Origin: Natronoglycomyces albus
GTDB lineage: Bacteria > Actinomycetota > Actinomycetes > Mycobacteriales > Micromonosporaceae
DNA: 64,000 bases
Assembly: GCF_016925535.1 (NCBI RefSeq)
Contig: NZ_CP070496.1
Location: 806,001 to 870,000 of the forward strand
Direction: 5' to 3'
Positions 1 to 64,000 of this stretch are shown one piece after another. The notes beneath the pieces were generated by a model that saw only the letters and a program-made list of their open reading frames with translations, had not been told where the DNA came from and searched no databases. Every line of letters starts with the position of its first letter. The stretch's first letter is position 1. Position numbers and translations under genes: made by a program.

Positions 1-453
1 CTGCCTCGCATCTGGCTGGTGGGCTGGTCGTTCGGAACCGACCTCACTCTCAAGTACGGGCTGGAGCCCAGCGTCGAAGGAGCAATCTTGCTCTCGCCGC
101 CGTTGCGCTATAGCACCGAAGAGGACCTGGGGCGCTGGAACGAAGCCGACAAGCCATTGCTGGCCCTGATCCCCGAACACGACGACTACCTACAGCCCGC
201 CGAAGCCAAAGAGCGCTTCTCCATCATCGAACAGGCCGACGTCCGGGGCGTGGAGGGCGGCAAACACTTGTGGGTGGGCCAAGCCGAGACAGTTCTCGAC
301 GCGATCGTCGAACGTGTTTTGCCCCAGCACGCCCCGCTAAAGCGCGAGTGGGACGGGCCAATGGAACGCGGCGACACATCCGCCTACGCCAACAAGACGG
401 TAGCCGCCTTCGGTGGATTCCTGCCCAAACCCGATCGAGACGACGATAAGTAG
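1..453 (+). CDS. alpha/beta hydrolase, C-terminal part (5' end outside window)
   Basis: The frame is open from the first base, so the true start lies to the left; the visible part is 150 residues. It opens with a nucleophile elbow (GWSFGTD, the G-x-S-x-G pattern of serine hydrolases) at residues 8-12, so the catalytic serine is visible. The acid residue probably lies in the segment LLALIPEHDDYL, and the histidine in GGKHLWVG, followed by a helix ending in a short charged tail. This spacing is typical of small alpha/beta hydrolases of the dienelactone hydrolase or KANL3/Tex30 kind. The substrate cannot be told. It converges on the minus-strand pseudokinase gene 44 bases downstream. Confidence 0.8.
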   Translation: MPRIWLVGWSFGTDLTLKYGLEPSVEGAILLSPPLRYSTEEDLGRWNEADKPLLALIPEHDDYLQPAEAKERFSIIEQADVRGVEGGKHLWVGQAETVLDAIVERVLPQHAPLKREWDGPMERGDTSAYANKTVAAFGGFLPKPDRDDDK

Positions 454-496
454 ACCCCACTGGCGCCGCCATGAATGCGGGGCTAGTGGAGACCAT

Positions 497-1846
497 TTAG
501 CAGTTCAGGTGCTTCTTGATGGTGTCGGGAAGGTCAAGGTCGGCGCAGTCGAGGACCGGGACCAACTCGTCATCCTCGATCACCCACGCCAAGGCGACCT
601 GGCCGGTCTCGTCGATCTCCGTCTTGACGTCATAGGATTCCGGTTCCCGCGCCACCGGTTCATCGGTCTCGGGCGAATCAACCGTGGCCGCCACATAGCC
701 GTCGGCCGTACACCAGGACTCGACCAAATCCCCGTCAGGGATGTCCTGCACCACGAGCCGAGCCACTTGTTCGGTCTCGGGACACGTCGGCGCGGCCGAC
801 GGGTTCGTCGCCGCGTACGTGGCCAAGGCCGCGCCACTGACAATCGCTCCCGTCAATGCCACCCCAGCCAGCGCCGTAGCCGCCTTGCGAAGTCGCGGCC
901 GCAACTGGCTGTCCTCGGCGCGTTCATACAGCGCCACATCAGTGTTCTGGGCGACCGTCACCGGCCGCAGGCCCGTCCGGGGTATCAACGTGCCGGCCAC
1001 TGACGTGGGGCGTCGCCCAGCGGTAAACGTGTCTAGGGCCGCGCCTCGAAAGTCCAAGCGGGTCAGTTCCTGCCGCAGCTGCTGCGCCGTGGGGCGAGCG
1101 CTCGGATTCGCGTGCAGACCCCACCCGATCAGGTTGGTCAACGCCTGCGACGTGCCGGAAATGTGGGGGACAGGAGCGGCCCTGAGCAGGGGATTGGTCA
1201 GCCCGTCTCGGCTAGACCCCGCCGTCCACGGCAAATGCCCGCCCAAAGCGGCGTAGAGAAGGGTCGACAGCGCGTAGATGTCGGCGGCGGGGCTGGCGGC
1301 GACTTCCGCCGCCTGCGCCGCGTCCAAATGCTCAGGGGCGGTGTAGGCACTGGCGGGTAGGGCTCGCGCCAACACCGGCGCACAGTTGTCGAAGGCACTG
1401 AGCTGCAAAAGCTGCCCAGGTCCGATCAGAACGTTGGCAGGTTGGACCGAGCCGTGCACCAGGCCGCGCTCGTGCAGGGTCGCCAGGGCATCGGCCAACG
1501 CCACGCCGAGAGCCCGCACTTGCCCGTCGGGCAAGGGGCCTTCCTCGTTGAGCTTGTCGACGAGGGTGCGACGGGTGGCGTGGACAGCCAAGTACGGCTG
1601 GGCACCCTCGGTGAGGCCGATGGATGCGAAGGAGGCGATGTGCTGATGCGTCGAGACGCCTGTCAGCTTTGCCGCCCATTCGAGGAAAACTTCTCGACGG
1701 GAGCCGTCGACTCGCTCGTGTGCGACGGTCACGCACACCGATGTGGTGGGGTCGGAGTCGACAGTGCCGGAGAAGACGCTGCTAACCGGGTCGCGATGCA
1801 GTAAACGGTCGATCTGCACTGCGCCAATGGAGCGGGGGGATGCCAT
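497..1846 (-). CDS. membrane-anchored serine/threonine pseudokinase
   Basis: A 449-residue protein with an N-terminal protein-kinase fold (about 1-270), a transmembrane helix near residues 325-350 (rich in Ala, Gly, Val) and a short extracellular C-terminal domain with three cysteines. Landmarks of the kinase C-lobe are present (TAPEH for APE; DIYALSTLLY). The catalytic residues are missing: the HRD loop reads HGS, the DFG motif is replaced by AFDN, and no lysine sits in the VAIK strand (VCVTVAH). It is therefore probably an inactive kinase that binds or scaffolds partners, like the pseudokinase part of mycobacterial MviN. The ATG at 1846 is preferred because GGAGGTGA lies 5 bases upstream; an in-frame ATG at 1858 lies before that ribosome site. 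Confidence 0.85.
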   Translation of the reverse strand: MASPRSIGAVQIDRLLHRDPVSSVFSGTVDSDPTTSVCVTVAHERVDGSRREVFLEWAAKLTGVSTHQHIASFASIGLTEGAQPYLAVHATRRTLVDKLNEEGPLPDGQVRALGVALADALATLHERGLVHGSVQPANVLIGPGQLLQLSAFDNCAPVLARALPASAYTAPEHLDAAQAAEVAASPAADIYALSTLLYAALGGHLPWTAGSSRDGLTNPLLRAAPVPHISGTSQALTNLIGWGLHANPSARPTAQQLRQELTRLDFRGAALDTFTAGRRPTSVAGTLIPRTGLRPVTVAQNTDVALYERAEDSQLRPRLRKAATALAGVALTGAIVSGAALATYAATNPSAAPTCPETEQVARLVVQDIPDGDLVESWCTADGYVAATVDSPETDEPVAREPESYDVKTEIDETGQVALAWVIEDDELVPVLDCADLDLPDTIKKHLNC

Positions 1847-2253
1847 GGTCACCTCCATCCTCTACGTCGATAGTCGAATGCGCGGCCACCGTATGTAAAT
1901 TGTGGTGCGCGTGGTGCCGCCAGTGCGCGGGCGAATCGGATGATCCGCGACCGGGCTTATATCACGTGACAAGGTGATAACGCTACGTCAATACGGCGCG
2001 AATTTTGCCACTAAATGTGAGGGTAGCCCATTCATTCGGGCGTTCGCCACTCGACCGTTAGGGGGAGGTGGAAATGAGGGCAAACTATCACTAAGCGTAT
2101 TGGCTGCCTCGCAATCCGATGCCATTCGGGCTTTGTTTCGCGAGGTGGGGTCCAGCGTTCTCACCGATCAAGACACGATTGTGGCCAGCGTGCGGTTGCG
2201 CGCGCTGGCCACTTCATTACGGTCGTCTATTCAGCGAATTATTGGGCCCGGTC
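1847..2253. other. intergenic region with an AT-rich inverted repeat
   Basis: No convincing gene is seen in these 407 bases. The stretch is less GC-rich than its neighbours. It holds an inverted repeat, TATCAC (1960-1965) and GTGATA (1974-1979), around a GTGACAAG spacer, which could be a regulator site for the minus-strand pseudokinase gene that starts at 1846. A stretch of plus-strand open frame here lacks codon structure and runs antisense into the coiled-coil gene. Confidence 0.4.
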
Positions 2254-3732
2254 TCACGTTGAGGAGGACGACGCCTTTTCCTTGCTGTCGGCGTCGCTGT
2301 CCTCTCCACCGGCGGCTTTCTTTTCCGCCTTGGCGTCTCCGACGATCTTCTTGGCCTGGGCGCGGGCGGTCGAAAGGATTGCCTCGGCGTCGCGCTTGGC
2401 CACGCTCTTGGCGTTCTTCGACAGTTCGTCGGCCCGTTTACGAGCCGCCTCCGCCTTGGCTTCGGCCTTGGTGACCATCTGCTCGGCACGCTCCTCGGCG
2501 CTGGAGACGATCTCTCCGGCTTCGGCTTTGGCGGCGCTGATGAGCTGGTCGCGTTCGTTTTGAATCGCTTCGCGTTCGGATGTGGCCTTGTCTCGCTCAG
2601 AGCGGGCCTCGGCGCGCAGCTTCTCGGCTTCCGTCACCGCGTCTTCCTTGACGTTGCGGCTGTAGTCGTCGGCGTCGAGACGGATTTTCTCGGCGGCCTT
2701 GTTGGCCTCGTCGCGAGCGGCCTCGCCCTCTTCGCGGAGGCGTTTCGCCTCGTCGGCGGCCTCGGATCGCAGGAGCGCGGCTTCGTCGGCGGCTTCGGCC
2801 TTGATGGATGTCGCGTGCTCTTCTGCCTCGGAACGGACGGTCTCGGCAAAGGTCTCGGTATCTTGCTTGAACTTGTCGAGCTTGGCGATGGTGTCGGTGC
2901 GGATCGTGTCGAGTTCCTCGGACAGCGCCGTGCGTTGGCGGTCGGCCTCGGCCTCAGCCTCGGCAATGAGCATCGTGGCCTTGTTGCGGGCCTCTTCGCC
3001 GACTAGTTCGGCGTCGGCTTCGGCCTTTTCCTTGGTTTCGAGTGCCTCGGCCCGCAGCCGCTCCATGTGCTCGGCCAATTGGCGGGCCTGCTCGTCTGCC
3101 GCGGCACGCTTGGCGTCAGCGTCGGCCTGGGCCTCTTCGAGAATGGCGGCGGCCCTGGTCTCGGCGGCCTCGAGCGTCTCTTGCGCCTGTCGGGCGCGCT
3201 TGTTCATTTCCGCGTCGAGGATGGCTCGGCGATCGGCTTCGGCCTTTTCGGCGGCGTCGCGGCGATTTTTCAGCGTGGTCTCGAAGTCGCGGCGTGCGGT
3301 TTCGATGTGCTGGTCGGCCTCGTGCAACTTCTTGGCGGCCTCGGCTCGCAGCTCGTTGGCCTCGCCCTTGGCACGGTCGCGGATGGCATCGGCTTCCTCT
3401 TCGACTAGGGCGAAGATGTGTTCGATGCGCACGCCAAAGTCGGCGTACTTGACTTTCTCCCCAACGGCGTTGCGGCGGCGCAGGTCGTGGATTTGGGCCT
3501 GCAACTGCTGGATTTGCACCATGAGGCGGTCGATTTGCGCCATCGCCTCGGCGCGTTCCCCGGCCAGGGTGTCGCGCTGTAGCTCGATCGATTGCAGATA
3601 CCTGTCCACCTGCCGCCGATCGTATCCGCGCACGGCCGAATCAAAACCCCGGTCAACGGCCTCGACTTCATTGAAGTCAGCGAAGAGTTCAGTGTCATCG
3701 CTGTACGATGCGTCCTTTTTCTCGCGCGCCAT
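2254..3732 (-). CDS. FilP-like coiled-coil protein with DivIVA-type N-terminal motif
   Basis: This 492-residue protein has a short acidic head, then a DivIVA/FilP-type motif (VRGYDRRQVDRYL, about residues 34-46), then an almost uninterrupted coiled coil rich in Glu, Ala, Lys and Arg (about 50-460), and an acidic Ser-rich tail. Such proteins form cytoskeletal filaments or scaffolds at growing poles. A related protein lies next to it on the same strand, followed by epimerase, thiolase and meaB; from memory this matches filP-scy-SCO5398-SCO5399-SCO5400 of Streptomyces coelicolor, so FilP is the best positional counterpart. GAGGA sits about 8 bases upstream of the ATG. The repetitive composition gives long false open frames on the other strand. 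Confidence 0.85.
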   Translation of the reverse strand: MAREKKDASYSDDTELFADFNEVEAVDRGFDSAVRGYDRRQVDRYLQSIELQRDTLAGERAEAMAQIDRLMVQIQQLQAQIHDLRRRNAVGEKVKYADFGVRIEHIFALVEEEADAIRDRAKGEANELRAEAAKKLHEADQHIETARRDFETTLKNRRDAAEKAEADRRAILDAEMNKRARQAQETLEAAETRAAAILEEAQADADAKRAAADEQARQLAEHMERLRAEALETKEKAEADAELVGEEARNKATMLIAEAEAEADRQRTALSEELDTIRTDTIAKLDKFKQDTETFAETVRSEAEEHATSIKAEAADEAALLRSEAADEAKRLREEGEAARDEANKAAEKIRLDADDYSRNVKEDAVTEAEKLRAEARSERDKATSEREAIQNERDQLISAAKAEAGEIVSSAEERAEQMVTKAEAKAEAARKRADELSKNAKSVAKRDAEAILSTARAQAKKIVGDAKAEKKAAGGEDSDADSKEKASSSST

Positions 3733-3959
3733 ACCTTTATCCTCACATGAACCGCGTCGGGCTGTGTCTGTTATGGCCGGACGCGGTCGATAGCTGTGGT
3801 GCTTGCATTATCGTCGACCGCTGGGTGAGACCACGTGTGGAGGAGCCTCAGAGACTTCGCCGCGTTGTCGTTCGTGGCGGCTCGCGCGGTGCGGTGGAGG
3901 TGGGGACGAGCCCGCTTCCATTATGCCTGCCATATGCGCGTTGAGGTCTCTTCGTCGAC

Positions 3960-3979
3960 CTATTGACCTTAGTCAATAG
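3960..3979. promoter_or_regulatory. AT-rich perfect palindrome upstream of the FilP-like gene
   Basis: CTATTGAC-CTTA-GTCAATAG is a perfect 8-bp inverted repeat with a 4-base centre, notable for its low GC in this genome. It lies about 230 bases upstream of the FilP-like start and could be an operator or a small hairpin. The surrounding stretch 3733-4230 has no gene; it also holds two copies of ACGGGCCCAC (3995-4004 and 4066-4075). Confidence 0.45.
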
Positions 3980-4150
3980 TGTCCTGCCCCGTCGACGGGC
4001 CCACGTTTTACTCACACTTTTTGTCCATCAGGGACACACTGGCGGGTCACAGTGCTGATTCCGTCACGGGCCCACATGGGACCTTTGGACGGTCACTGCG
4101 GACCGGGCTGGCCCAAGCGAAGCTTGCGCGTACCCGGCCTGGAAACGGCG

Positions 4151-4172
4151 TGGGGCCCCCGAAAGGGCCCCA
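4151..4172 (-). terminator. hairpin downstream of the second coiled-coil gene
   Basis: TGGGGCCC (4151-4158) and GGGCCCCA (4165-4172) form an 8-bp GC-only stem with a 6-base loop, about 60 bases past the stop codon of the minus-strand gene at 4231. There is no T-run, as is common for actinobacterial terminators. Confidence 0.55.
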
Positions 4173-4230
4173 GCGCCAGTTCAGTCACCAGAGTATGTCT
4201 GCATACGACGGTAACGCGAAATCTAGTTTT

Positions 4231-5451
4231 TTACTTGTCCGAAGACTCTTTTTCTTCGCCACCTGCGGCGTCGGCGGCGCCGCCGCCCATGAGTCCGCCC
4301 AGCATTTGCTGCATATTACGCAGCGTGGCTTGGACTTCGTCACGCTTCTTGGTGAGGTCGGCGACCTTGTTCTCCGCCTCTTTGGTGATGCGATCGGCAT
4401 CGGCCTTGGAGTCGTTGAGGCAACGCTCGGCTTCGGCCTTGGCGTCCTTGAGAGTCTTTTCGGCTTCGGCCTTGGCCTTGGTCGTGGTCTCGTGGCAGTA
4501 CTTGTCCGCCTCGGCCCGCCGCGTCTCGGCCTTGGTCTCGGTGTCCTTGGCGCGGGATTCGGCGTCGCGGGCGCGCTCTTCGGCTTCGCTGACGAGCTTC
4601 TGCGTTTCGGCGACGGCCTTGGCGTGACGCTCGGACTCTTCGCGCTCGGCCTTTTCCTTGCGCTCGGCAAGTTCGAGGTCGAGGGCCTGCAAGTCTTTGT
4701 CGCGCTTTTCCTTGGCCTCGGCGAAGAGCTTCGCGGCTTCGGCGCGACGCTCTTCGGCTTCCCGGGCGGCTTTGGCGCGCAGCTGCGTGATCTCGCGGTC
4801 GGCGGTGGCGCGCATGGTGGCCACTTCGCGTTCCACGGAGGCCTTCAGCTCGGCGACTTCGTGGCCGGTCGAGGTACGCAGTTGCTTGGTCTCGCGCTCG
4901 GCGTCGTTTCGCAGTGTCTCGCACTCGCGACGGGCCTGGGTGCGCAGCTCGGCCACTTCGCGCTCGCAGGTGGTGCGCAGCTCGGTGGCTTCTTGCTCGG
5001 CGGACTTCTTCAACGCGCCAGCTTCGTTGCGGGCGTTGTCGGTGATCTCGCGCGCTTCGAGGCGGGAGGCCGAAAGGATGCCTTCGGTCTCTCGTTTCGC
5101 CTCGGCTCGGTGCTCGTTGGCCTGTTCTTCGGCCAGCCGGAGAATCTGCTCAACTCGGGTGCCCAGCCCCGACAGAGTCGGTCGGCTGTTTTCCTCAAGC
5201 TGTTCGGCTTGCTCATTCAGGCGCTGGTCAAGCCCCTGAATACGTTGCTCTGCTTGGCGGAGGCGGCGTTGCGCCTCGGTCATGCGTTGCTCGGCCTCAG
5301 TTCGAGCCTGCTCAACTTGCTGGAGTCGAGCCAGGTTCTTCTGGATGAATTCATCCACCTGGTGCCGGTCGTATCCCCGCAGCTGGACGGGGAACTCCGG
5401 CACCTGTTGGTCGCTATCGAAGAATGAATTATTGGAGGGCTGCTGGGACAT
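4231..5451 (-). CDS. DivIVA-motif coiled-coil protein (Scy-position scaffold)
   Basis: A 406-residue protein: a polar head (MSQQPSNNSFFDSDQQ), the motif LRGYDRHQVDEFIQ at about residues 22-35, a very long coiled coil of Glu/Ala/Arg heptads (about 36-370), and a Gly-rich C-terminus ending in acidic residues. It resembles its neighbour at 2254-3732 and occupies the place of Scy next to the epimerase gene in Streptomyces, though Scy itself is about three times longer. A role as polar-growth scaffold is inferred. The start at 5451 is chosen because the conserved motif follows at the usual distance; the frame remains open for 36 more codons upstream but without family-like sequence. CATTAT lies 6 bases upstream of the ATG, so a leaderless mRNA is possible. 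Confidence 0.82.
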   Translation of the reverse strand: MSQQPSNNSFFDSDQQVPEFPVQLRGYDRHQVDEFIQKNLARLQQVEQARTEAEQRMTEAQRRLRQAEQRIQGLDQRLNEQAEQLEENSRPTLSGLGTRVEQILRLAEEQANEHRAEAKRETEGILSASRLEAREITDNARNEAGALKKSAEQEATELRTTCEREVAELRTQARRECETLRNDAERETKQLRTSTGHEVAELKASVEREVATMRATADREITQLRAKAAREAEERRAEAAKLFAEAKEKRDKDLQALDLELAERKEKAEREESERHAKAVAETQKLVSEAEERARDAESRAKDTETKAETRRAEADKYCHETTTKAKAEAEKTLKDAKAEAERCLNDSKADADRITKEAENKVADLTKKRDEVQATLRNMQQMLGGLMGGGAADAAGGEEKESSDK

Positions 5452-5723
5452 TGCTAGATAATGGCAGATGCCCCGGGTTGGGGCCACACCCAGGTAGGGG
5501 GTTTTGGCGCTCGCAATCCGTAGCCGGGCAACTACTTCGAGCGATATGCAGGCTAACAAACCAGCATCAGGGGGGCAATCTGGACAAAAGTCCGGCCACG
5601 AGGCAGAATGTGATCTGGCTCAACGAATCCTTGTCCAAAAAGTTATGCTGAAAAATTGTCGAAAATTTGACATATATTTTTCTGGAGTTGCTTCATGTGA
5701 TGCCTGGGGCAACCTGTGTGTCC

Positions 5724-6170
5724 TCAGTGGGGCGTGGTGGACGCGACCGGTTCCACCAATTCCACCAGGACGCCACCGACGTCCTTGGGATGAGCGAAGT
5801 TGATGCGAGAGCCACCGGTGCCGGTTTTCGGCTCGTCGAACAGCAGCCGCACGCCCTTGTCGCGCAAAACCGCGCAAGCGTGGTCGATGTCCTCAACCTC
5901 GAAGGCGAGCTGCTGAAGGCCAGGTCCCTGTCGGTCGAGGAACTTCTGGATCGTGGAGTTCTCATCCAGCGGGGCCAGCAGCTGCACCTGTGACGAACCG
6001 TCCGGCCATGCCACCATCGCCTCCGATACGCCCTGCTCAGAGTTAGTCTCGGTGTGTGTGCACTCTCCACCGAGGGTGCCCACGTACAATTCCAGCGCCT
6101 GATCGAGGTCAGGCACCGCTATGCCCACGTGATCGATGCGCCGCAGACCAATACCGGATGTAATCGACAT
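5724..6170 (-). CDS. mce: methylmalonyl-CoA epimerase
   Basis: A 148-residue VOC-fold enzyme that interconverts (S)- and (R)-methylmalonyl-CoA, between propionyl-CoA carboxylase and methylmalonyl-CoA mutase. Two beta-alpha-beta-beta-beta modules are seen: the first begins IDHVGIAVPDLDQAL with the metal-binding His, the second has LQQLAFEVEDID and ends HPKDVGGVLVELVE with the conserved Glu. Its length is that of the family. It is divergent from thiolase and meaB, the GTPase that protects the mutase, so the three genes serve the same acyl-CoA pathway. A TACATT box lies exactly 6 bases before the ATG, suggesting a leaderless transcript. Confidence 0.95.
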   Translation of the reverse strand: MSITSGIGLRRIDHVGIAVPDLDQALELYVGTLGGECTHTETNSEQGVSEAMVAWPDGSSQVQLLAPLDENSTIQKFLDRQGPGLQQLAFEVEDIDHACAVLRDKGVRLLFDEPKTGTGGSRINFAHPKDVGGVLVELVEPVASTTPH

Positions 6171-6176
6171 AGAGTG

Positions 6177-6182
6177 AATGTA
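6177..6182 (-). promoter_or_regulatory. putative -10 box of leaderless mce promoter
   Basis: On the minus strand TACATT is followed by six bases and then the ATG of mce, so transcription would start at or next to the start codon. No clear -35 box and no Shine-Dalgarno sequence is seen. Confidence 0.5.
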
Positions 6183-6300
6183 GCTGGCTGGGCAAAAGAC
6201 CGCGTCGAGTGTGCTCCATCAACGTGCCTCAGGCGACGTAAGAACCCGGCGAGCACGCACCCGACGCAGTCTCGCAAACTTGAACTGGAGGTTCCCACAC

Positions 6301-7494
6301 ATGGTCACCGGAGACCCCGACACCACGGTCATCCTCTCTTCCGCCCGCACCCCCATAGGGCGGTTCAACGGCTCGCTGGCCTCGAAGGCAGCCCCCGAAC
6401 TGGCCGGACACGCCATTAAAGCCGCGCTGGAGCGCGCTGGAGTGTCCGCCGACTCGGTGAGCCAGGTCATTCTCGGGCAGGTCCTGCCAGCGGGCGTGGG
6501 GCAAAACCCCGCCCGGCAGGCAGCCGTGTCCGCAGGCATTCCCATGACGATTCCCGCCCTGTCGGTGAACAAGGTGTGCCTGTCGGGCCTCACCGCCATC
6601 GGCTTGGCCGATTCGCTGCTGCGCGGCGGAGCCGCCGAGGTCATAGTCGCCGGAGGCATGGAGTCCATGTCGCGGGCTCCGCACTTGCTACCGGGCTCGC
6701 GCACCGGTCACAAGTACGGCGACGCGGCTTTGATCGACCACCTTGCCTACGACGGCCTCACCGACGCCTATGACGAGATTTCGATGGGCGAGAGCACCGA
6801 GCGCCACCTGGCCGGAACCGGTATCAGCCGCGCCGATCAAGACGCCTTCGCCGCCGAGAGCCACCAGCGGGCCGCCAAGGCCGCCGATAAACTTGCCAGC
6901 GAAATCGCTCCGATCGAAGTGCCAGCCGGGCGCAAGGAAACCAAGATCCTCGACGCCGACGAGGGTATTCGTGCCGACACCACCGCCGAGGGCCTGGGCA
7001 AGCTACGCCCGGCCTTTGCCAAGGACGGCACCATTACCGCCGCCTCGGCCTCGCAGATCTCCGACGGCGCCGCCGCGCTGGTGCTCACCACCAAGCGTTA
7101 CGCGGAGGCTAACGGCCTGTCCTACGTGGGCGAGATTCTCTCGTACGCGACCGTGGCCGGGCCCGACAACGGCTTGCTGCACCAGCCGTCGAATGCCATC
7201 AACGCCGCGCTAGAGCTGTCGGGCCACACCGTGGCCGACCTCGACGTGGTCGAGATCAACGAGGCCTTCGCCGCAGTGGCCTTGGCCTCGGCCAAAGACC
7301 TCGGGATTGACCTGGACAAGGTCAACCCCAACGGTGGGGCCATCGCCCTGGGGCACCCCATCGGTGCCTCCGGTGCCCGCTTGCCGATCGCGTTGCTGAC
7401 CGAACTGGTCTCTCGCGGTGGCGGACTGGGCGCAGTGGCTCTCTGTGGTGGCGGAGGTCAAGGTGACGCCTTGATCGTGCGAGCAGGCGCATGA
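6301..7494 (+). CDS. acetyl-CoA C-acetyltransferase (thiolase)
   Basis: A 397-residue thiolase that joins two acetyl-CoA or cleaves acetoacetyl-CoA. The acylated cysteine is Cys93 in NKVCLSG; the other active-site motifs are NEAFAAV, GHPIGASGAR with the catalytic His, and CGGGGQGDA with the second Cys. The ATG at 6301 is preceded by GGAGG at about 9 bases; the frame is open further upstream but the family N-terminus (TVILSSARTPIGRF) fits this start. The last four bases overlap the meaB start (ATGA), showing translational coupling. Its place beside epimerase and meaB matches the Streptomyces order SCO5398-5400 as remembered. Confidence 0.95.
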   Translation: MVTGDPDTTVILSSARTPIGRFNGSLASKAAPELAGHAIKAALERAGVSADSVSQVILGQVLPAGVGQNPARQAAVSAGIPMTIPALSVNKVCLSGLTAIGLADSLLRGGAAEVIVAGGMESMSRAPHLLPGSRTGHKYGDAALIDHLAYDGLTDAYDEISMGESTERHLAGTGISRADQDAFAAESHQRAAKAADKLASEIAPIEVPAGRKETKILDADEGIRADTTAEGLGKLRPAFAKDGTITAASASQISDGAAALVLTTKRYAEANGLSYVGEILSYATVAGPDNGLLHQPSNAINAALELSGHTVADLDVVEINEAFAAVALASAKDLGIDLDKVNPNGGAIALGHPIGASGARLPIALLTELVSRGGGLGAVALCGGGGQGDALIVRAGA

Positions 7495-8444
7495 GTCGCA
7501 AAGTCGACGTAGAGTCCACGGTCCGTGCCGCCCGCGAGGGTTCGGTACGGGCCGTGGCCCGACTTCTGACCTCGGTCGAAAACCACTCCGAGCAACTGCC
7601 CGACATCATGGCCGCTGTTGCCGCGGCCCATCAGGCCGCCGGTGGCCGCGCCGCCGAGGTCGTCGGCATCACCGGTTCGCCGGGTGTCGGCAAGTCCACG
7701 ACCACCAACGCGCTGGTCCAGGCGTGGCGCAAGGAGGGCAAACGGGTGGCGGTGTTGGCCGTTGACCCCTCTAGCCCGTTTTCCGGAGGCGCGATTCTGG
7801 GCGACCGGGTGCGGATGCAAGACCATGCCTTGGACGAGGGCGTGTACATCCGCTCCATGTCCTCACGGGGGCATCTGGGCGGCTTGACGGCGACGACCCC
7901 GCAGGCGGTGCGCCTGCTTGAGGGTATGGACTTTGACGTCATCGTCGTGGAGACGGTCGGCGTCGGCCAGGCTGAGGTGGAGATCGCCGACCTCGCCGAC
8001 ACCACGTTGGTGTTGCTGGCCCCAGGCATGGGCGACGGGATTCAGGCGGTCAAGGCCGGAATCTTGGAGATCGCCGACCTCTTCGTGGTCAATAAGTCCG
8101 ACCGTGACGGCGCCGCGGCCACTGTGCGTGACCTGCGCGCCATGATGGCGTTGGTGCGCCGAGAGCCCGGCCAGTGGCGACAGCCGATTGTGCAGACCGT
8201 CGCGCACGAGGGCACAGGCATTGACGAGGTCATCGCCGAGGCCGCCAAGCACCACCAGTGGCTGGCCCAAGAGGACAAGCTGCGGGTACGCCGCCGCGAG
8301 CGGGCCCGCTCGGAGATCACCGCGCTGGTCGGGGCGCAACTGCGCCGCCGCTATACCGTCGACGACGCCACCGCCGAGGCCGTGGCCCAAGGCGAGCTGG
8401 ACCCGTATGCGGCAGCCGAGGCGATCTTGGGCCGCCAGTACTGA
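7491..8444 (+). CDS. meaB: methylmalonyl-CoA mutase-associated GTPase MeaB
   Basis: A 317-residue G3E-family P-loop GTPase that loads and protects the B12 cofactor of methylmalonyl-CoA mutase. The Walker A motif GSPGVGKST is at about residues 62-70. Further conserved segments are [19 protein letters not shown], the histidine-containing switch region, [19 protein letters not shown] with Walker B character, and NKSDRDG, the NKxD guanine specificity motif. It overlaps the thiolase stop by four bases (ATGA). The mutase genes are not in this window. Confidence 0.95.
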
Positions 8445-8496
8445 GCTGGCAGGTCACGAGCCGCATTGGCCAAAAAAATTCGCTGTCCACCCTCGT

Positions 8497-8502
8497 TACA
8501 CT
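8497..8502 (+). promoter_or_regulatory. putative -10 box of leaderless valS promoter
   Basis: TACACT is followed by GGTGGG and then the GTG start of valS, a 6-base gap that would put the transcription start at the start codon. The GGTGGG stretch could instead act as a close Shine-Dalgarno sequence. Confidence 0.45.
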
Positions 8503-8508
8503 GGTGGG

Positions 8509-11130
8509 GTGAACGAGAATGCGAAGAACCCAGCGTCAGATACCCAGTTGCCTAAGCAATACGCGCCCGCCGATGTAGAGGCGCGTCTGTATGCCAAGTG
8601 GGTAGCTGATGGGCGCTTCGTAGCCGATGAGAACTCCGAAAAGGAGCCCTACGCGGTCGTCATCCCGCCGCCCAACGTCACCGGCAAACTGCACTTGGGC
8701 CACGCCATGGATCACACCGCCATCGACTCCACCGTGCGCCGGAAACGAATGCAGGGTTTCGAGGCGTTGTTCCTGCCCGGCACCGACCACGCCGGAATCT
8801 CGACTCAAAACGTGGTGGAAAAGGAACTGGCCGCTGAAGGCCTCACCCGCCACGACCTGGGCCGTGAGGCCTTTGTGGAGCGTGTCTGGGAATGGAAGCA
8901 CCAGTACGGCGGGGCGATCTCCGACCAGATGCGGCGCATCGGCGACGGGGTGGACTGGAGCCGCGAACGCTTCACACTCGATGAGGGCCTGTCATCGGCC
9001 GTGCAGACGATGTTCAAGCGCCTGTACGAGGATGACCTGATCTACCGGGCCCGACGCATCATCAACTGGTGCCCGCGCTGCCACACCGCCCTATCCGATA
9101 TCGAGGTCGAACACTCCGATGACCAGGGTGAACTGGTCTCCATGCGTTACGGCGACGGAGAGGACTCGCTGGTGGTGGCCACTACCCGAGTCGAGACGAT
9201 GCTGGGCGACACCGGTGTGGCGGTCCACCCCTCCGATGAGCGCTACCGCCACCTAGTGGGCCGCACCATCGAACTACCACTGGTGGGCCGTCAGATCCCG
9301 GTCGTGGCCGACGAACACGTTGACCCCGAATTCGGCACCGGGGCCGTCAAGGTCACCCCGGCACACGACCCGAACGACTTCGAGATTGGCCAGCGCCACC
9401 AGCTGGACGCCCCGCTGATCATGGACGAGGACGCCGCGATCACCGCCGAGGGCCCCTTTGCGGGAATGGACCGCTATGAGGCCCGCGCCGCGATCACCGA
9501 GGCACTGCGTGCACAGGGGCGCATCGTGGCCGAGAAGCGGCCCTATGAGCACGCCGTGGGGCACTGTGAGCGCTGCAAGACCGTCGTCGAGCCGCGATTG
9601 AGCCTGCAGTGGTTTGTGAAGGTCGAGTCCCTGGCCAAGCGGGCCGGGGACGCGGTGCGCAACGGCGAGACCAAGATTTACCCGCCCGAGCAGGAGAAAC
9701 GCTATTTCGCCTGGGTGGACAACCTGCTGGACTGGTGTATTTCACGCCAGCTGTGGTGGGGGCACCGGATTCCGATTTGGTATGGACCAAATGGCGAAGA
9801 GGTGTGCGTGGGCCCGGGCGAGGAGGCCCCAGAGGGCTATGTGCAAGACGAGGACGTGCTCGACACGTGGTTCTCCTCTGGCCTGTGGCCGTTCTCGACC
9901 CTGGGCTGGCCCGACCAGACTGCGGCACTGAAGAAGTTCTATCCGACCGCCTCGCTCATGACCGGGCAGGACATCCTGTTCTTCTGGGTGGTGCGGATGA
10001 TGATGTTCGGTACCTACGCGATGGACGAGGTGCCGTTCAAGGAAGTGTTCCTGCACGGCCTCATCCGCGACGATGAGGGCAAGAAGATGTCGAAGTCGCG
10101 TGGCAACGGCATCGACCCACTGGACATCGTGGACAACTACGGCACCGACGCGCTGCGGTTCCTGATGGCCCGTGGCCTGCAACCGGGCTCGGACCTGAAC
10201 GTGTCCAACGAGCTGGCCGAGATCGCCCGTAACTTCTGCAACAAGCTGTGGAACGCCACCCGCTTCGCCCTCATGAGCGGCGCGACCGTGGAGGCGGACT
10301 TCGACCCGACCAGTGAGGACCTGTCGCTGATCGACCGGTGGATTCTCAGCCGCCTGTCGCACACTGTGCAGACGGTCGACACCTACTGGGAGGCCTACGA
10401 ATTCGCCAAGGCCACCGACGCGCTCTACCACTTCGCGTGGGACGACGTGTGTGACTGGTACCTGGAATTGACCAAGCCAGTCATCAACTCCGGTGACGCC
10501 GCGGCCGCCGACCGTACTCGCCGGGTGCTCGGGCACGTGCTCGACCAGCTGCTGCGGCTGCTGCATCCGATCATCCCGTTCGTCACCGAGGAACTGTGGC
10601 AAAACCTCATCGGAAGTCAAGAAGAATCGCTCACCGTCGCGGCGTGGCCCACTCCGGGCCTGATCGACGATGTGGCACAGGCCCAGGTGGAACAGTTGAA
10701 GGAACTGGTCACCGAAATCCGCCGCTTCCGCTCCGACCAAGGTGTCAAGCCCAGCCAGACCGTGGCCGCGCGCCTGAGTGGCCTGGCCGAGGTGGGCTTG
10801 GCCCAGCAAGAGCCGCTGATTCGCACGCTGGCGAAGCTGGAGGATGCCGAGGACTTCAACTCCACGGCCGAACTGGCCGTCACCGACCAGCTGAGCGTGC
10901 AACTGGACACGCGCGGCACCATCGACGTCGCCGCCGAGCGCGCTCGCTTGGACAAGGCGCTGGCCGCCGCGCAGAAGGAGCTCACCCAGTGTTCCAAGAA
11001 GCTGGGCAACGAGGGTTTCCTAGCGAAGGCTCCGGCCGAGGTGGTGGAGAAGATCCGAGGTCGGGCGACCTCGGCTGAGTCCGATATCGCGCGCATTGAG
11101 AGTCAATTGGAACGTCTCGCCGCCAGTTAG
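8509..11130 (+). CDS. valS: valyl-tRNA synthetase
   Basis: An 873-residue class I aminoacyl-tRNA synthetase that charges tRNA-Val. The HIGH motif is in [16 protein letters not shown], the KMSKS loop is KKMSKSRGN, the CP1 editing domain includes [15 protein letters not shown], and the C-terminus forms the coiled-coil tRNA arm typical of ValRS. The GTG at 8509 gives the usual N-terminus; the frame is open for about 100 codons upstream, but that part overlaps meaB and is its shadow. It begins the valS-folC-DUF4233 block, with folC 176 bases downstream. Confidence 0.97.
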
Positions 11131-11142
11131 GACCGCTTCGTT

Positions 11143-11170
11143 GGTGCCCGCCGTCTCAGCGGCGGGCACC
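11143..11170 (+). terminator. terminator hairpin after valS
   Basis: A perfect 11-bp stem, GGTGCCCGCCG (11143-11153) with CGGCGGGCACC (11160-11170), and a 6-base loop sit 12 bases after the valS stop. No T-run follows. Confidence 0.7.
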
Positions 11171-11306
11171 GCCGTGTTGTGTGGCCGAGGCCTGCCGTCT
11201 ATGCCACAGGTTCGCCTCACCTGATGCGCACACGCCAGGTGGGCTGGTTGACTGGAGACGACCCTCGGCGGGTCGAACGAGTTCGGTGATCGAATGGGGA
11301 CGTCAC

Positions 11307-12647
11307 GTGGTAAAACGCAGTGTTGAGCTGGCGCAGGTCGAAGCGGCGTTGGAAGCGCGCGGGTTTACGCGCATGGACTTCACTTTGGACCGGATCAAGG
11401 CGCTGCTGGACTTGTTGGGCGAACCGCAAAAGTCGTTTCGCGCCATCCACATCACCGGCACCAACGGTAAGACCTCCACGGCGCGCATGATCGACAACCT
11501 GTTGCGCGCCCACGGCTTGCGCACGGGTCGGTTCACCAGTCCGCACCTGGAGACGGTCGCCGAACGCATCTCCATTGACGGCGAACCGATCGACACCGAC
11601 AGCCTCGTCCACGTCTATAACGAGGTCGCGCCGCTAGCGGACATGATCGACGCCCAGTTCGAGGAGTCCCTGACCTACTTTGACATGACGGTGGCGCTGG
11701 CAATGGCGGCGTTCGCTGACGCGCCGGTGGATGTGGGCGTCATCGAGGTCGGGCTGGGCGGGGAGACCGATTCGACCAATGTCTTGGGGGCTGAGGTCGC
11801 CGTTATCACCCCAATCGGCTTGGACCACACCAAGTTCCTCGGCGACACCATAGGCCAGATCGCCACTATGAAGGCCGGAATCGTGCACGAGGGCGCCACC
11901 CTTGTCACCGCCCACCAAGACGTTGAGGCCATGGAACCGCTGCTGCGCCGCGCCGCGGCTATGAAGGCGGAACTAGTGGCGCAGGGCCGGGCGTTCGATG
12001 TGGTGGAACGCTTCCCGGCGGTGGGCGGGCAGCAGCTGACGATCCGCACCAAGGCCGCCACGTACGAGAACATCTTTTTGCCTTTGCACGGCGAGCACCA
12101 GGCGCAAAACGCGGCCGTGGCGCTGGCGGCGGTGGAAACACTATTGGGCGCGGGGACACCTAAGGCCCTCGATGGCGAGGTCATCGCCGAGGCGTTCGCG
12201 CAGGCTTCCAGCCCGGGACGGTTGGAAGTTGTGCGCACCGCGCCGACGATCGTACTGGACGCGGCGCATAACCCGGCGGGAATGACCGCCACCGTGGCTG
12301 GGTTGCAGGAGTCGTTCTCGTTTCGCAAGTTGGTGGCCGTCGTGGGCATCCTGGGGGATAAGGACGCCGAGGAGATGCTCGACAAACTGGAGCCGATTGT
12401 GGACGAGGTCGTCATTACTCGGCCTGAGTCCGAGCGTGCGCAGCCTCCGGCGCGCTTGGCGGTGGCCGCGCGCGAAGTCTTCGGTGATGAGCGGGTCTTT
12501 GTCGTGCCCTACCTGCCCGATGCGCTCGAACGTGCCGTGGAACTGGTCGAGGCGGAGGAAGCCGCCTATGGAGGCGGGGGAGTGCTGGTGACCGGTTCGG
12601 TCTTTACCGTCTCCGACGCCCGACGTTTGCTGGTGAAAGATGACTAA
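11307..12647 (+). CDS. folC: bifunctional folylpolyglutamate synthase/dihydrofolate synthase
   Basis: A 446-residue Mur-ligase-fold enzyme that adds glutamate to dihydropteroate and to folates. The P-loop ITGTNGKTSTAR is at about residues 49-60. Other conserved parts are the FTSPHLETVAERI loop, EVGLGGETDSTN, and the C-terminal domain with DAAHNPAGM. The GTG at 11307 is preceded by GGGGA at 6 bases. The last eight bases overlap the DUF4233 gene, as expected for coupled genes in actinobacteria. Confidence 0.95.
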   Translation: MVKRSVELAQVEAALEARGFTRMDFTLDRIKALLDLLGEPQKSFRAIHITGTNGKTSTARMIDNLLRAHGLRTGRFTSPHLETVAERISIDGEPIDTDSLVHVYNEVAPLADMIDAQFEESLTYFDMTVALAMAAFADAPVDVGVIEVGLGGETDSTNVLGAEVAVITPIGLDHTKFLGDTIGQIATMKAGIVHEGATLVTAHQDVEAMEPLLRRAAAMKAELVAQGRAFDVVERFPAVGGQQLTIRTKAATYENIFLPLHGEHQAQNAAVALAAVETLLGAGTPKALDGEVIAEAFAQASSPGRLEVVRTAPTIVLDAAHNPAGMTATVAGLQESFSFRKLVAVVGILGDKDAEEMLDKLEPIVDEVVITRPESERAQPPARLAVAAREVFGDERVFVVPYLPDALERAVELVEAEEAAYGGGGVLVTGSVFTVSDARRLLVKDD

Positions 12648-13173
12648 GAAACCACAGTCTGGAAGCAACGAAAGCGACCCGGTTGAGGTGGAGCACACCG
12701 AGGCTATCGAGGATGGATCTACGGCCCGGGATTCCCCACCGAGTGAGTCTGACGGTCAGGCACCGGACCCGGCGTTGACCTCGGGTTTGCGCAACCCACA
12801 GAAGGCCGCCCGTGGCCTCGCGGCCGCCACCTTGAGCCTGGAGGCTCTGGCTGTCCTCATGGCGATCGCGCCGATGCGGATGCTGCTGGAGGACTCTGGT
12901 CCGGCGATCGTCGCGTTGCTGGTCCTCTTTGTCGGCTGTGTGGTCTTGGCCGGAATGGTGCGCAAGAGCTGGATCTGGCAGGCGGGTATGGCCTTGCAGG
13001 TGGCATTCATTGCCTGCTTCGTCTTCCATCCGTCGCTAGGCGTCGGAGGAGTGATCTTCGCCGCGACCTGGGCTTACTGCTGGAACATTGCCCGCGACTT
13101 GTCCCGCCCGCCCCGGCGCGACAAGTCCAACCCGAACTACGCGGGAGACGACCCGCCGCGCGCCACCGGCTGA
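12640..13173 (+). CDS. DUF4233 membrane protein
   Basis: A 177-residue protein with an acidic, Ser/Pro-rich cytoplasmic N-terminus (about 1-50) and four predicted membrane helices (about 58-160), starting with the family motif ARGLAAATLSLEAL. The tail is basic. DUF4233 proteins nearly always follow folC in actinobacteria and precede ndk; their function is unknown. Here ndk is displaced by about 14.5 kb. The gene overlaps folC by eight bases and probably shares its mRNA. Confidence 0.88.
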   Translation: MTKKPQSGSNESDPVEVEHTEAIEDGSTARDSPPSESDGQAPDPALTSGLRNPQKAARGLAAATLSLEALAVLMAIAPMRMLLEDSGPAIVALLVLFVGCVVLAGMVRKSWIWQAGMALQVAFIACFVFHPSLGVGGVIFAATWAYCWNIARDLSRPPRRDKSNPNYAGDDPPRATG

Positions 13174-13628
13174 GCCCAACGCCGGGTTGCACAAACAGTC
13201 CGGGTATGGGATTCACTCCTAAGGTCGCAGGGCGCCGATGCGCTGGCATCACATTGGCGAAGGTGTTCCCCGCCGGTGATGAGGGTGCGCATGCGAATCA
13301 GATCAGTCCTCAGGATGGGACGGCCTCGACCACACTAGGCCGAGCTCTTCACCTTCGGGGCCCTAGGCGTAGTGGAGCGGCCGGATTCAATCGCGGCCGA
13401 CAGTTCGTCGGCGGTCGAGGCGGCTGCGCTAATGGCGGCGGAGAGTTCGTCGATCTGGGAGGCAACATGATCCTGACGGCCGTGACCGTGCGGCGCTAGA
13501 CGCACGTCGGATAGTTGACTCGTTATGAGGCGGGATTCCGCTGAGACACAACGAAGCGACCCCCACGAGCAAGTGAAGGTCGCTATACTGCGATCTGAGC
13601 GATAGATCGCCGTCCGGTCGGTGTTAGG
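13174..13628. other. gene-poor stretch at the start of the accessory region
   Basis: No firm gene is seen in 455 bases. This is the point where the conserved order (DUF4233 to ndk) breaks. A short minus-strand open frame (13335-13505) is listed separately. No tRNA, integrase or clear direct repeats marking an insertion were found here. Confidence 0.5.
13335..13505 (-). pseudogene. possible small helical protein or gene remnant
   Basis: From a GTG at 13505 a 56-residue frame reads into a regular helix (SQIDELSAAISAAASTADEL) and ends in a basic tail. The helix contains the pattern DELSAAI twice, and third codon positions are GC-rich as in real genes of this genome. There is no good ribosome site, so it could be the C-terminal remnant of a larger gene. 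The product is not recognised. Confidence 0.25.
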
Positions 13629-13805
13629 TCACCGCCGGGCGGCGCGCAACAGGCATCCGAAGTCCTCAACAGTCATAGAGAAGACAGGAGATGCGTTTCC
13701 GAGTTTCGAGTCCCTGATTTGCTGGTTCACGTCAGACCGTCGCGCTTCCACACACGCGCCACCGTTTCCTTGGCTACGGCTGGATTTGCGCCACTGCGTT
13801 TTCAT
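13629..13805 (-). CDS. DUF397 domain protein, partner of the XRE regulator
   Basis: A 58-residue protein too short for many gene finders. It begins MKTQWRKSSRSQGNGGACVE and continues with IRDSKLGNASPVF and a C-terminal VEDFGCLLRAARR. This is the DUF397 pattern (W-x-K-S-S-x-S, then A-C-V-E, then V-R-D-S-K). The ATG overlaps the stop of the upstream XRE gene by four bases (ATGA), and GGAGGA precedes it. XRE/DUF5753 and DUF397 pairs are common in actinomycetes (the BldB/WhiJ-like system) and are thought to work as regulator and antagonist, somewhat like toxin-antitoxin pairs. Confidence 0.85.
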   Translation of the reverse strand: MKTQWRKSSRSQGNGGACVEARRSDVNQQIRDSKLGNASPVFSMTVEDFGCLLRAARR

Positions 13806-14635
13806 AGATATTCCTCCAATGGGACTGTTGACCTGCGCACAGCGTTGAATACTTCCTCGTACCGCGATACTATGTCAACTTGCTCGATGTAGCGGCAACC
13901 GTCTAGTGCGTCGACGAAGACGAATGATGGCAGGTCATCGTTCAGTTTCATCAGCCAGAACGATCCGGCTAGGGTGGCCGCGTGAATCCTGTCAATGACA
14001 CGGATGTCGAAGTTTTCCAGCGCATTGACCTTCCGCAACATGGCCAGCTGTCCTTGCCGCACATCGTCGCCTGTGTCAGCTAGGAACTCAATCGCGTTCC
14101 TTCCAATGAAGTGCTCCACTTTGGGTGGGTCAGGCCGGTTATAGAACAATTCTTGGCGGCGTTCGCGCAGGTTCTTGACGGACTCGGCTACCTCGTTAGG
14201 GACTGGGAGCTGTACTTCCTGTAGAGCCTGGAGATATTCCCTCGTCTGCACGAGACCAGGTATCAGCTCGATTTCGATTGCCCGGATGTGAATGGCGTCC
14301 TGTTCGGCTTCTAGGAAGAGCGGGAAGTCAGGACTTGTGGCCTCTTTGGTTCCAGGGTCGTAGTAGTCCTCCCACCACCCGCGTTCAGCACCCCTGACAC
14401 GGAGTGTGTGCATATGGCTGCGGGCAGAGCTGCTGACTCCGTAGTAGTCGCAGAGCCCTTCGAGCTGCAAAAACTTGGTTCCTTGGAGCCCTTTTTCAAT
14501 GCGATCTACGGCCTTGTATTTGTAGCCGATGGCACTTGCGACTTGGGTGCAAGTATCTCCGCGCTCCATTCGCAGCTTGCGCAGTTTCGCGCCGAGGGTT
14601 CGTCTCGCAAGAGTTGGTTGAGCTTGCTTCGTCAT
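13802..14635 (-). CDS. XRE-family helix-turn-helix regulator with DUF5753 domain
   Basis: A 277-residue protein. An N-terminal helix-turn-helix (about 10-70; LGAKLRKLRMERGDTCTQVA, then a recognition-helix region with YKAVDRIEKG) is followed by a DUF5753 domain (about 90-275) with GWWEDYYDPG, IELIPGLVQTREYLQAL, RRQELFYN and a long C-terminal beta-rich part. It belongs to the WhiJ-type regulators paired with DUF397 proteins. The start at 14635 is chosen because the HTH begins soon after and a TATACT box lies 6 bases upstream; the frame stays open 27 codons further but across the promoter. It is divergent from the small-gene operon at 14920-16190, its likely target. Confidence 0.88.
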   Translation of the reverse strand: MTKQAQPTLARRTLGAKLRKLRMERGDTCTQVASAIGYKYKAVDRIEKGLQGTKFLQLEGLCDYYGVSSSARSHMHTLRVRGAERGWWEDYYDPGTKEATSPDFPLFLEAEQDAIHIRAIEIELIPGLVQTREYLQALQEVQLPVPNEVAESVKNLRERRQELFYNRPDPPKVEHFIGRNAIEFLADTGDDVRQGQLAMLRKVNALENFDIRVIDRIHAATLAGSFWLMKLNDDLPSFVFVDALDGCRYIEQVDIVSRYEEVFNAVRRSTVPLEEYL

Positions 14636-14641
14636 GGCGAG

Positions 14642-14647
14642 AGTATA
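14642..14647 (-). promoter_or_regulatory. putative -10 box of leaderless XRE promoter
   Basis: On the minus strand TATACT is followed by CTCGCC and then the ATG at 14635. The box is embedded in the first copy of the TATAGCCAAAA repeat, so a repressor bound there would block it. Confidence 0.55.
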
Positions 14648-14684
14648 GCCAAAAAGGTCACCACCAGAATGGCTATAGCCAAAA
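14644..14684. promoter_or_regulatory. paired operator-like repeats between XRE and the small-gene operon
   Basis: The 11-bp sequence TATAGCCAAAA occurs at 14644-14654 and again at 14674-14684, start to start 30 bases or about three helical turns. The second copy extends leftward to the perfect palindrome GGCTATAGCC (14671-14680). Both lie in the divergent promoter region, and the first covers the XRE -10 box. Autoregulation by the XRE protein is inferred. Confidence 0.5.
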
Positions 14685-14842
14685 GAGCTATCGCGTTTCC
14701 TGTTCCATATGAGCAACTTTTGGGCCTATCGTCGTGGCATGCCCGATATGGGCACCCTGTCTGCACGCTGGCGAGGCAGGGACGGGGCTGCCGACCTAAG
14801 AGACCCCCGAGGGTTGCGACCCGTAGCAGCCAGCACACAAAT

Positions 14843-14894
14843 GCCCGCCGCCGAGGAAGACAGATTTCGCGGTCTCGCATCCCCGGCGGCGGGC
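14843..14894 (+). promoter_or_regulatory. leader hairpin upstream of the small-gene operon
   Basis: GCCCGCCGCCG (14843-14853) pairs perfectly with CGGCGGCGGGC (14884-14894) around a 30-base loop. The ribosome site of the first gene (AAAGGAGAG) follows within ten bases, and GGAG there can pair with CTCC just before the ATG. The leader could therefore control translation of the operon. Confidence 0.4.
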
Positions 14895-14919
14895 CCTCGA
14901 CAAAGGAGAGTGTGCTCCC

Positions 14920-15144
14920 ATGCCTCAAGAAACGATACTCCCCGATGCCCGCCTTAGCGAGATCCAGACGCACTTGCATTTGCACAAAGCTCGTCCCTCG
15001 TGGCGCGGGCTGCGGTGTGGCTATTGCCGTGAACCGTGGGTGGACGGCGCGTGCCCCACCAAGCGCGATGCGACCGTGTCGCTGATGGCCCATCATCACC
15101 GCGCGGTATCGACGGTGGCTCTTCCGGTCGGTGAGTGCCTGTGA
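14920..15144 (+). CDS. small hypothetical protein with possible zinc knuckle
   Basis: A 74-residue protein, first of five coupled small genes. It has three cysteines in CGYC and a later GAC, with nearby histidines (AHHH), which could bind zinc; no known family was recognised. AAAGGAGAG lies about 11 bases upstream of the ATG. Its stop overlaps the next start by one base (TGATG), so translation is coupled. The gene is divergent from the XRE/DUF397 pair. Confidence 0.6.
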   Translation: MPQETILPDARLSEIQTHLHLHKARPSWRGLRCGYCREPWVDGACPTKRDATVSLMAHHHRAVSTVALPVGECL

Positions 15145-15443
15145 TGTCCTCACCTGAGACCTCGCCCAAGACCACGCCGAAGGCAGTCATCGAGTTCCCC
15201 TACGGGACGGCGGTATTCATGGTGTCCGCGGCCGCCGATCGAGGTTCGGCCGCCTCGCTGATGATGCAAGGACAATGCGAACCCATCGCCGTGGCCACCC
15301 TGCTGGTCAAGGACGGCCGGGTCACCGATGCGCTATGGCAGACCCCCTTCAGCGGCGACACCTGGCAGTTGCGCCGCCCGGTATTGATCAACCTGGCCGA
15401 GTCCGCCGCAGGGGCTTTGCTGCGCGAGGTGAGTAAACGATGA
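15144..15443 (+). CDS. small hypothetical protein, operon gene 2
   Basis: A 99-residue protein with a short polar N-terminus and a compact alternating pattern of strands and helices (VIEFPYGTAVFMVSAAADRG, ATLLVKDGRVTDALW). It has no signal peptide or membrane segment and one cysteine. The ATG at 15144 overlaps the previous stop by one base, and its own stop overlaps the next gene by four (ATGA). The family is not recognised; a small cytoplasmic alpha/beta fold is inferred. Confidence 0.62.
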   Translation: MSSPETSPKTTPKAVIEFPYGTAVFMVSAAADRGSAASLMMQGQCEPIAVATLLVKDGRVTDALWQTPFSGDTWQLRRPVLINLAESAAGALLREVSKR

Positions 15444-15712
15444 AGACGCCCCCGCGCAGCCCGGACGATTACTTGGGCGCAGCGAAAACACAGCTGAGCT
15501 ATCCGTTCTATCGGGGCAAGAAACCGGGCACGGTCGATATATTTCGCGGCCCTGACACCACGGCGACACCCATCGGCCGCGCCAGCTGGAACGCGAAGGC
15601 CAACCGGTGGGAAATCCGGTGGTATATCGCCGGAGACGGTTCCGGTCGCTGGTCAGGGTCAATCCTGCGTCAACTGCGCGACATCGTTCCCACCCCGGAG
15701 CCGACCTCATGA
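15440..15712 (+). CDS. small hypothetical protein, operon gene 3
   Basis: A 90-residue basic, aromatic-rich protein with a beta-strand pattern (YPFYRGKKPGTVDIFRG, ANRWEIRWYIAGDG) and a helical end. The tryptophan-rich strands recall small beta-barrel or ligand-binding folds, but no family was recognised. It overlaps the genes before and after it by four bases each (ATGA), so all are made from one mRNA at similar levels. Confidence 0.6.
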   Translation: MKTPPRSPDDYLGAAKTQLSYPFYRGKKPGTVDIFRGPDTTATPIGRASWNAKANRWEIRWYIAGDGSGRWSGSILRQLRDIVPTPEPTS

Positions 15713-16035
15713 CCGAACAGCAGCACGCAAGCAAGTCGCCCCCTGCGGGGAATGGCGAGCCCATCGGCACCTACCTGGGCACGATCACTATCAAGGGAAG
15801 CCAGATTGCCGCCTATGAACGGGAACGGCCCGAGGTGGTGTGGCTGTACGAGAACGGCACGGCCGTCGCCCGAGCCTTCCGCACACCCGCCGGTGGGGTG
15901 TGGCTCCAGTGGTGGAATCGGGCCACAATCAGTTCCGGTGCGGCCGCCGCGCACCTGCGGGACCGGCTGGCCGACCTGATGGCCGGAAACGAAGCCGATC
16001 CCGTGTCGGCCACCGACCCCATGGCACCGTGCTGA
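15709..16035 (+). CDS. small hypothetical protein, operon gene 4
   Basis: A 108-residue protein with a polar head and a beta-rich core (GTYLGTITIKGSQIAAYE, VVWLYENGTAVARAF, WLQWWNRATI) followed by a helix. It resembles gene 3 in having Trp-rich strands followed by a terminal helix (SILRQLRDIV in gene 3, AAHLRDRLADLM here), so the two may be distant duplicates. Four bases overlap gene 3 and one base (TGATG) overlaps gene 5. Confidence 0.6.
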   Translation: MTEQQHASKSPPAGNGEPIGTYLGTITIKGSQIAAYERERPEVVWLYENGTAVARAFRTPAGGVWLQWWNRATISSGAAAAHLRDRLADLMAGNEADPVSATDPMAPC

Positions 16036-16190
16036 TGGGCCCGCTGCTTCTCCTCACTGGCACGATCCTGGCAGTGGGCGTCATCTACGGGTGGGCGCAG
16101 CTGCGCAAACAGCAGGCACTCCCGCACGCGATCACCCTCACCGTCGGGTCGATCGCCCTAGCGCTATACCTCATGGCCAACGACGCCTAG
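16035..16190 (+). CDS. small two-helix membrane protein, operon gene 5
   Basis: A 51-residue protein, shorter than most gene-finder limits. Two hydrophobic helices (GPLLLLTGTILAVGVIYGW and ITLTVGSIALALYLM) are joined by a basic loop (AQLRKQQALPHA). The ATG overlaps the stop of gene 4 by one base. It is the only membrane protein of the operon. A strong hairpin follows at 16251. The family is not recognised. Confidence 0.6.
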   Translation: MGPLLLLTGTILAVGVIYGWAQLRKQQALPHAITLTVGSIALALYLMANDA

Positions 16191-16250
16191 CTCAACCGGT
16201 CGGGACCCGGCGCTACCCCGACCAGCGCGCCTCGACCCGGGCGCGCTCGC

Positions 16251-16280
16251 CGCCCCAGGCCACTCTCCGGGCCTGGGGCG
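16251..16280 (+). terminator. terminator hairpin after the small-gene operon
   Basis: CGCCCCAGGCC (16251-16261) and GGCCTGGGGCG (16270-16280) form a perfect 11-bp stem with an 8-base loop, 60 bases after the last stop of the operon. No T-run follows. Confidence 0.7.
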
Positions 16281-16471
16281 GCCCCAATGCCGTGAAACCA
16301 ACAATTATGAAAGAAGGCGAGTGTCGTTCGGGGCGTGGCGATTTCAGCTCGCAATCCACAGTTGCACTCCTGGTTTATCCTGATGGCGGCCCCAAGAAAG
16401 GCCCCTCTCTTCCTGTCCCCTAGGAGAAGAGCCCCCTAAGGTTCCTTTGCCACTACCCTCCGGGAGCCCCG

Positions 16472-18034
16472 ATGGCTAACCGCGTTGACGCCGACTTGGC
16501 GCAGATCAATCAAGCCTCTTTTAAGACTAAACAGGTCTACCAGAAACTCAAAGAAAACTCTGACTCCGTTGTCACGACCCTCAACGGGATCGACGGTCTC
16601 TTCGAAGGCAGCGCTGGCGACCAAGTGCGCCACTACCGCAAGGTGCTGCATGCCGAAGTCTCATCGGTGTCCAAGCACCTCGATCGGATCTCGCAAAGCC
16701 TGGCGCAAACAGCCGAGAACTACGGCGATTCCGACCGTGCCTCGGCAGAGAACATCTCGGCTCAAGGCAATCTGGCCGACCTTCTGCGCGGCGCCACCGG
16801 CGCCATCTCCGGAATAGGCGAGGGTATTGGTGGTTCCTCAGGCGGCAACGCCACTAGCACCGGGGCGATCCCGCCCTTCCCCTCCGGCGGCTCCGAACAG
16901 GAAATGTATGACTGGTGGGATTCTCTTAGCCCCCAACAGCAAGAGCAGTACCTGGCCAGCCTTGCGGACGACCCGGCCGCGCTAGCTGAGTTCGCCTGGG
17001 CCGACGGCCTTCCCGCTGACGCGCGGCACGAAGCCAACATGATGATTCTCGAAAGCTACGTGCTGGCGACCAACGACCCCAGTGCCGCCTCCCTGCTTGA
17101 GCGCATCAATACCTCGGGGGAGTCCCACCCGGACGACCAGCTCATGTTGCTGGGATTCCAACCGCCTGGACCAGACTCCGAAGCCCTCGTGGTGGTCTCC
17201 TCCGGTAACCCCGATGAAGCCGTCAACACCGGTGTCTATGTGCCTGGCACGACCGCCAGCCTCGACTCTATTTCTGGCGACATCGACCGCGCTGAGCTGC
17301 TGCGCGCCACCACCGAAGGAGTGTCGGGCGAAGACACGGCGATGGTCATGTGGCTGGGCTACGAGGCCCCACCAGAGGTGTTCAACACCTCCTCGCTCAA
17401 CCCCTTTGACTTCCGTGGCGGCGACGACGCGACCAACCCGCGCTACGCCGAGGCCGGAGCCGAAAACCTCTACAACTTCATGACCGGCCTGGATGTCGCC
17501 GACCAGCACAACGGCAACGGCACCACCACCGTCTTGGGACACAGCTATGGCTCCACCATGGTCGGACACGGCGCTTCCTACGGCGATGACTTCCGCGCTG
17601 ACAACATCATCGCCGTGGGCAGCCCCGGCATGGGCGTCAGTAGCGCCGATGAACTAGGAGTGGACAATGTCTACGCCATGACCACCCGAAACGACGTCAT
17701 CATGGGAACCCCACCGGGAGTACATGGCCCACAACCGGGCTCCAATGGCTTCGGAGCCGAGAGCCTGGCCAGCAGCGGAGCCGACGGACACTCCGGCTAC
17801 TGGGAAGAGAACAGCCAGAGCCTTCTCAACCAGGCCTATGTCATGGGCGGGATGGAAGACCAGGTCACGAACGGTTCCGCCTCCCTGCGCGGGCACACCG
17901 GTGACGTGATTTCCGAAACCGCCACTGGTGCCCGCGACTGGGCCTACGACCGGGCCTCGGACGCCGGAGGCTGGATGTCTGACCGCGCCTCAGACGTCGG
18001 CGATTGGTTCTCTAATCGAAACCCGTTCGGTTAA
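16472..18034 (+). CDS. WXG100-like/DUF1023 alpha/beta hydrolase, probable type VII secretion substrate
   Basis: A 520-residue protein in two parts. Residues 1-100 form a WXG100-like helical hairpin: the turn reads FEG (44-46) in place of WxG, and YGDSD (84-88) matches the YxxxD export signal at the end of the second helix. A Gly/Ser linker leads to a DUF1023 alpha/beta hydrolase with VYVPGT, WLGYEAPP and the nucleophile elbow GHSYGS (Ser358). The C-terminus repeats the pattern W-x-x-DRASD-x-G. Export through the type VII system at 37815-52187 is inferred. GGGAG lies 5 bases before the ATG. The next gene is 20 bases downstream and may encode a chaperone or immunity protein. Confidence 0.82.
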   Translation: MANRVDADLAQINQASFKTKQVYQKLKENSDSVVTTLNGIDGLFEGSAGDQVRHYRKVLHAEVSSVSKHLDRISQSLAQTAENYGDSDRASAENISAQGNLADLLRGATGAISGIGEGIGGSSGGNATSTGAIPPFPSGGSEQEMYDWWDSLSPQQQEQYLASLADDPAALAEFAWADGLPADARHEANMMILESYVLATNDPSAASLLERINTSGESHPDDQLMLLGFQPPGPDSEALVVVSSGNPDEAVNTGVYVPGTTASLDSISGDIDRAELLRATTEGVSGEDTAMVMWLGYEAPPEVFNTSSLNPFDFRGGDDATNPRYAEAGAENLYNFMTGLDVADQHNGNGTTTVLGHSYGSTMVGHGASYGDDFRADNIIAVGSPGMGVSSADELGVDNVYAMTTRNDVIMGTPPGVHGPQPGSNGFGAESLASSGADGHSGYWEENSQSLLNQAYVMGGMEDQVTNGSASLRGHTGDVISETATGARDWAYDRASDAGGWMSDRASDVGDWFSNRNPFG

Positions 18035-18054
18035 CTTAGCGGTAGGAGGAAACA

Positions 18055-18528
18055 ATGACCACCTTTGAGAGTCTTCGCAAGCCCGACGCCGCCGCCCGGA
18101 CGATGAGCGCCGGGGACGAGCTGGCCCAACAACTGCGCGAACACGGCATCGGAGAACTGAACTTCCGTCGTGCCGTAGCCTCCCCGTGGGGGCAGGATGC
18201 GAACACCACCAACTTCCATGTGGTGTCGTTCTACGAGATCCCCTTCTCCCAGCCCAGCGAACAGCAGGCCCGCCAGATTCTGCAACAGGTGCGAGACTAT
18301 TTGGTCGCACAGGGCATGATCGAGGGCTCACGAGACGGAGTGCGCTGGCTGGGCGATTCCTATGGAGACGCCGTCGTGCACAACCCAAAGACCGAATACA
18401 CCTACACTGCGGCGATCAAGAAGGGACACACTGGCCTGAGCATCTTTATTGCCAGTCCGCCCTATTCAAATCCCCATCCCGATGAGATATTCCACCCGGT
18501 ACGTCCCGATGCCACCGAGGAAGAATGA
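18055..18528 (+). CDS. hypothetical partner of the DUF1023 hydrolase
   Basis: A 157-residue acidic cytoplasmic protein with no cysteine, no signal peptide and no membrane helix. It has a helical N-terminus, then an alternating strand/helix pattern (NFHVVSFYEIPF, ARQILQQVRDYLVAQGMIEG, YTAAIKKGHTGLSIFIA). The ribosome site AGGAGG lies close before the ATG, and the gap to the hydrolase gene is only 20 bases. By position it could be a chaperone or an immunity protein of the exported hydrolase. No family was recognised. Confidence 0.65.
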   Translation: MTTFESLRKPDAAARTMSAGDELAQQLREHGIGELNFRRAVASPWGQDANTTNFHVVSFYEIPFSQPSEQQARQILQQVRDYLVAQGMIEGSRDGVRWLGDSYGDAVVHNPKTEYTYTAAIKKGHTGLSIFIASPPYSNPHPDEIFHPVRPDATEEE

Positions 18529-18558
18529 CCGGCCTCGACTAGCAGAAAGCCACACTTC

Positions 18559-19161
18559 ATGCCTGAAAGCGACCGTTCGGCAATGGCCAGTGCCCCTGAG
18601 CTCAACCCAGTTGAAGACCCCTGGCCACGGCTGGAAACCGAGCGGCTGATCCTGCGGCGCTGGCGTGCCAGCGACTACGCGGCCTGCGTCGAGATGAACG
18701 CCGACCCGGAGGTCATGCGTCATATCGGTGCCACTGGCGCAACTCAGAGTGCCGAACAGGCCACCCAGTGGTTGGAGAAGGTCGAACAACGCTGGAGTGA
18801 AAGAGGCTTCGGCCTGTTTGCGATCCAAGTGCGCGATGATGCGACCGTGGCCGGGTTTTGCGGTCTATCGGTGCCATTGTTCCTGCCTGAGATTTTGCCG
18901 GCGGTGGAGATCGGGTGGCGTTTGCGCCGTTCGATGTGGGGACGCGGGTACGCCACGGAAGCGGCGGTCGCGGCCCTGAAGTGGGGTCTGTACAGCTCCG
19001 GACATGATGGGCAGGGGTGTAAACAGATCGTTTCCATTGCCGATCGGGCCAATACCGCCTCTGTCCGGGTCATGGAGAAAATTGGGCTGCGCTTCGAGCG
19101 CGATGTTGTGGTTCCGGAGGGGCAAATCCAGGCGGCGCTGTACGTCATTGACCGGCCCTAA
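18559..19161 (+). CDS. GNAT-family N-acetyltransferase (RimJ/RimL type)
   Basis: A 200-residue protein with the RimJ/RimL layout: LETERLILRRWRASDYAA at the start, a central beta sheet, the acetyl-CoA loop RGYATEAAVAAL, and the closing NTASVRVMEKIGLRFE. Such enzymes transfer an acetyl group to an amine on proteins, antibiotics or small molecules; the acceptor is unknown. It lies 30 bases after the previous gene on the same strand and may be co-transcribed. It ends next to the palindromic element at 19170. Confidence 0.85.
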   Translation: MPESDRSAMASAPELNPVEDPWPRLETERLILRRWRASDYAACVEMNADPEVMRHIGATGATQSAEQATQWLEKVEQRWSERGFGLFAIQVRDDATVAGFCGLSVPLFLPEILPAVEIGWRLRRSMWGRGYATEAAVAALKWGLYSSGHDGQGCKQIVSIADRANTASVRVMEKIGLRFERDVVVPEGQIQAALYVIDRP

Positions 19162-19169
19162 GAGCTCTA

Positions 19170-19333
19170 AGAGCTCCTATCAGGTTTCTCTTCCTGCTGC
19201 GGTGGAGTGATGTCGCGCCTGGCCGCGTTGTCGGCCCTTGCCCATACCCGCTGGGTATGAACAAGGGCCTCCGCCTCCCCACGCACTGACAGCACACCAT
19301 CCTCGCCACGGAAACAAACCTGATAGGAGCTCT
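19170..19333. repeat. MITE-like element: 18-bp inverted repeats around a nested hairpin
   Basis: A perfect 18-bp inverted repeat, 19170-19187 and 19316-19333 (beginning AGAGCTCCTATC), encloses 128 bases. Inside lies a second hairpin at 19233-19269, with an 8-bp outer stem GGCCCTTG/CAAGGGCC and a 7-bp inner stem CATACCC/GGGTATG. The 9-mer GAGCTCTAA occurs at both outer edges (19162-19170 and 19327-19335), overlapping the repeats, and could mark a target duplication. Short terminal repeats with no gene inside fit a non-autonomous mobile element; a structured RNA is the alternative. Confidence 0.5.
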
Positions 19334-19431
19334 AAAGCCTATGCGATTGGCACCGCCGCAGTTCTCGATGGCTTAATTGCCTGTCTGAACGTTGCCTTAT
19401 GCGGCGGCGCGGGCACCTTAACTCCATTAGC

Positions 19432-19477
19432 GTGCGGGTCGGCCCGAAGACGTCATTGTCCTCGGGCCGACCCGCAC
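19432..19477. terminator. strong bidirectional terminator-like hairpin
   Basis: A perfect 16-bp stem pairs 19432-19447 (starting GTGCGGGTCGG) with 19462-19477 around a 14-base loop, followed by TATTT. It lies 270 bases after the acetyltransferase gene and 300 bases after the end of the minus-strand SH3-like gene. The rest of 19334-19778 holds no convincing gene. Confidence 0.65.
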
Positions 19478-19778
19478 TATTTCTGCGGAGGTCGTCGGTA
19501 GCGCCAGCGATCGCGGCCGCCGCAGAATAGGCAAGCCCAGCAGAGGAAGCCTCACCGCGCCTATGAATGGAGGTGGCGCGGTTATGCAATTGGACAAGCG
19601 AAGTGGTCTTCCACTTTAGAATTCAGTTGTTCACTTGTGGAGATCGCTGTGCGGTTATGGGTTGAGATGTGGCTGTTTCAGGGCGAGAACCACGGCCAGG
19701 TCGGCTCTCGCGCACACGTGGCCGGTCTCCGGGCCGCACGATCGCGTCGCCGGTTCTACCTAAAAACCACCGCCGGGC

Positions 19779-20147
19779 CTAGACCATGCACGGATCACCG
19801 GTGTAGTGCAGGTAGGACGCACCCGCCCAATTGCCGTTGGACAGCTGCCGCCACGAAATACCGCCAGCTCGCTGCACTCGGTTCTGGTAGGCCAACACGA
19901 CTGATCCGTTGGCCAACGAGCCCACAATGTTGCCGTTGGGGGCGTCGCGTTGGAAGAGTCCGCCATTGGCCCTGACTTGATATCGGCAGATGACGTTTCG
20001 CTCTGGGGCCACGTCAGTCTGGGTGGAAATATTTTGCGAGGTGGTGGTTCCGCTAGCGCTGGCGGCTCCTGCGGTCGTAGCCAGGAGTCCGAAGCTCAGT
20101 GCTCCAGCGGCGGCCATGGCGATCAACTTGGAGGTTGTCTTTCGCAT
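19779..20147 (-). CDS. secreted SH3-like protein
   Basis: A 122-residue protein with a classic Sec signal peptide (basic MRKTTSK, hydrophobic IAMAAAGALSFGLLATTAG, Ala-rich cleavage region near residue 32). The mature part of about 80 residues has two cysteines (ICRY and DPCMV) and a beta-rich pattern (GGLFQRDAPNGNIVGSL, SVVLAYQNRVQ, ISWRQLSNGNWAGASYLHY) like bacterial SH3 domains that bind peptidoglycan. AAGGA lies 6 bases before the ATG. It stands alone, and its role outside the cell is unknown. Confidence 0.8.
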   Translation of the reverse strand: MRKTTSKLIAMAAAGALSFGLLATTAGAASASGTTTSQNISTQTDVAPERNVICRYQVRANGGLFQRDAPNGNIVGSLANGSVVLAYQNRVQRAGGISWRQLSNGNWAGASYLHYTGDPCMV

Positions 20148-20655
20148 GTGGGTCCTTCTTTCTCACTCCCAATAAGGGGATGGGAGCTGTCAGTAATCTT
20201 TGCGGTATGAGTCGGGGACGTCAAGTAAGGGGTGCGAGGTGAGGGCGGCGGGCATTTTTCGGTGCTCGACTTACGAGGCGTCACGCATCCAAGGGGGCGC
20301 CCGGGTCTGGTGTTGCGTACAAGTGTCGGCAGACAATAGCGGGCAAACTCGGTAACACCACATAAATCGAGAAGTGTCGGATCATTGATAGTTGGGGTGG
20401 CGCCGTGGGTGGGGCGTGACATAGTGAGACCTTGCCTTCTGTGCGCCTGCGATTTAGTTGGGGCTCATGGGAATCGCGCCAAGTATCGTCGGTGGCGGGC
20501 GCGATGTAGGAATGGAATTTAAGAGCGCGAAACCGTCGCATGTGCCGTGGGGCCGTCTGTGTTTGGCGCCTCCGAATTCATAACAGCCACTACCATTGTG
20601 GACAAACATATGCGGGAGGTAACTCTCCCCAGCAGATAGCCGGTGGTGATTCGCG
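20148..20655. other. intergenic region upstream of the SCO2524-like gene
   Basis: About 500 bases without a convincing gene, between a minus-strand secreted protein and the plus-strand module. It probably holds both divergent promoters. A small GGGAG/CTCCC hairpin lies near 20612-20627. No long repeat or RNA gene was seen. Confidence 0.4.
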
Positions 20656-22860
20656 GTGCGCATGGAACCTAGACAGCAGATCCTGATCCTGTGGAAAGCC
20701 CTGCTGAATTACTCCAATGACGGAGAAAACTGGACCTGGGAGGGCCGCGTACCCTCCGACTCCATCTCCGATGCCCAACAGCTCTTTTGCCTGCTCTACC
20801 CGGCCCAGGTCATTAAGGACCTGCGCTTTACCGACCCCAATAGCACCTCAGAGGACGTACTCGAAGCCCTCAGTCCCCTCGGTGACGCCGTCACGATCCC
20901 GCTCAAAGTCCTCGACATCATCCGCGAATACCTACGCCGCAACGCCGACGCGGACGGGCGACCTCTCTACCATGGCGCGGGCAATATGCGCCCCACTGAC
21001 CGCAGTGCAACCGCCAGTGAAGCCCAACTGCGCGTGGACTGCGTGGAGAGCTATTCGCTGTCCATCTCCATTTGCCTGGCGGCCCTGTCGTTCATTGTCC
21101 GCTTCCGTAACGAGACGCACCGCCGTGACCTCGCCGATGATCTCGACCAAGCCGAACTGGCAGCCCGCCGCCGCCTGACTGGGGCGCTCACCGGCCTTCT
21201 GCGCAGCTTCTCGGTCTACACCTTTGACGCCACCTCGCCTGAGGGACGAACTCTCTCCGAATTCATTCACACCGAGGATGTGCCCGTCTCGCGACTGCCC
21301 GAGATCTTTCGCGAACGGATGCGCGACGTCGAAGCCAACCTCTATGGTGTCCAAACCGGATCTGGCCGTCCCCGCGACCTGGAGTACTCCAATAAGCTCT
21401 TCGAGGTCGGCTGGTCCTGGGGCGTGATCGAAAATGCCCCCGTCATCGAACTCACCGCCGGTGTCTCCCATCAAGAGGAAGGCGTCGCCCAAGACGCGCC
21501 CTACCTGTACTTCACCGTGATGGCGCTCGAAAGCATCATGGATCTCTTCTCCTCCTCCGTCATGCGAGAAGGACTCGTGCGTGACGAGGAACTGTGGCTC
21601 GTCCAAGCTCTGCAATACCGCTGGGACATCACGCAACGCTACTGGGCCACCATCGCCTCCTTCGGAGATGGCCGACGCTGGCCACTGGAGGACCTTCCCT
21701 GGCGTACCTCCGACGGTGAGGAATACGACTACTACAACCTCCTCGTCTGCGCCATCGTCACCCGCGAGTTCGCCCGCTTGCCCGGCGATGAGAATCTACA
21801 ACGCGTGGGGGCTGTGCTCTCCGAGCTGGCCAATCGCGGCCGCATTACCCGCCGCGCCATGAAAGGCGAACAGAACACCCGCTGGCATTTCCCCGGCATT
21901 CCCACCTCACTAGACGGCATCGAAAAACTCGACGGACCCAGTATGACCTGGTACTCCGTCGACTTCCCGGCCCTGTTGCTCAAACGATGCATTCACACCG
22001 CCTCTTTTATGAATGACATTCCGCAGCGGGCCCGCATGCTGCAACTGGTCGATGAAATATGGGCCCACCTAGAGACGCGCCGTATACGCTCCGGACCCGG
22101 AGCGCAACTGTGGGACCAACCCGCCCAAGCCTTCGACGCCATCTCCCGCACATTCGATCGGCCCTCCTGGCACGTCAACATGCGGGTCATGGAGGCCCTT
22201 GTCCAAGCAACCCTACAAACGGCGGAGCCGCCGGCCCGTAGTTCGCAGCTCGAACAACTTGCCCGCGAGATGCTGGCCGAAGCCGAACACCTCTACGATC
22301 AGGAGCTACTCACCGGCTCGGCTCGCTCTGGGCCCACCCTGAGCGAGCAGGTCCGCGTGTGGGGCCACAGCATCAACCGCGCCAAGTCGATTCTGGAATC
22401 CCGACCGGCCACCGCCTACGCCATCGTGTCCAATGTGCTGGTGGAACTGGATCAGCACATTGACGCTCGTGAAGCGGCAATGAGGGGAGAGTTAACGACA
22501 TGCTGGTCTTTTCCACCTCGGACAAAGGCGGAACCGGAAGGTCGGTCACCAGCGCGAACGTGGCCTACCGGGCGGCCCTGCAAGGAAACAACGTCTGCTA
22601 TGTCGATTTCGACTTCGGATCCCCCACCGCCGGGGCGGTTTTCTCGATCGACCACCTGTTGCACGGCACCGAAAGCAACGGCGTCCACTCCTATTTGCAA
22701 GGGCGCGCCGCCGAACCGGTTCGCCAAGCCGTATGGGGAGCCTCCGGCCGGGACGTGTTGCGTACGAGGCCCGATCGGGCCGGAGAACTGGTCCTTATGC
22801 CCGGTGACCACTCTGGCGGTGAATTTCCCGGAAATCAAGGCGTGGTCGATGCCTGTATGA
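20656..22860 (+). CDS. SCO2524-family-like protein, frame probably broken near its 3' end
   Basis: The frame codes for 734 residues, but only about 612 look genuine. The N-terminus (RQQILILWKALLNYS, ISDAQQLFCLLYPAQVIKDL) and the large helical body resemble, from memory, the SCO2524 family of actinomycetes. After 22490 the frame runs over the next gene and becomes Arg/Pro/Ser/Thr-rich, like a shadow frame. A TAA at 22493-22495 is out of frame by one; removing one G of the GGGG run (22484-22487) would end the protein as MRES. The GTG at 20656 or the ATG at 20662 is the start. It is first of three plus-strand genes. Function unknown. Confidence 0.75.
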   Translation: MRMEPRQQILILWKALLNYSNDGENWTWEGRVPSDSISDAQQLFCLLYPAQVIKDLRFTDPNSTSEDVLEALSPLGDAVTIPLKVLDIIREYLRRNADADGRPLYHGAGNMRPTDRSATASEAQLRVDCVESYSLSISICLAALSFIVRFRNETHRRDLADDLDQAELAARRRLTGALTGLLRSFSVYTFDATSPEGRTLSEFIHTEDVPVSRLPEIFRERMRDVEANLYGVQTGSGRPRDLEYSNKLFEVGWSWGVIENAPVIELTAGVSHQEEGVAQDAPYLYFTVMALESIMDLFSSSVMREGLVRDEELWLVQALQYRWDITQRYWATIASFGDGRRWPLEDLPWRTSDGEEYDYYNLLVCAIVTREFARLPGDENLQRVGAVLSELANRGRITRRAMKGEQNTRWHFPGIPTSLDGIEKLDGPSMTWYSVDFPALLLKRCIHTASFMNDIPQRARMLQLVDEIWAHLETRRIRSGPGAQLWDQPAQAFDAISRTFDRPSWHVNMRVMEALVQATLQTAEPPARSSQLEQLAREMLAEAEHLYDQELLTGSARSGPTLSEQVRVWGHSINRAKSILESRPATAYAIVSNVLVELDQHIDAREAAMRGELTTCWSFPPRTKAEPEGRSPARTWPTGRPCKETTSAMSISTSDPPPPGRFSRSTTCCTAPKATASTPICKGAPPNRFAKPYGEPPAGTCCVRGPIGPENWSLCPVTTLAVNFPEIKAWSMPV

Positions 22861-23420
22861 AGCTGTTCTTGGCTCTAGAGCAGGAATTCGACGTTTCCTT
22901 TATCGACCTGAGCGCCGGGCGTTCCCACGCCACCGAGGTAGCGATGGCCGCCACAGCGTCGGACACGATTCGCCGCCGTGTCAAGACCCGCTGGCTGGTG
23001 TTTCACCGCTGGACCCGGCAGCATGTCATCGCCGCCGACAGCCTAGTGCGCGGCGAGCGCGGCCTACTACAGACCGGAGTCGCGCACGGTCACGACGAAC
23101 GCGCGCTGGAACAGTGCATCAAGTTCGTCCGAACCGCCGTGGCCGACCCGAACTCCAAGGAGATGGCCGGACTCGCCCCAACTCAGGTCTCATGGCTGCG
23201 CCAGTGCGATTCCGACCTACACCGCCTGGCCAAGGAATACCGGGTCGGACGCATCAATCTGCTCGACACCGTCCCGCTGGACCCGGTCTTGCAATGGCGC
23301 GAACAGCTGCTCACCGACGTCGATGTCCACAATCGCAAGATCGCCAACCACAAGACCGTGGACGCTTTCGACCGGCTGGCCAAGAGCATCACCGACGACG
23401 AGGCCTGGCCGCGCATGTAA
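22500..23420 (+). CDS. MinD/ParA-like protein with variant P-loop (SCO2523-family-like)
   Basis: A 306-residue protein starting MLVFSTSDKGGTGRSVTSAN. The deviant Walker A motif of MinD/ParA proteins is KGGxGK[ST]; here the second lysine is an arginine (KGGTGRS), so nucleotide handling may be altered. FDFGSPTAG, where ParA proteins have their Walker A' Asp, and FIDLSAGRS (Walker B-like) are kept. The rest is helical. From memory this is the SCO2523 family of variant P-loop proteins. It starts 4 bases after the likely true stop of the previous gene, with GGGGAGAG as ribosome site. The partner genes are on both sides. Confidence 0.82.
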   Translation: MLVFSTSDKGGTGRSVTSANVAYRAALQGNNVCYVDFDFGSPTAGAVFSIDHLLHGTESNGVHSYLQGRAAEPVRQAVWGASGRDVLRTRPDRAGELVLMPGDHSGGEFPGNQGVVDACMKLFLALEQEFDVSFIDLSAGRSHATEVAMAATASDTIRRRVKTRWLVFHRWTRQHVIAADSLVRGERGLLQTGVAHGHDERALEQCIKFVRTAVADPNSKEMAGLAPTQVSWLRQCDSDLHRLAKEYRVGRINLLDTVPLDPVLQWREQLLTDVDVHNRKIANHKTVDAFDRLAKSITDDEAWPRM

Positions 23421-23438
23421 AGCCACTGGAGCGTGAGT

Positions 23439-24533
23439 ATGGAAACCGATGTTGAATACACCGAACACGACGGGGACCTCGAAGTCGAGCGCCTGGGCAT
23501 GTCCCACCTGTCGGTCGAACTGGGACATCTGTACGCCGACGACTTCACCGGCTCGGCCGACCGCCTCTTCGAACAAATGTGCGCTGCGGCGGGCTGGTAT
23601 GAGGCGGCCAAGGCTGAACTATCCCGCAAACTCGGCAGCCGCCGCATGCGCGTGAGCACCTGCTATCTGATCGACGACTATCAGGCCCGCCAGATCCCCA
23701 GGCCCGTCGAAGCTATCGCCCTGCTACTCAAAGCCGCCCATGAGGCCGGGGTAACGATCGACTACATCGGCCGCGAGTCCGCGTGCGCTCTCATCGAGAC
23801 CAGGAACGAATTTGCCGCCGACTCCACCCATGAAATCGAAATCGCCCGCCTCGTAGCCGGGCAGATCGTCCAGGAACCCCCTCAAGGCGCCACTGGTTTC
23901 CGCCCCCGAGTTGAAGAATCGGGCTGGCTGTGCAACGGCCGCCGCTCACCCGGGCAGAACCTAGAAGCGATGGGCGAACCCTCCCGCTGGGAAGCCCCGG
24001 AACAGTACGCCCGGTCGCGCCTGGGGCACACCATTTTCCTTGACACCCAATTGTGGGAAGACAAACCAGACGACCGCATCTGGACCTGCCCCATGCTCGC
24101 CGCCGTGTGGCAGCTGCTGCGGCTGGGGCTCTTGCGCAACCACGGCCGCAGTGTCGCCCAACCGGAGTTCATTGACTTCCCCGCTGCGATCTCGGGTCCC
24201 GACAAGAACCTGCCATTGCATGTCAAAGCCGAGCGCGCCGCGAAGCTGACCAGCGATGACGAGGACATGTGGTTGCCAGATGAATGGCACAAAATGCCCG
24301 CGGTATTGCAGGTGAACCCGGAAGCGCGTCCGTTTACCGCCTATCGGACGATGAGCATCATGTCCGGAGCCTTCCTCGAAACCGAACACGCCGTCCGGAC
24401 GATCTGCTCCATGGTCCAAGTCTCGGAGGAGGTCCGCCAGGTGGTGCAAGAATCAGCCGACCGCGAAGGTGTCTTCTGCCTGCCGCCAGAAGTCCCCGAC
24501 CGCATCAGCTACGTCTTTCAAGGGCATTGGTAA
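23439..24533 (+). CDS. SCO2522-family-like protein
   Basis: A 364-residue protein without signal or membrane segments. Conserved-looking segments are MSHLSVELGHLYADDF, VSTCYLIDDY, TIDYIGRESACAL, the GWLCNGRRSP loop, TIFLDTQLWED and MLAAVWQLLRLGLLR; from memory these match the SCO2522 family, always found with SCO2521, 2523 and 2524. The ATG at 23439 is preferred to the GTG at 23433 because GGAG lies 8 bases before it. It follows the variant P-loop gene closely and converges on the SCO2521-like gene with only 26 bases between the stops. Function unknown. Confidence 0.78.
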   Translation: METDVEYTEHDGDLEVERLGMSHLSVELGHLYADDFTGSADRLFEQMCAAAGWYEAAKAELSRKLGSRRMRVSTCYLIDDYQARQIPRPVEAIALLLKAAHEAGVTIDYIGRESACALIETRNEFAADSTHEIEIARLVAGQIVQEPPQGATGFRPRVEESGWLCNGRRSPGQNLEAMGEPSRWEAPEQYARSRLGHTIFLDTQLWEDKPDDRIWTCPMLAAVWQLLRLGLLRNHGRSVAQPEFIDFPAAISGPDKNLPLHVKAERAAKLTSDDEDMWLPDEWHKMPAVLQVNPEARPFTAYRTMSIMSGAFLETEHAVRTICSMVQVSEEVRQVVQESADREGVFCLPPEVPDRISYVFQGHW

Positions 24534-24559
24534 GCCGCCGAGGGCTCACCTAGGCGACC

Positions 24560-25582
24560 TCAGTAACGGAGCCGCCCCACATCTGCCGAGGTTGAATAAC
24601 CGCGGCTTTGCATGCTGAGCAATTCCCGTGTCAGGGCAGTGGCCGAGCTGTTGACACGGCCTTCGATCTGTCGGGTCAGCGTCTCCCACTGCCGGGTGAA
24701 GCCGGGCACCTTGTCCAAGGCCTCCCACACAAACCACAGCGACTCGTTCACTCGGGCCTTGGGCATCCACAGGTGCATGAGGTGATCGACCACTGGTTGC
24801 AGCATCCGCAGCGTTTCTTCGGGATTCCGGTTCGTGAACGGAGCCCGCTCCAACTCGGCCAGCAAAGTGGTCAAGAGCCAATCGTGGACAGCGACGTCTT
24901 CGGCCGCATGTGCCAACGCCAAGGAGTCGGGCTCATCAGTCACGAAGTACAGCAACCGGTCGGTGGGGCTGTCGAGCGTCAGCGACACCGGTGCGGCCTC
25001 GGGCGCGTAGCGTTTCGGGATCGCGATCCAGCGCAGCTTCGTGCGCGCCGTACGCAGAGGGGACTCCCGATCCAGCAACGAATGCGCCTGCACCTCGTGA
25101 AAGATGTGGGTGGCCAACGCCGTGGTGTCCAGATGCTTCGGTCCCTGCTGCGCGCGCAGCAAACCGCCAATGAGGCGCTGCGGGTCGCTTTGGGAAATAC
25201 TTTCGACCTTTCCAGGCTGGGAGAGATAGTACGACCACGGCATACGGCGGGCCTTGGTGCCGATTTTGATGGATCCGTACGTGCTTCCCTGCAACAGGTG
25301 TCCGCCGGTGATGGTGGCCCGCGAATTCATGGTGCCGATGACCCGCACCGAACCGTTGTGACCATTGGCCCGGCGTGCGTGCAAGTCCTCATTCTTAGGC
25401 GCGAGCGGAACCAAACAGTCAACCCCGGTCAACAACGTAGGCGAACAGGCGTGTTGGATCGGTCGCTTCCACTGCCGGGCGCGCTCTCCGGCTACCAGTG
25501 TCAACAGTTGTGAAGCTTGGTCGGTGGTGACTCCGTGCGAGTGATGTAGCAGTCCGCTGTGGATTTCACCGATGGTGATCAT
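24560..25582 (-). CDS. SCO2521-family-like protein
   Basis: A 340-residue cytoplasmic protein. Segments such as ITIGEIHSGLLHHS, ACSPTLLTGVDC, PWSYYLSQPG, VHDWLLTTLL and LMHLWMPKARV match, from memory, the SCO2521 family, the fourth member of the SCO2521-2524 set. It is on the opposite strand to the other three. Its ATG overlaps the stop of the VOC membrane gene by four bases (ATGA), so the two form an operon and may act together. Function unknown. Confidence 0.78.
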   Translation of the reverse strand: MITIGEIHSGLLHHSHGVTTDQASQLLTLVAGERARQWKRPIQHACSPTLLTGVDCLVPLAPKNEDLHARRANGHNGSVRVIGTMNSRATITGGHLLQGSTYGSIKIGTKARRMPWSYYLSQPGKVESISQSDPQRLIGGLLRAQQGPKHLDTTALATHIFHEVQAHSLLDRESPLRTARTKLRWIAIPKRYAPEAAPVSLTLDSPTDRLLYFVTDEPDSLALAHAAEDVAVHDWLLTTLLAELERAPFTNRNPEETLRMLQPVVDHLMHLWMPKARVNESLWFVWEALDKVPGFTRQWETLTRQIEGRVNSSATALTRELLSMQSRGYSTSADVGRLRY

Positions 25583-27147
25583 GGAGAGTCCTGTCGTTCG
25601 GTGATGGCGAGTCCATGTCCGTCAGGGTCAGTAAAGGCGGCGGCCCGTAGCTGGAAGTTCTGTCCCTCCAACGCATCGGCGGGTTCGCCCGCGAAGTCGA
25701 CCCCATTGGTGCGCATGGTGCGGTAGGTAGATTCCAAGTCGCCGACCTCGAAGGTCAAGTGCATGATTCCCTGCGCTTCATCGGGAGCATCGTCGCGCTG
25801 CCACAGCAGGATGCGACCGAATCCGGCTTCCAACAGGGCAGCCTCGTCAGTGCGGTCGACGACGATGAGACGCAGGTTCTGGGTATAGAACTCCACGGAG
25901 CGGTCAAGGTTGGCCACCACGAGAGTGGCGGCGACGTCGCGCACGTCAGTCAACGACAGGCCCGAGGCCACCGGGCCGTTGACAGAATCGGCGCTGGCGC
26001 TGGTGACCTCGGCAGTGGCGTTGTCTGCCGGTGGATTGGCCGACGGGCTGTCGCTGGGCGCGGCCGCGTCGTGGCGTGGGCCCGAACCAGCAGCCGGCCC
26101 GAGCTCGATGGGTTCTGAGGCCGCCGGGGAACCTGATTCGGAGTGCTGGCTTGCCACGAGGTGCGAAGCCGCGGTCTTCTGCTCCTCGGAGGCCGGTTCG
26201 GGAGCGTTTTCCGGTCCGACCGGCTCGTTCGGATCCGGCTTCGGTAGATTCTCGGCCGTGGAATCGGCCAGGTCATCGGCCGCGTCAGCCTTGGCGAGAG
26301 TGTCCTTGGCGTCGGCCTTGGTAGCCTCGGACGCCGCCGGAGGCGCGTTTTCCGGCCCCACTTCGGCGGCCGGGTCGGGTTTGGGCAGGGGAGCGTCCGC
26401 GACCGTAGCCTCCGAATCGTCGGTGACGGCGGGAAGGACCGCGGTGTCGGCGGTGACTTTGGATTGCACTGCCGTAGTCGTCTCAGATTCGCTGGCGGCG
26501 CTGTTGAAAGCCTGGTCGAGGTCGTCCATCGAGTTCACTTCGGTCTTATCGACCGGTGGGGCCTGTCGAGGCGTTGGGTCGTCTTCGAAGATGAGGTCCT
26601 CGAGCCGATGTTGCGCGATTGGCGGGTGCCGGAGGGGCTCGGGAAAGTGCCGCTGGGAGAACTCGGCGGTCACAAAACCCACTGAGATGGCCAGGAATGT
26701 GAAGGAGATTAGCGCGATGTTAAGGCTTCCGGCTCCGAACGCCATGGCGCCGGTGTACCCGGCGAGGATGAGAAACGCGATCGCCCCGATGGCGTAGGAG
26801 GTCTTCCAACGCGCGCGCCGGTCGGCGTTGAGGACGGTGCCGATGGCCTCCCCACCAGCGGCATGCTGGCGATCATAGAGGACTTCCTTCTCTTCACCGT
26901 GCATCGCCCAATAGGTGAGGTTGCGCTGATACTGCAGCGACTTTTGTTGCGCGTCGGTCAGCGGGGGCAGTTTGCCGCCCTTGGTAGCGGTCGCACCCTT
27001 GGGCGCCGGACCCTTTTGTTGCGGCACCTTGCGTGCCGGAGCCTTGCGAGCCGGGGCCTTGGCCCGCTGGGCCGGTGGCTTCCGTGCACCGCCACCCCGC
27101 GCGGGCTTTGGTGCCTGTCGCGGCGGTTGCCGTGGGGGCTGGCGCAT
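25579..27147 (-). CDS. membrane-anchored protein with C-terminal VOC (glyoxalase-like) domain
   Basis: A 522-residue protein of unusual layout: a basic Lys/Arg/Pro/Ala-rich N-terminus (1-60), a segment of about 60 residues, two membrane helices (about 118-165), a long acidic disordered stretch (about 190-395) and a C-terminal VOC domain (about 400-522; VRDVAATLVVANLDRSVEFY, MHLTFEVGDLES, AFTDPDGHGLAI). The acidic stretch repeats a unit around LPKPDP-x-VGPENAP twice. The single VOC module is half of a usual enzyme, so it may dimerise or only bind ligand. It is coupled to the SCO2521-like gene. GGTGG lies upstream of the ATG. Confidence 0.8.
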   Translation of the reverse strand: MRQPPRQPPRQAPKPARGGGARKPPAQRAKAPARKAPARKVPQQKGPAPKGATATKGGKLPPLTDAQQKSLQYQRNLTYWAMHGEEKEVLYDRQHAAGGEAIGTVLNADRRARWKTSYAIGAIAFLILAGYTGAMAFGAGSLNIALISFTFLAISVGFVTAEFSQRHFPEPLRHPPIAQHRLEDLIFEDDPTPRQAPPVDKTEVNSMDDLDQAFNSAASESETTTAVQSKVTADTAVLPAVTDDSEATVADAPLPKPDPAAEVGPENAPPAASEATKADAKDTLAKADAADDLADSTAENLPKPDPNEPVGPENAPEPASEEQKTAASHLVASQHSESGSPAASEPIELGPAAGSGPRHDAAAPSDSPSANPPADNATAEVTSASADSVNGPVASGLSLTDVRDVAATLVVANLDRSVEFYTQNLRLIVVDRTDEAALLEAGFGRILLWQRDDAPDEAQGIMHLTFEVGDLESTYRTMRTNGVDFAGEPADALEGQNFQLRAAAFTDPDGHGLAITERQDSP

Positions 27148-27686
27148 AGTATTTAGCCACCTACTTCATGCGTGCTGGAGTCGGTTGTACGGGCGGGTTT
27201 TCGGTGTGCCTGGTCCCGACGCGAAGCCTGGGCGCTTTAGCGGTCGACATCGGCGACCGTCTTGGCCCGTGCCACGGGTTAGATGCCCAGGATTCAACGC
27301 CCGCACCATTGTTCTTCCGGCAGTTTCGGAGCAGAGGTCAATTCACGGCTGCTATCGCGCTGGCTTGCGCGTTGCCCCCGTTCGCCTCATACCACTGGTT
27401 CACGGGTGCCTGGCGAGAGCCCACCTGAATAATTCTCCCCCGAAATGGCGGGATGTCTGAAATGCTACGTGGACCTTGCCACAGACACAAGGTCGCAATC
27501 TGCACGTGCAGTAATCCGACACATTCCGCGTGCAGTAATCTGGTGTGTGTCCAGTTGCGGTCGTGGCCCTCAGTGCCCTCGCAGCCGGACTGTCTTTTCT
27601 CAATTCGAATCGCACGCGCGTCGGTGCTGACATCCGCAATTTTCTCCCTGAGTGTCCCATCGTCGTCGCGGTTAGGGGTGCAGCAC
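27148..27686. other. intergenic region upstream of ndk, right end of the accessory block
   Basis: No convincing gene in 539 bases. This is the right-hand border of the block that separates DUF4233 from ndk. It holds a pair of 12-bp direct repeats (listed separately). A plus-strand open frame leading into ndk has no conserved sequence before the ndk start. Confidence 0.45.
27505..27540. repeat. pair of 12-bp direct repeats upstream of ndk
   Basis: CGTGCAGTAATC occurs at 27505-27516 and 27529-27540, 24 bases apart start to start. The first copy is preceded by TGCA, so that TGCACGTGCA is a palindrome. They may be regulator sites for ndk, which starts 147 bases downstream. Confidence 0.45.
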
Positions 27687-28094
27687 ATGTCCGAGAATCA
27701 GCGGACACTGGTCCTCATCAAGCCGGACGCTGTTGAGCGTGGCCTGGTGGGAGACATTATCGCTCGTCTGGAGCGCAAGGGCCTGAAGATCACCGCCCTG
27801 CAAATGCGCACTATGGACAGTGAATTGGCGGAGGCTCACTACGAGGAACACCTCAACAAGCCATTCTTCCCGGGGCTGAAGGAATTCATGACCTCTAAGC
27901 CACTGGTGAGCCTGATAGTCGAAGGCGATCAAGCGATTTCGGTAGTGCGACTTCTCGCCGGAGCCACCGATGCTCGCAAGGCGGAGCCAGGCACCATTCG
28001 TGGAGACTTCGGGCTGTCCAACCAGCTCAACCTTATCCACGCTTCGGACTCCGAAGAGTCGGCAAAGCGCGAAATTGACCTGTGGTTCTCCTAA
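27687..28094 (+). CDS. ndk: nucleoside diphosphate kinase
   Basis: A 135-residue enzyme that transfers the gamma-phosphate between nucleoside triphosphates and diphosphates through a phospho-histidine. [17 protein letters not shown] opens the fold, and the active-site motif NLIHASDS carries the catalytic His near residue 117. The length is that of the family. The ATG at 27687 has AGGGG about 8 bases upstream. In most actinobacteria it directly follows folC-DUF4233; here it stands 14.5 kb away. A 19-bp hairpin ends the transcript. Confidence 0.96.
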
Positions 28095-28185
28095 ACCAAA
28101 CCCGGATAACTCAGGTCGGGCAGCCCGGCGGTGACCTCATAGCGATCCGGTCTTGGGACATTGCCGCTTAAGACGACCAAATGCG

Positions 28186-28228
28186 AAGAGGTGGGGCGAG
28201 AAGCACAATGCTTCTCGCCCCACCTCTT
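28186..28228. terminator. bidirectional terminator between ndk and a small membrane gene
   Basis: A perfect 19-bp stem pairs 28186-28204 (beginning AAGAGGTGGGGC) with 28210-28228 around the loop ACAAT. It lies between two convergent genes and can serve both. Confidence 0.85.
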
Positions 28229-28292
28229 GAGCTACCTAGGCGAACCACCACAGATCAGTCGCCCTAGCGCTATGTGTGCGCAGACGGCTAGA

Positions 28293-28532
28293 TCAGTCGC
28301 GGCGGTTGCGGCCAGACGGCGGCGGCGTAATCCCGTGTCCGGGATTGGCTCCCGGCCCAAAGGTGACGCCGGTGCCCGGGTCAATTTCAGATCCGGGATA
28401 GGTAGGTGGGACTGGTGGAGATTCGTGCGCCGGACGCTGTGAATGATGGCGGCTACGGGTCACAAGGAGCGTGATCATTCCCGCGATAGCCGCAGCGATC
28501 ACGATTCCGACGATCAGGACTGCTGAGATCAT
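28293..28532 (-). CDS. small single-pass membrane protein
   Basis: A 79-residue protein: one N-terminal hydrophobic helix (about 3-25, AVLIVGIVIAAAIAGMITLL), a short basic stop-transfer stretch (RSRHH), then a Pro/Gly-rich soluble tail containing PGTGVTFGPGANPGHG. AAGGGA precedes the ATG. The topology suggests a signal-anchor with the tail in the cytoplasm. No family was recognised, and neighbours give no clue. Confidence 0.65.
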   Translation of the reverse strand: MISAVLIVGIVIAAAIAGMITLLVTRSRHHSQRPAHESPPVPPTYPGSEIDPGTGVTFGPGANPGHGITPPPSGRNRRD

Positions 28533-28889
28533 GTCGTTTTGTCCCTTCCCGAGAGGATCAGCCAGGAGCTGACTTCAGCTGCCCTCCCATGGCGTCCTCA
28601 TAGCCTGTCGGCGCGGTCGCCAACGTGGCTACCCGCCTGCCGGGCAGGGCAACACCGGGAAAGCCTCCACAAGGCGTTGCCGTGGTGGCAAGGTCCTAGT
28701 GCTTCCTGACATATATCAAGAGTATCGAATGAGCTACTGATAGTCACGCCCTGCGGGTCGATAAATCTTGATTTGTCAGGTTTGGGAAGAGTGTGGTCAC
28801 CCCTAAAAGAATCAAGCGCACGTTGCGACCACGTGGCTGGGGCCCATTGACTACCACTTAAGAGTGGTATCAAGACCCCGATGAGAACC
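28533..28889. other. intergenic region between small membrane gene and anthranilate synthase
   Basis: About 360 bases with no convincing gene. A small palindrome TACCACT-TAAG-AGTGGTA lies at 28852-28869. The promoter of the minus-strand small membrane gene should lie in the left part. Confidence 0.4.
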
Positions 28890-28921
28890 GATGCGACCCA
28901 AGGGCATCCTTGGGCCGCATC
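28890..28921 (-). terminator. terminator after the anthranilate synthase gene
   Basis: A 14-bp stem (28890-28903 with 28908-28921) closed by a 4-base loop, with one G-U pair in the minus-strand RNA, starts five bases after the stop codon of the minus-strand gene. Confidence 0.7.
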
Positions 28922-28926
28922 CACAG

Positions 28927-31083
28927 TTAGTCGCGACGAGTCAGCCTGAGGACGTTTCCGACCAGCCGTAGTCCCTGGGCCTGCTGGGCGGTGAGGATGG
29001 ACTCGGGATGGAACTGCACGGCGAACCACCGCAGATCCGGGTTCTCCATCGCCATGACCACGTCGTCGGTCACCGCGCTTACTTCGAACCCCTTCACAGC
29101 CTCGGGCTTGGCGTACAAGGAGTGATAGCGGGCCGCGGTCAACTGGGAGGGCAAGCCAGCAAAGATGCCGGAGGGTTCACCAGAGTCATCGAGGACGGTC
29201 ACGACCCCCGGCTTTCCGTGCATCGGCTCCTCCAGCAGCGTCAACTCGCCCCCGGCGTGCTCGACCATAGCTTGCAGTCCCATGCACACCCCGAAGGCGG
29301 GAAGTCCGCGCCGGGCGATCGCGTCCAACAGCGAGGCGGTGTCGAAGTCCGTGGGGCGGCCCGGGCCCGGTGAGAGCACCACCAAGTCAGGGCGCATCGT
29401 GTCCAGGGCACTGTGGTCGAAGCCGAATCGGAGAGTCGTCACCTCGCAGCCATGTTGCCTGAAGTAGTCGCCCAAGGTGTTGACGAACGAGTCCTCATGG
29501 TCAACCAGCAGCACTCGCCGTCCCTCGCCTTGCGGCCCACCGGCCACGTCAAGGGGGGAGTCGACCTCAGCCGCAGCTCCCCGGCCCCCGGCGGCCGTCT
29601 CCAGCAGAGCCCGAGCCTTCAAGTAGGTCTCTTGCTCTTCGGCATCGGGGTCGGAGTCATACAACAGCGTCGCCCCCGCCCGCACCGCCACGAGGCCATC
29701 GCGAATCTGCGCGGTACGCAAGGTCAAACCAGTATTCATCGAGCCATCCACGCCCACGAAACCGACCGCGCCGCCATACCAACGTCGAGGAGTGGTCTCA
29801 TGCCGCTCAATGAACCGCATCGCCCAGGTCTTGGGAGCCCCGGTGACCGTGACAGCCCACATGTGGGTCAAAAACGCGTCAATGGCGTCCATGCCATCAC
29901 GCAACTGCCCCTCAATGTGATCGACAGTGTGGATCAGGCGCGAATACATCTCGATCTGGCGGCGTCCCAACACCTTCACCGAGCCCGGTACGCACACGCG
30001 CGCCTTGTCGTTGCGGTCCACGTCCGTGCACATGGTCAACTCGGACTCTTCCTTCGCGGAGCCGATCAACTCGGCGATGCGGGTGGCGTCCTGCAACGAA
30101 TCGGCTCCGCGAGCGATCGTGCCCGCGATCGGGCACGTCTCCACCCGGCGACCCTGTACCCGCACAAACATCTCCGGGCTGGCCCCGACCAAATACTCGT
30201 CGTGCCCGAGGTTGAGAAAGAACTCATATGGGGCCGGATTGGCTTCCCGAAGGCGCTCATAGAAAGCCGCCGGAGAGTCGCATGTGGCGTACATTTCGTG
30301 GCCAGGCACGACCTCGAACAAGTTGCCCTGCTTAAACTCTTCCTTCGCGCGGCGAACCGTGTCCGCGTACTCGCCCAGCCGGGGACCCTCCGGCACCGAT
30401 TCCACCGGAGTGAAAACCACCGGCTCGGTCTCGCGGTCGATCCCCGCCGTGCTCTGGCCGGCTATCTCGAACTCGTAGCGGTATACCACCGCAGTTTCGC
30501 GCTTCCGGTCCACCACATAGACCTCATCGGCCAAATGCAGCACCAGATCGCGGTCCTTCGCCGCACGCGGCTTGGAATACTCGATGGGCTCAAACTGAAA
30601 CGCCAGGTCATACCCGAAAGCGCCATAGAAACCCAGGTACGGATCGTCGCAGGCCAGAGCGTCGCGCAGCGCCCGCACGGCCGAGAAGACCGTGGGTTGA
30701 CGGGAGCGATCCTCCTCGCTGATGGGGCCTTCGCCGGGGGCGATGTGAATACCGACCTCGTCGGCGTCACGACTCACCGTGCCCAGTGGATCCAAAGCAG
30801 TAGCCAATGGTTCCAGCAAGAGACGGCCGCGTTGGTTGAGCGCTCGAACGGTCACATCCCGGCCCGAAGCGCTCACCTCCAACGCCGGGTTGACGTATGC
30901 CAAGTGGAAACGCGAATAGCGGCCCGGGTACTCCATGCCGGAGGACAACACGCCTCCCCGGCGCGTCTCCACCTGCTCAATGACCGCCGACAGGTCGTCG
31001 TCGCAACCTTGCGCGGTACGGCGCACGGTCACGCCCGAAGGAGTAGACAAAACGGTAGCTTCAGATGCTTTGTGAGAATTCAC
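28927..31083 (-). CDS. trpE: fused anthranilate synthase, TrpE-TrpG type
   Basis: A 718-residue fusion that makes anthranilate from chorismate and glutamine. The chorismate-binding part (about 1-500) shows NPAPYEFFLNL, SPEMFVRVQGRRVETCPIAG, ELTMCTDVDRND and VTGAPK. After a linker, the glutamine amidotransferase (about 520-718) shows VDHEDSFV, LSPGPGRP, the nucleophile elbow GVCMGLQA and the His-Glu pair in QFHPESI. The GTG at 31083 (AAAGG about 10 bases upstream) is preferred: an in-frame ATG at 31158 lies inside the attenuator hairpin. A leader peptide with three Trp codons lies upstream, so expression should be controlled by attenuation. Similar TrpEG fusions occur in rhizobia and streptomycetes. 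Confidence 0.93.
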   Translation of the reverse strand: MNSHKASEATVLSTPSGVTVRRTAQGCDDDLSAVIEQVETRRGGVLSSGMEYPGRYSRFHLAYVNPALEVSASGRDVTVRALNQRGRLLLEPLATALDPLGTVSRDADEVGIHIAPGEGPISEEDRSRQPTVFSAVRALRDALACDDPYLGFYGAFGYDLAFQFEPIEYSKPRAAKDRDLVLHLADEVYVVDRKRETAVVYRYEFEIAGQSTAGIDRETEPVVFTPVESVPEGPRLGEYADTVRRAKEEFKQGNLFEVVPGHEMYATCDSPAAFYERLREANPAPYEFFLNLGHDEYLVGASPEMFVRVQGRRVETCPIAGTIARGADSLQDATRIAELIGSAKEESELTMCTDVDRNDKARVCVPGSVKVLGRRQIEMYSRLIHTVDHIEGQLRDGMDAIDAFLTHMWAVTVTGAPKTWAMRFIERHETTPRRWYGGAVGFVGVDGSMNTGLTLRTAQIRDGLVAVRAGATLLYDSDPDAEEQETYLKARALLETAAGGRGAAAEVDSPLDVAGGPQGEGRRVLLVDHEDSFVNTLGDYFRQHGCEVTTLRFGFDHSALDTMRPDLVVLSPGPGRPTDFDTASLLDAIARRGLPAFGVCMGLQAMVEHAGGELTLLEEPMHGKPGVVTVLDDSGEPSGIFAGLPSQLTAARYHSLYAKPEAVKGFEVSAVTDDVVMAMENPDLRWFAVQFHPESILTAQQAQGLRLVGNVLRLTRRD

Positions 31084-31147
31084 GACAATGAGGCCTTTAC
31101 TGTTCGATGTGGCTAGAGTGCCCTGACCAGCCGCCTCACATACACGA

Positions 31148-31171
31148 AACGACCGCACCAGGGCGGTCGTT
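31148..31171 (-). terminator. trp attenuator hairpin
   Basis: On the minus strand AACGACCGC and GCGGTCGTT form a 9-bp stem with a 6-base loop, between the Trp leader peptide (ending at 31208) and the trpE start. Its place after a tandem-Trp leader is that of a transcription attenuator. Confidence 0.7.
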
Positions 31172-31207
31172 GCTGTAGAGATTACACACGCGTCAGCAGC
31201 GCCGCCG

Positions 31208-31246
31208 TTAGCGACGCCACCACCAAGAGTGTGTAAGAGAAGTCAT
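31208..31246 (-). CDS. trpL: trp operon leader peptide with three tandem Trp codons
   Basis: A 12-residue open frame reads MTSLTHSWWWRR and stops, with three consecutive TGG codons. It lies 124 bases upstream of the anthranilate synthase start on the same strand, and a terminator-like hairpin follows it. Ribosome stalling at the Trp codons when tryptophan is scarce would prevent the hairpin from ending transcription, as in Streptomyces and Corynebacterium trp leaders. A TACTAT box lies exactly 6 bases before the ATG, so the leader itself appears to be leaderless. Confidence 0.85.
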   Translation of the reverse strand: MTSLTHSWWWRR

Positions 31247-31252
31247 GGCTCG

Positions 31253-31258
31253 ATAGTA
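31253..31258 (-). promoter_or_regulatory. putative -10 box of the trp promoter
   Basis: On the minus strand TACTAT is followed by six bases (CGAGCC) and the ATG of the leader peptide. A clear -35 box is not seen. Confidence 0.55.
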
Positions 31259-31332
31259 CCCCTAGCCCGGCGGCGAGGCTCGCAGCGAGCCACCCGTGTC
31301 GCACATACCGGGACGGGCAGGCCCGAACCACA

Positions 31333-32352
31333 TCATGTGAAGTCGTAGCTTTCCAGCAATGTTTGCGCCTTCACCAGGTACGCCTCGGCCTGTTCGCGGA
31401 ACTGAAAGAAGTCGACTTCCAACGCCTCACTCGACAACATGATTCCTTGCGCCCACGCCCGCAGACGTAGAGGGTTGAGATCGGTCTCTTCGACACACGC
31501 CAGATCGGTTGTGGCTAGTTCAACCTCAGCTCGCATAGTGGCATCCACGTCCGCAGGACTCGGGTTGGAGCCAAGATGATCGGAATCCAGATCGAGCCAC
31601 AGGTCAATAGCGATATCGCGGGTGTGGCTGGGTTCAGTGACTCCGGTGAAGCCCGCGCTTTCCATACAGGTCACCCATGCAAAGTTCGCCTCTTTGACCT
31701 CGTCGTATTCGTCGACGAAGAACCCACCAGATGCCGAAGCTGCCGACTTTAGCGAGAGGAAGGATCTCAGGTCTTCCTCATAGAGCGCCTCATAGACCGC
31801 GCCCTCACAGCCGGTGAGGCGATACCTAATCTCGCTTGAGCCTTGGTCACCGCCGACGGTAAGCGTGTCATCGTGATCGTCGTCAAACGCGGACTCCCCC
31901 CAGAGCTGACGGTAATAGGCTTGAGATTCATCCACACTCAAGCGGTCAAAGTCGCTCATATTCGGGATGCCAGTCGCCGCAAAGGGACGTTGAATCATAT
32001 CGCCGTATCCAAGTTCACCTGCGTTAATCGGGTTGGGGCCCGCGAGAACGCCAAATTGCTTCCCGAGGATCTCGTCACGGTCGGTCGGCCAGGTTTGCTG
32101 GTCGGGGTGGACAGTGAACCCGTGCTGGTTCATGCACTCGACTTCTAGTCGCTGGCGGACGGTGGTGAGTTCGAATCTCAGGCGGATGTTTTCCACCCAG
32201 TTTGCGATGAAGTGCTCGGCTTCTTCATCAGTGACTGATATCTCGGTTGGACGTTCGGCCCATCGTTCGGGCTCGTCGCTCTCGCTTTGGCACCCAGTGG
32301 CCGCCAGCAGAGCGACGGTTGATATCGCGATAACTCGTGTGCGGGTCCTCAT
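31333..32352 (-). CDS. lipoprotein with repeated C-M-x-x-x-G motif
   Basis: A 339-residue protein with a lipoprotein signal peptide (basic MRTRTR, hydrophobic core, lipobox LAATGC with Cys21). The mature part is acidic and mostly helical and has the pattern C-M-x-x-x-G-F twice (ECMNQHGF, TCMESAGF). The neighbouring gene at 32352-32972 has the same pattern once (SCMDSKGH), so they are probably related. The ATG overlaps the stop of the upstream lipoprotein gene by one base (TGATG). It probably sits on the outer face of the membrane; function unknown. Confidence 0.82.
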   Translation of the reverse strand: MRTRTRVIAISTVALLAATGCQSESDEPERWAERPTEISVTDEEAEHFIANWVENIRLRFELTTVRQRLEVECMNQHGFTVHPDQQTWPTDRDEILGKQFGVLAGPNPINAGELGYGDMIQRPFAATGIPNMSDFDRLSVDESQAYYRQLWGESAFDDDHDDTLTVGGDQGSSEIRYRLTGCEGAVYEALYEEDLRSFLSLKSAASASGGFFVDEYDEVKEANFAWVTCMESAGFTGVTEPSHTRDIAIDLWLDLDSDHLGSNPSPADVDATMRAEVELATTDLACVEETDLNPLRLRAWAQGIMLSSEALEVDFFQFREQAEAYLVKAQTLLESYDFT

Positions 32353-32972
32353 CAGGACTGCTCCTCCAAGTAGGCCTCAAGAAGCTCCTGATCACGTACC
32401 TCATCCACTGCCGATATCGCCTTGGAACGACAGTCATCAAATATCCGAATATGTTCGTCGTCAATATCGGCTCTCAGCTGCTCGATATCGTCGGTTTCAC
32501 GCACGTCCACCGTGCCGGAAAGATCAGAGTTGGCCAAACACGCATCGAGTTCTTCTCGATAGTCCTCGGCCATCTCACGCGGAGTATTCTCGATATAGGA
32601 ATCTGCAATCTTGTCCATGTACGCCGCTGAACATTCGCTAAAGGCATTGTCTCGCTCTTCGGTCTCGTGAGTCGATGTGCCAGGCTCCCGAAGCAGCACC
32701 ACTGTCATCTCGCGGCTGGTTTCGGCGTCCATGCCCTTGAACAGCACGCCGTGTCCCTTAGAGTCCATACAGGATTCGACGTGGGCGAATGCTTCTTCGT
32801 AATCCGCAAGAGTAGCCGGACCTTCGGAGAGAATCTCCTCTTGCCAGGAGAGCCCGTCGTCAATGGCTATATCGAGATCGGGCGATTCACTCTCACCGCT
32901 GTCACTATTACAGGACGCAGTTGTCAGAAGGGCCGCAGCGGCGAGAAGCCAGGCGATCTTTGTACGGGGCAT
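32352..32972 (-). CDS. lipoprotein, operon partner of the previous one
   Basis: A 206-residue protein with a lipoprotein signal (MPRTKIAWLLAAAALL, lipobox LTTASC, Cys21). The mature part is very acidic and helical, with cysteines in SCMDSKGH, FSECSAAY, DACLANS and DDCRSK, which may form two disulfides. It is the first gene of a two-gene operon; AAGGAC lies upstream of the ATG. Paired acidic lipoproteins of this kind are frequent in actinomycetes, but no function is known to me. Confidence 0.8.
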   Translation of the reverse strand: MPRTKIAWLLAAAALLTTASCNSDSGESESPDLDIAIDDGLSWQEEILSEGPATLADYEEAFAHVESCMDSKGHGVLFKGMDAETSREMTVVLLREPGTSTHETEERDNAFSECSAAYMDKIADSYIENTPREMAEDYREELDACLANSDLSGTVDVRETDDIEQLRADIDDEHIRIFDDCRSKAISAVDEVRDQELLEAYLEEQS

Positions 32973-33139
32973 ATCGTCCTTAGGGGGTTAGTCGTAAGAG
33001 ATAGAGCAGTTCGGGGCGAAAGTAATGCCCCGGAGGCTCGGCACAGTCTCCGGCGCGCACTAGCCGCTACGAAAACCACCTCCACGCTACTGCCTAGGTC
33101 ACCACGACCAAAGCAGTGACGAACTCGAAACTCGGTGGC

Positions 33140-33353
33140 TGGTGCGAGGGCGCACCCGCTATGCTGGAGTGCACGGCGTTGACCCGGCCATCACCGGCGA
33201 GCCCTTCGGAAGAACGGACCATCGTGTTTCACAACCGATGCGTCTCATTAGACCCGGACGGGAGCGGCCCGACACAGCCGCCGAACGAAGCGGAAACACC
33301 AGCACAGCTGGTGTTTCAAGCGAGGTGGTACCGCGGGCACCGCCCGTCCTCGC
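33140..33353 (+). ncRNA. Ile T-box leader of ileS
   Basis: The leader carries the T-box core GGTGGTACCGCGG (33324-33336) in a stem closed by GCGAGG (33320-33325) and CCTCGC (33348-33353). Stem III is a perfect hairpin at 33293-33317 (GAAACACCAGC/GCTGGTGTTTC). An ATC isoleucine specifier is likely at 33190-33192 within GGCCATCACCGGCGAG. A ribosome site (GAGGAG) follows 17 bases before the ileS ATG, and there is no long T-run, so control of translation, as known for actinobacterial ileS T-boxes, is likely. The 5' limit is estimated. Confidence 0.88.
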
Positions 33354-33396
33354 ACCCGAGACTGACCACAGCCGGTGTGTGAGGAGCAACACTCTC

Positions 33397-36300
33397 ATGG
33401 CCTATCCAATGGATGACCCGTCGCGGGGCGTCCCCGCCAGCCCGAACCTCCCCGAGGTTGAACAACGAGTTCTCGAATTCTGGGAAAAAGACGACACCTT
33501 CCGCGCGTCCATCGAGAACCGTCCCGCCGGCGAAAACGGGTCCAACGAGTTCGTCTTCTACGACGGCCCGCCCTTCGCCAACGGCCTGCCGCACTACGGC
33601 CATCTCCTCACCGGCTACGTCAAAGACATCGTTCCGCGCTACCAGACCATGCGTGGACGCCGGGTAGAGCGCCGCTTCGGGTGGGACTGCCACGGCCTCC
33701 CCGCCGAGGTCGAGGCTGAGAAACAACTGGGGCTGAAATCGAAGGCCGACGTCGAGGCCCTAGGCATCGACAAGTTCAACGCCGCCACCAAAGCCTCGGT
33801 GCTCAAGTACACCGGCGAATGGGAAGACTACGTCACCCGCCAGGCCCGCTGGGTCGACTTCGACAATGACTACAAGACCCTCGATCTGCCCTACATGGAA
33901 AGCGTCATGTGGGCGTTCAAGACCCTCTACGACAAGGGTTTGGTCTACGAGGGCTACCGGGTTTTGTGGTACTGCTGGCGCTGCGAAACGCCATTGGCGG
34001 CCACCGAAACCAAGATGGACGACACCTACCGCGACCGACAGGACCCGGCCGTGACCGTCGGCCTGGAACTGCGCGACGGTGACCTGGCCGGGGTGCAGAT
34101 GCTGGTGTGGACGACCACGCCCTGGACCCTGCCGTCCAACCTCGCCGCCGCCGTTCACCCGGACGTCGAATACGTCGTGGTCTCCGCAGGCGACCAAAAG
34201 TACCTGTTGGCCAAGGAACGGGTAGCCGCGTATGCGAAGGAACTGGGGGAGCAGCCGCCGGTAGTAGCGACCTACCTGGGCCGCGACCTTGTGGGCCAGC
34301 GTTACCACCCGGTGTTCGACTTCTTCGCCGACCAGGAGAACGCCTTCCAGGTCCTGCAAGCCGACTACGTCACCACCGACGACGGCACCGGCGTTGTGCA
34401 CATAGCACCCGCCTTTGGTGAAGAGGACAAACTTGTCACCGACGCGGCCGACATCGACCCGGTCGTGCCGGTCAACGCGCGCGGCCAGTTCAGCGACGAA
34501 GTGCCGCCCTATGAGGGGCAGCTGGTCTTCGACGCCAACAGGGCCATCATCGCCGACCTCAAAGCGGCCGGAAAGATGTTGCGTCACGACACGTACAACC
34601 ACAATTACCCGCACTGCTGGCGCTGTGATTCACCGCTGATCCAGCGGGCCGTCTCGTCGTGGTTCGTCGCCGTGACGAAGTTCCGCGACCGGATGCTGGA
34701 GCTGAACCAGGACATCAACTGGACCCCCAGCCACGTGCGCGACGGTCAGTTCGGGCGGTGGCTGGAGGGCGCGCGCGACTGGAACATCTCCCGCAACCGT
34801 TTCTGGGGCTCGCCGATCCCCGTATGGATCTCCGATGACCCGGAGTATCCGCGCATCGACGTCTACGGGTCGCTTGACCAAATGGAGGCCGACTTTGGAG
34901 TGCGGCCCACCGACCTGCATCGGCCGTACGTGGACGAACTGACTCGCCCCAACCCCGACGACCCGACCGGCAAGTCGACCATGCGGCGAGTTCCGGAGGT
35001 GCTCGACTGTTGGTTCGAGTCCGGTTCGATGTCGTTCGCGCAGGTGCACTACCCGTTTGAGAACGCCGACTGGTTCGAGCACCACTACCCGGGTGACTTC
35101 ATCGTGGAGTACACCGCGCAAACGCGCGGCTGGTTCTACACGATGCACGTCCTGGCCACGGCGCTGTTCGACCGCCCGGCTTTCAAGAACTGCCTCGTTC
35201 ACGGCACGTTGCTGGGCGAAGATGGCCTGAAGATGTCGAAGTCGCTGCGCAACTACCCGGACGTGTACGAGACGTTTGACTCCTACGGCGCTGACGCGAT
35301 GCGGTGGTTCCTGGTGGCCTCGCCGGTGCTTCGTGGTGGCGATATGCCCGTCACCGAGGCGGGTGTGCGCGACTCGGTCCGACAGGTCATGTTGCCGCTG
35401 TGGAACGTGTGGTACTTCTACACGCTTTACACCGGCGCGGCCGGGTACTCCACGACGCCCGAAGCGGCGCGTGCAGCAGCTTTGGCCAGCGATAACGAAT
35501 TGGACCGGTACTTGCTGGCCAAGACCAGGCAGCTGGTCGAGGACGTCACCGCTGGAATGGACGAGTTCGATTTGGCCGCGGGGACCACGGCTTTCCGCTC
35601 CTACCTCGACAGCCTCACCAACTGGTACGTGCGTCGTTCCCGCGACCGATTCTGGGCGGGCGACGAGGCGGCCTTCGCCACGCTGGCTACGGCCCTAAAG
35701 ACCGTGTGCGAGGTGGCGGCGCCGCTGTTGCCGCTGGTCACCGAAGACATCTGGCGCGGCCTCACGGGTGGGCGCTCGGTGCATTTGGCCGACTGGCCTG
35801 ACTCAGAGGACCTACCATCGGACCCGCAGCTTGTGGCGGCGATGGACGAGGTGCGCGAGGTGTGCTCGGCGGGCTTGAGCCTGCGTAAGGCCACCAAGCT
35901 ACGGGTGCGCCTGCCGTTGGCCTCACTGACGGTCGCCACCGAGAGCGCGTCTCGGCTGCGACAGTTTAGCCACTTGATCGCTGATGAGGTCAACGTCAAA
36001 CAGGTTGAGTTCGACGCCGACTTGAGCGCGTACTCGAAGAACGACCTGAAGCTGATCCCGCGTGTGCTGGGCCCTCGTTTGGGCAAAGACGTGCAGCGGG
36101 TCATCAAAGCGGTCAAGAGTGGAGACTGGCAGGTTGAGGGAGACACAGTCACCGCCGGTGGCGTCCAGCTCCAAGCCGGCGAGTACGAACTCACCATGAC
36201 TCCCCTCGCGGCTGACCGTACGCAGTCGCTGCCCGGCCAGTCCGCAGTGGTGTTGCTCGACACTGAGGTCACTCCGGAACTGGCCGCCGAGGGCGCTGCC

Positions 36301-36546
36301 AGAGACGTGGTCCGGGTTGTGCAGCAGGCACGAAAGGACGCCGACCTCAATGTCGCCGACCGGGTGCGTGTCACCATCGACGTCAGTGACGAGGTACGTC
36401 AGGCCGTGGAAGCACATCGCGAGTTCGTGCAGGCCGAGACGTTGGCGGTGGACCTTGACTTCGCGTCCCTGAGCCCTGAGGCGACCACTGGTGAGACCGG
36501 TGAGGGCGGCCTCGTCCGCGCGGCGGTCAAGAAGCACTCCAACTAG
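33397..36546 (+). CDS. ileS: isoleucyl-tRNA synthetase
   Basis: A 1049-residue class I synthetase that charges tRNA-Ile. HIGH appears as HYGH in [15 protein letters not shown], and KMSKS as [19 protein letters not shown] and CWRCDSP are two Cys pairs, probably zinc-binding. The editing domain contains [17 protein letters not shown]. The length and the C-terminal extension with [13 protein letters not shown] fit the long (eukaryote-like) IleRS type common in actinobacteria. The ATG at 33397 has GAGGAG upstream and follows a T-box, so uncharged tRNA-Ile should raise expression. A 23-bp terminator follows. Confidence 0.97.
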
Positions 36547-36550
36547 TAGT

Positions 36551-36599
36551 GAACATGGGTGGGGCCCAACGCCAATGGCGTTGGGCCCCACCCATGTTC
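36551..36599. terminator. terminator after ileS
   Basis: A perfect 23-bp stem pairs 36551-36573 (starting GAACATGGGTGGGG) with 36577-36599 around AAT. It lies between the convergent ileS and proline-rich membrane gene and can act on both strands. Confidence 0.88.
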
Positions 36600-36655
36600 C
36601 GAGGACGTCTTATGACGTCACAGGGTCGTTCGCTGGTGTGAATGTCCCGCAGGTG

Positions 36656-37474
36656 CTAGCCGCTGAACGGCTCGCACACCAGCCACGTTCCGTCTTCTTG
36701 CTTCAGCTCGATGGTGCCCGAATCGGTCTCGGTGACTTCGGTCCAGCTGCCGTCCATGCTTGGCTCCAACGAGTTCCACGAGGCCTCGTATTCGACAGTG
36801 GCCGTGTCGCCGTCAACGGTGGAGTTGGTGGCGGTGAAGTTCAAGTTCGGGTTGGGGTAGTTGGGCATCTCGAAATCGAAGTCCTCCCCAAACTCGGAAC
36901 CCAACTCCTCCAACTGGTCGAGTTCTTCCTGCGCCTGCTTGGCCTCGGCGACCATATCGTCGATTTCGGAACGCATATCGGAGCACACGTACGGACGAAT
37001 GGCGTTGGCGGCGGTCTCGATGTCGTCAGGGTTGCTGGCGCGCATCTCCAAGAACGCTTCCATGGCCTGCTCGGCGACCGACTCAGGCGAGTCCCCGCTA
37101 CGGGGGCCGTCGGAGGCCCACGGTTGAGCGATCACCAGAACGATGGCGATGACCAGGACCAATGCGCCCGCACCAATACCGATGATGAGGCCGGTGCTGC
37201 TCTTCTTGGGCGGCGGACCGCCCGGGTAGCCGCCTTGCGGAGCCCCATAGGGCGGGTATCCGCCGCCGCCTCCCCCTGCGGGAGGCTGATGTCCGGGAGG
37301 CATGGATGAGGGAGGCATTCCACCGGGCGGCACGCCGCCTCCGGGAGGGGGACCCATGGGCGGGTGTTGCGGGTATCCGGGCTGCTGCTGCGGTGGGTAC
37401 CCCGGTTGCTGCGGAGGCTGCTGGTTCGGGTCCCAGCCCGGCTGCTGCCCGCCTGCGGGCGGTGGGTATGACAT
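36656..37474 (-). CDS. proline-rich single-pass membrane protein
   Basis: A 272-residue protein: a Pro/Gly/Gln-rich cytoplasmic head (1-90) with tandem PGYPPQQQ-type repeats, one membrane helix (about 94-115, GLIIGIGAGALVLVIAIVLVI), and an extracellular domain (about 120-272). That domain begins with a helix (SVAEQAMEAFLEM) and ends with beta strands (TATVEYEASWNSL, TIELKQEDGTWLVCEPF), like the lumazine-binding or DUF4878 kind that often follows Pro-rich anchors in actinobacteria. AAGGAC lies 8 bases before the ATG. It lies next to the type VII locus but is not a known component of it. Confidence 0.78.
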   Translation of the reverse strand: MSYPPPAGGQQPGWDPNQQPPQQPGYPPQQQPGYPQHPPMGPPPGGGVPPGGMPPSSMPPGHQPPAGGGGGGYPPYGAPQGGYPGGPPPKKSSTGLIIGIGAGALVLVIAIVLVIAQPWASDGPRSGDSPESVAEQAMEAFLEMRASNPDDIETAANAIRPYVCSDMRSEIDDMVAEAKQAQEELDQLEELGSEFGEDFDFEMPNYPNPNLNFTATNSTVDGDTATVEYEASWNSLEPSMDGSWTEVTETDSGTIELKQEDGTWLVCEPFSG

Positions 37475-37754
37475 GTGCGTTGTCCTTCGGCGATGGAAGT
37501 TTTACAGGAGATGGTGCGGTCGCAAACTCGATGAAATCTGCGCCCAAGTGGTTCGCCTCCAGCCGCCGCAAAGAACGTTCACCTCGGCGGTGACCCCGGC
37601 GAACGCCGACGTAGCGGCCAGCTAGACATCGCCGGGACGGTTGTCGAAGCCGGCGGTTCCCGCGTGAACGCGTGAGGGGCGTGCTCAATGGTTGAGCCCC
37701 CTCAGGCTAACACGCAGGTGGCCAAGTTTCAGTCGTTGTCCCGCCGGGGAGAAA
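37475..37754. other. intergenic region left of the type VII locus
   Basis: No gene is seen. The left part should hold the promoter of the minus-strand proline-rich membrane gene; the right end holds the eccB terminator (listed separately). Confidence 0.4.
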
Positions 37755-37786
37755 AGCCCGCAACGGAGTCGAATTCCGTTACGGGC
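37755..37786 (-). terminator. intrinsic terminator after eccB
   Basis: On the minus strand AGCCCGTAACGGA and TCCGTTGCGGGCT form a 13-bp stem with one mismatch, followed by a TTTT run. It starts 28 bases after the eccB stop. Confidence 0.82.
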
Positions 37787-37814
37787 TCATCGAAATCAAG
37801 CGGACACGATGCGG

Positions 37815-39362
37815 CTATTCGTCGCTCTCGCCGTCGCCGTCATCGTCGTCTTCGTCGTCCTCACCGGGATCATAGGGGTCGAATTCCTCGGTCGGGTTGA
37901 GCTGACCGCGCGCCTCGAACGGGTCGAGGTTTGGCCCCGGGGGCATGAGGTGAATAAACGAGCTGGGTATGCCGACGGGTTCGACATCGTTGTAGCCCAG
38001 CTTGTTCTTCGTCTCGCCCGGTGCCTTGTAGTCGACCAGCTCGTACTTGATGCCCAGGTCATCGACGAGGAACTGGGCGGGGGCGAGGTTCTGGCCCGGT
38101 CGCGGCTGAGCCTGCACCAGCGCGCCGGTTCCGCCCTTCATGACGATTTGCGCGGGGTTACCGGTGATCAGGTCGCCCTCGTCGGTGAACTCCTGGTTAT
38201 CGGCCGCGTCAGTGAGGAAGGAGGGAGCAACCGCGAACGTGGTGACCTTCACCTGTGAGTCTGACTGGGACAAGTGTGGTTCGAAGACGCCGCAGACAGT
38301 CGGACGCGGCCCGTCCAGGGTGCGCAACTGGTCGATGTCTTGCGGGAAGTTCGCGTTCTCCAAGTGGACGGTCGCTTCGGTGCCAATGCGACTGAGCTCA
38401 GCGAGCGTAGCTTGCGTGAGGTCGCCCACGGAGTCAACCTCCAAAAGCTGCGCGATCATGGGAGAGATGCGCGCGAACTCAGGGTTGTCGTCGCTGTTAC
38501 GGATCAACACATAGTGGTTTTCGCCATCGGTGACCGGAGTGCCATACGCGATGGGTTCGCTGTTGAGCGACTCACCGGAATCCTCCCCGAACTCGGGTAG
38601 GTCGGGGTGCCAAAAGTCGGGCCCGGCCACCAGCGTGTTCAGGAACTCTTTGGTGACCTCGGTGGAGTCCGATGAGGAATGCCATCCGAATGGCGTGAGC
38701 GCACTGGAGTCGGGAATCGCCATACGTTGGTTGTTCCACAACAGATACTGGTCCCCTTGCTCGGTGTGGACCAGCATCGCCTCGTTTTCCGCCAGTGACT
38801 CTCCGCCGGAGAGATTGGCGTGCGCCACCTGCGTGAAGAGGAAGTCGTGGTCGTCTTGAGCCTGAATGGAACAGACGTTCCATTTGCTGTCCTGGTCGAG
38901 GTTGCGGGTGGGGGCTGAGGGAGCGCCGACGATGCCGATGGGGTGAGCCTTCGGAATCGGGTCGATCGAGTCCTGCTTGAGCCGCTGCACCGGCGGCTCA
39001 CCGGTGGGGTCAAAGTCCAACGCCAGCAAAGCCGACGTGTAGTTCAACACCGGAAAGAGCACCAGCGGCGAATTGGGGTCACCGGGCGTTTGGTGCTCGT
39101 AGATGTATACCTCTCCGGTATCGCGGTCCATGACGATATTCCCATGTTCGGGCTCACTGGAGCCAAAGCCCAGCAAACCGACCAACAGAAAAATACCCAT
39201 GATGATGACCATGATCATCGTCGAGGCAAAAATGGACATGCCGACACGACGCAGGGGGCGCTCAGTGGATTCGGGGTTCGCCATAAGCAGCGCGAGGTTC
39301 ATCCGCTGCGTCGTATAGCGGTGTGCGTCCACCTGTTCACGGCGGGAGCGCATCTGCACCAT
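37815..39362 (-). CDS. eccB: type VII secretion system membrane protein EccB
   Basis: A 515-residue core component of the type VII secretion channel. The cytoplasmic N-terminus has the family motif SRREQVDAHRYTTQRMNLALL, followed by PLRRVGMS and one membrane helix (about 43-66, IFASTMIMVIIMGIFLLVGLL). The large extracytoplasmic part (about 75-490) has the EccB repeat domains, with a cysteine pair (NVCSI and TVCGV), and ends in a long acidic Asp/Glu tail. EccB anchors the complex on the outer side of the membrane. It lies 98 bases after eccD on the same strand. Confidence 0.93.
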   Translation of the reverse strand: MVQMRSRREQVDAHRYTTQRMNLALLMANPESTERPLRRVGMSIFASTMIMVIIMGIFLLVGLLGFGSSEPEHGNIVMDRDTGEVYIYEHQTPGDPNSPLVLFPVLNYTSALLALDFDPTGEPPVQRLKQDSIDPIPKAHPIGIVGAPSAPTRNLDQDSKWNVCSIQAQDDHDFLFTQVAHANLSGGESLAENEAMLVHTEQGDQYLLWNNQRMAIPDSSALTPFGWHSSSDSTEVTKEFLNTLVAGPDFWHPDLPEFGEDSGESLNSEPIAYGTPVTDGENHYVLIRNSDDNPEFARISPMIAQLLEVDSVGDLTQATLAELSRIGTEATVHLENANFPQDIDQLRTLDGPRPTVCGVFEPHLSQSDSQVKVTTFAVAPSFLTDAADNQEFTDEGDLITGNPAQIVMKGGTGALVQAQPRPGQNLAPAQFLVDDLGIKYELVDYKAPGETKNKLGYNDVEPVGIPSSFIHLMPPGPNLDPFEARGQLNPTEEFDPYDPGEDDEDDDDGDGESDE

Positions 39363-39460
39363 AGTGGCTCGAACCTTTCTGGGTTAGCGGCTGAAGAGTC
39401 GCGGGGGTGTGCCGGGGCCCTATGTCTTTGTGTCGGCGAGGACGGAGTTGGCCGAGAGAA

Positions 39461-40864
39461 TCAGCCTCGCAAGGTCAGACCCCAGGCGAACAGTCCGGTG
39501 GCCCAGCCGACCAGCGGCAGGATCGACACGATCAGAAGAGCCTCGGCGATGTCGAGCAGGCGACCCCAGGTGGGGGCGAGTTTCTTACCGGCCACGGCCA
39601 GGCCATAGACCATCGCGATCAAGGTGACCAGCACCAGTGCGCCCAGGATGGCGACGAGGCGGACCAGGAGGCCACCGTCGATAAAGATCGCGGTGATAAC
39701 CGTTCCCAGCGCGAGCATTCCCGCCGTCATGACCACGATGCGAGCGGCCCGATCGTCGATGGTGCGAGAGCGGCTCATGAGAACCAAACCGATGACAGCT
39801 CCGAGGATCGGCCCGGTCAAGTGCCCCGAAAAGGCCAAGACTCCGGCGGCGATACCAGCGACGATGGCAACGAACGAATAGATGGCCGCCAGATAGTCGG
39901 CGGCGCGTTCACTCAGCGACAGGACCCGCTTGCCGTCGACCGGTTCGTCGTCGCCAGCCTTTAGTTCCTCAGTTGTGTTCGGAAGTTGTGGAGTCGGCAC
40001 CGAAGCGATCGCCAGCGAAACCTTCGGCGCCGCCGGAATGAGAGCCAACGCCAACGGAGCGGCGATGGCCGCGCCGGTGGAGGCCGTCGCGCCGGGAATC
40101 AACATCATCGCGCCCACGGAAATCGTTAGGACTATGGATGACAACAACGTGGTCATAAAGACCGGGATCGCAGAGGAGTCCCCGACTGACAGCATTGCCA
40201 AGACAGAGAACAACAGGACCGTGGCGGCGGCCATCAGGACGTGCGGAGCGGACAACTCGGTGAGTTTTAGGTCACCGGCGGCGACCAAGAGGCCGCCGAC
40301 TCCGGCGTAGGCCACAGCGGTCAGGCCGAAGTAAGTGGCGGCCCGGGAGTCGCCCACCGCGCGCGACAACAGCAGACACGCACCGATAAGCACGGCCGCC
40401 CCGCTCAATGCCACAAGAGCGCCCGGCAGATGCGGCGGCCCGGTGAGAGCGATGGCGGTGGCCCCGGCCATCATCGCCAACGTGCCGATCATGACCGAGA
40501 AACGCTTCGTGGCGCGGTGGTCCCACCGATTGCCACGGTTTTCGGTGGCGGTCGCGATCGCGTCAATGACGTCGTCAAAGACGATCTCGGGCTTCGCGTC
40601 GTTGGCGGGAGTCAAATAGAGAAGCTCACCGTCGTGCAAAGACAATTGACTACAAGTGTGACCCGTGTCCAACGGCTGGTCGCCCAACTTCGACAGAATC
40701 CAGCCGCCGTTCTCAGCGGCTTCGTCCAAGTAGTACTCACCAGCCTGGTGCAAAATTGTGGGCAGCAGGTCAGCCAATGGGACATCGGAGGGCAATGCCA
40801 AGTCGATACGCGTCTTCGGGCTAACAATGGTTACCCGACTTAGCGTGGCCGCCTTGCTACTCAC
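39461..40864 (-). CDS. eccD: type VII secretion system integral membrane protein EccD
   Basis: A 467-residue protein with a ubiquitin-like cytoplasmic domain (about 8-90; VTIVSPKTRIDLALPSDVPL, DGELLYLTP) and about eleven membrane helices (about 125-465), the EccD layout. EccD dimers form the membrane vestibule of the type VII channel. The GTG at 40864 has GGAGGT 7 bases upstream. It heads the eccD-eccB operon and is divergent from eccC across a 696-base gap. Confidence 0.93.
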   Translation of the reverse strand: MSSKAATLSRVTIVSPKTRIDLALPSDVPLADLLPTILHQAGEYYLDEAAENGGWILSKLGDQPLDTGHTCSQLSLHDGELLYLTPANDAKPEIVFDDVIDAIATATENRGNRWDHRATKRFSVMIGTLAMMAGATAIALTGPPHLPGALVALSGAAVLIGACLLLSRAVGDSRAATYFGLTAVAYAGVGGLLVAAGDLKLTELSAPHVLMAAATVLLFSVLAMLSVGDSSAIPVFMTTLLSSIVLTISVGAMMLIPGATASTGAAIAAPLALALIPAAPKVSLAIASVPTPQLPNTTEELKAGDDEPVDGKRVLSLSERAADYLAAIYSFVAIVAGIAAGVLAFSGHLTGPILGAVIGLVLMSRSRTIDDRAARIVVMTAGMLALGTVITAIFIDGGLLVRLVAILGALVLVTLIAMVYGLAVAGKKLAPTWGRLLDIAEALLIVSILPLVGWATGLFAWGLTLRG

Positions 40865-41560
40865 CGCAAGTACCTCCAGGAGTGGGGTGTGGGAACGATC
40901 CGCGGGCTGAGGAATACGGCCCCCAGACCACTTTTATACACGAGGTGTCGAACACTTTGAGTTTTTCGAGTTGGCCACCGCTCATCGACCCCTTCTCAGG
41001 TAGGTGCCGGGCGCGATGATCACGCAACGAAATGTGACTGTCGCACAAGGTGACAGTCCATGATGATGGTTCTCCAGCCAGCATAAGGGGGGCTTGCACA
41101 TCGACGCGCACCAACCCGACAGGCGCACGGCCACAGATCACGCCACCGTGACCAGAAGGGATGGCGATGCTGACTTATCCTCGGTTTGAGATACTGGATC
41201 AGTCGAACCGGCTGTGGTGAGCACGGCGCTCGTACACTGTCTCGCGTTGGAATCACCGGCAGCGGACTGGTCCCCTGATGTTGAAGTAGCGTTAGGCGGG
41301 TCGCGTCCGTAAACTGGAATAAAACTGGCGTAATGCCGTTTCGTTAACCCAAGAAGCGGTGCCCCGGACACTGTGAGCAAACATATTCGGTGTGCCGACG
41401 CTAGAAATGTGAGCTTGAGACTCCTCGGCTTGCCCAGCGCGTGAAACTTGATAAAGCTCGTCGTCTTAAACACCCCGAAACGCGAAGCGTTCGACGTGGT
41501 AGGCGCCTTAAAATCGAAAGACTCGGCGTGTCAACGCCGAGCCCCGGGAGTTGGCAAACT
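40865..41560. other. divergent promoter region between eccD and eccC
   Basis: About 700 bases with no convincing gene. It should hold promoters for both arms of the type VII locus. A perfect hairpin CTCGGCGT-GTCA-ACGCCGAG (41522-41541) lies 19 bases before the eccC start and may affect its translation. Confidence 0.45.
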
Positions 41561-44500
41561 GTGACCACCAAGCTGTTCCGGCGACAGCCACGCAAGCGTG
41601 GACCGCAATCCCCACGCGGCGACATTCTGCTGGAATCACCTCCGGACATGCCGGACCCGCAGCCCAAATCAATCGCGCAGGTCCTCATGATCCTGCCCAT
41701 GATGGCCGGTGCGGTGGCCATGATGCTCATGTACGCCGGACGAGGCGTCGGCGGTGGCGGCAGCGTCAACCCGCTGATGTACGTCATCGGCGGCATGATG
41801 GGCATCTCCATGATGAGCATGATGATCATGAACATCTCCGGGGCCCGCGGCAATAAGAAAGCCGAGCTCAACATCGAGCGACGCAACTACATGCGATACC
41901 TGGCCCAGGTGCGACGCAAAGTCCGTCGTGGTGCTGAGAAACAGTGGCGCGCCCAGCGCTGGCGCCACCCCGACGCCCACGCCCTGTGGTCGCTCGTCGG
42001 CTCTCGCCGCATGTGGGAACGTCGCCCCTCCGACGACGACTACCTTGACCTTCGCATAGGCATAGGTCAGCAACGTCTGGTCATGCGCATCAACCCGCCG
42101 GACACCAAACCGGTCGAAGACCTCGAACCCATGAGCGCCATGGCCTTGCGTCGGTTCGTGAAAGCCCACTCCAACGTGCCCGACATCCCCCGACCTCTGA
42201 ACCTCATGTCGGCCAGCCGCATCACCCTGCGCGGTGACCGCCCGGACGTCCTAGGCACCATGCGGGCCATGCTCGGCCAGCTGCTCGTCCTGCACTCGCC
42301 CGACGATGTGCTGGTGGCCGTAGTGGCCAGCCCCGAGCGACAAGAGGAATGGCACTGGCTCAAATGGGCTCCCCACGTCCAGCACCCCAGTGAGAACGAC
42401 GGCGCCGGACCGCTGCGTATGTTCTACGACACGGTGCCAAAGCTGGAACGCAGCCTCCGGGAAGAACTCAACGGACGCGGCAACTTCCAACAGGGCAAAG
42501 CCGACGAAGACCAAAAACACATCGTGGTCTTGATCGACGACGGCAACGAAGAAGGCGCGGCCGTGCTCGCCGGAGACGGAGCCGCCGGAGTCACCGTCAT
42601 CGACTTCTCCGGATACATGCCCCGCAAACCCAGCCCGTTGCACAAACTGCTGGACCTCTCCGAAGACACCATTCGGGAAGAACAACGCGGCCGCGTTCGT
42701 AACCTGGGCACCCCTGACAGAATTTCCCTGGGCCAAGCCGAAGGCATCGCCCGCCAGCTCGCCCCATGGCGACTCACGCTCGGAAAGCAATCGGGCGATG
42801 AAGCCGGCACCGAAGAGGGCCCCGGTGGCGTCTCCGCCTCACTCAACCAGACCATCGACATCACCGAGTTGCTGGGCATCCCCGACATGGCCCAGTTTGA
42901 CCCCACGGTCCACTGGAAAGAAAAGTCGATGAAGGAGTTCCTGAAGGTCCCCATCGGCCCCGGCGCCGACGGCGGCGTTGTCGACGTCGACTTCAAGGAA
43001 GCCGCCCAGGGCGGTATGGGCCCACACGGCCTGCTCGTTGGCGCGACCGGATCGGGTAAATCCGAGGTGCTGCGGACGTTCGTGGCCGCGCTGGCGGCGA
43101 CACACTCCTCAGAGGAACTGAACTTCATCCTCGTCGACTTCAAGGGTGGTGCGACGTTCGCCGCCCTAGACGACATGCCGCACGTGTCCGCCATCATCAC
43201 CAACCTGGCCGACGAGATCGCGCTGGTTGACCGTATGCAGGACGCCCTCGTGGGTGAACTCGTGCGCCGCCAGGAACTGTTGCGCTCGGCCGGTAACTTC
43301 ACCAACCGCACCGAGTACGAGAAGGCCCGCCTGGGTGGAGCCGCGCTCGACCCGATGCCCGCGTTGATGATCATTTGCGACGAGTTCTCCGAGATGCTGG
43401 TCGCCAAGCCCGAGTTCATCGACCTGTTCTTGCAGGTGGGGCGTATCGGCCGTTCGATCGGTGTGTACCAGTTGCTGGCCAGCCAGCGACTAGAGGAAGG
43501 CAAGTTGCGCGGCTTGGACACCTACCTGTCCTACCGGGTGGGTTTGCGGACGTTCTCCGCGCAGGAATCGCGCACCGTGCTGGGTGTTCCCGACGCCTAC
43601 GAGCTGCCGCAGGCACCCGGCCACGGTTATCTCCAAGTTGGTACCGAGGGCTTGGTGCGCTTTCGTGCCGCCTACGCCGGTGGCGAATACGAGCCGCGCA
43701 AAGACGTGGCCGTGTCCCGAGCCCAGCGCGTCGCGGCGGTGCAAAACAAGGTGCAGCGGTTCATCTCTGGCTACGTGGAGCCCCCGAGGGAACCAGAACC
43801 CGAAGAGGAACCGCAGCCGGACCCGGCCGAGTCAGCCGCCGATCTGCCGCCGGTGATCGAGGGAATCGAAGAGGGCCAAGAGATCACGCAAATGGACGTG
43901 CTGGTCGACCGCATGAAAGGCCATGGCCGTCCCGCGCACAAGGTCTGGTTGCCGCCGTTGGAGGACCCGCCAACGCTCGACCAGCTGGTCCCACGCATGG
44001 AGGTCACGGCAGACCGTGGTCTGTGTGCCCCGGGATGGCACCTCAACGGCAAGCTCACCGCGATCCTGGGCGAGGAAGACCGTCCGTTCGAGCAAAAGCG
44101 CGTACCGATGTCGATCGATCTGGCTGGCGCGGGTGGAAACATGGCCATCGCCGGTGGAACGCAGTCGGGTAAATCCACTGTGCTGCGTACCCTGATCGGC
44201 TCGTTGGCCTTGACCCACACGCCCCGGGAAGCGCAGTTCTTCTGCTTGGACTTCGGTGGCGGTACCTTGCGCGGAATCAATGACCTACCGCATGTGGCGG
44301 GCGTGTACGGCCGCCGTGACGTTGAGGGAGTGCGGCGCACGATCCAAGAGGTCATGACCATCTTGGACGAGCGCGAGGCTTTCTTCACCGCTCAGGGTCT
44401 GGACAGCATGGGCACTTACCGGAAAATGAAGGCCGAGGGCAAGTTTGCCGAGGACCCGTGGGGCGACGTCTTCCTAGTTATCGACAACTGGTTGACACTG

Positions 44501-45622
44501 CGCGACGATTTCGAGAAGTTTGTCGATGACATCATGGCCATCGGTAACCGAGGCCTGTCCTTTGGTGTGCACGTCATCGTGACTTGTAGCCGTTGGGGCG
44601 ACATTCGTCTGAACATGCGTGACATGTTCGGCACCAAGCTGGAACTCAAGCTGTCCGATCACCAAGAGTCCGAGATCGACCGCAAGCACGCCCAGAACGT
44701 CCCCAAGGGACGCCCAGGCCGTGGTCTGTCACTCCAGAAGCTGCACTTTATGTCTGGTGTGCCTCGGGTGGACGGTATCCGCGACGGCGACGACCTACAG
44801 CCGGGAGTGGCGGACTTCGTCAAGCGAGTCCAAGAAGCCTGGCAGGGTCAACCATGCCCGAAGGTTCGACTGCTGCCTCGCGAGCTGCATTTGCGCGACT
44901 ACTGGGAAATTGTCGATCGCAATATGCCCGGCATCCCGATCGGCATCAACGAGGCTGGCCTCAAACAGGTCAATCTGGACTTCAACGAGACGCCGCACCT
45001 GATGGTGTTTGGCGACTCGGAGTGCGGCAAGACCAACTTGTTGCGCCTCATTTGCAAGTCGATCACCGAGAAGTACAAGGTGGGCGAGGCCAAGATTGTT
45101 ATGGCCGACTATCGGCGCGGCATGTTGGGGGAGTTCAGCGAAGACTTCTTGCTGGACTATTCGATGGCCGCGCGCCAGTTCGACAACGCCTGCAAACAGA
45201 TGCGTGGTCCCTTGGAGAAACGCCTGCCCGGTGACGATGTCACCCCTGAGCAGCTGCGCGCTCGCAGCTGGTGGACGGGCCCCGAGTTGTTCATTGTGGT
45301 CGACGACTACGAGCTGGTCGCGACGCCCCGAGGTAACCCAATGCAGGGCCTGGCGGAGTTCATCCCGCAGGCGCGGGACATCGGTCTGCACATTATTGTG
45401 GCGCGCCGTTGCTCGGGCGTCTCGCGCGCGAGCATGGATCCGATCATCGGGGCGATGAAGCAGATCGAGTCCCCTGGTTTGCTCATGAGTGGCCGCAAAG
45501 AAGAGGGACCGGTCTTCGGTCAGCTGCGGCCGAGCCCGCAGCCGCCAGGACGGGGAACCCTGGTGCGCCGTCAAGACGGAGAGAATTTGATGCAGACCGC
45601 ACTGATGCCGCCACATCAATAA
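41561..45622 (+). CDS. eccC: type VII secretion ATPase EccC (EccCa-EccCb fusion)
   Basis: A 1353-residue motor of the type VII system. After a basic N-terminus (TTKLFRRQPRKRGP) come two membrane helices (about 45-100), then three FtsK/SpoIIIE ATPase domains. Their Walker A motifs are GATGSGKSE (about 493), GGTQSGKST (about 864) and GDSECGKTN (about 1150). All three keep the P-loop lysine. The single chain is the fused form seen outside some mycobacterial loci. The GTG at 41561 gives the usual N-terminus; GGGAG lies about 10 bases upstream. The two WXG100 substrate genes follow, and the last ATPase domain normally binds their C-terminal signal. Confidence 0.96.
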   Translation: MTTKLFRRQPRKRGPQSPRGDILLESPPDMPDPQPKSIAQVLMILPMMAGAVAMMLMYAGRGVGGGGSVNPLMYVIGGMMGISMMSMMIMNISGARGNKKAELNIERRNYMRYLAQVRRKVRRGAEKQWRAQRWRHPDAHALWSLVGSRRMWERRPSDDDYLDLRIGIGQQRLVMRINPPDTKPVEDLEPMSAMALRRFVKAHSNVPDIPRPLNLMSASRITLRGDRPDVLGTMRAMLGQLLVLHSPDDVLVAVVASPERQEEWHWLKWAPHVQHPSENDGAGPLRMFYDTVPKLERSLREELNGRGNFQQGKADEDQKHIVVLIDDGNEEGAAVLAGDGAAGVTVIDFSGYMPRKPSPLHKLLDLSEDTIREEQRGRVRNLGTPDRISLGQAEGIARQLAPWRLTLGKQSGDEAGTEEGPGGVSASLNQTIDITELLGIPDMAQFDPTVHWKEKSMKEFLKVPIGPGADGGVVDVDFKEAAQGGMGPHGLLVGATGSGKSEVLRTFVAALAATHSSEELNFILVDFKGGATFAALDDMPHVSAIITNLADEIALVDRMQDALVGELVRRQELLRSAGNFTNRTEYEKARLGGAALDPMPALMIICDEFSEMLVAKPEFIDLFLQVGRIGRSIGVYQLLASQRLEEGKLRGLDTYLSYRVGLRTFSAQESRTVLGVPDAYELPQAPGHGYLQVGTEGLVRFRAAYAGGEYEPRKDVAVSRAQRVAAVQNKVQRFISGYVEPPREPEPEEEPQPDPAESAADLPPVIEGIEEGQEITQMDVLVDRMKGHGRPAHKVWLPPLEDPPTLDQLVPRMEVTADRGLCAPGWHLNGKLTAILGEEDRPFEQKRVPMSIDLAGAGGNMAIAGGTQSGKSTVLRTLIGSLALTHTPREAQFFCLDFGGGTLRGINDLPHVAGVYGRRDVEGVRRTIQEVMTILDEREAFFTAQGLDSMGTYRKMKAEGKFAEDPWGDVFLVIDNWLTLRDDFEKFVDDIMAIGNRGLSFGVHVIVTCSRWGDIRLNMRDMFGTKLELKLSDHQESEIDRKHAQNVPKGRPGRGLSLQKLHFMSGVPRVDGIRDGDDLQPGVADFVKRVQEAWQGQPCPKVRLLPRELHLRDYWEIVDRNMPGIPIGINEAGLKQVNLDFNETPHLMVFGDSECGKTNLLRLICKSITEKYKVGEAKIVMADYRRGMLGEFSEDFLLDYSMAARQFDNACKQMRGPLEKRLPGDDVTPEQLRARSWWTGPELFIVVDDYELVATPRGNPMQGLAEFIPQARDIGLHIIVARRCSGVSRASMDPIIGAMKQIESPGLLMSGRKEEGPVFGQLRPSPQPPGRGTLVRRQDGENLMQTALMPPHQ

Positions 45623-46185
45623 TGCGGTCCAAATAATCGAACAAAATTCGATAGAGGGCTGTGTGGGTCTTTTAAAGCCCGCACAGCCCTCATTTGTGTG
45701 GTCGGAATCAAGGTTGGTTCCGGCCACACTTCATAGCGTTGTGTGAGAACGCTTGCACACATGTCGTGCTGATGATTCCGATTGGGTCGCCGTTGTTTCG
45801 CTGTGGCGGCAACTGAAGCGGTCCGTATGTCCCCTGGGGCCACAATTCGGGTATGGGGCGCTATTGTTGACGTAGGTCAGTATGCTGGCTTCTAGGTCAG
45901 CTTCATTGGCCTTCATGGCTTCATCCCTGGGCCCGGCGCACAACTTGTGTTCACGCCACGACGAACAGTTACTTGAGGTTTTGAGCGAGTGCTGGCACGA
46001 AGTGAGGAGACACAAACTTGTGTGAGTCCAGTAAGCTATGAAATGCAAGCCAACCCGGTGGGTTTGCCTAATCGGGTTATGGTGGAACTGAACCACTTCG
46101 ATAAAGTTCAAACACACTGGGAAACCCCTGAGGCGGATGGATACCCGTCGACCTCAGCCCCCGGTCTAACTCACAGGAGGTGTAC
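45623..46185. other. intergenic region upstream of the WXG100 pair
   Basis: About 560 bases without a convincing gene. It begins with the eccC terminator and probably contains a separate, strong promoter for the two WXG100 genes, which are usually made in much larger amounts than the channel. Confidence 0.4.
45654..45691 (+). terminator. terminator after eccC
   Basis: GAGGGCTGTGTGGG (45654-45667) pairs with CCCGCACAGCCCTC (45678-45691), 14 bp with one G-U pair, followed by ATTT. It lies 31 bases after the eccC stop. Confidence 0.8.
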
Positions 46186-46488
46186 ATGGGCGGCATAGCA
46201 ATGGACGCCGCGACAGTTCGCAAAGCGGCAAGCGACGTCCGGACCACCCGGTCCGACGTTGATGGCGAACTGAACGGCATTCGTGGCATTTGCGACAACC
46301 TGGCTGCTGGCTGGACCGGTCAAGCTGGTGCTTCGTTCCAAAACGCGATGAACCACTGGGACCAAAACGCCAACAGGTTGCTCACCGCTCTGGACGACAT
46401 CGCTGACATGCTCGACGGCGGCGCCAACCAGCAAGAGGCGCAAGACCAAGAGCAAGCAGCCGAGTTCAACAAGTTCGACGCTCTCTAA
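46186..46488 (+). CDS. WXG100 protein (EsxB/CFP-10-like)
   Basis: A 100-residue helical-hairpin protein with the WxG turn at W43-T-G45 (AAGWTGQAG). It lacks cysteine pairs and signal peptide. The C-terminus is acidic and flexible (QDQEQAAEFNKFDAL), which is where EccC-binding signals sit in EsxB proteins. AGGAGG is 5 bases before the ATG at 46186, which decides the start against the GTG at 46180. With the next gene it should form the secreted heterodimer of this type VII system. Confidence 0.92.
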   Translation: MGGIAMDAATVRKAASDVRTTRSDVDGELNGIRGICDNLAAGWTGQAGASFQNAMNHWDQNANRLLTALDDIADMLDGGANQQEAQDQEQAAEFNKFDAL

Positions 46489-46527
46489 ACTTAGACCTAA
46501 TTAACGAAGGCGAGGTGTAAAACACCA

Positions 46528-46812
46528 ATGGGTGACCGTATTCAACTAAATTACGCACAGCTGGAAGAGTCCTCTCAGGAGCTCCACCGTCGCGAGCAGC
46601 AGATTGAATCGATGCTGGCCGACCTGGAAAAAATGCTCGACGCGATGGACTGGGAAGGTGAAGACCGCGGCGCTTACCAGGCCCACAAGGCCGAGTGGAA
46701 CACCGCCATGGACAACCTGAACGAGATTCTGGTTATGATTTCCAAGGCTGTTGACAACGCCAAAGAGCGTTACCGCGAGACTGAAATGCGGAACGCTTCC
46801 AGCTGGGGCTAG
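46528..46812 (+). CDS. WXG100 protein (EsxA/ESAT-6-like)
   Basis: A 94-residue helical-hairpin protein with the WxG turn at W42-E-G44. YRETE at 82-86 fits the YxxxE export signal after the second helix, so this partner seems to carry the general secretion motif. GAGGTG lies about 11 bases before the ATG. It follows the first WXG100 gene after 39 bases, and a canonical terminator with a T-run lies downstream. Confidence 0.92.
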   Translation: MGDRIQLNYAQLEESSQELHRREQQIESMLADLEKMLDAMDWEGEDRGAYQAHKAEWNTAMDNLNEILVMISKAVDNAKERYRETEMRNASSWG

Positions 46813-46936
46813 ACCCCTGGATGACTTCACGTCACCTCGAAGTTATCTCACCGGTAGGTGGAGCTCGACGTTGTGCCAGAGCTCGCTGGAATACCTTCGA
46901 GTAACGGAGAGTTCGCTCCACCTCATCTCAGCTACG

Positions 46937-46973
46937 AACTTGGGTGAACCCACACGCGGGGTTCACCCAAGTT
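46937..46973 (+). terminator. intrinsic terminator after the WXG100 pair
   Basis: AACTTGGGTGAACCC (46937-46951) pairs perfectly with GGGTTCACCCAAGTT (46959-46973), 15 bp, and is followed by more T residues. It is the most classical terminator in the window. Confidence 0.93.
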
Positions 46974-46979
46974 TTTTTG

Positions 46980-47463
46980 TGTATGGATTGCCGGGTGGGC
47001 CGCGGGTGGCGCACAGAATTCCATCCTTAATAACCTCAAGCGAGTCTTACTCTTCGGTGAATGTGAGTTAAGCGATACTGCTCATATAGGGATTGGGTTG
47101 GGAGGAATGGGAGCGGTCAATCATATTGATGCTTCTGTATTGAAATAGATCTTCCCGCCGCGCGATTCGCCAGATTCGTATTCGCGAAGTTGGATAGAAG
47201 TGGCGTAAAACAAGCAACGCTACGTCCTTGTTCAACACAATGCGTGGACTGCCGGGGAAACCTACTTGCCCACCTAGTTGGGCCATTGTAGAGGCACGAT
47301 GGCCCACGATGATGAAACGCGCAGCGCTTACGAAAGGCAGCTACCACGTACTCCTCAGCCTGCGGACTAGCCCTCGCATTGCCACCTGTGACCTAGAATC
47401 CGCTCGAACGCATAAACCTCGGTAGCGATGCCTCAACCCGCGCTGGTGGCGAAGAGGATACTC
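46980..47463. other. intergenic region between WXG100 genes and mycosin
   Basis: About 480 bases with lower GC and no convincing gene between convergent units. The repeats at its right end are listed separately. No RNA gene was recognised. Confidence 0.4.
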
Positions 47464-47575
47464 CGGACGCGCTGAGGGGCCGCAAAGTTGGGCATCTCGC
47501 GTTCCAAGTACTACCGGGATACTCGGACGCGCTGAGGGGCCCCTAGAAACACCTAGAGGCCCCTCAGCGCGTCCG
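47464..47575 (-). terminator. mycosin terminator with an extra copy of one stem arm
   Basis: An 18-bp perfect stem pairs 47524-47541 (CGGACGCGCTGAGGGGCC) with 47558-47575, with an additional small CTAG/CTAG inner pair. It begins 4 bases after the mycosin stop on the minus strand. A second identical copy of the outer arm lies at 47464-47481, 60 bases farther, and each copy is preceded by GGATACTC. The right arm could therefore pair with either copy. Confidence 0.75.
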
Positions 47576-47578
47576 TCT

Positions 47579-48859
47579 CTATTCGTCGAGGTTCTTGCGC
47601 GTGCCGGGAGCCCATCCACGGGAGCGTCCCACCGGAACGAGCTTCCGCAGGACCACCACCACGATGATGAGCGCCACCGAGCCGATCAAGGTGAACGCGG
47701 CGGCCATCTTCGTCTCCCGCAACGGGTCAACCACCCGTGGCCACTGCTCGACTGTCTGCTCCTGCGGCTGGACCGCGTTACCTTCCTCATCGCCGGTGAG
47801 CGGCGTTGGGTCCATATCAGTCAACGCGCGATAGGTGTTGACGATGCCCCAGCCGTAAAAGTTGTTGTCCGGCCCACCTGGGGGGTCGGCGGTGGCAAAG
47901 AGGCGCTCCCGGATCTCATCGACGGTCATTTCGGGGAACTTTGCCCGCATAAGCGCGACCGTGCCCGACACCTGGGGGGTGGCAAAACTGGTTCCGTTGA
48001 CGCCGTGAATGTAGCCTGCGCCTCCGGGAGCCGGGCCGCTGATGTCGATACCGGGTGCGACGATCTCCACCGCCGAGCCGTAGTTGGACATCGCGTTCCA
48101 GGCTCCCGAACCGTCGATCGCTCCCACCGCGATCACACCGTCGTACATGGCCGGGTAAGCGGGCACATCCGAAGGTGCCTGATCGAGAAACTCGCTTTCG
48201 TTGCCCACCGCCGCCACGATCACCACATCCGAGGCCAAGGCTCGTTCAACGGCGGCCTCGAGGCCAGGGGTGTGCATGGAGCCGGCCGAAATGTTGATGA
48301 CATCGGCACCGGCGGCAACCGCAAGGTCGATCGATTCCTCAATGGCCAACGAGACCAGAGGCCGATCAGACTCTGAGATCACCAGTTCCGCCGCCGGCAG
48401 GGTCCGGTAGGCGATGATCTCCGCCTCGGGGGCGATACCCGTATAGCGGACGCCCTCCTCGGAACCACCAGCGATGATTCCGGCCACTACCGTGCCATGA
48501 CCGTCGCTGTCGCATCCGCCATGATGAGCATCGCTGGAGTGCCCGTCCGCGCCCTCGATCACCCTGCCGCCAAACGCGGGGTGATCCATGGCCACCCCTG
48601 AATCCAGGACCGCCACCTTGACCGGAGTTCCGTCGGGAAAGGTGCCGCGCGAGTGCGGGTGAGCCAGGTCCAAGTTCATTCGTTGCACGTGCCAGGGAGT
48701 CTGGTTCAACGCCGTTCCCTCGGAGCCGGGGCTGCACTCGTCGGGCCATTCGTCGGCAAACGCGGGCGAGGCCAAACCGGGCAGAACAACGAGGGTCATC
48801 GCCATCAAAATGACGGCTAGGTAGCGGGGAATCTGCTTGAGGGTGCGCACGGAACTCAT
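47579..48859 (-). CDS. mycP: mycosin, type VII secretion-associated serine protease
   Basis: A 426-residue subtilisin-like protease. A signal peptide (about 1-35) ends near SPAFA. The catalytic triad is complete: Asp86 in VLDSGV, His121 in GHGTVVAG and Ser291 in NGTSFATP, with the oxyanion Asn220 in VGNESE. A C-terminal membrane helix (about 385-407) anchors it outside the cell. Mycosins stabilise the type VII channel and cut some substrates. The ATG at 48859 is chosen: AGGA lies 8 bases upstream and the signal peptide then has normal length; the frame is open 22 codons further. It is divergent from eccE. Confidence 0.95.
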   Translation of the reverse strand: MSSVRTLKQIPRYLAVILMAMTLVVLPGLASPAFADEWPDECSPGSEGTALNQTPWHVQRMNLDLAHPHSRGTFPDGTPVKVAVLDSGVAMDHPAFGGRVIEGADGHSSDAHHGGCDSDGHGTVVAGIIAGGSEEGVRYTGIAPEAEIIAYRTLPAAELVISESDRPLVSLAIEESIDLAVAAGADVINISAGSMHTPGLEAAVERALASDVVIVAAVGNESEFLDQAPSDVPAYPAMYDGVIAVGAIDGSGAWNAMSNYGSAVEIVAPGIDISGPAPGGAGYIHGVNGTSFATPQVSGTVALMRAKFPEMTVDEIRERLFATADPPGGPDNNFYGWGIVNTYRALTDMDPTPLTGDEEGNAVQPQEQTVEQWPRVVDPLRETKMAAAFTLIGSVALIIVVVVLRKLVPVGRSRGWAPGTRKNLDE

Positions 48860-49293
48860 TCTAACCGTCCTATGCCTTTGTCTCTTGTCCACTGGGTTGG
48901 CTCGACCGGATGAGCCCCCTTCCAACTGCCACTATGCAAATCGGGTCATCGACAGAACACATAGGGTGTTCTCGGTGGTGGTCGAGTCGAGGAGATCGAA
49001 GTGACATCTGACCACCGGCGGGGTTGGCGAATCGCGTTTGCACGGGGAAGATATAAGGGTATGGCGTAGCGGGTCCACCGTGGAGACTAACGTCGGCGTA
49101 TTCGTCGGGTCGTTTACTCCGGTGAATGTTCACACCCGCACGCATAAGTCTGGTGGATGTATCTCGGTGCAATTCGAGGAAGTCCCTGGGAAGAGGCGGC
49201 CGCGTCGCGGTGGCCTCATGCAAAGGATTTGCGCTGAAAGCCTACGATGGTAGACGACATATCGCCTTCTCCCCCGATGGGACGTGTCCGTAA
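48860..49293. other. divergent promoter region between mycosin and eccE
   Basis: About 430 bases without a gene; it should carry promoters for the mycosin gene (minus) and for eccE (plus). No clear operator or repeat was found. Confidence 0.4.
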
Positions 49294-50544
49294 ATGACGA
49301 TGATGCAACAGTCGCCCCAACAAGCCCGCGGCACCGCATCTGTGCAGGTAACCGATCAGAGAGTGGGTGAACCCGTAGCGTTCACCGTTCGGTCTTCGGG
49401 CCGGGTCGGTCCTTTGACGCTGTTCCAGCTCATCGCGGTCGAAATCGCCCTAGCGGTGGCCTTGATCGGGTTCATGTTGGACCTGCCTTTCCAGATCGCC
49501 GGTGGCGTGATCGCCCTGACGATCATCGTGCTGGTCTTCATCCGATCCGGGGACCGCTGGTGGTACCAGACGTTGCCTTTGAAATATCGCCTCAGCGCTC
49601 GGGTGAAGGCACTGGACCCCGACCAAACCAACGATGTCTTGCACCGCATCGCTCCCGACTTGGGGATCAACGGTGTCGAAGACCGTGACAACAGCATCGG
49701 CATCGGGCACGATAACGGGGGATGGTTCACCGTGCTCGCCCTCGGAAGCGCCGACGGCGTGACACAGGCGATCCCGCTGGAACGGCTGGAACGTCTCTTC
49801 GACGAGACATCGGTCCCTGTCACGGCAGTGCAGATCGTCGGTCACACCACGCCTGTGGGCCTTGCCGCCTACGACAAGTCGCCCGCCGCCCGTTCCTATC
49901 AGGAACTGCTCGGGGGAGTCCCCGCCGTAGTCCACCACAAATCGTGGCTGTCGGTGCGCCTGGGCGCGCAAGATGCCCGCGCCGCGTCCTCTGAGCGCGG
50001 CGGAGAGGTCGAAGGTGTCTACAAGGCCCTCGCGTCCACCTCCAGCCGTGTCAGCAAACTCCTGACCAACGTGGGAGTCCCCAACCGCATCCTCGACGCC
50101 GATGGCCTCCGCGACGCCGTGCAACAGTCGCTGGGCGTGGCGTTCGCGCCGGTTCCCGGAGAACGCACCAGCGAGGACTGGGACCACTGGTATGCCGACG
50201 GTCTGCGCCACGTCTCCTATCGCATCGTCAAGTGGCCCACTGACGAAGCCACCTTGAAACGCTCGGTGGACGCACTGGCCGGTGTTCCCGCCGCCTTCAC
50301 CACCGTGTCCACAGTCGTCACCCCGGGAGCGGTCGGCACGGTGAGTGCCGATGGCCGAGTGACCGGGCGCCAGCTGGCCGTCGAGACCATCGTGCGCATG
50401 GCCCTCGACCAGCAAACGTGGGACGCGGGCCAAACCCAGTTGCTGAACGTCGCCGATGAACTCGGCGTCAAGCTGGAGAGGCTGGACGGCGAGCATGGCC
50501 CCGCCGCGTACGCGACCGCCCCCACCGGAGGAGGACCCCGATGA
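49294..50544 (+). CDS. eccE: type VII secretion protein EccE
   Basis: A 416-residue peripheral component of the type VII channel. Two membrane helices lie near the N-terminus (about 40-85; LFQLIAVEIALAVALIGFML and IAGGVIALTIIVLVFI), followed by DRWWYQTLPLKYRL and a large cytoplasmic domain (about 110-410), as in EccE. Several ATG codons lie close together at the start (MTMM), so the exact start may be a few codons later. The stop overlaps the next gene by four bases (ATGA), so that protein is made together with EccE. Confidence 0.88.
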   Translation: MTMMQQSPQQARGTASVQVTDQRVGEPVAFTVRSSGRVGPLTLFQLIAVEIALAVALIGFMLDLPFQIAGGVIALTIIVLVFIRSGDRWWYQTLPLKYRLSARVKALDPDQTNDVLHRIAPDLGINGVEDRDNSIGIGHDNGGWFTVLALGSADGVTQAIPLERLERLFDETSVPVTAVQIVGHTTPVGLAAYDKSPAARSYQELLGGVPAVVHHKSWLSVRLGAQDARAASSERGGEVEGVYKALASTSSRVSKLLTNVGVPNRILDADGLRDAVQQSLGVAFAPVPGERTSEDWDHWYADGLRHVSYRIVKWPTDEATLKRSVDALAGVPAAFTTVSTVVTPGAVGTVSADGRVTGRQLAVETIVRMALDQQTWDAGQTQLLNVADELGVKLERLDGEHGPAAYATAPTGGGPR

Positions 50545-52187
50545 GTAACCAGAACTCCGACAACGTCTATCGCGGCGGAACCTATCAAGGCGGCGTTTAC
50601 CGGGGCGGTTCCTACAGCGAACAAAAAGACTCCGAGGAAACGCCGAAGCAGCCTGCCGCGCAGCCGGAGGGCGAAGCGCCACAAACAGGTCGGCACAGCT
50701 CGCCGGAGGCCTCCCGTCGCCCGGTTGATGGCGAAGATTCCGGCACGATGAAGTTGCAAAGGCCACGACTGGGAGCCGGGGGACCCGTTGCTGGGTCAGT
50801 GCCGCCCTCAGCGCCACAGTCCTCCCCACCACAGTCAGCGCCGCAGTCCTCCCCGCCACAGCCTCCTTACCAGGGCGCCGTGCCCGCCGCAGGCCCGCGT
50901 CCTCCGCAGCCGTCCCACCCCCAGCCGCCGCATGCCGGCCCGCGCCCGCCGCAGGCGCAGCCGCCACAGGCGGGCCCGCAGCGGGGACAGCCGCAGGTCC
51001 AGCCCCCTCGACCTCCTGCGGGAGGTGCGACGTACGGCGGAGCCTCCCAGGCCCCCCGGCCCACTGGTGGGTTTGTCGCTGGCCCCGGCGGGGCAGCGCC
51101 ACAAACCGGTGCGTCCACCCAGGGCAGCGCCCCTGACATGTCGGCCACTCAGATGGCCCCGGGTGCCGCCGCCCAGGCCCCACCCCAGAACCCGCAACAG
51201 CGACCCATGTCCGCCCCACCCTCCGCGGTGGCTCCGGTATCGGCACAACCGATCTCGGGCAGTCCCCACTCGGTCGCTCCCGTTTCCAGCCACCCGTATT
51301 CGGCCCAGCCTTACTCTGGCCAGCCTTACTCCGGAGCCTTCGCCCCCAACGCCGCCCCGGTCTCTGGCCAGCCCAACTCCGGGCTGCCAACGTCGGGGCT
51401 GTTTGGTTCCGGGCAGGCCTCCAGCACGCCTAGTTCCGGCACTGTCTATGGGCTTCCCGTCACCGAACAGGCCGTCTCCACGGCCATCGAGGCCGGTAAA
51501 CCTGTCGACAAGATGCGTCCGCAGCCGCAGTTGCCCACCGCGCGGGCACTTGAACTGATGACGAGCACCTCGCCCCCGGCTGGCTTGGTGATGGGACGCG
51601 ACGCCGAACAACTTCCTGTTGTGGCCCCGTTCTTCCGTCCCGAACCCACCAAGGTCGCCATGATCGGTGGCGTCTATCTCGCACGGCTGCTGGTGTTCCG
51701 AGCACTAGCGCTGGGAGCGCGGGTCGCGGTGTGTACCGTGCGCCCGCAGGAGTGGAATGGGCTCGGGGAGGCGGCCACCGGGCGCAGCGACCGCCTCGCG
51801 GTGCTTCAGGGCGACCGCCCGGTGACCGTCGAGGCCAGCCAGCACTCCCCAGCGCTGTACGTCTATGACGTCGGCGAACGTGGCACGACGACGTCTCCGG
51901 TGCTGGGGCCGTGGCGTACTCAGTTGACGGTGTTGCCGCGGCTGACCACCTATGGCGACAGTTCAACCTCGGGCGCGTATATGACCGTGATTCAGCGGCT
52001 GACGCAGGAGGAGGCTGGGGCAGCCAGGCAGCTGCTGCGGGTGAACTCCGAGGTCTTGCAGTGGCTCCAGATGCTGCATGACGACATGATCGCCCTGCTG
52101 CGTACCGGGGCCAGCGAGCGCTACATCTGGGCTTCTCCGACCTCGACTGAGTCGCAGATGTTCGGACAGGCGATGCGCACCTACTAG
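50541..52187 (+). CDS. EccE-coupled protein with long disordered linker, function unknown
   Basis: A 548-residue protein. The N-terminus repeats short Tyr/Gly units (VYRGGTYQGGVYRGGSY), then a stretch of about 280 residues is rich in Pro, Gln, Ser and Ala (PPQSAPQSSPPQ; repeated YSGQP and SGQPNSG). The C-terminal 220 residues form a globular domain (PVVAPFFRPEPTKVAMIGGV, LLVFRALALGARVAVCTVRP, APALYVYDVG-like strand pattern) that looks like an alpha/beta fold. It starts in an ATGA overlap with eccE and has no signal or membrane helix, so it is probably a cytoplasmic accessory of the type VII machine. A similar gene may follow eccE in other actinomycetes. A 14-bp terminator follows. Confidence 0.72.
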   Translation: MSNQNSDNVYRGGTYQGGVYRGGSYSEQKDSEETPKQPAAQPEGEAPQTGRHSSPEASRRPVDGEDSGTMKLQRPRLGAGGPVAGSVPPSAPQSSPPQSAPQSSPPQPPYQGAVPAAGPRPPQPSHPQPPHAGPRPPQAQPPQAGPQRGQPQVQPPRPPAGGATYGGASQAPRPTGGFVAGPGGAAPQTGASTQGSAPDMSATQMAPGAAAQAPPQNPQQRPMSAPPSAVAPVSAQPISGSPHSVAPVSSHPYSAQPYSGQPYSGAFAPNAAPVSGQPNSGLPTSGLFGSGQASSTPSSGTVYGLPVTEQAVSTAIEAGKPVDKMRPQPQLPTARALELMTSTSPPAGLVMGRDAEQLPVVAPFFRPEPTKVAMIGGVYLARLLVFRALALGARVAVCTVRPQEWNGLGEAATGRSDRLAVLQGDRPVTVEASQHSPALYVYDVGERGTTTSPVLGPWRTQLTVLPRLTTYGDSSTSGAYMTVIQRLTQEEAGAARQLLRVNSEVLQWLQMLHDDMIALLRTGASERYIWASPTSTESQMFGQAMRTY

Positions 52188-52286
52188 CTTTGGGCGGTGG
52201 CTGGTGCCATTGGCGTTCTCGTCGACTTGTTCACCGGCGTAAGCCTTGCCTCTTGGCTTTGAATCCGCGTATTTGCAGCAGACATA

Positions 52287-52321
52287 TTGTGGGGTGGGAG
52301 CCGAAGACTCCCACCCCACAA
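52287..52321. terminator. bidirectional terminator after the eccE operon
   Basis: TTGTGGGGTGGGAG (52287-52300) pairs perfectly with CTCCCACCCCACAA (52308-52321), 14 bp with a 7-base loop. It lies between convergent genes. Confidence 0.82.
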
Positions 52322-52359
52322 ACATCATGGTGGCACCGATCGCGGTGCTCCGGAGGTGC

Positions 52360-53721
52360 TTAGTCGCGCCAGTTGAGCAAGTACGATTCCACGATCGCGT
52401 TGGCCGATTCGGATAGCTCCTCGTCGCTGACTTCGCTGTAGACCGACAGGCGTAGGACCAGATACATGTTGGCGTCTTGCACGTGTACCTGGTAGTTCGA
52501 CGACCCGGTCTCGGCCGACCAGCTACGAACCGCGGCTACGGTGTTGTTTCCCAGGTCGGGGGAGTCGTATAGGTCCCAGCCGGTTTCCTCAGCGAGGTTG
52601 CGGGTGCTCATGTCGTGGTTGGTGCGGGCGCGTGCGTCCGCACCGAAGACCGTTGACTCCAGGTCCACGGTCATCCCCGTCCCGCTGTCGAGGTTCCATC
52701 CGTAGCTGCACTTTTGTTCGGTGCCGTAGTTGCGCTCATTGGGTTCGGGCTCGTCGATTCGGTCCGGCGAGTCGACATCTGCCCAGGTCGATAGGGGACC
52801 CAAGTCGAGCATGTCGCAGGGGGTCTCGAGCGCGCTGTAGGTGAGGCCATCATCGGCTTCGGTCTCGTCGTCGCCCAGTTGCCATACCCACCAGCCGACG
52901 CCGCCCAGGAGGGCCAGCGCGGCCGCCCCGATCGCCGCTTTGGCCCAGGGGCTGGATCGTTTCTTGCGCCCAAAGGAGCGGTACTTTTTCTTGGCGCCGC
53001 GTTCGCCGCGCATTTCCTTGGGAACGTAGCCGAGTTTTCCGATCAGTTCGGTGCCTTCGTCTTGGCCGTTCCATGACTGGCTTGATCCGAACCCGCCGTC
53101 GGGGTCGGCCCCGAACGAGGCCGTCTCTGGTGGTTCGGCTGGGTCGACGAGGTCAAAGGCTCCGGTCTGGTGTCGCACTTCGTGCACTGGGCTTTGCGGG
53201 GGAGAGTTGGTTTCCCCTGGCCCTGGGCGGGGAGGGGCGCCAAAGCCCGGTGGAGTGCTGGCTGGAGGTGGAGAGCCTGCCCGGGGGCTCCACTGTCCGC
53301 GCTCGCCGCCGGTCGGTCCAGCCCCGGCCTGCGGGCGACCGGCGGCGGCCCCAGGCGTGGCGGGGCGACCCACGTGTGGGTGCTGGCCGGAATTGCCTAC
53401 CTGCGGATGTTGGCCCGTGCGGCCGACTTGTGGATGCTGTCCGGAGTTACCTGCTTGTGGGCGCCCTCGTTGGGGACGACCTGCTTGCGGACCACCCGGT
53501 GGGTAGTTGCCTGGCTGGGGACGTCCGGCGGCCGGGCGTCCCTCTTCAGGGTGACGACCGCGCCCAGCCTGCGGGGGCTGTGCCCCTGGGTGGCCTCCTG
53601 GCTGCCCTTGCGGATACGGGCGGCGACCGGGGCCGGGTCGGCCTTGGGCACCGTGTCCCCGGTGGTTGTCGTCCTCACGAGGATCGTGTTCGTAAGGAGT
53701 TCCGAATTGAGTGCCGCTCAC
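52360..53721 (-). CDS. membrane-anchored protein with Pro/Gly/Gln-rich head and DUF3558-like domain
   Basis: A 453-residue protein. The first 230 residues are disordered and rich in Gly, Pro, Gln and Arg, with tandem GQHPQVG units. A membrane helix (about 268-290, AAIGAAALALLGGVGWWVW) precedes an extracellular domain (about 305-453) with two cysteines (ETPCDML and QKCSYGW) and a DUF3558-like layout of strands and helices. The GTG at 53721 has GGAGG 4 bases upstream. It lies on the edge of the type VII locus with the related gene at 53900, and both may be accessory envelope proteins. Function unknown. Confidence 0.75.
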   Translation of the reverse strand: MSGTQFGTPYEHDPREDDNHRGHGAQGRPGPGRRPYPQGQPGGHPGAQPPQAGRGRHPEEGRPAAGRPQPGNYPPGGPQAGRPQRGRPQAGNSGQHPQVGRTGQHPQVGNSGQHPHVGRPATPGAAAGRPQAGAGPTGGERGQWSPRAGSPPPASTPPGFGAPPRPGPGETNSPPQSPVHEVRHQTGAFDLVDPAEPPETASFGADPDGGFGSSQSWNGQDEGTELIGKLGYVPKEMRGERGAKKKYRSFGRKKRSSPWAKAAIGAAALALLGGVGWWVWQLGDDETEADDGLTYSALETPCDMLDLGPLSTWADVDSPDRIDEPEPNERNYGTEQKCSYGWNLDSGTGMTVDLESTVFGADARARTNHDMSTRNLAEETGWDLYDSPDLGNNTVAAVRSWSAETGSSNYQVHVQDANMYLVLRLSVYSEVSDEELSESANAIVESYLLNWRD

Positions 53722-53899
53722 ATCGCCTCCGGTGTGGTTCTGAGCCGACGTCGCTCAGAAGGGTGGTACTCCTGCAGCTTAATAAGTGCATGGCTATGGA
53801 TGATGAGTGCCCCATGAGACTGGCTCGGAAACGCCACCCTCTCCGGGTGGGCGCTGGTGTGCCGCCGTGCCGGGCCAGTTCGGCGGATATGGAGCGGGC

Positions 53900-54808
53900 C
53901 TACCCTTCGCGAGGGAGAGAATCGACCAGGTCGATGGCCAGTTGGCGAACGAGTGCGGTCAGGTCACCGTCTTCCGGTGGTACGCCGGAGACAAAAATAC
54001 TCAGTGATGCCGTGGCGTTGGCCGTTTGCAGGTATAGCCGGATCTCCTGCCGGTCGGGTTCGCCCACGATGGGGATGATGGCGGCTCGTTCTCCGATGCC
54101 CCCAGCGGTCTGGACGCGGCGGTTCTCGCCGGTTTCGAATTGCAAGGCTCCGGTGTGGGCCTCGCGTGCGGCGGGAACGGTCTCGTGTACTTCAAGCGTC
54201 GAGTAGAGCGTCAGGAGCCGGTACTCCCGCTCGGCCGAGGAATTCTCGGCGGAGTAGATGCAGGAGAAGTACTGGATGGACTCTTCGGTGCGCCGGTCTA
54301 TTTCGCGGCTGACTTCCTGGGAGACCCAGCCGGCCAAGAGTGGTTCGTCTGCGGCCTCGTCCTCGTCGCTCTCGTCGCTGTCTTCCTCGATGTCCTCTTC
54401 GTCGTCGGAGGCCACTGGCCCGGCGACGAATTCGCACGGTTCGGGCATCGAGTCGGTGGCGATCGCGCCGTCGGTCTCGGTGGAATCCGAGTACATGTAT
54501 AGGGCAAAGCCGCCGCTGACGACCAGTGCGGTCACGGCGGTCAGGACGATGCCAGCGCGGGTGAACTGTTTGAATCGGTCCGAGCCCTCGTGCCGTCCGG
54601 AGTATTTTTCCGGTCGATCGTGCGGGGCGTCGTCGTCGGAGTCCGCCTCAGGCACGGTTGAGTCGGCGGCTTCGGCATCGTCAAAGCGCACGCTGCCGTC
54701 AGGAGAGCTATCGCCTCGCGGGTCCACGTCGTGTGGGCCGCGCGTGGGCGGGCCGAAATCGCGCGGGTCGGGCTCGTAACGTGGCGAAGATATGGGCGTG
54801 ACCTCCAT
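53900..54808 (-). CDS. membrane-anchored protein with acidic head, related in layout to its neighbour
   Basis: A 302-residue protein with an acidic Asp/Glu/Ser-rich head (1-85), one membrane helix (about 90-112, GIVLTAVTALVVSGGFALYMY), a second acidic stretch (SDDEEDIEEDSDESDEDE), and an extracellular domain with cysteines in PEPCEFV and FSCIYS. Layout and cysteine spacing suggest the same DUF3558-like fold as the previous gene. It is 178 bases upstream of that gene on the same strand. No function is known. Confidence 0.72.
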   Translation of the reverse strand: MEVTPISSPRYEPDPRDFGPPTRGPHDVDPRGDSSPDGSVRFDDAEAADSTVPEADSDDDAPHDRPEKYSGRHEGSDRFKQFTRAGIVLTAVTALVVSGGFALYMYSDSTETDGAIATDSMPEPCEFVAGPVASDDEEDIEEDSDESDEDEAADEPLLAGWVSQEVSREIDRRTEESIQYFSCIYSAENSSAEREYRLLTLYSTLEVHETVPAAREAHTGALQFETGENRRVQTAGGIGERAAIIPIVGEPDRQEIRLYLQTANATASLSIFVSGVPPEDGDLTALVRQLAIDLVDSLPREG

Positions 54809-55404
54809 GTGTCCGCGTCTGGGGTGAGGTGCTTCCCAGAATATCGGCTGGGTGTCACGGGGTGCTAGGTGAGTCCCATGCCCGGGGTCATGTGCCTGAT
54901 TGGTCCATTCTCAACTCTTGGCTGTGGCCCCAGTGGGTGAAATCACCGCGCTGAATATATGAGATGTTTGCGCACTTTGGGGCCGTGTGTGGCTACTTGT
55001 GGCCGCGACCGGCAGCGTCGAGGACGGAGAGTGTGCAATACTCGATGTGGTCACACTGCAAGTAACACCGACGGTGTGACTCGACGATGTTGTGCCCGCT
55101 CCCCAAAGTCGGTGGGCAGTGCTGCACCGTCGTACCACCCCGAGTCACCAGTTTGACTCATGGGCCGGTCGATGCGTTACGTGCGACCACGACCCACTCA
55201 CCGCCGACGGCGGTGGGACAGCGCTACTGGGGTGTCAACCGCGCACAGCGGGCCTGGCCAGGGCAGAGGTGTTACCTGCGGCCAGGTAGCAGGCTTAGTC
55301 GAGATCGCGTACGGTCTCACCTTGACAACCGCACCCGTGCGGCTGCGAATCACACGAAAAGTGTGTCGCGCCCGGGAGCGGTGTGGAACGGAGTGTTTAT
55401 TCGC
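54809..55404 (+). ncRNA. long structured leader region of rne
   Basis: About 600 bases with no convincing gene precede rne. The second half is rich in hairpins: CACCGCC-GAC-GGCGGTG (55199-55215), a GTTACCTG/CAGGTAGC pair near 55272, CCGCAC-CC-GTGCGG region (55329-55342) and CACAC-GAAAA-GTGTG (55352-55365). RNase E genes are often controlled by cleavage of their own long 5' leader, so these may be autoregulatory structures. The transcription start was not identified; TTGACA at 55322 is a possible -35 box. Confidence 0.35.
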
Positions 55405-57705
55405 ATGCTCGATAACGAGCCGCGGGAGGAGACGAAAACAGCGGCGCTGACCTTTATGGCGCCGCAAACGTCTCGGCGGACTGATACCGAATCAGATAAA
55501 TCCGACTCAACCGCTCAAACCAATGAGAAACTGCCACCGGTCTCAGCGGCCCCTATCTTTGCGCCGCCGCCCAAAGTAGACCCCAAACCCGCCAAGTCCA
55601 CTCGCAAGAGCGAAAAGGACGACGGCAACCCCCCGAAAGGCAAAGATTCGGGCAATAGGAAAAAGGCCGACAAAAAGGCCGAAGAGCGCATCCCTGACGC
55701 GGAGTTCGACTCCGACGATGAGGACAGCGACGAGCGCAAGCGCCGACGTGGCCGACGAGGCCGTCGAGGCCGAGGCCGCGGCAAAGGTATCGGTGGCTCT
55801 GACCAGTCCGATTACGATGACAATGGCGACGACGACAACGAAGATGACTCCGGTTCCAAGACGGAGACCATCACAACCGATGGCGTGACCCGTCGCCGCC
55901 GTCGCCGTCGCAAGCGCCTCGACGCGGCCGAAGCGGCCGACTCTGACACCCGCGCCAAAGACGAAGGCGATGTCGTCGTCAAGGTCCGCAAGAGCCGCTC
56001 CAAGAGCTCCAGCGACGACGTGCGCGGCGTCTCGGGCTCGACTCGGCTCGAAGCCAAGCGTCAACGACGTCGCGAAGGTCGCGGAAATCGCCGCAACCGG
56101 GTGCAGGTCGTCAGCGAATCCGAATTTCTTGCCCGCCGCGAGTCGGTCGAACGGCAAATGGTCGTCCGCACCCGGGGCGAGCGTTCGCAAATCGCGGTGC
56201 TCGAAGACAACATCCTCGCCGAGCACTATGTCAGCCGCTCCGGTGGACAGGGCCTAGTCGGCAACGTCTACCTGGGCAAAGTCCAAAACGTGCTGCCGAG
56301 CATGGAAGCGGCCTTTGTCGACATCGGAAAGGGACGCAACGCCGTTCTCTACGCCGGTGAGGTCAATTGGGACTCGGCGGGCCTAGCTGGAAAAACCCGC
56401 ACCATCGAAGGCGCGATGCAGCCGGGCGACCCGGTCCTCGTGCAGGTGACAAAAGACCCCGTCGGCCATAAAGGCGCTCGTTTGACCAACCACGTGGCAC
56501 TGTCGGGGCGGCACCTGGTGTACGTTCCCGGCGGCAACGCCTCGGGTATCTCCCGCAAGCTGCCCGACCAGGAACGCACCCGCCTTCGCAGCGCGTTGAA
56601 GAAACTGGTTCCCGAGGGCGCCGGCGTCATCGTGCGGACCGCCGCCGAAGGCGCTGGTACCGACGACCTGGAACGCGACATTTCCCGCCTGCAAAAAGAG
56701 TGGGAAGGCATTCAGGCCAAGTCGAAGAAGAGCACTGCCCCCAGCCTGCTCTACGCCGAGCCTGACTTGCTGGTGCGCGTGGTGCGTGACGTGTTCAACG
56801 AGGACTTCAAGGAAGTGCTCATTGACGATGCCGACGCCCATGACGAGGTACGCAAGTATCTAGAGTCGGTGTCTCCGGAACTGACAACCCGCCTCAAGCG
56901 TTACACGGGTTCGAAGGACATCTTCACCGAGAAGCGCATCGACGAGCAGCTGATCAAGGCGTTGGATCGCAAGGTCTATCTGCCCTCGGGCGGTTCGCTG
57001 GTCATCGACCGTACCGAGGCGATGACGGTCATCGACGTCAACACCGGACGTTTCACCGGTGAAGGCGGCAACTTGGAAGAGACCGTCACCCGCAACAACC
57101 TGGAGGCGGCCGAAGAGATCGTGCGCCAGCTGCGGTTGCGCGACATCGGCGGCATTATCGTCATCGACTTCATCGACATGGTGTTGGAGAGCAACCGGGA
57201 CCTAGTGCTGCGTCGCTTGACGGAGTGCCTGGGGCGCGACCGCACCAAACACCAGGTCACCGAAGTTACGTCGCTGGGCTTGGTGCAAATGACACGCAAG
57301 CGTGTCGGCCAGGGCCTCGTGGAGGCGTTCTCGGAAAACTGCGAGCACTGCCGGGGACGCGGTGTGGTCATCAACACCGACCAGATTCTCTGGGAAGGCA
57401 AGAAGACCCGTAAGAAGGGTGGTCGAGGGAACAAACAATCCCAGGAACCGGCCAGCAAGGACGACTCTTCCAAGCATTCCAAGAAGAAGAACGGCAAGTC
57501 CAAGCCTGACTCAACCGAGGACGAGCCGACCCTCGAAGCGTCGGAGGCCTCCACTGATGAGGCCAACGATGCGGCGGCCTCCCCAGCGGCCGCGACTGAC
57601 GCCCCCGACGGACCTTCTGAGCCCACGCCCGAGGCGCGGGAGCCGAAACCGGAGGAAAGGGACGTCAACGGGGACGACCAAGCTAAAGCCGACAACGAGT
57701 CATAG
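55405..57705 (+). CDS. rne: ribonuclease E/G
   Basis: A 766-residue endoribonuclease for mRNA decay and rRNA and tRNA processing. The actinobacterial layout is seen: a long acidic and Arg-rich N-terminal extension (1-250; RGRRGRRGRGRGKG, RRRRRRRKR), the S1 domain (GLVGNVYLGKVQNVLPSMEAAFVD region, about 285-370), the catalytic DNase I-like domain with the metal ligands in TVIDVNTGRF and IDFIDM, and the Zn-link CEHCRGRG (about 650), then a Lys-rich and acidic tail. The ATG at 55405 is preferred; the frame is open over 100 codons further but through the leader. rplU and rpmA follow, as usual in actinobacteria. Confidence 0.94.
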   Translation: MLDNEPREETKTAALTFMAPQTSRRTDTESDKSDSTAQTNEKLPPVSAAPIFAPPPKVDPKPAKSTRKSEKDDGNPPKGKDSGNRKKADKKAEERIPDAEFDSDDEDSDERKRRRGRRGRRGRGRGKGIGGSDQSDYDDNGDDDNEDDSGSKTETITTDGVTRRRRRRRKRLDAAEAADSDTRAKDEGDVVVKVRKSRSKSSSDDVRGVSGSTRLEAKRQRRREGRGNRRNRVQVVSESEFLARRESVERQMVVRTRGERSQIAVLEDNILAEHYVSRSGGQGLVGNVYLGKVQNVLPSMEAAFVDIGKGRNAVLYAGEVNWDSAGLAGKTRTIEGAMQPGDPVLVQVTKDPVGHKGARLTNHVALSGRHLVYVPGGNASGISRKLPDQERTRLRSALKKLVPEGAGVIVRTAAEGAGTDDLERDISRLQKEWEGIQAKSKKSTAPSLLYAEPDLLVRVVRDVFNEDFKEVLIDDADAHDEVRKYLESVSPELTTRLKRYTGSKDIFTEKRIDEQLIKALDRKVYLPSGGSLVIDRTEAMTVIDVNTGRFTGEGGNLEETVTRNNLEAAEEIVRQLRLRDIGGIIVIDFIDMVLESNRDLVLRRLTECLGRDRTKHQVTEVTSLGLVQMTRKRVGQGLVEAFSENCEHCRGRGVVINTDQILWEGKKTRKKGGRGNKQSQEPASKDDSSKHSKKKNGKSKPDSTEDEPTLEASEASTDEANDAAASPAAATDAPDGPSEPTPEAREPKPEERDVNGDDQAKADNES

Positions 57706-57919
57706 TTGTAGGACCACCAACCTCGCGAAGGCTGTGATGTTGGTGGTCATCACACCTCCCGGTGAGGTGCGGGCCGTGTCAATGGCGTAAGCTAACGGAC
57801 GGCCAAAAAGTACCGTGCGAGGCTGTGCTGAGCGCGAAGAGATGGCCTCGGTTCAACCGACATTGCCTTCCAAGGCACTGGCGGCCGGAACCGAAATGAA
57901 ATGTCAAACACCGTTCCCC

Positions 57920-57940
57920 TGCGGGGGATTGTTCCCCGCA
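57920..57940 (+). promoter_or_regulatory. hairpin in the rplU leader
   Basis: TGCGGGG (57920-57926) pairs with CCCCGCA (57934-57940). The hairpin ends 31 bases before the rplU start and could be part of an autoregulatory ribosomal-protein leader or simply a processing site. Confidence 0.35.
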
Positions 57941-57971
57941 TACGGGGAGGACCCAAGGAGACCACGTCGAC

Positions 57972-58280
57972 ATGTACGCGATCGTCAAGACTGGCGGAAA
58001 GCAGTACAAGGTTGCCGAGGGCGACGTCCTCGACGTTGAGAAAATTGAGGGCGAGCCGGGCGACAGCCTGACGCTGCCTGCGGTGATGTTCGTTGACGAA
58101 GGATCTGTGGTCACCGACGCTAAGGCTTTGGCCGGCGTCACGGTGAGCGGCGAGCTTCTCGAACACACCAAGGGCCCGAAGATCAAGATTCACAAGTTCA
58201 AGAACAAGACTGGCTACCACAAGCGCCAGGGTCACCGCCAGCCGTTGACCCGCGTCAAGGTGACCGGAATCAGCAAGTAG
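57972..58280 (+). CDS. rplU: 50S ribosomal protein L21
   Basis: A 102-residue ribosomal protein of the large subunit that binds 23S r[20 protein letters not shown] at the start and [20 protein letters not shown] near the end are the family signatures. GGAG lies upstream of the ATG at 57972. rpmA follows after 11 bases in the usual rplU-rpmA operon. It is normally followed by obg, which is absent here. Confidence 0.97.
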
Positions 58281-58291
58281 GGGGTTGAACG

Positions 58292-58552
58292 ATGGCAAGT
58301 AAAAAAGGTGTATCCAGCTCCCGTAACGGTCGCGATTCCAATTCCAAGCGCCTCGGTGTGAAGCGTTTCGGCGGCCAGCACGTCAACGCCGGAGAGATCC
58401 TGGTTCGTCAGCGAGGTACCAAGTACCACCCGGGCGAGCTTGTGGGCCGTGGCGGCGACGACACCCTGTTCGCGCTGTCCGAGGGCGAAGTGAAGTTCTC
58501 GCAGCGTCGTGGTCGCAAGCTCGTGAACATCGTTCCGGCCAACGCTTCCTAG
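58292..58552 (+). CDS. rpmA: 50S ribosomal protein L27
   Basis: An 86-residue ribosomal protein whose N-terminus reaches the peptidyl transferase centre. [23 protein letters not shown] and the signature [17 protein letters not shown] are clear, and there is no N-terminal extension for protease processing as found in Firmicutes. It is the second gene of the rplU-rpmA operon; a strong 18-bp hairpin ends the unit instead of leading into obg. Confidence 0.97.
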
Positions 58553-58602
58553 CGAGGTGACCAGTTTCTCCTCAGCCAGTGGCTGACAGAGACGCTAATC
58601 GT

Positions 58603-58642
58603 AAATGGGAGGGTATCCCCCGCGGGGGATACCCTCCCATTT
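58603..58642. terminator. terminator after rpmA
   Basis: A perfect 18-bp stem pairs 58603-58620 (AAATGGGAGGGTATCCCC) with 58625-58642 around CGCG. The stretch 58643-58898 holds no convincing gene. Confidence 0.88.
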
Positions 58643-58898
58643 CGTATCTGGGTTGCGGCCTGCGATGGCGAGTGAGCGCCCAATAAGCTCAGGTGGCTCC
58701 AGGGACGATCGGCGCGTCGGTGGATGATGTGAACAGCCGACGAACCCCGCTGCGGACTTTAAGGCCAGCCCGATACTCACGAGACCGGTGGTCGGCCTGT
58801 TCGACACCTCATCACGACCGGCCCTGTCCGGTAAGCGGACTGCTCACAGGTTGGTCGACTCGCGTCGGGTCAGGTTTGAAAACGAACGGGCAACCCGT

Positions 58899-60146
58899 CT
58901 ATACCCAAGGGCCAGGTAGCTTGCCGCTTGCGTGCTCTCGGTACCACAGACCCCGGTAACAACGCCATGGCTGCGGCCGTAGCTGGGTGGGCGCGAAGAT
59001 CTGCTCAAGCAGACTGCGGGCCTGCAAGAAGAAGTCCAGCCGCTCCTCAGGTGCCGCCACGTGCTGCGAATCGTCCGCCGGCGTCTCGGCGGGAAGAATC
59101 GTCAACGACGGCCACACTGTGGTGTACATCGCCAGCGGCAACAGTTGATCACGCAGCTCGTCCAAGGGCTCGTATCCCACCGTGTAGGTGAAGGACGTAC
59201 GATGCCCGACGTCTTTGGCCGCGGCTAGCACCTCGGCGATTTCCTCGACGTTCATTTCGGCCACTCGGATGCTTCCGGTGTCATCGGAGGCCACTCGTCC
59301 CGACACCAGCTGTGGCATGACGGTCTCTGTTGCGAAGAAGACCAGCACCTCGCCAGCGCGCTCGTACAAGTCGGCAAATCCCTCAGGGCTGCGAATGGCG
59401 GAGGTCAGCACGCCGATCGTCGCCTCGGAAGTGATGCCTTCGGCCGTCATCGCCTCGCGCAACGCCACGAGGTGCTCGATCACGAGTCCTTCGTCGCGGA
59501 TGGCGGCGGCGGTCAGCATGACTTCGCGCAGTCCTTCTTCGCTGGCTGGGCTGTACTTGACGTCGTCGCCCAGTAGTTTCAGGATGCTGCGGTAGTGCTT
59601 GGGAAGTTCGTCGGTGGCCACCTCAGAGGCCAGCTGCATGGTGGCGGCAGTGCCTCCCGCACGCAGGTAGCCAGAGACGTCCTCGCCTTCATGGGCCTCG
59701 ACAATGCTGGCCACTCGGGTGCCGTCGACACACAGTTCGCTCTCGCCGTGGTGAGGAGAGGAGGGATCGACGTACGCTCGCAGGCTAAAGGGGGAGGTGG
59801 GGCGGTCGGCGGGGAGCACTGTCATGAACGACAAGTCAATGTCGCCATCGGCGCTGGACTCCACAGCGCTCACTTGGGTGGTGGCTGTGGCGGTGGGCTC
59901 GGCGGCGGCCTCGTCGTGGTTTTCGGCCGGTGGCTCAGTGCCGTCTTCGTCCAGCTCTTGGGCGATGTCTTTGTCGGTTTCGATTCGCAGGCGCATTCCT
60001 CGGGGGTTGTCACCCCGTAGTCCGTAGAGGTTGAGCGCGATGAGAAGCGTTTCGCTCCAGCCTATTTCGTGCCGACGTGCTAGCCGACGCCAGCGGCGCA
60101 CAGTCGACGATAGGGCAGTCGCCTCGGACTGTGACTGCTGCTCCAT
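58899..60146 (-). CDS. hypothetical protein, possibly a degenerate radical-SAM-like protein
   Basis: A 415-residue protein: a helical head with a Trp/Arg-rich start (RRWRRLARRHEIGWSE), an acidic linker (about 60-105), then an alpha/beta body. The body has FSLRAYVDPSSP, IGVLTSAIRSPEG, HRTSFTYTVGYEPLDELRD and a C-terminal LQARSLLEQIFAPTQLRPQPW with WRCYRGLWY. These resemble the barrel end of a group of actinobacterial radical SAM proteins, but only two cysteines exist and no CxxxCxxC cluster motif is present, so radical chemistry is unlikely. This assignment is tentative. It stands alone after rpmA where obg would be expected. Confidence 0.65.
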   Translation of the reverse strand: MEQQSQSEATALSSTVRRWRRLARRHEIGWSETLLIALNLYGLRGDNPRGMRLRIETDKDIAQELDEDGTEPPAENHDEAAAEPTATATTQVSAVESSADGDIDLSFMTVLPADRPTSPFSLRAYVDPSSPHHGESELCVDGTRVASIVEAHEGEDVSGYLRAGGTAATMQLASEVATDELPKHYRSILKLLGDDVKYSPASEEGLREVMLTAAAIRDEGLVIEHLVALREAMTAEGITSEATIGVLTSAIRSPEGFADLYERAGEVLVFFATETVMPQLVSGRVASDDTGSIRVAEMNVEEIAEVLAAAKDVGHRTSFTYTVGYEPLDELRDQLLPLAMYTTVWPSLTILPAETPADDSQHVAAPEERLDFFLQARSLLEQIFAPTQLRPQPWRCYRGLWYREHASGKLPGPWV

Positions 60147-60303
60147 GGGCCTCGGTGCTTCCTAATCGGGTGTCGTAAACGTCGCCTACGAGTGAGACTA
60201 TACGTCGTCGGGATATGGGTGCCATCATCCGATGGTGCCAATTGTCGTCTGGGTAATTGGTAACGGTATTCGGCCTTGTCAATATGCCGGTGTCTGGCGT
60301 AAC

Positions 60304-60654
60304 TCAACTATGTGCCTCAAAATCGGGCTTGAGCAACTCTCTCAATTCTTCGGCGTCGAGCCGTTGCGCGGAATCGGCTACTCGATTGGTCGAAAGTCTT
60401 ATCCCAGCGCAGCGCAATGCGTCGTGGACATCGGGATAAGTCGGGTTCGACCATCGAAACCCGTCGGACACCGTTCCGTTGCTGCGCAGGACCCGAAATG
60501 CGTTCGCTACGCCATACCCTTGGGCCAAAAACCGCGCGACCTGCCGGGGCCCCGTGCCGACGAGCTCGGCAAGCTCCCCATAGGAGGTCCACGTGCCCTC
60601 GGGCAACCGGTTGAGGACCTCCTCGACCTGCTCAGACCATTCGTGTTCTTGCAT
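60304..60654 (-). CDS. MGMT-family alkyltransferase-like protein without catalytic cysteine
   Basis: A 116-residue protein with the helix-turn-helix DNA-binding fold of O6-alkylguanine transferases (PEGTWTSYGELAELVGTGPR with QVARFLAQGYGVANAFRVLR). The active-site motif PCHR(V) is replaced by NAFRV, so it can bind but not dealkylate DNA. In alkyltransferase-like (ATL) proteins the Cys is also lost (usually Trp), and the protein flags bulky lesions for nucleotide excision repair. The start lies 6 bases after the stop of the gene at 60661, so the two are in one operon. Confidence 0.85.
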   Translation of the reverse strand: MQEHEWSEQVEEVLNRLPEGTWTSYGELAELVGTGPRQVARFLAQGYGVANAFRVLRSNGTVSDGFRWSNPTYPDVHDALRCAGIRLSTNRVADSAQRLDAEELRELLKPDFEAHS

Positions 60655-60660
60655 CAGTGC

Positions 60661-61638
60661 CTATTCGGAAAGATCGGACAACCGCAACTGCCACCATTCT
60701 CCCTCGGTGGTGATCAAATGCAACGTACCGCCACGTCCCGCCTGACGCAGCACACTTGCGGGAATCGGCCTCTCACCCAGGGTGATCGAACTGGTGCGGG
60801 ACAGGGTGAAGCGGCCTGCCCGGAACCGGCCGATGCTGATACGGTCCGGCAGCGAGTAGCCACCCACTAGCGCGCACCGGGTTCCGTCGGTGATGAGAGC
60901 GTGGGCACCGGTGACCTCGTTGGTCCACACGCTCATGGAGCCGAAGCGAAGTCGCAGGATGGGAAACTGGTCGTATGGATATACCCATACTTCGGTACCC
61001 GAGACGTTCAGCGCGTAGCAATCGTCGATTCTGATCGCGTCGTTGGCGCTTCGGAACTGCCATTTAGGACGAAGCTGATCGTCGAACTGCACGAGCCCGC
61101 TAGAGCCGATGGGAGGATCGGGCCATCCCCATCCGTGACTCCCGTACACTCCTTCGTCGAAATAGGACACATATAGTCGCCCTGAGCTGGTGGCCTGCAC
61201 GTCCTGCACCCCATCGCCGACCGTAGCTGTCAGCAGGGGCCGACCTTGGGCCGAAAACACCGTGGCGTTGCGGTCGGGATTGCCCTTGTTGTACCGGCAG
61301 CGCGCGCCAACCACCAGGTATCGGTCGCCGGGAAGGGGCTGCACGTGGGGGTTGCGCACATTGATGCGCATGGGTCCCAGGGATCGGACATTGCCATTGG
61401 GTTGGTGTCGCGTCAGCCGTACCAGAACTGGCTCGTCCAGCATCGGAACCTGTGGACTCGTGCCATGGTGCCGGTTGAGCCATCCCAGCTGTGGAGCGTC
61501 GTCGGTGCTGGCCCAGATCGCTAGGGCTTCACCTCCCGGGCCCACATCGGCGGAAATGAGCACGTCGGTGGGATGCGGGGGCCTAAGGGTGGCGAAGTGC
61601 CGCATGGAGACGGTTGCGCCAGAGGTACTGGTGGTCAT
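60661..61638 (-). CDS. hypothetical beta-rich protein, probable beta-propeller
   Basis: A 325-residue cytoplasmic protein with a repeating strand pattern and regular Gly, Asp and Trp turns (VRNPHVQPLPGDRYLVVGARC, GDGVQDVQATSSGRLYVSYFDE, VWVYPYDQFPILRLRFG). About six blade-like units can be imagined, as in beta-propellers. No catalytic motif or signal peptide is seen. It is directly followed by the ATL-type gene, so a link with DNA-damage recognition is possible but unproven. Confidence 0.7.
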   Translation of the reverse strand: MTTSTSGATVSMRHFATLRPPHPTDVLISADVGPGGEALAIWASTDDAPQLGWLNRHHGTSPQVPMLDEPVLVRLTRHQPNGNVRSLGPMRINVRNPHVQPLPGDRYLVVGARCRYNKGNPDRNATVFSAQGRPLLTATVGDGVQDVQATSSGRLYVSYFDEGVYGSHGWGWPDPPIGSSGLVQFDDQLRPKWQFRSANDAIRIDDCYALNVSGTEVWVYPYDQFPILRLRFGSMSVWTNEVTGAHALITDGTRCALVGGYSLPDRISIGRFRAGRFTLSRTSSITLGERPIPASVLRQAGRGGTLHLITTEGEWWQLRLSDLSE

Positions 61639-62381
61639 GGTGTGACGATGACTGTGCTTTCGTGGGTGGCGATCGGGTGGCCTGGTGCTGTGGGGTGGTC
61701 CGTGGACGCCGGGTATGGGCGGCGGAACCGCCGTCGCGGCCGCGCGCTCTAGGGGGTCTCTCCTGCGCGGCGGGTCCGGCTGCGGCAGAAACGACGTGAG
61801 GCAACTATACGTCGGGCATCGAAACAGCCGCCGCCTCGATCCGAGAATTCAAGTGCCACAGGCGATCTGCCCGATTTTCCTTGGCGCTCTCGTCGATGGG
61901 GCCGCCTCAGTCAAGTGCGCTTGAGCGGCCACGCTCACGGCCGTGTGGATCGACGCTAGGGGCAAGGGCGTTCGCCTCTGTGCCTGCTGAGCCTAAACAC
62001 AGAGTCTAGGCGGGCTCGGGCTTGCTTTGTGGCCGCCCGGCGGGTGAGACCGGGTTGTGCGTCGTCCTCCGCCAGGGAGTTCTAAGTCTCACTAGAGCCG
62101 CGCAGAGCCAGTCTGGCCCGGCCCGCGAGGGGGACGTTGAGGTAGAAGGGAGACAAAAGGGGATATGTTCCTGGGGTGCGTGTCACCTTTGTGGCCCGGT
62201 TGAGCAGGGGCGCGACAAGAACACGGCCCAGGCAGTCGCGTTCTGTACAGATATCAGGTAGAGTCGAAGTTGGCTCATGGAAGTCACCCGGCTACATAGC
62301 GGGAGCGGCAACGATTCCTTAGCAAGTGCTTTGGCGTCGCCCTGAGTTTCAAATTAAGTTCTACACAAAGTGGTAAAAGTA
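61639..62381. other. intergenic region and probable long leader of the cold-shock gene
   Basis: About 740 bases without a convincing gene. The right part, from about 62250, is probably the long 5' untranslated leader of the cold-shock gene, common in this family, with TAGAGT (62264-62269) as a possible -10 box. No RNA gene was recognised in the left part. Confidence 0.4.
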
Positions 62382-62585
62382 ATGGCGCAAGGCACCGTTA
62401 AGTGGTTTAACGGCGACAAAGGCTTCGGATTCATCGCTCCCGATGGAGACGGACCGGACGTATTCGTTCACTTCTCAGCAATCTCCGGTTCGGGATTCCG
62501 CACCCTGGAAGAAAACCAGCGGGTGGAGTTCGACATCGAGCAGGGTCAGAAAGGGCCGCAAGCGGCCAACCTGGCTAAGATCTAA
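62382..62585 (+). CDS. cold-shock domain protein (CspA family)
   Basis: A 67-residue single cold-shock domain that binds single-stranded RNA and DNA. RNP1 (KGFGFI) and RNP2 (DVFVHF) are intact in [18 protein letters not shown]. The ATG at 62382 is the family start; an in-frame codon 12 bases earlier gives no family sequence. It is a single-gene unit with a long leader and a clear intrinsic terminator. Confidence 0.96.
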
Positions 62586-62664
62586 TAAACTAGGTAGTTC
62601 GTTGTGGTTGCAGCCTACCTAGGATTCTCTCCTAGCGTTTAGCTAAGGACCTTGACTGAATTGC

Positions 62665-62699
62665 AAAAGCCTGGAAACGCATCGCGTTTCCAGGCTTTT
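62665..62699. terminator. bidirectional intrinsic terminator after the cold-shock gene
   Basis: A perfect 16-bp stem pairs 62665-62680 (AAAAGCCTGGAAACGC) with 62684-62699 around ATC, with T-runs on both strands. It serves the cold-shock gene and the convergent minus-strand gene at 62715. Confidence 0.93.
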
Positions 62700-62714
62700 T
62701 TGCGTGTGGGCGTA

Positions 62715-64000
62715 CTATTTTGTTTCGCGTGATTTTAACCGCGCGAATCCGCCCGCCAAAGGACGAAGGAGTTCGAGAAGACCTGAAATCGCATCTTCTT
62801 GCGACTGCGGCAATGGATCAGGCGCGAAATGCATGAGTTCATTGCGGGCATCGCAAACTGTCTTGATCAGCCCCACCAGGTGATTCTTGTTTACGTTCCA
62901 CCCCAGCTTCTGCCATAGGTCAGTCTTTTTGAAGATATATTCATAGCTGCCAAAACTGATGTCATCGATCTTGTTGACCGCGTCGGGATGAAGTAGGTGC
63001 GGCTTAACCTCCTCAAGGGTCAAATGCCGTTTTACGGTATTACGCAACAGGATTTCGGCTTCCTCTATGTCGATGAAGGGGCGGACGATGGCGTGAAAAC
63101 GGTCGGCCAGGTCAGCGGCCGTGATGATTCCGCTAACCCCTCCCTTGTCGTTGGTGAGGAAGACGAATCCGTGTTGCACGATCACGTCGGCCTTATCCCG
63201 GACATCGGCGTCTGGCCGGACGGTCTCGGGAGTGTAGAGCGCATCGCGCAACGTGGGTTCCCGCCGCGCCAGCCGAGCCCGGCCGATGCTGTCCCAGCTG
63301 ACGGCTCCGAGTAGGTGTTTCTTGTCGTTGACCACCGCGAGCTGAGAGAATCGCTTCTCCGTCATCCGCGACATGGCCAGATCGAGATTCTGCCCAAGGC
63401 GGATGGTGACAATCGGGGACGCGATGCTGCTGACCGGCTGCGTCATGCGGGGGGACGAGAGCGTTTCTTGCGATTGATCGTCACCACAACCCGATGGGGA
63501 CTGCCGCGCCTTGACAATCGCGACCTCGTTCTCCAGCTTCGGCGGTTGGGCGAACGGCGGCCTAGTGCTGAGCTCGGACGTGGCGAGGCCATGGTTGATC
63601 GCAGACACTGCCGAGTCGGTGCGACGTTCGAACCCCCAGGTTCGCAAAAGCGCGCGGATGGTGACCGTCAGCGGCTTCTCAGGGGGCTGATTGAACGCCG
63701 CCTTAATCAGCAACTCTGGTGTTTGATACACCTGGTCTTGTCGGCCTGGGTCGTATCCGATGGCGACGAATTCGGCCAGACGATCGGCAATATGCGCATC
63801 CTCAACTCGCGCGACTCCCATCACACTGCGGACGGCACCACGAATGTCACTGCCGAAAGACGACACAGGAGCCTTGACGGTCAACCACTCGACCGGCCTC
63901 GCATGTCGCATTTCAGGAGGCTGTGACGCGTCATATGTGTAATCGCCGGTCACACGTCCGATCGACACTCGCGGTGGAGAACTCTGGCAGCACATGACAA
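62715..64000 (-). CDS. CBS-pair protein with C-terminal HEPN-type RNase motif (5' end at or beyond window edge)
   Basis: At least 427 residues; the frame is open to the window edge, with an ATG at 63995 as the last possible start inside it. The N-terminal part (IGRVTGDYTYD, RHARPVEWLTV, about 11-45) resembles a domain found at the head of Mrr/McrB-type restriction proteins. A linker leads to a pair of CBS domains (about 185-310; LDLAMSRMTEKRFSQLAVVN, HGFVFLTNDKGGVSGIITAAD), which usually bind adenine nucleotides. The C-terminal 115 residues are helical, with ISFGSYEYIF and the motif RNELMHF, the R-x4-H of HEPN ribonucleases. Sensor (CBS) plus effector (HEPN) in one chain suggests a nucleotide-controlled RNase, perhaps for defence. 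It stands at the window edge, so partners cannot be seen. Confidence 0.8.
   Translation of the reverse strand, partial: VMCCQSSPPRVSIGRVTGDYTYDASQPPEMRHARPVEWLTVKAPVSSFGSDIRGAVRSVMGVARVEDAHIADRLAEFVAIGYDPGRQDQVYQTPELLIKAAFNQPPEKPLTVTIRALLRTWGFERRTDSAVSAINHGLATSELSTRPPFAQPPKLENEVAIVKARQSPSGCGDDQSQETLSSPRMTQPVSSIASPIVTIRLGQNLDLAMSRMTEKRFSQLAVVNDKKHLLGAVSWDSIGRARLARREPTLRDALYTPETVRPDADVRDKADVIVQHGFVFLTNDKGGVSGIITAADLADRFHAIVRPFIDIEEAEILLRNTVKRHLTLEEVKPHLLHPDAVNKIDDISFGSYEYIFKKTDLWQKLGWNVNKNHLVGLIKTVCDARNELMHFAPDPLPQSQEDAISGLLELLRPLAGGFARLKSRETK

What the first reader, a model, noticed from the sequence alone, without database searches (positions are those of the whole stretch)
20656..27147. Conserved unknown module: SCO2524-2523-2522-like operon converging on SCO2521-like plus a VOC membrane protein
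Three plus-strand genes and one coupled minus-strand gene match, from memory, four families known only by Streptomyces locus numbers. They include a ParA/MinD-like protein with an altered P-loop. Joint retention in a different genome, next to a membrane-anchored VOC protein in the same operon as the SCO2521-like gene, suggests a real multi-protein system, possibly a membrane-associated positioning or sensing machine.
Basis: partly seen in the sequence, partly recalled or inferred. Interest (0 to 1): 0.72.

Follow-up and report, generated by a model that had tools for sequence, protein, structure and literature searches.

The report
Four-gene actinobacterial core with changing partners
Four genes of unknown function that are inherited together in filamentous soil bacteria sit beside one of several alternative partner genes, one of which looks like an immune sensor joined to a cell-killing enzyme, which suggests an undescribed immune-like signalling system rather than a cell-positioning machine.

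Summary
The four genes belong to NCBIfam families SCO2524, SCO2523 (P-loop Lys to Arg), SCO2522 and SCO2521, all over cut-off, beside a membrane protein with a VOC domain. Co-inheritance is complete in the sample: the same 23 of 246 class genomes carry all four, none a subset, always in one cluster.

The core's neighbour varies. Of 77 named loci with SCO2521, 41 have a membrane DUF6879 protein, 19 (all Glycomyces) the VOC protein, 12 a DUF4062-NACHT-HEAT protein, 2 another membrane protein, 3 none of these; none has two types. A 2026 preprint reports DUF4062 as a TIR-like NADase of antiphage defence. A methyltransferase (SCO2525), the DUF6879 protein and an FAD oxidase form a cassette that can sit away from the core.

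Best reading: a regulated conflict (immune-like) signalling core with interchangeable partners (about 0.45). Main rival: growth and development, since SCO2525 is cited as morphogenetic. A Min-like positioning machine is unlikely. The VOC link is seen in one lineage inside a conserved chromosome block, so it is weak.

The parts
20656..22480 (+). SCO2524 family protein, conserved part (608 residues); frame stays open to 22860
   Evidence: NF040567 697 bits, residues 1-608; only scattered weak Pfam hits in 39 members; best solved match E 0.022, not convincing
22500..23420 (+). SCO2523 family variant P-loop protein, MinD/ParA-like
   Evidence: NF040564 460 bits; NF047398 KGGVGR-variant ATPase 44 bits, below its cut-off of 90; CbiA 26.4 bits, cut-off 25.4
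22524..22544 (+). altered P-loop KGGTGRS
   Evidence: Arg in the P-loop lysine position in 80 of 80 loci
23433..24533 (+). SCO2522 family protein
   Evidence: NF040566 356 bits; scattered weak Pfam hits in 40 members, no PDB match at E 5
24560..25582 (-). SCO2521 family protein, converging on SCO2522
   Evidence: NF040565 298 bits; scattered weak Pfam hits in 40 members, no PDB match at E 5
25579..27147 (-). 2TM - disordered-looking linker - VOC protein, 5' of and overlapping SCO2521 by 4 bases
   Evidence: PF00903 E 3.7e-15; two hydrophobic segments; beside SCO2521 in 19 of 19 Glycomyces loci with SCO2521
26668..26793 (-). hydrophobic hairpin of the VOC protein (residues 119-160)
   Evidence: hydropathy only
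25603..25929 (-). VOC domain (residues about 407-515)
   Evidence: Pfam match; 58-66% identical to 10 Glycomyces proteins aligned, of 19

Best explanation
An obligate four-protein signalling core (SCO2524, the variant P-loop protein SCO2523, SCO2522, SCO2521) that senses a disturbance and controls one interchangeable partner. In the commonest form the partner is a membrane DUF6879 protein with a small-molecule methyltransferase (SCO2525) and often an FAD oxidase. In a second form it is a DUF4062-NACHT-HEAT protein, predicted to work as an NLR-like switch whose TIR-like domain destroys NAD+. In the window's lineage the only partner candidate seen is the 2TM-VOC protein, perhaps a membrane-tethered ligand-binding sensor. 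SCO2523 would act as a nucleotide-binding or degenerate scaffold, not a cycling ATPase. The whole would be an actinobacterial conflict (immune-like) system. Shown: co-inheritance, gene order, mutually exclusive neighbours, domains. Inferred: that the proteins form one pathway, that the partner is the output, that the trigger is phage or stress, and that VOC fills the partner role.
For: Complete co-occurrence: the same 23 of 246 genomes for each of four families. SCO2524 and SCO2523 are 0-4 bases apart in 65 of 78 loci. Exclusive neighbours within 9 kb: 41 DUF6879, 19 VOC, 12 NACHT, 2 other membrane protein, 3 none, 0 with two types, of 77. The DUF4062-NACHT-HEAT protein is a dedicated neighbour: of 25 matches at 797 bits or more in 121 genomes, 22 lie within 1.5 kb of SCO2521; genomes without SCO2521 show at most 442 bits (positions compared; one search scored at most 4 candidates a genome). 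DUF4062 and HEAT over cut-off in 4 of 4 scanned, NACHT in 3 of 4. Predicted catalytic SITE[LA]EY, P-loop and DGLDE kept in the 10 full-length copies of 12. DUF4062 is reported as a TIR-like NADase with antiphage activity (preprint PMC13174449; abstract and part 1 of Results read). MinD/ParA-like domains predicted inactive occur in conflict systems of multicellular bacteria, some actinobacterial (PMC7159879, passages only). Partner type follows the core tree. SCO2525 passes its cut-off in 43 of 68 core-positive and 0 of 12 core-negative genomes (Fisher p 3e-5 without correction for kinship).
Against: No toxic domain was recognised in the window's five proteins. PADLOC-DB gives ten proteins only weak hits, the best 23 bits on the SCO2523 P-loop. 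SCO2523 was not found on plasmids or viral contigs, and the core sits among housekeeping genes in Streptomyces and Glycomyces, unlike many mobile defence systems. SCO2525 is cited as morphogenetic. NACHT and VOC lie 5' of SCO2521, the DUF6879 protein 3', so they are alternative neighbours, not occupants of one exact position. In four genomes with the NACHT form the SCO2525-DUF6879-oxidase cassette persists elsewhere, so NACHT need not replace it.
Confidence: 0.45

Rival explanations
1. A growth and development module: the core plus methyltransferase controls hyphal growth and differentiation through a small molecule, and defence-like neighbours are incidental.
For: SCO2525 is cited as a putative methyltransferase with a morphogenetic role (PMC6344877 passage) or needed for normal growth (PMC11472566 section 18); the cited 2004 paper is not held. 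sco2521-sco2526 is called an operon in the HupS regulon. Stable chromosomal sites.
Against: Patchy: 64 of 121 genomes of the family and 23 of 246 of the class. SCO2525 has no match in the window's genome and in 6 of 6 Glycomyces genomes searched, all of which keep the core. Does not explain the dedicated DUF4062-NACHT partner. A growth defect could also be autoimmunity (inference).
Confidence: 0.27
2. A small-molecule pathway: methyltransferase, amino-acid oxidase and VOC or DUF6879 proteins make, modify and sense a metabolite, with the core as an assembly or enzyme complex.
For: SCO2525 matches the NNMT/PNMT/TEMT family; a DAO-family oxidase lies beside SCO2521 in 25 of 41 DUF6879 loci and travels with SCO2525 and the DUF6879 protein in 4 of 4 fetched unlinked cassettes.
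Against: The core persists without SCO2525 in 6 of 6 Glycomyces genomes and the window's genome; no known fold recognised in three core proteins.
Confidence: 0.16
3. A ParA/MinD-like spatial positioning machine anchored to the membrane by the VOC protein.
For: MinD/ParA-like sequence of SCO2523 with a membrane protein nearby.
Against: P-loop Lys is Arg in 80 of 80; MinD and ParA equivalog models far below cut-off; the neighbour is not constant.
Confidence: 0.07
4. The VOC gene is a bystander kept next to SCO2521 only because the chromosome block is conserved (a claim about the VOC gene alone, not exclusive of the others).
For: valS, a folC-like gene, DUF4233, GNAT, ndk and trpEG are kept around it too; among named loci seen with SCO2521 only in Glycomyces; a relative of its N-terminus without VOC lies about 5 kb from SCO2521 in Stackebrandtia albiflava.
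Against: Same strand and directly adjacent in 19 of 19 Glycomyces loci (gaps -1 to 58 bases) and overlapping in the window; the window's genome has no DUF6879 match.
Confidence: 0.5

Closest known systems
NCBIfam SCO2521/2522/2523/2524 families (NF040565, NF040566, NF040564, NF040567)
   Same: All four window proteins are members over cut-off
   Different: The window's genome lacks SCO2525 and DUF6879, and SCO2521 is inverted, as in 55 of 77 loci
Swarozyc, DUF4062 TIR-like NADase antiphage system (preprint PMC13174449)
   Same: DUF4062 domain in the alternative partner of the core in other genomes
   Different: There fused to NACHT and HEAT and placed beside the core; the window's genome has no match at 1e-100 to that protein
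NTP-dependent conflict systems of multicellular bacteria (PMC7159879, passages only)
   Same: Fixed core plus variable partners, inactive-looking MinD/ParA domain, STAND-type NTPase in some forms
   Different: Core proteins match none of the Pfam domains of those systems; that the systems are built of vWA, MoxR, VMAP or GAP1 parts is from the passages and recall
MinD/ParA positioning ATPases
   Same: Sequence family of SCO2523
   Different: P-loop Lys replaced by Arg; no fixed membrane or cargo partner
Bleomycin-resistance/glyoxalase (VOC) proteins
   Same: C-terminal domain of the neighbour
   Different: Membrane-anchored through a long linker; two of four usual metal ligands seem absent (motif recalled)

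Membership tests
NCBIfam SCO2524/2523/2522/2521 | score over curated cut-off | tested here: met
   697/300, 460/200, 356/200, 298/150 bits
SCO2521-2525 module | all four core genes in one cluster | tested here: met
   window 20656-25582; 23 of 23 genomes, consecutive in 22, with a gap of 1.1 kb between 2523 and 2522 in G277
SCO2521-2525 module | SCO2525 methyltransferase | tested here: not met
   no match at 1e-20 in the window's genome
SCO2521-2525 module | membrane DUF6879 protein | tested here: not met
   no DUF6879 match at 0.001 in the window's genome
MinD/ParA positioning ATPase | P-loop KGGxGK[ST] with catalytic Lys (motif recalled) | tested here: not met
   KGGTGRS; Arg in 80 of 80
MinD/ParA positioning ATPase | dynamic membrane or nucleoid localisation | not testable with these tools
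   needs microscopy
DUF4062-NACHT defence protein | DUF4062 and NACHT domains | tested here: not met
   window's genome: no match at 1e-100. In other loci DUF4062 over cut-off in 4 of 4 scanned, NACHT in 3 of 4
Antiphage defence system | protects cells from phage | not testable with these tools
   needs plating assays; PADLOC-DB gives only weak hits
VOC metalloenzyme | VOC fold | tested here: met
   PF00903 57 bits, cut-off 20.6
VOC metalloenzyme | metal-binding His/Glu set | tested here: inconclusive
   first His and last Glu positions look replaced in 11 of 11 aligned; motif recalled, no structure

The most novel reading that the evidence does not exclude
A new class of actinobacterial immune system: a four-protein core, three of whose proteins have no recognisable relatives, built round a degenerate MinD-like switch, that licenses interchangeable executors: a membrane DUF6879 effector with its methyltransferase and oxidase, an NLR-like DUF4062 NADase, or, in the window's lineage, a ligand-sensing 2TM-VOC protein.
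Probability: 0.35. Interest if true: 0.85.

Novelty: new variant of a known kind. Interest (0 to 1): 0.62.

Why it matters
One scan of public genomes found 447 stretches that encode a relative of SCO2523, and three of the four core proteins have no convincing solved relative by sequence. The link to a DUF4062-NACHT protein and the exclusive neighbours give the core its first testable function. It may also explain why a methyltransferase mutant of S. coelicolor is cited as abnormal: loss of a restraint on an effector rather than of a developmental enzyme (inference).

Tried and rejected
Pfam scans of 40 SCO2522, 39 SCO2524 and 40 SCO2521 members gave only weak hits in one or two members each. 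PDB profile searches gave nothing for SCO2522 and SCO2521 at E 5 and a non-convincing 0.022 for SCO2524. SCO2522 is not detectably related to SCO2521 or SCO2524. Of 53 genomes among 246 of the phylum with SCO2523 hits, only 4 passed the cut-off; the rest are taken as generic MinD/ParA proteins. The VOC protein could not be searched across genomes (searches failed), so its occurrence away from SCO2521 is untested. Considered and dropped: simple replacement of the DUF6879 protein by NACHT (four NACHT genomes keep the cassette elsewhere); that the converging layout is peculiar. My first Walker-B pattern matched only 2 of 7 NACHT proteins because it was too strict; looser patterns and direct reading found it in all 10 full-length ones.
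Full report
What is there. SCO2524, 2523 and 2522 run on the plus strand; SCO2521 converges on them from the minus strand and overlaps by 4 bases the gene before it, a 2TM-linker-VOC protein. The P-loop of SCO2523 is KGGTGRS; Arg replaces the P-loop Lys in 80 of 80 loci (78 KGGTGRS, 2 KGGTGRT). Two other motifs are strongly kept: DFDFGSPT in 79 of 80 and D[LI]S[AG]GRS in 78 of 80, so the fold is under selection although the Lys is gone.

Is it a system? Yes. Each of the four families was searched in the same 246 genomes of the class: 23 of 246 have each family over cut-off, the same 23 every time, no genome holding a subset; the genes form one cluster in all 23. They are consecutive in 22; in G277 the DUF6879 protein lies between 2523 and 2522. 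In the 22 other genomes SCO2521 is on the strand of the rest; only the window's genome has it inverted. Among phylum genomes 4 of 246 pass the SCO2523 cut-off. In the window's own family 64 of 121 genomes carry SCO2521. A scan of named genomes gave 447 stretches encoding a relative of SCO2523; the best 80 were held as L145-L224. The window's core is nearest to Glycomyces (51% identical). SCO2524 and SCO2523 lie 0-4 bases apart in 65 of 78 loci, and SCO2521 is inverted in 55 of 77.

What stands next to it. In 41 of 77 loci SCO2521 is followed by a membrane protein with a C-terminal DUF6879 (Streptomyces, Frankia, Streptosporangiaceae, Rhodococcus, many Micromonosporaceae and others). DUF6879 matched 33 of 34 members scanned at E 0.1 or better, the first of them just under the cut-off. 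Two hydrophobic segments were resolved in 17 of 41, one in 20, three in 1 and none in 3 by a crude hydropathy scan, so 'two-helix' is an inference for the rest. That protein is on SCO2521's strand in 41 of 41 and overlaps it by 4 bases in 20 of 41. SCO2525, an NNMT-like methyltransferase (NF040568), is within 9 kb in 38 of these 41. In 12 of 77 loci (Plantactinospora, Asanoa, some Micromonospora, Paractinoplanes, Actinoplanes, one Dactylosporangium, one actinobacterial MAG) a gene of about 1,450 residues lies near SCO2521 instead, divergent from it; four were scanned by Pfam and show DUF4062, NACHT and HEAT repeats (NACHT over cut-off in three). One copy is cut by a contig end and one has a broken-looking frame (L209, L195). 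In 2 of 77 it is another membrane protein (no Pfam match over cut-off in either), in 19 of 77 (all Glycomyces) the 2TM-VOC protein, in 3 none of these. No locus has two types.

Chance or dedication? In 121 genomes, 25 stretches match the DUF4062-NACHT-HEAT protein at 797 bits or more; 22 of them lie within 1.5 kb of SCO2521, by comparing positions. The other three lie elsewhere in genomes that also have an adjacent copy. Of the 14 weaker matches one (531 bits, G530) is adjacent and 13 are not. Adjacent copies occur in 22 of the 64 genomes with SCO2521. Genomes without SCO2521 have only hits of 442 bits or less. One search scored at most four candidates a genome, so weaker paralogues may be missed. 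A random copy would fall that close about once in 700 (rough estimate). The predicted catalytic motif SITE[LA]EY, the P-loop and DGLDE are kept in all 10 full-length copies among the 12.

A detachable cassette. In four genomes with the NACHT form SCO2525 was found far from the core, and those four places were fetched: each holds SCO2525, a DUF6879 membrane protein and a DAO-family oxidase together, without core genes. Other distant places (for example in G530 and G544) were not fetched. The same oxidase lies next to SCO2521 in 25 of 41 DUF6879-type loci, and a second DAO-family gene in 7 of 41. SCO2525 passes its cut-off in 43 of 68 core-positive and 0 of 12 core-negative genomes tested. The window's genome and 6 of 6 Glycomyces genomes searched have no SCO2525; the window's genome has no DUF6879 match and 1 of the 6 has one, on another contig.

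The VOC protein. It is beside SCO2521 in 19 of 19 Glycomyces loci that hold SCO2521 (gaps -1 to 58 bases) and in the window. But the block valS, folC-like, DUF4233, GNAT, core, VOC, ndk, trpEG is conserved between the window and Glycomyces (trpEG seen in 3 of the loci compared), so this is a single lineage and cannot by itself show function. A small relative of its N-terminus, without VOC, lies about 5 kb from SCO2521 in the DUF6879-type locus of Stackebrandtia albiflava, which the core tree places next to the VOC group (support 96). The VOC domain is 58-66% identical to the window's in the 10 Glycomyces proteins aligned, yet two of the usual metal ligands (recalled motif) appear replaced, which fits binding better than catalysis. 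That is inference.

How it most likely works. A 2026 preprint shows DUF4062 to be a TIR-like NADase giving antiphage defence by abortive infection (PMC13174449; abstract and part 1 of Results read). NACHT-HEAT proteins are switches of the NLR kind (established knowledge). MinD/ARA-type domains predicted inactive occur as parts of conflict systems of multicellular bacteria (PMC7159879; passages only). With the strict core and exclusive neighbours, the simplest reading is a regulated conflict system in which the core gates an executor. The core tree shows the NACHT-type cores as one group (11 of its 12 rows carry NACHT, one has none of the partners) and the VOC-type cores as another, with DUF6879 cores around both: partner type goes with core type. 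It is a quick tree of 58 rows without bootstrap; it warns of long branches and of the window's odd letter make-up.

What speaks against it. No antiphage activity has been tested; PADLOC-DB gives only weak matches to ten proteins; SCO2523 was not found on plasmids or viral contigs. Three papers name these loci: sco2521-sco2526 as an operon in the HupS regulon and SCO2525 as necessary for normal growth (PMC11472566 section 18), SCO2525 with a morphogenetic role (PMC6344877 passages), and a remark on SAM-related mutants (PMC3017869 passages). The mutant paper they lead to (Gehring 2004, seen in a reference list) is not held and was not read. A developmental role therefore remains a serious rival. 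No description of the system was found with searches, which cover open-licence papers only and mostly listings.

Limits. The 80 named loci are those closest to the window's SCO2523 out of 447, so proportions of partner types are not those of all actinobacteria. Neighbour types were called by similarity within 9 kb of SCO2521, and some loci are cut by contig ends.

Noticed in passing
window 22480-22860: The SCO2524 frame lacks its usual stop and runs 126 residues over SCO2523 in another frame; a TAA four bases before the SCO2523 start is one frame off. Late frame change or sequencing error; the conserved part is whole.
   Followed up: partly
L225-L228: SCO2525, a DUF6879 membrane protein and a DAO oxidase form a cassette away from the core in four genomes whose core is beside a NACHT protein.
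   Followed up: partly
L186 15233-18952, L192: A WD40-KAP NTPase protein and a second methyltransferase lie between SCO2521 and SCO2525 in two Catellatospora loci.
   Followed up: partly
L205; G582: A Dactylosporangium vinaceum genome carries two copies of the module, both near DUF4062-NACHT proteins.
   Followed up: no
window 13174-18558: About 5 kb separates the DUF4233 gene from the GNAT gene, which are close together in Glycomyces. It holds an HTH-DUF5753 regulator (13802-14716, minus) and a WXG100-like alpha/beta hydrolase (16472-18034).
   Followed up: partly
window 27453-28094: The ndk frame starts about 80 codons before the conserved protein (match from residue 82); the true start is probably near 27690.
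   Followed up: no
L223: A contig labelled Candidatus Melainabacteria carries core genes; probably an actinobacterial contig binned wrongly, not tested.
   Followed up: no
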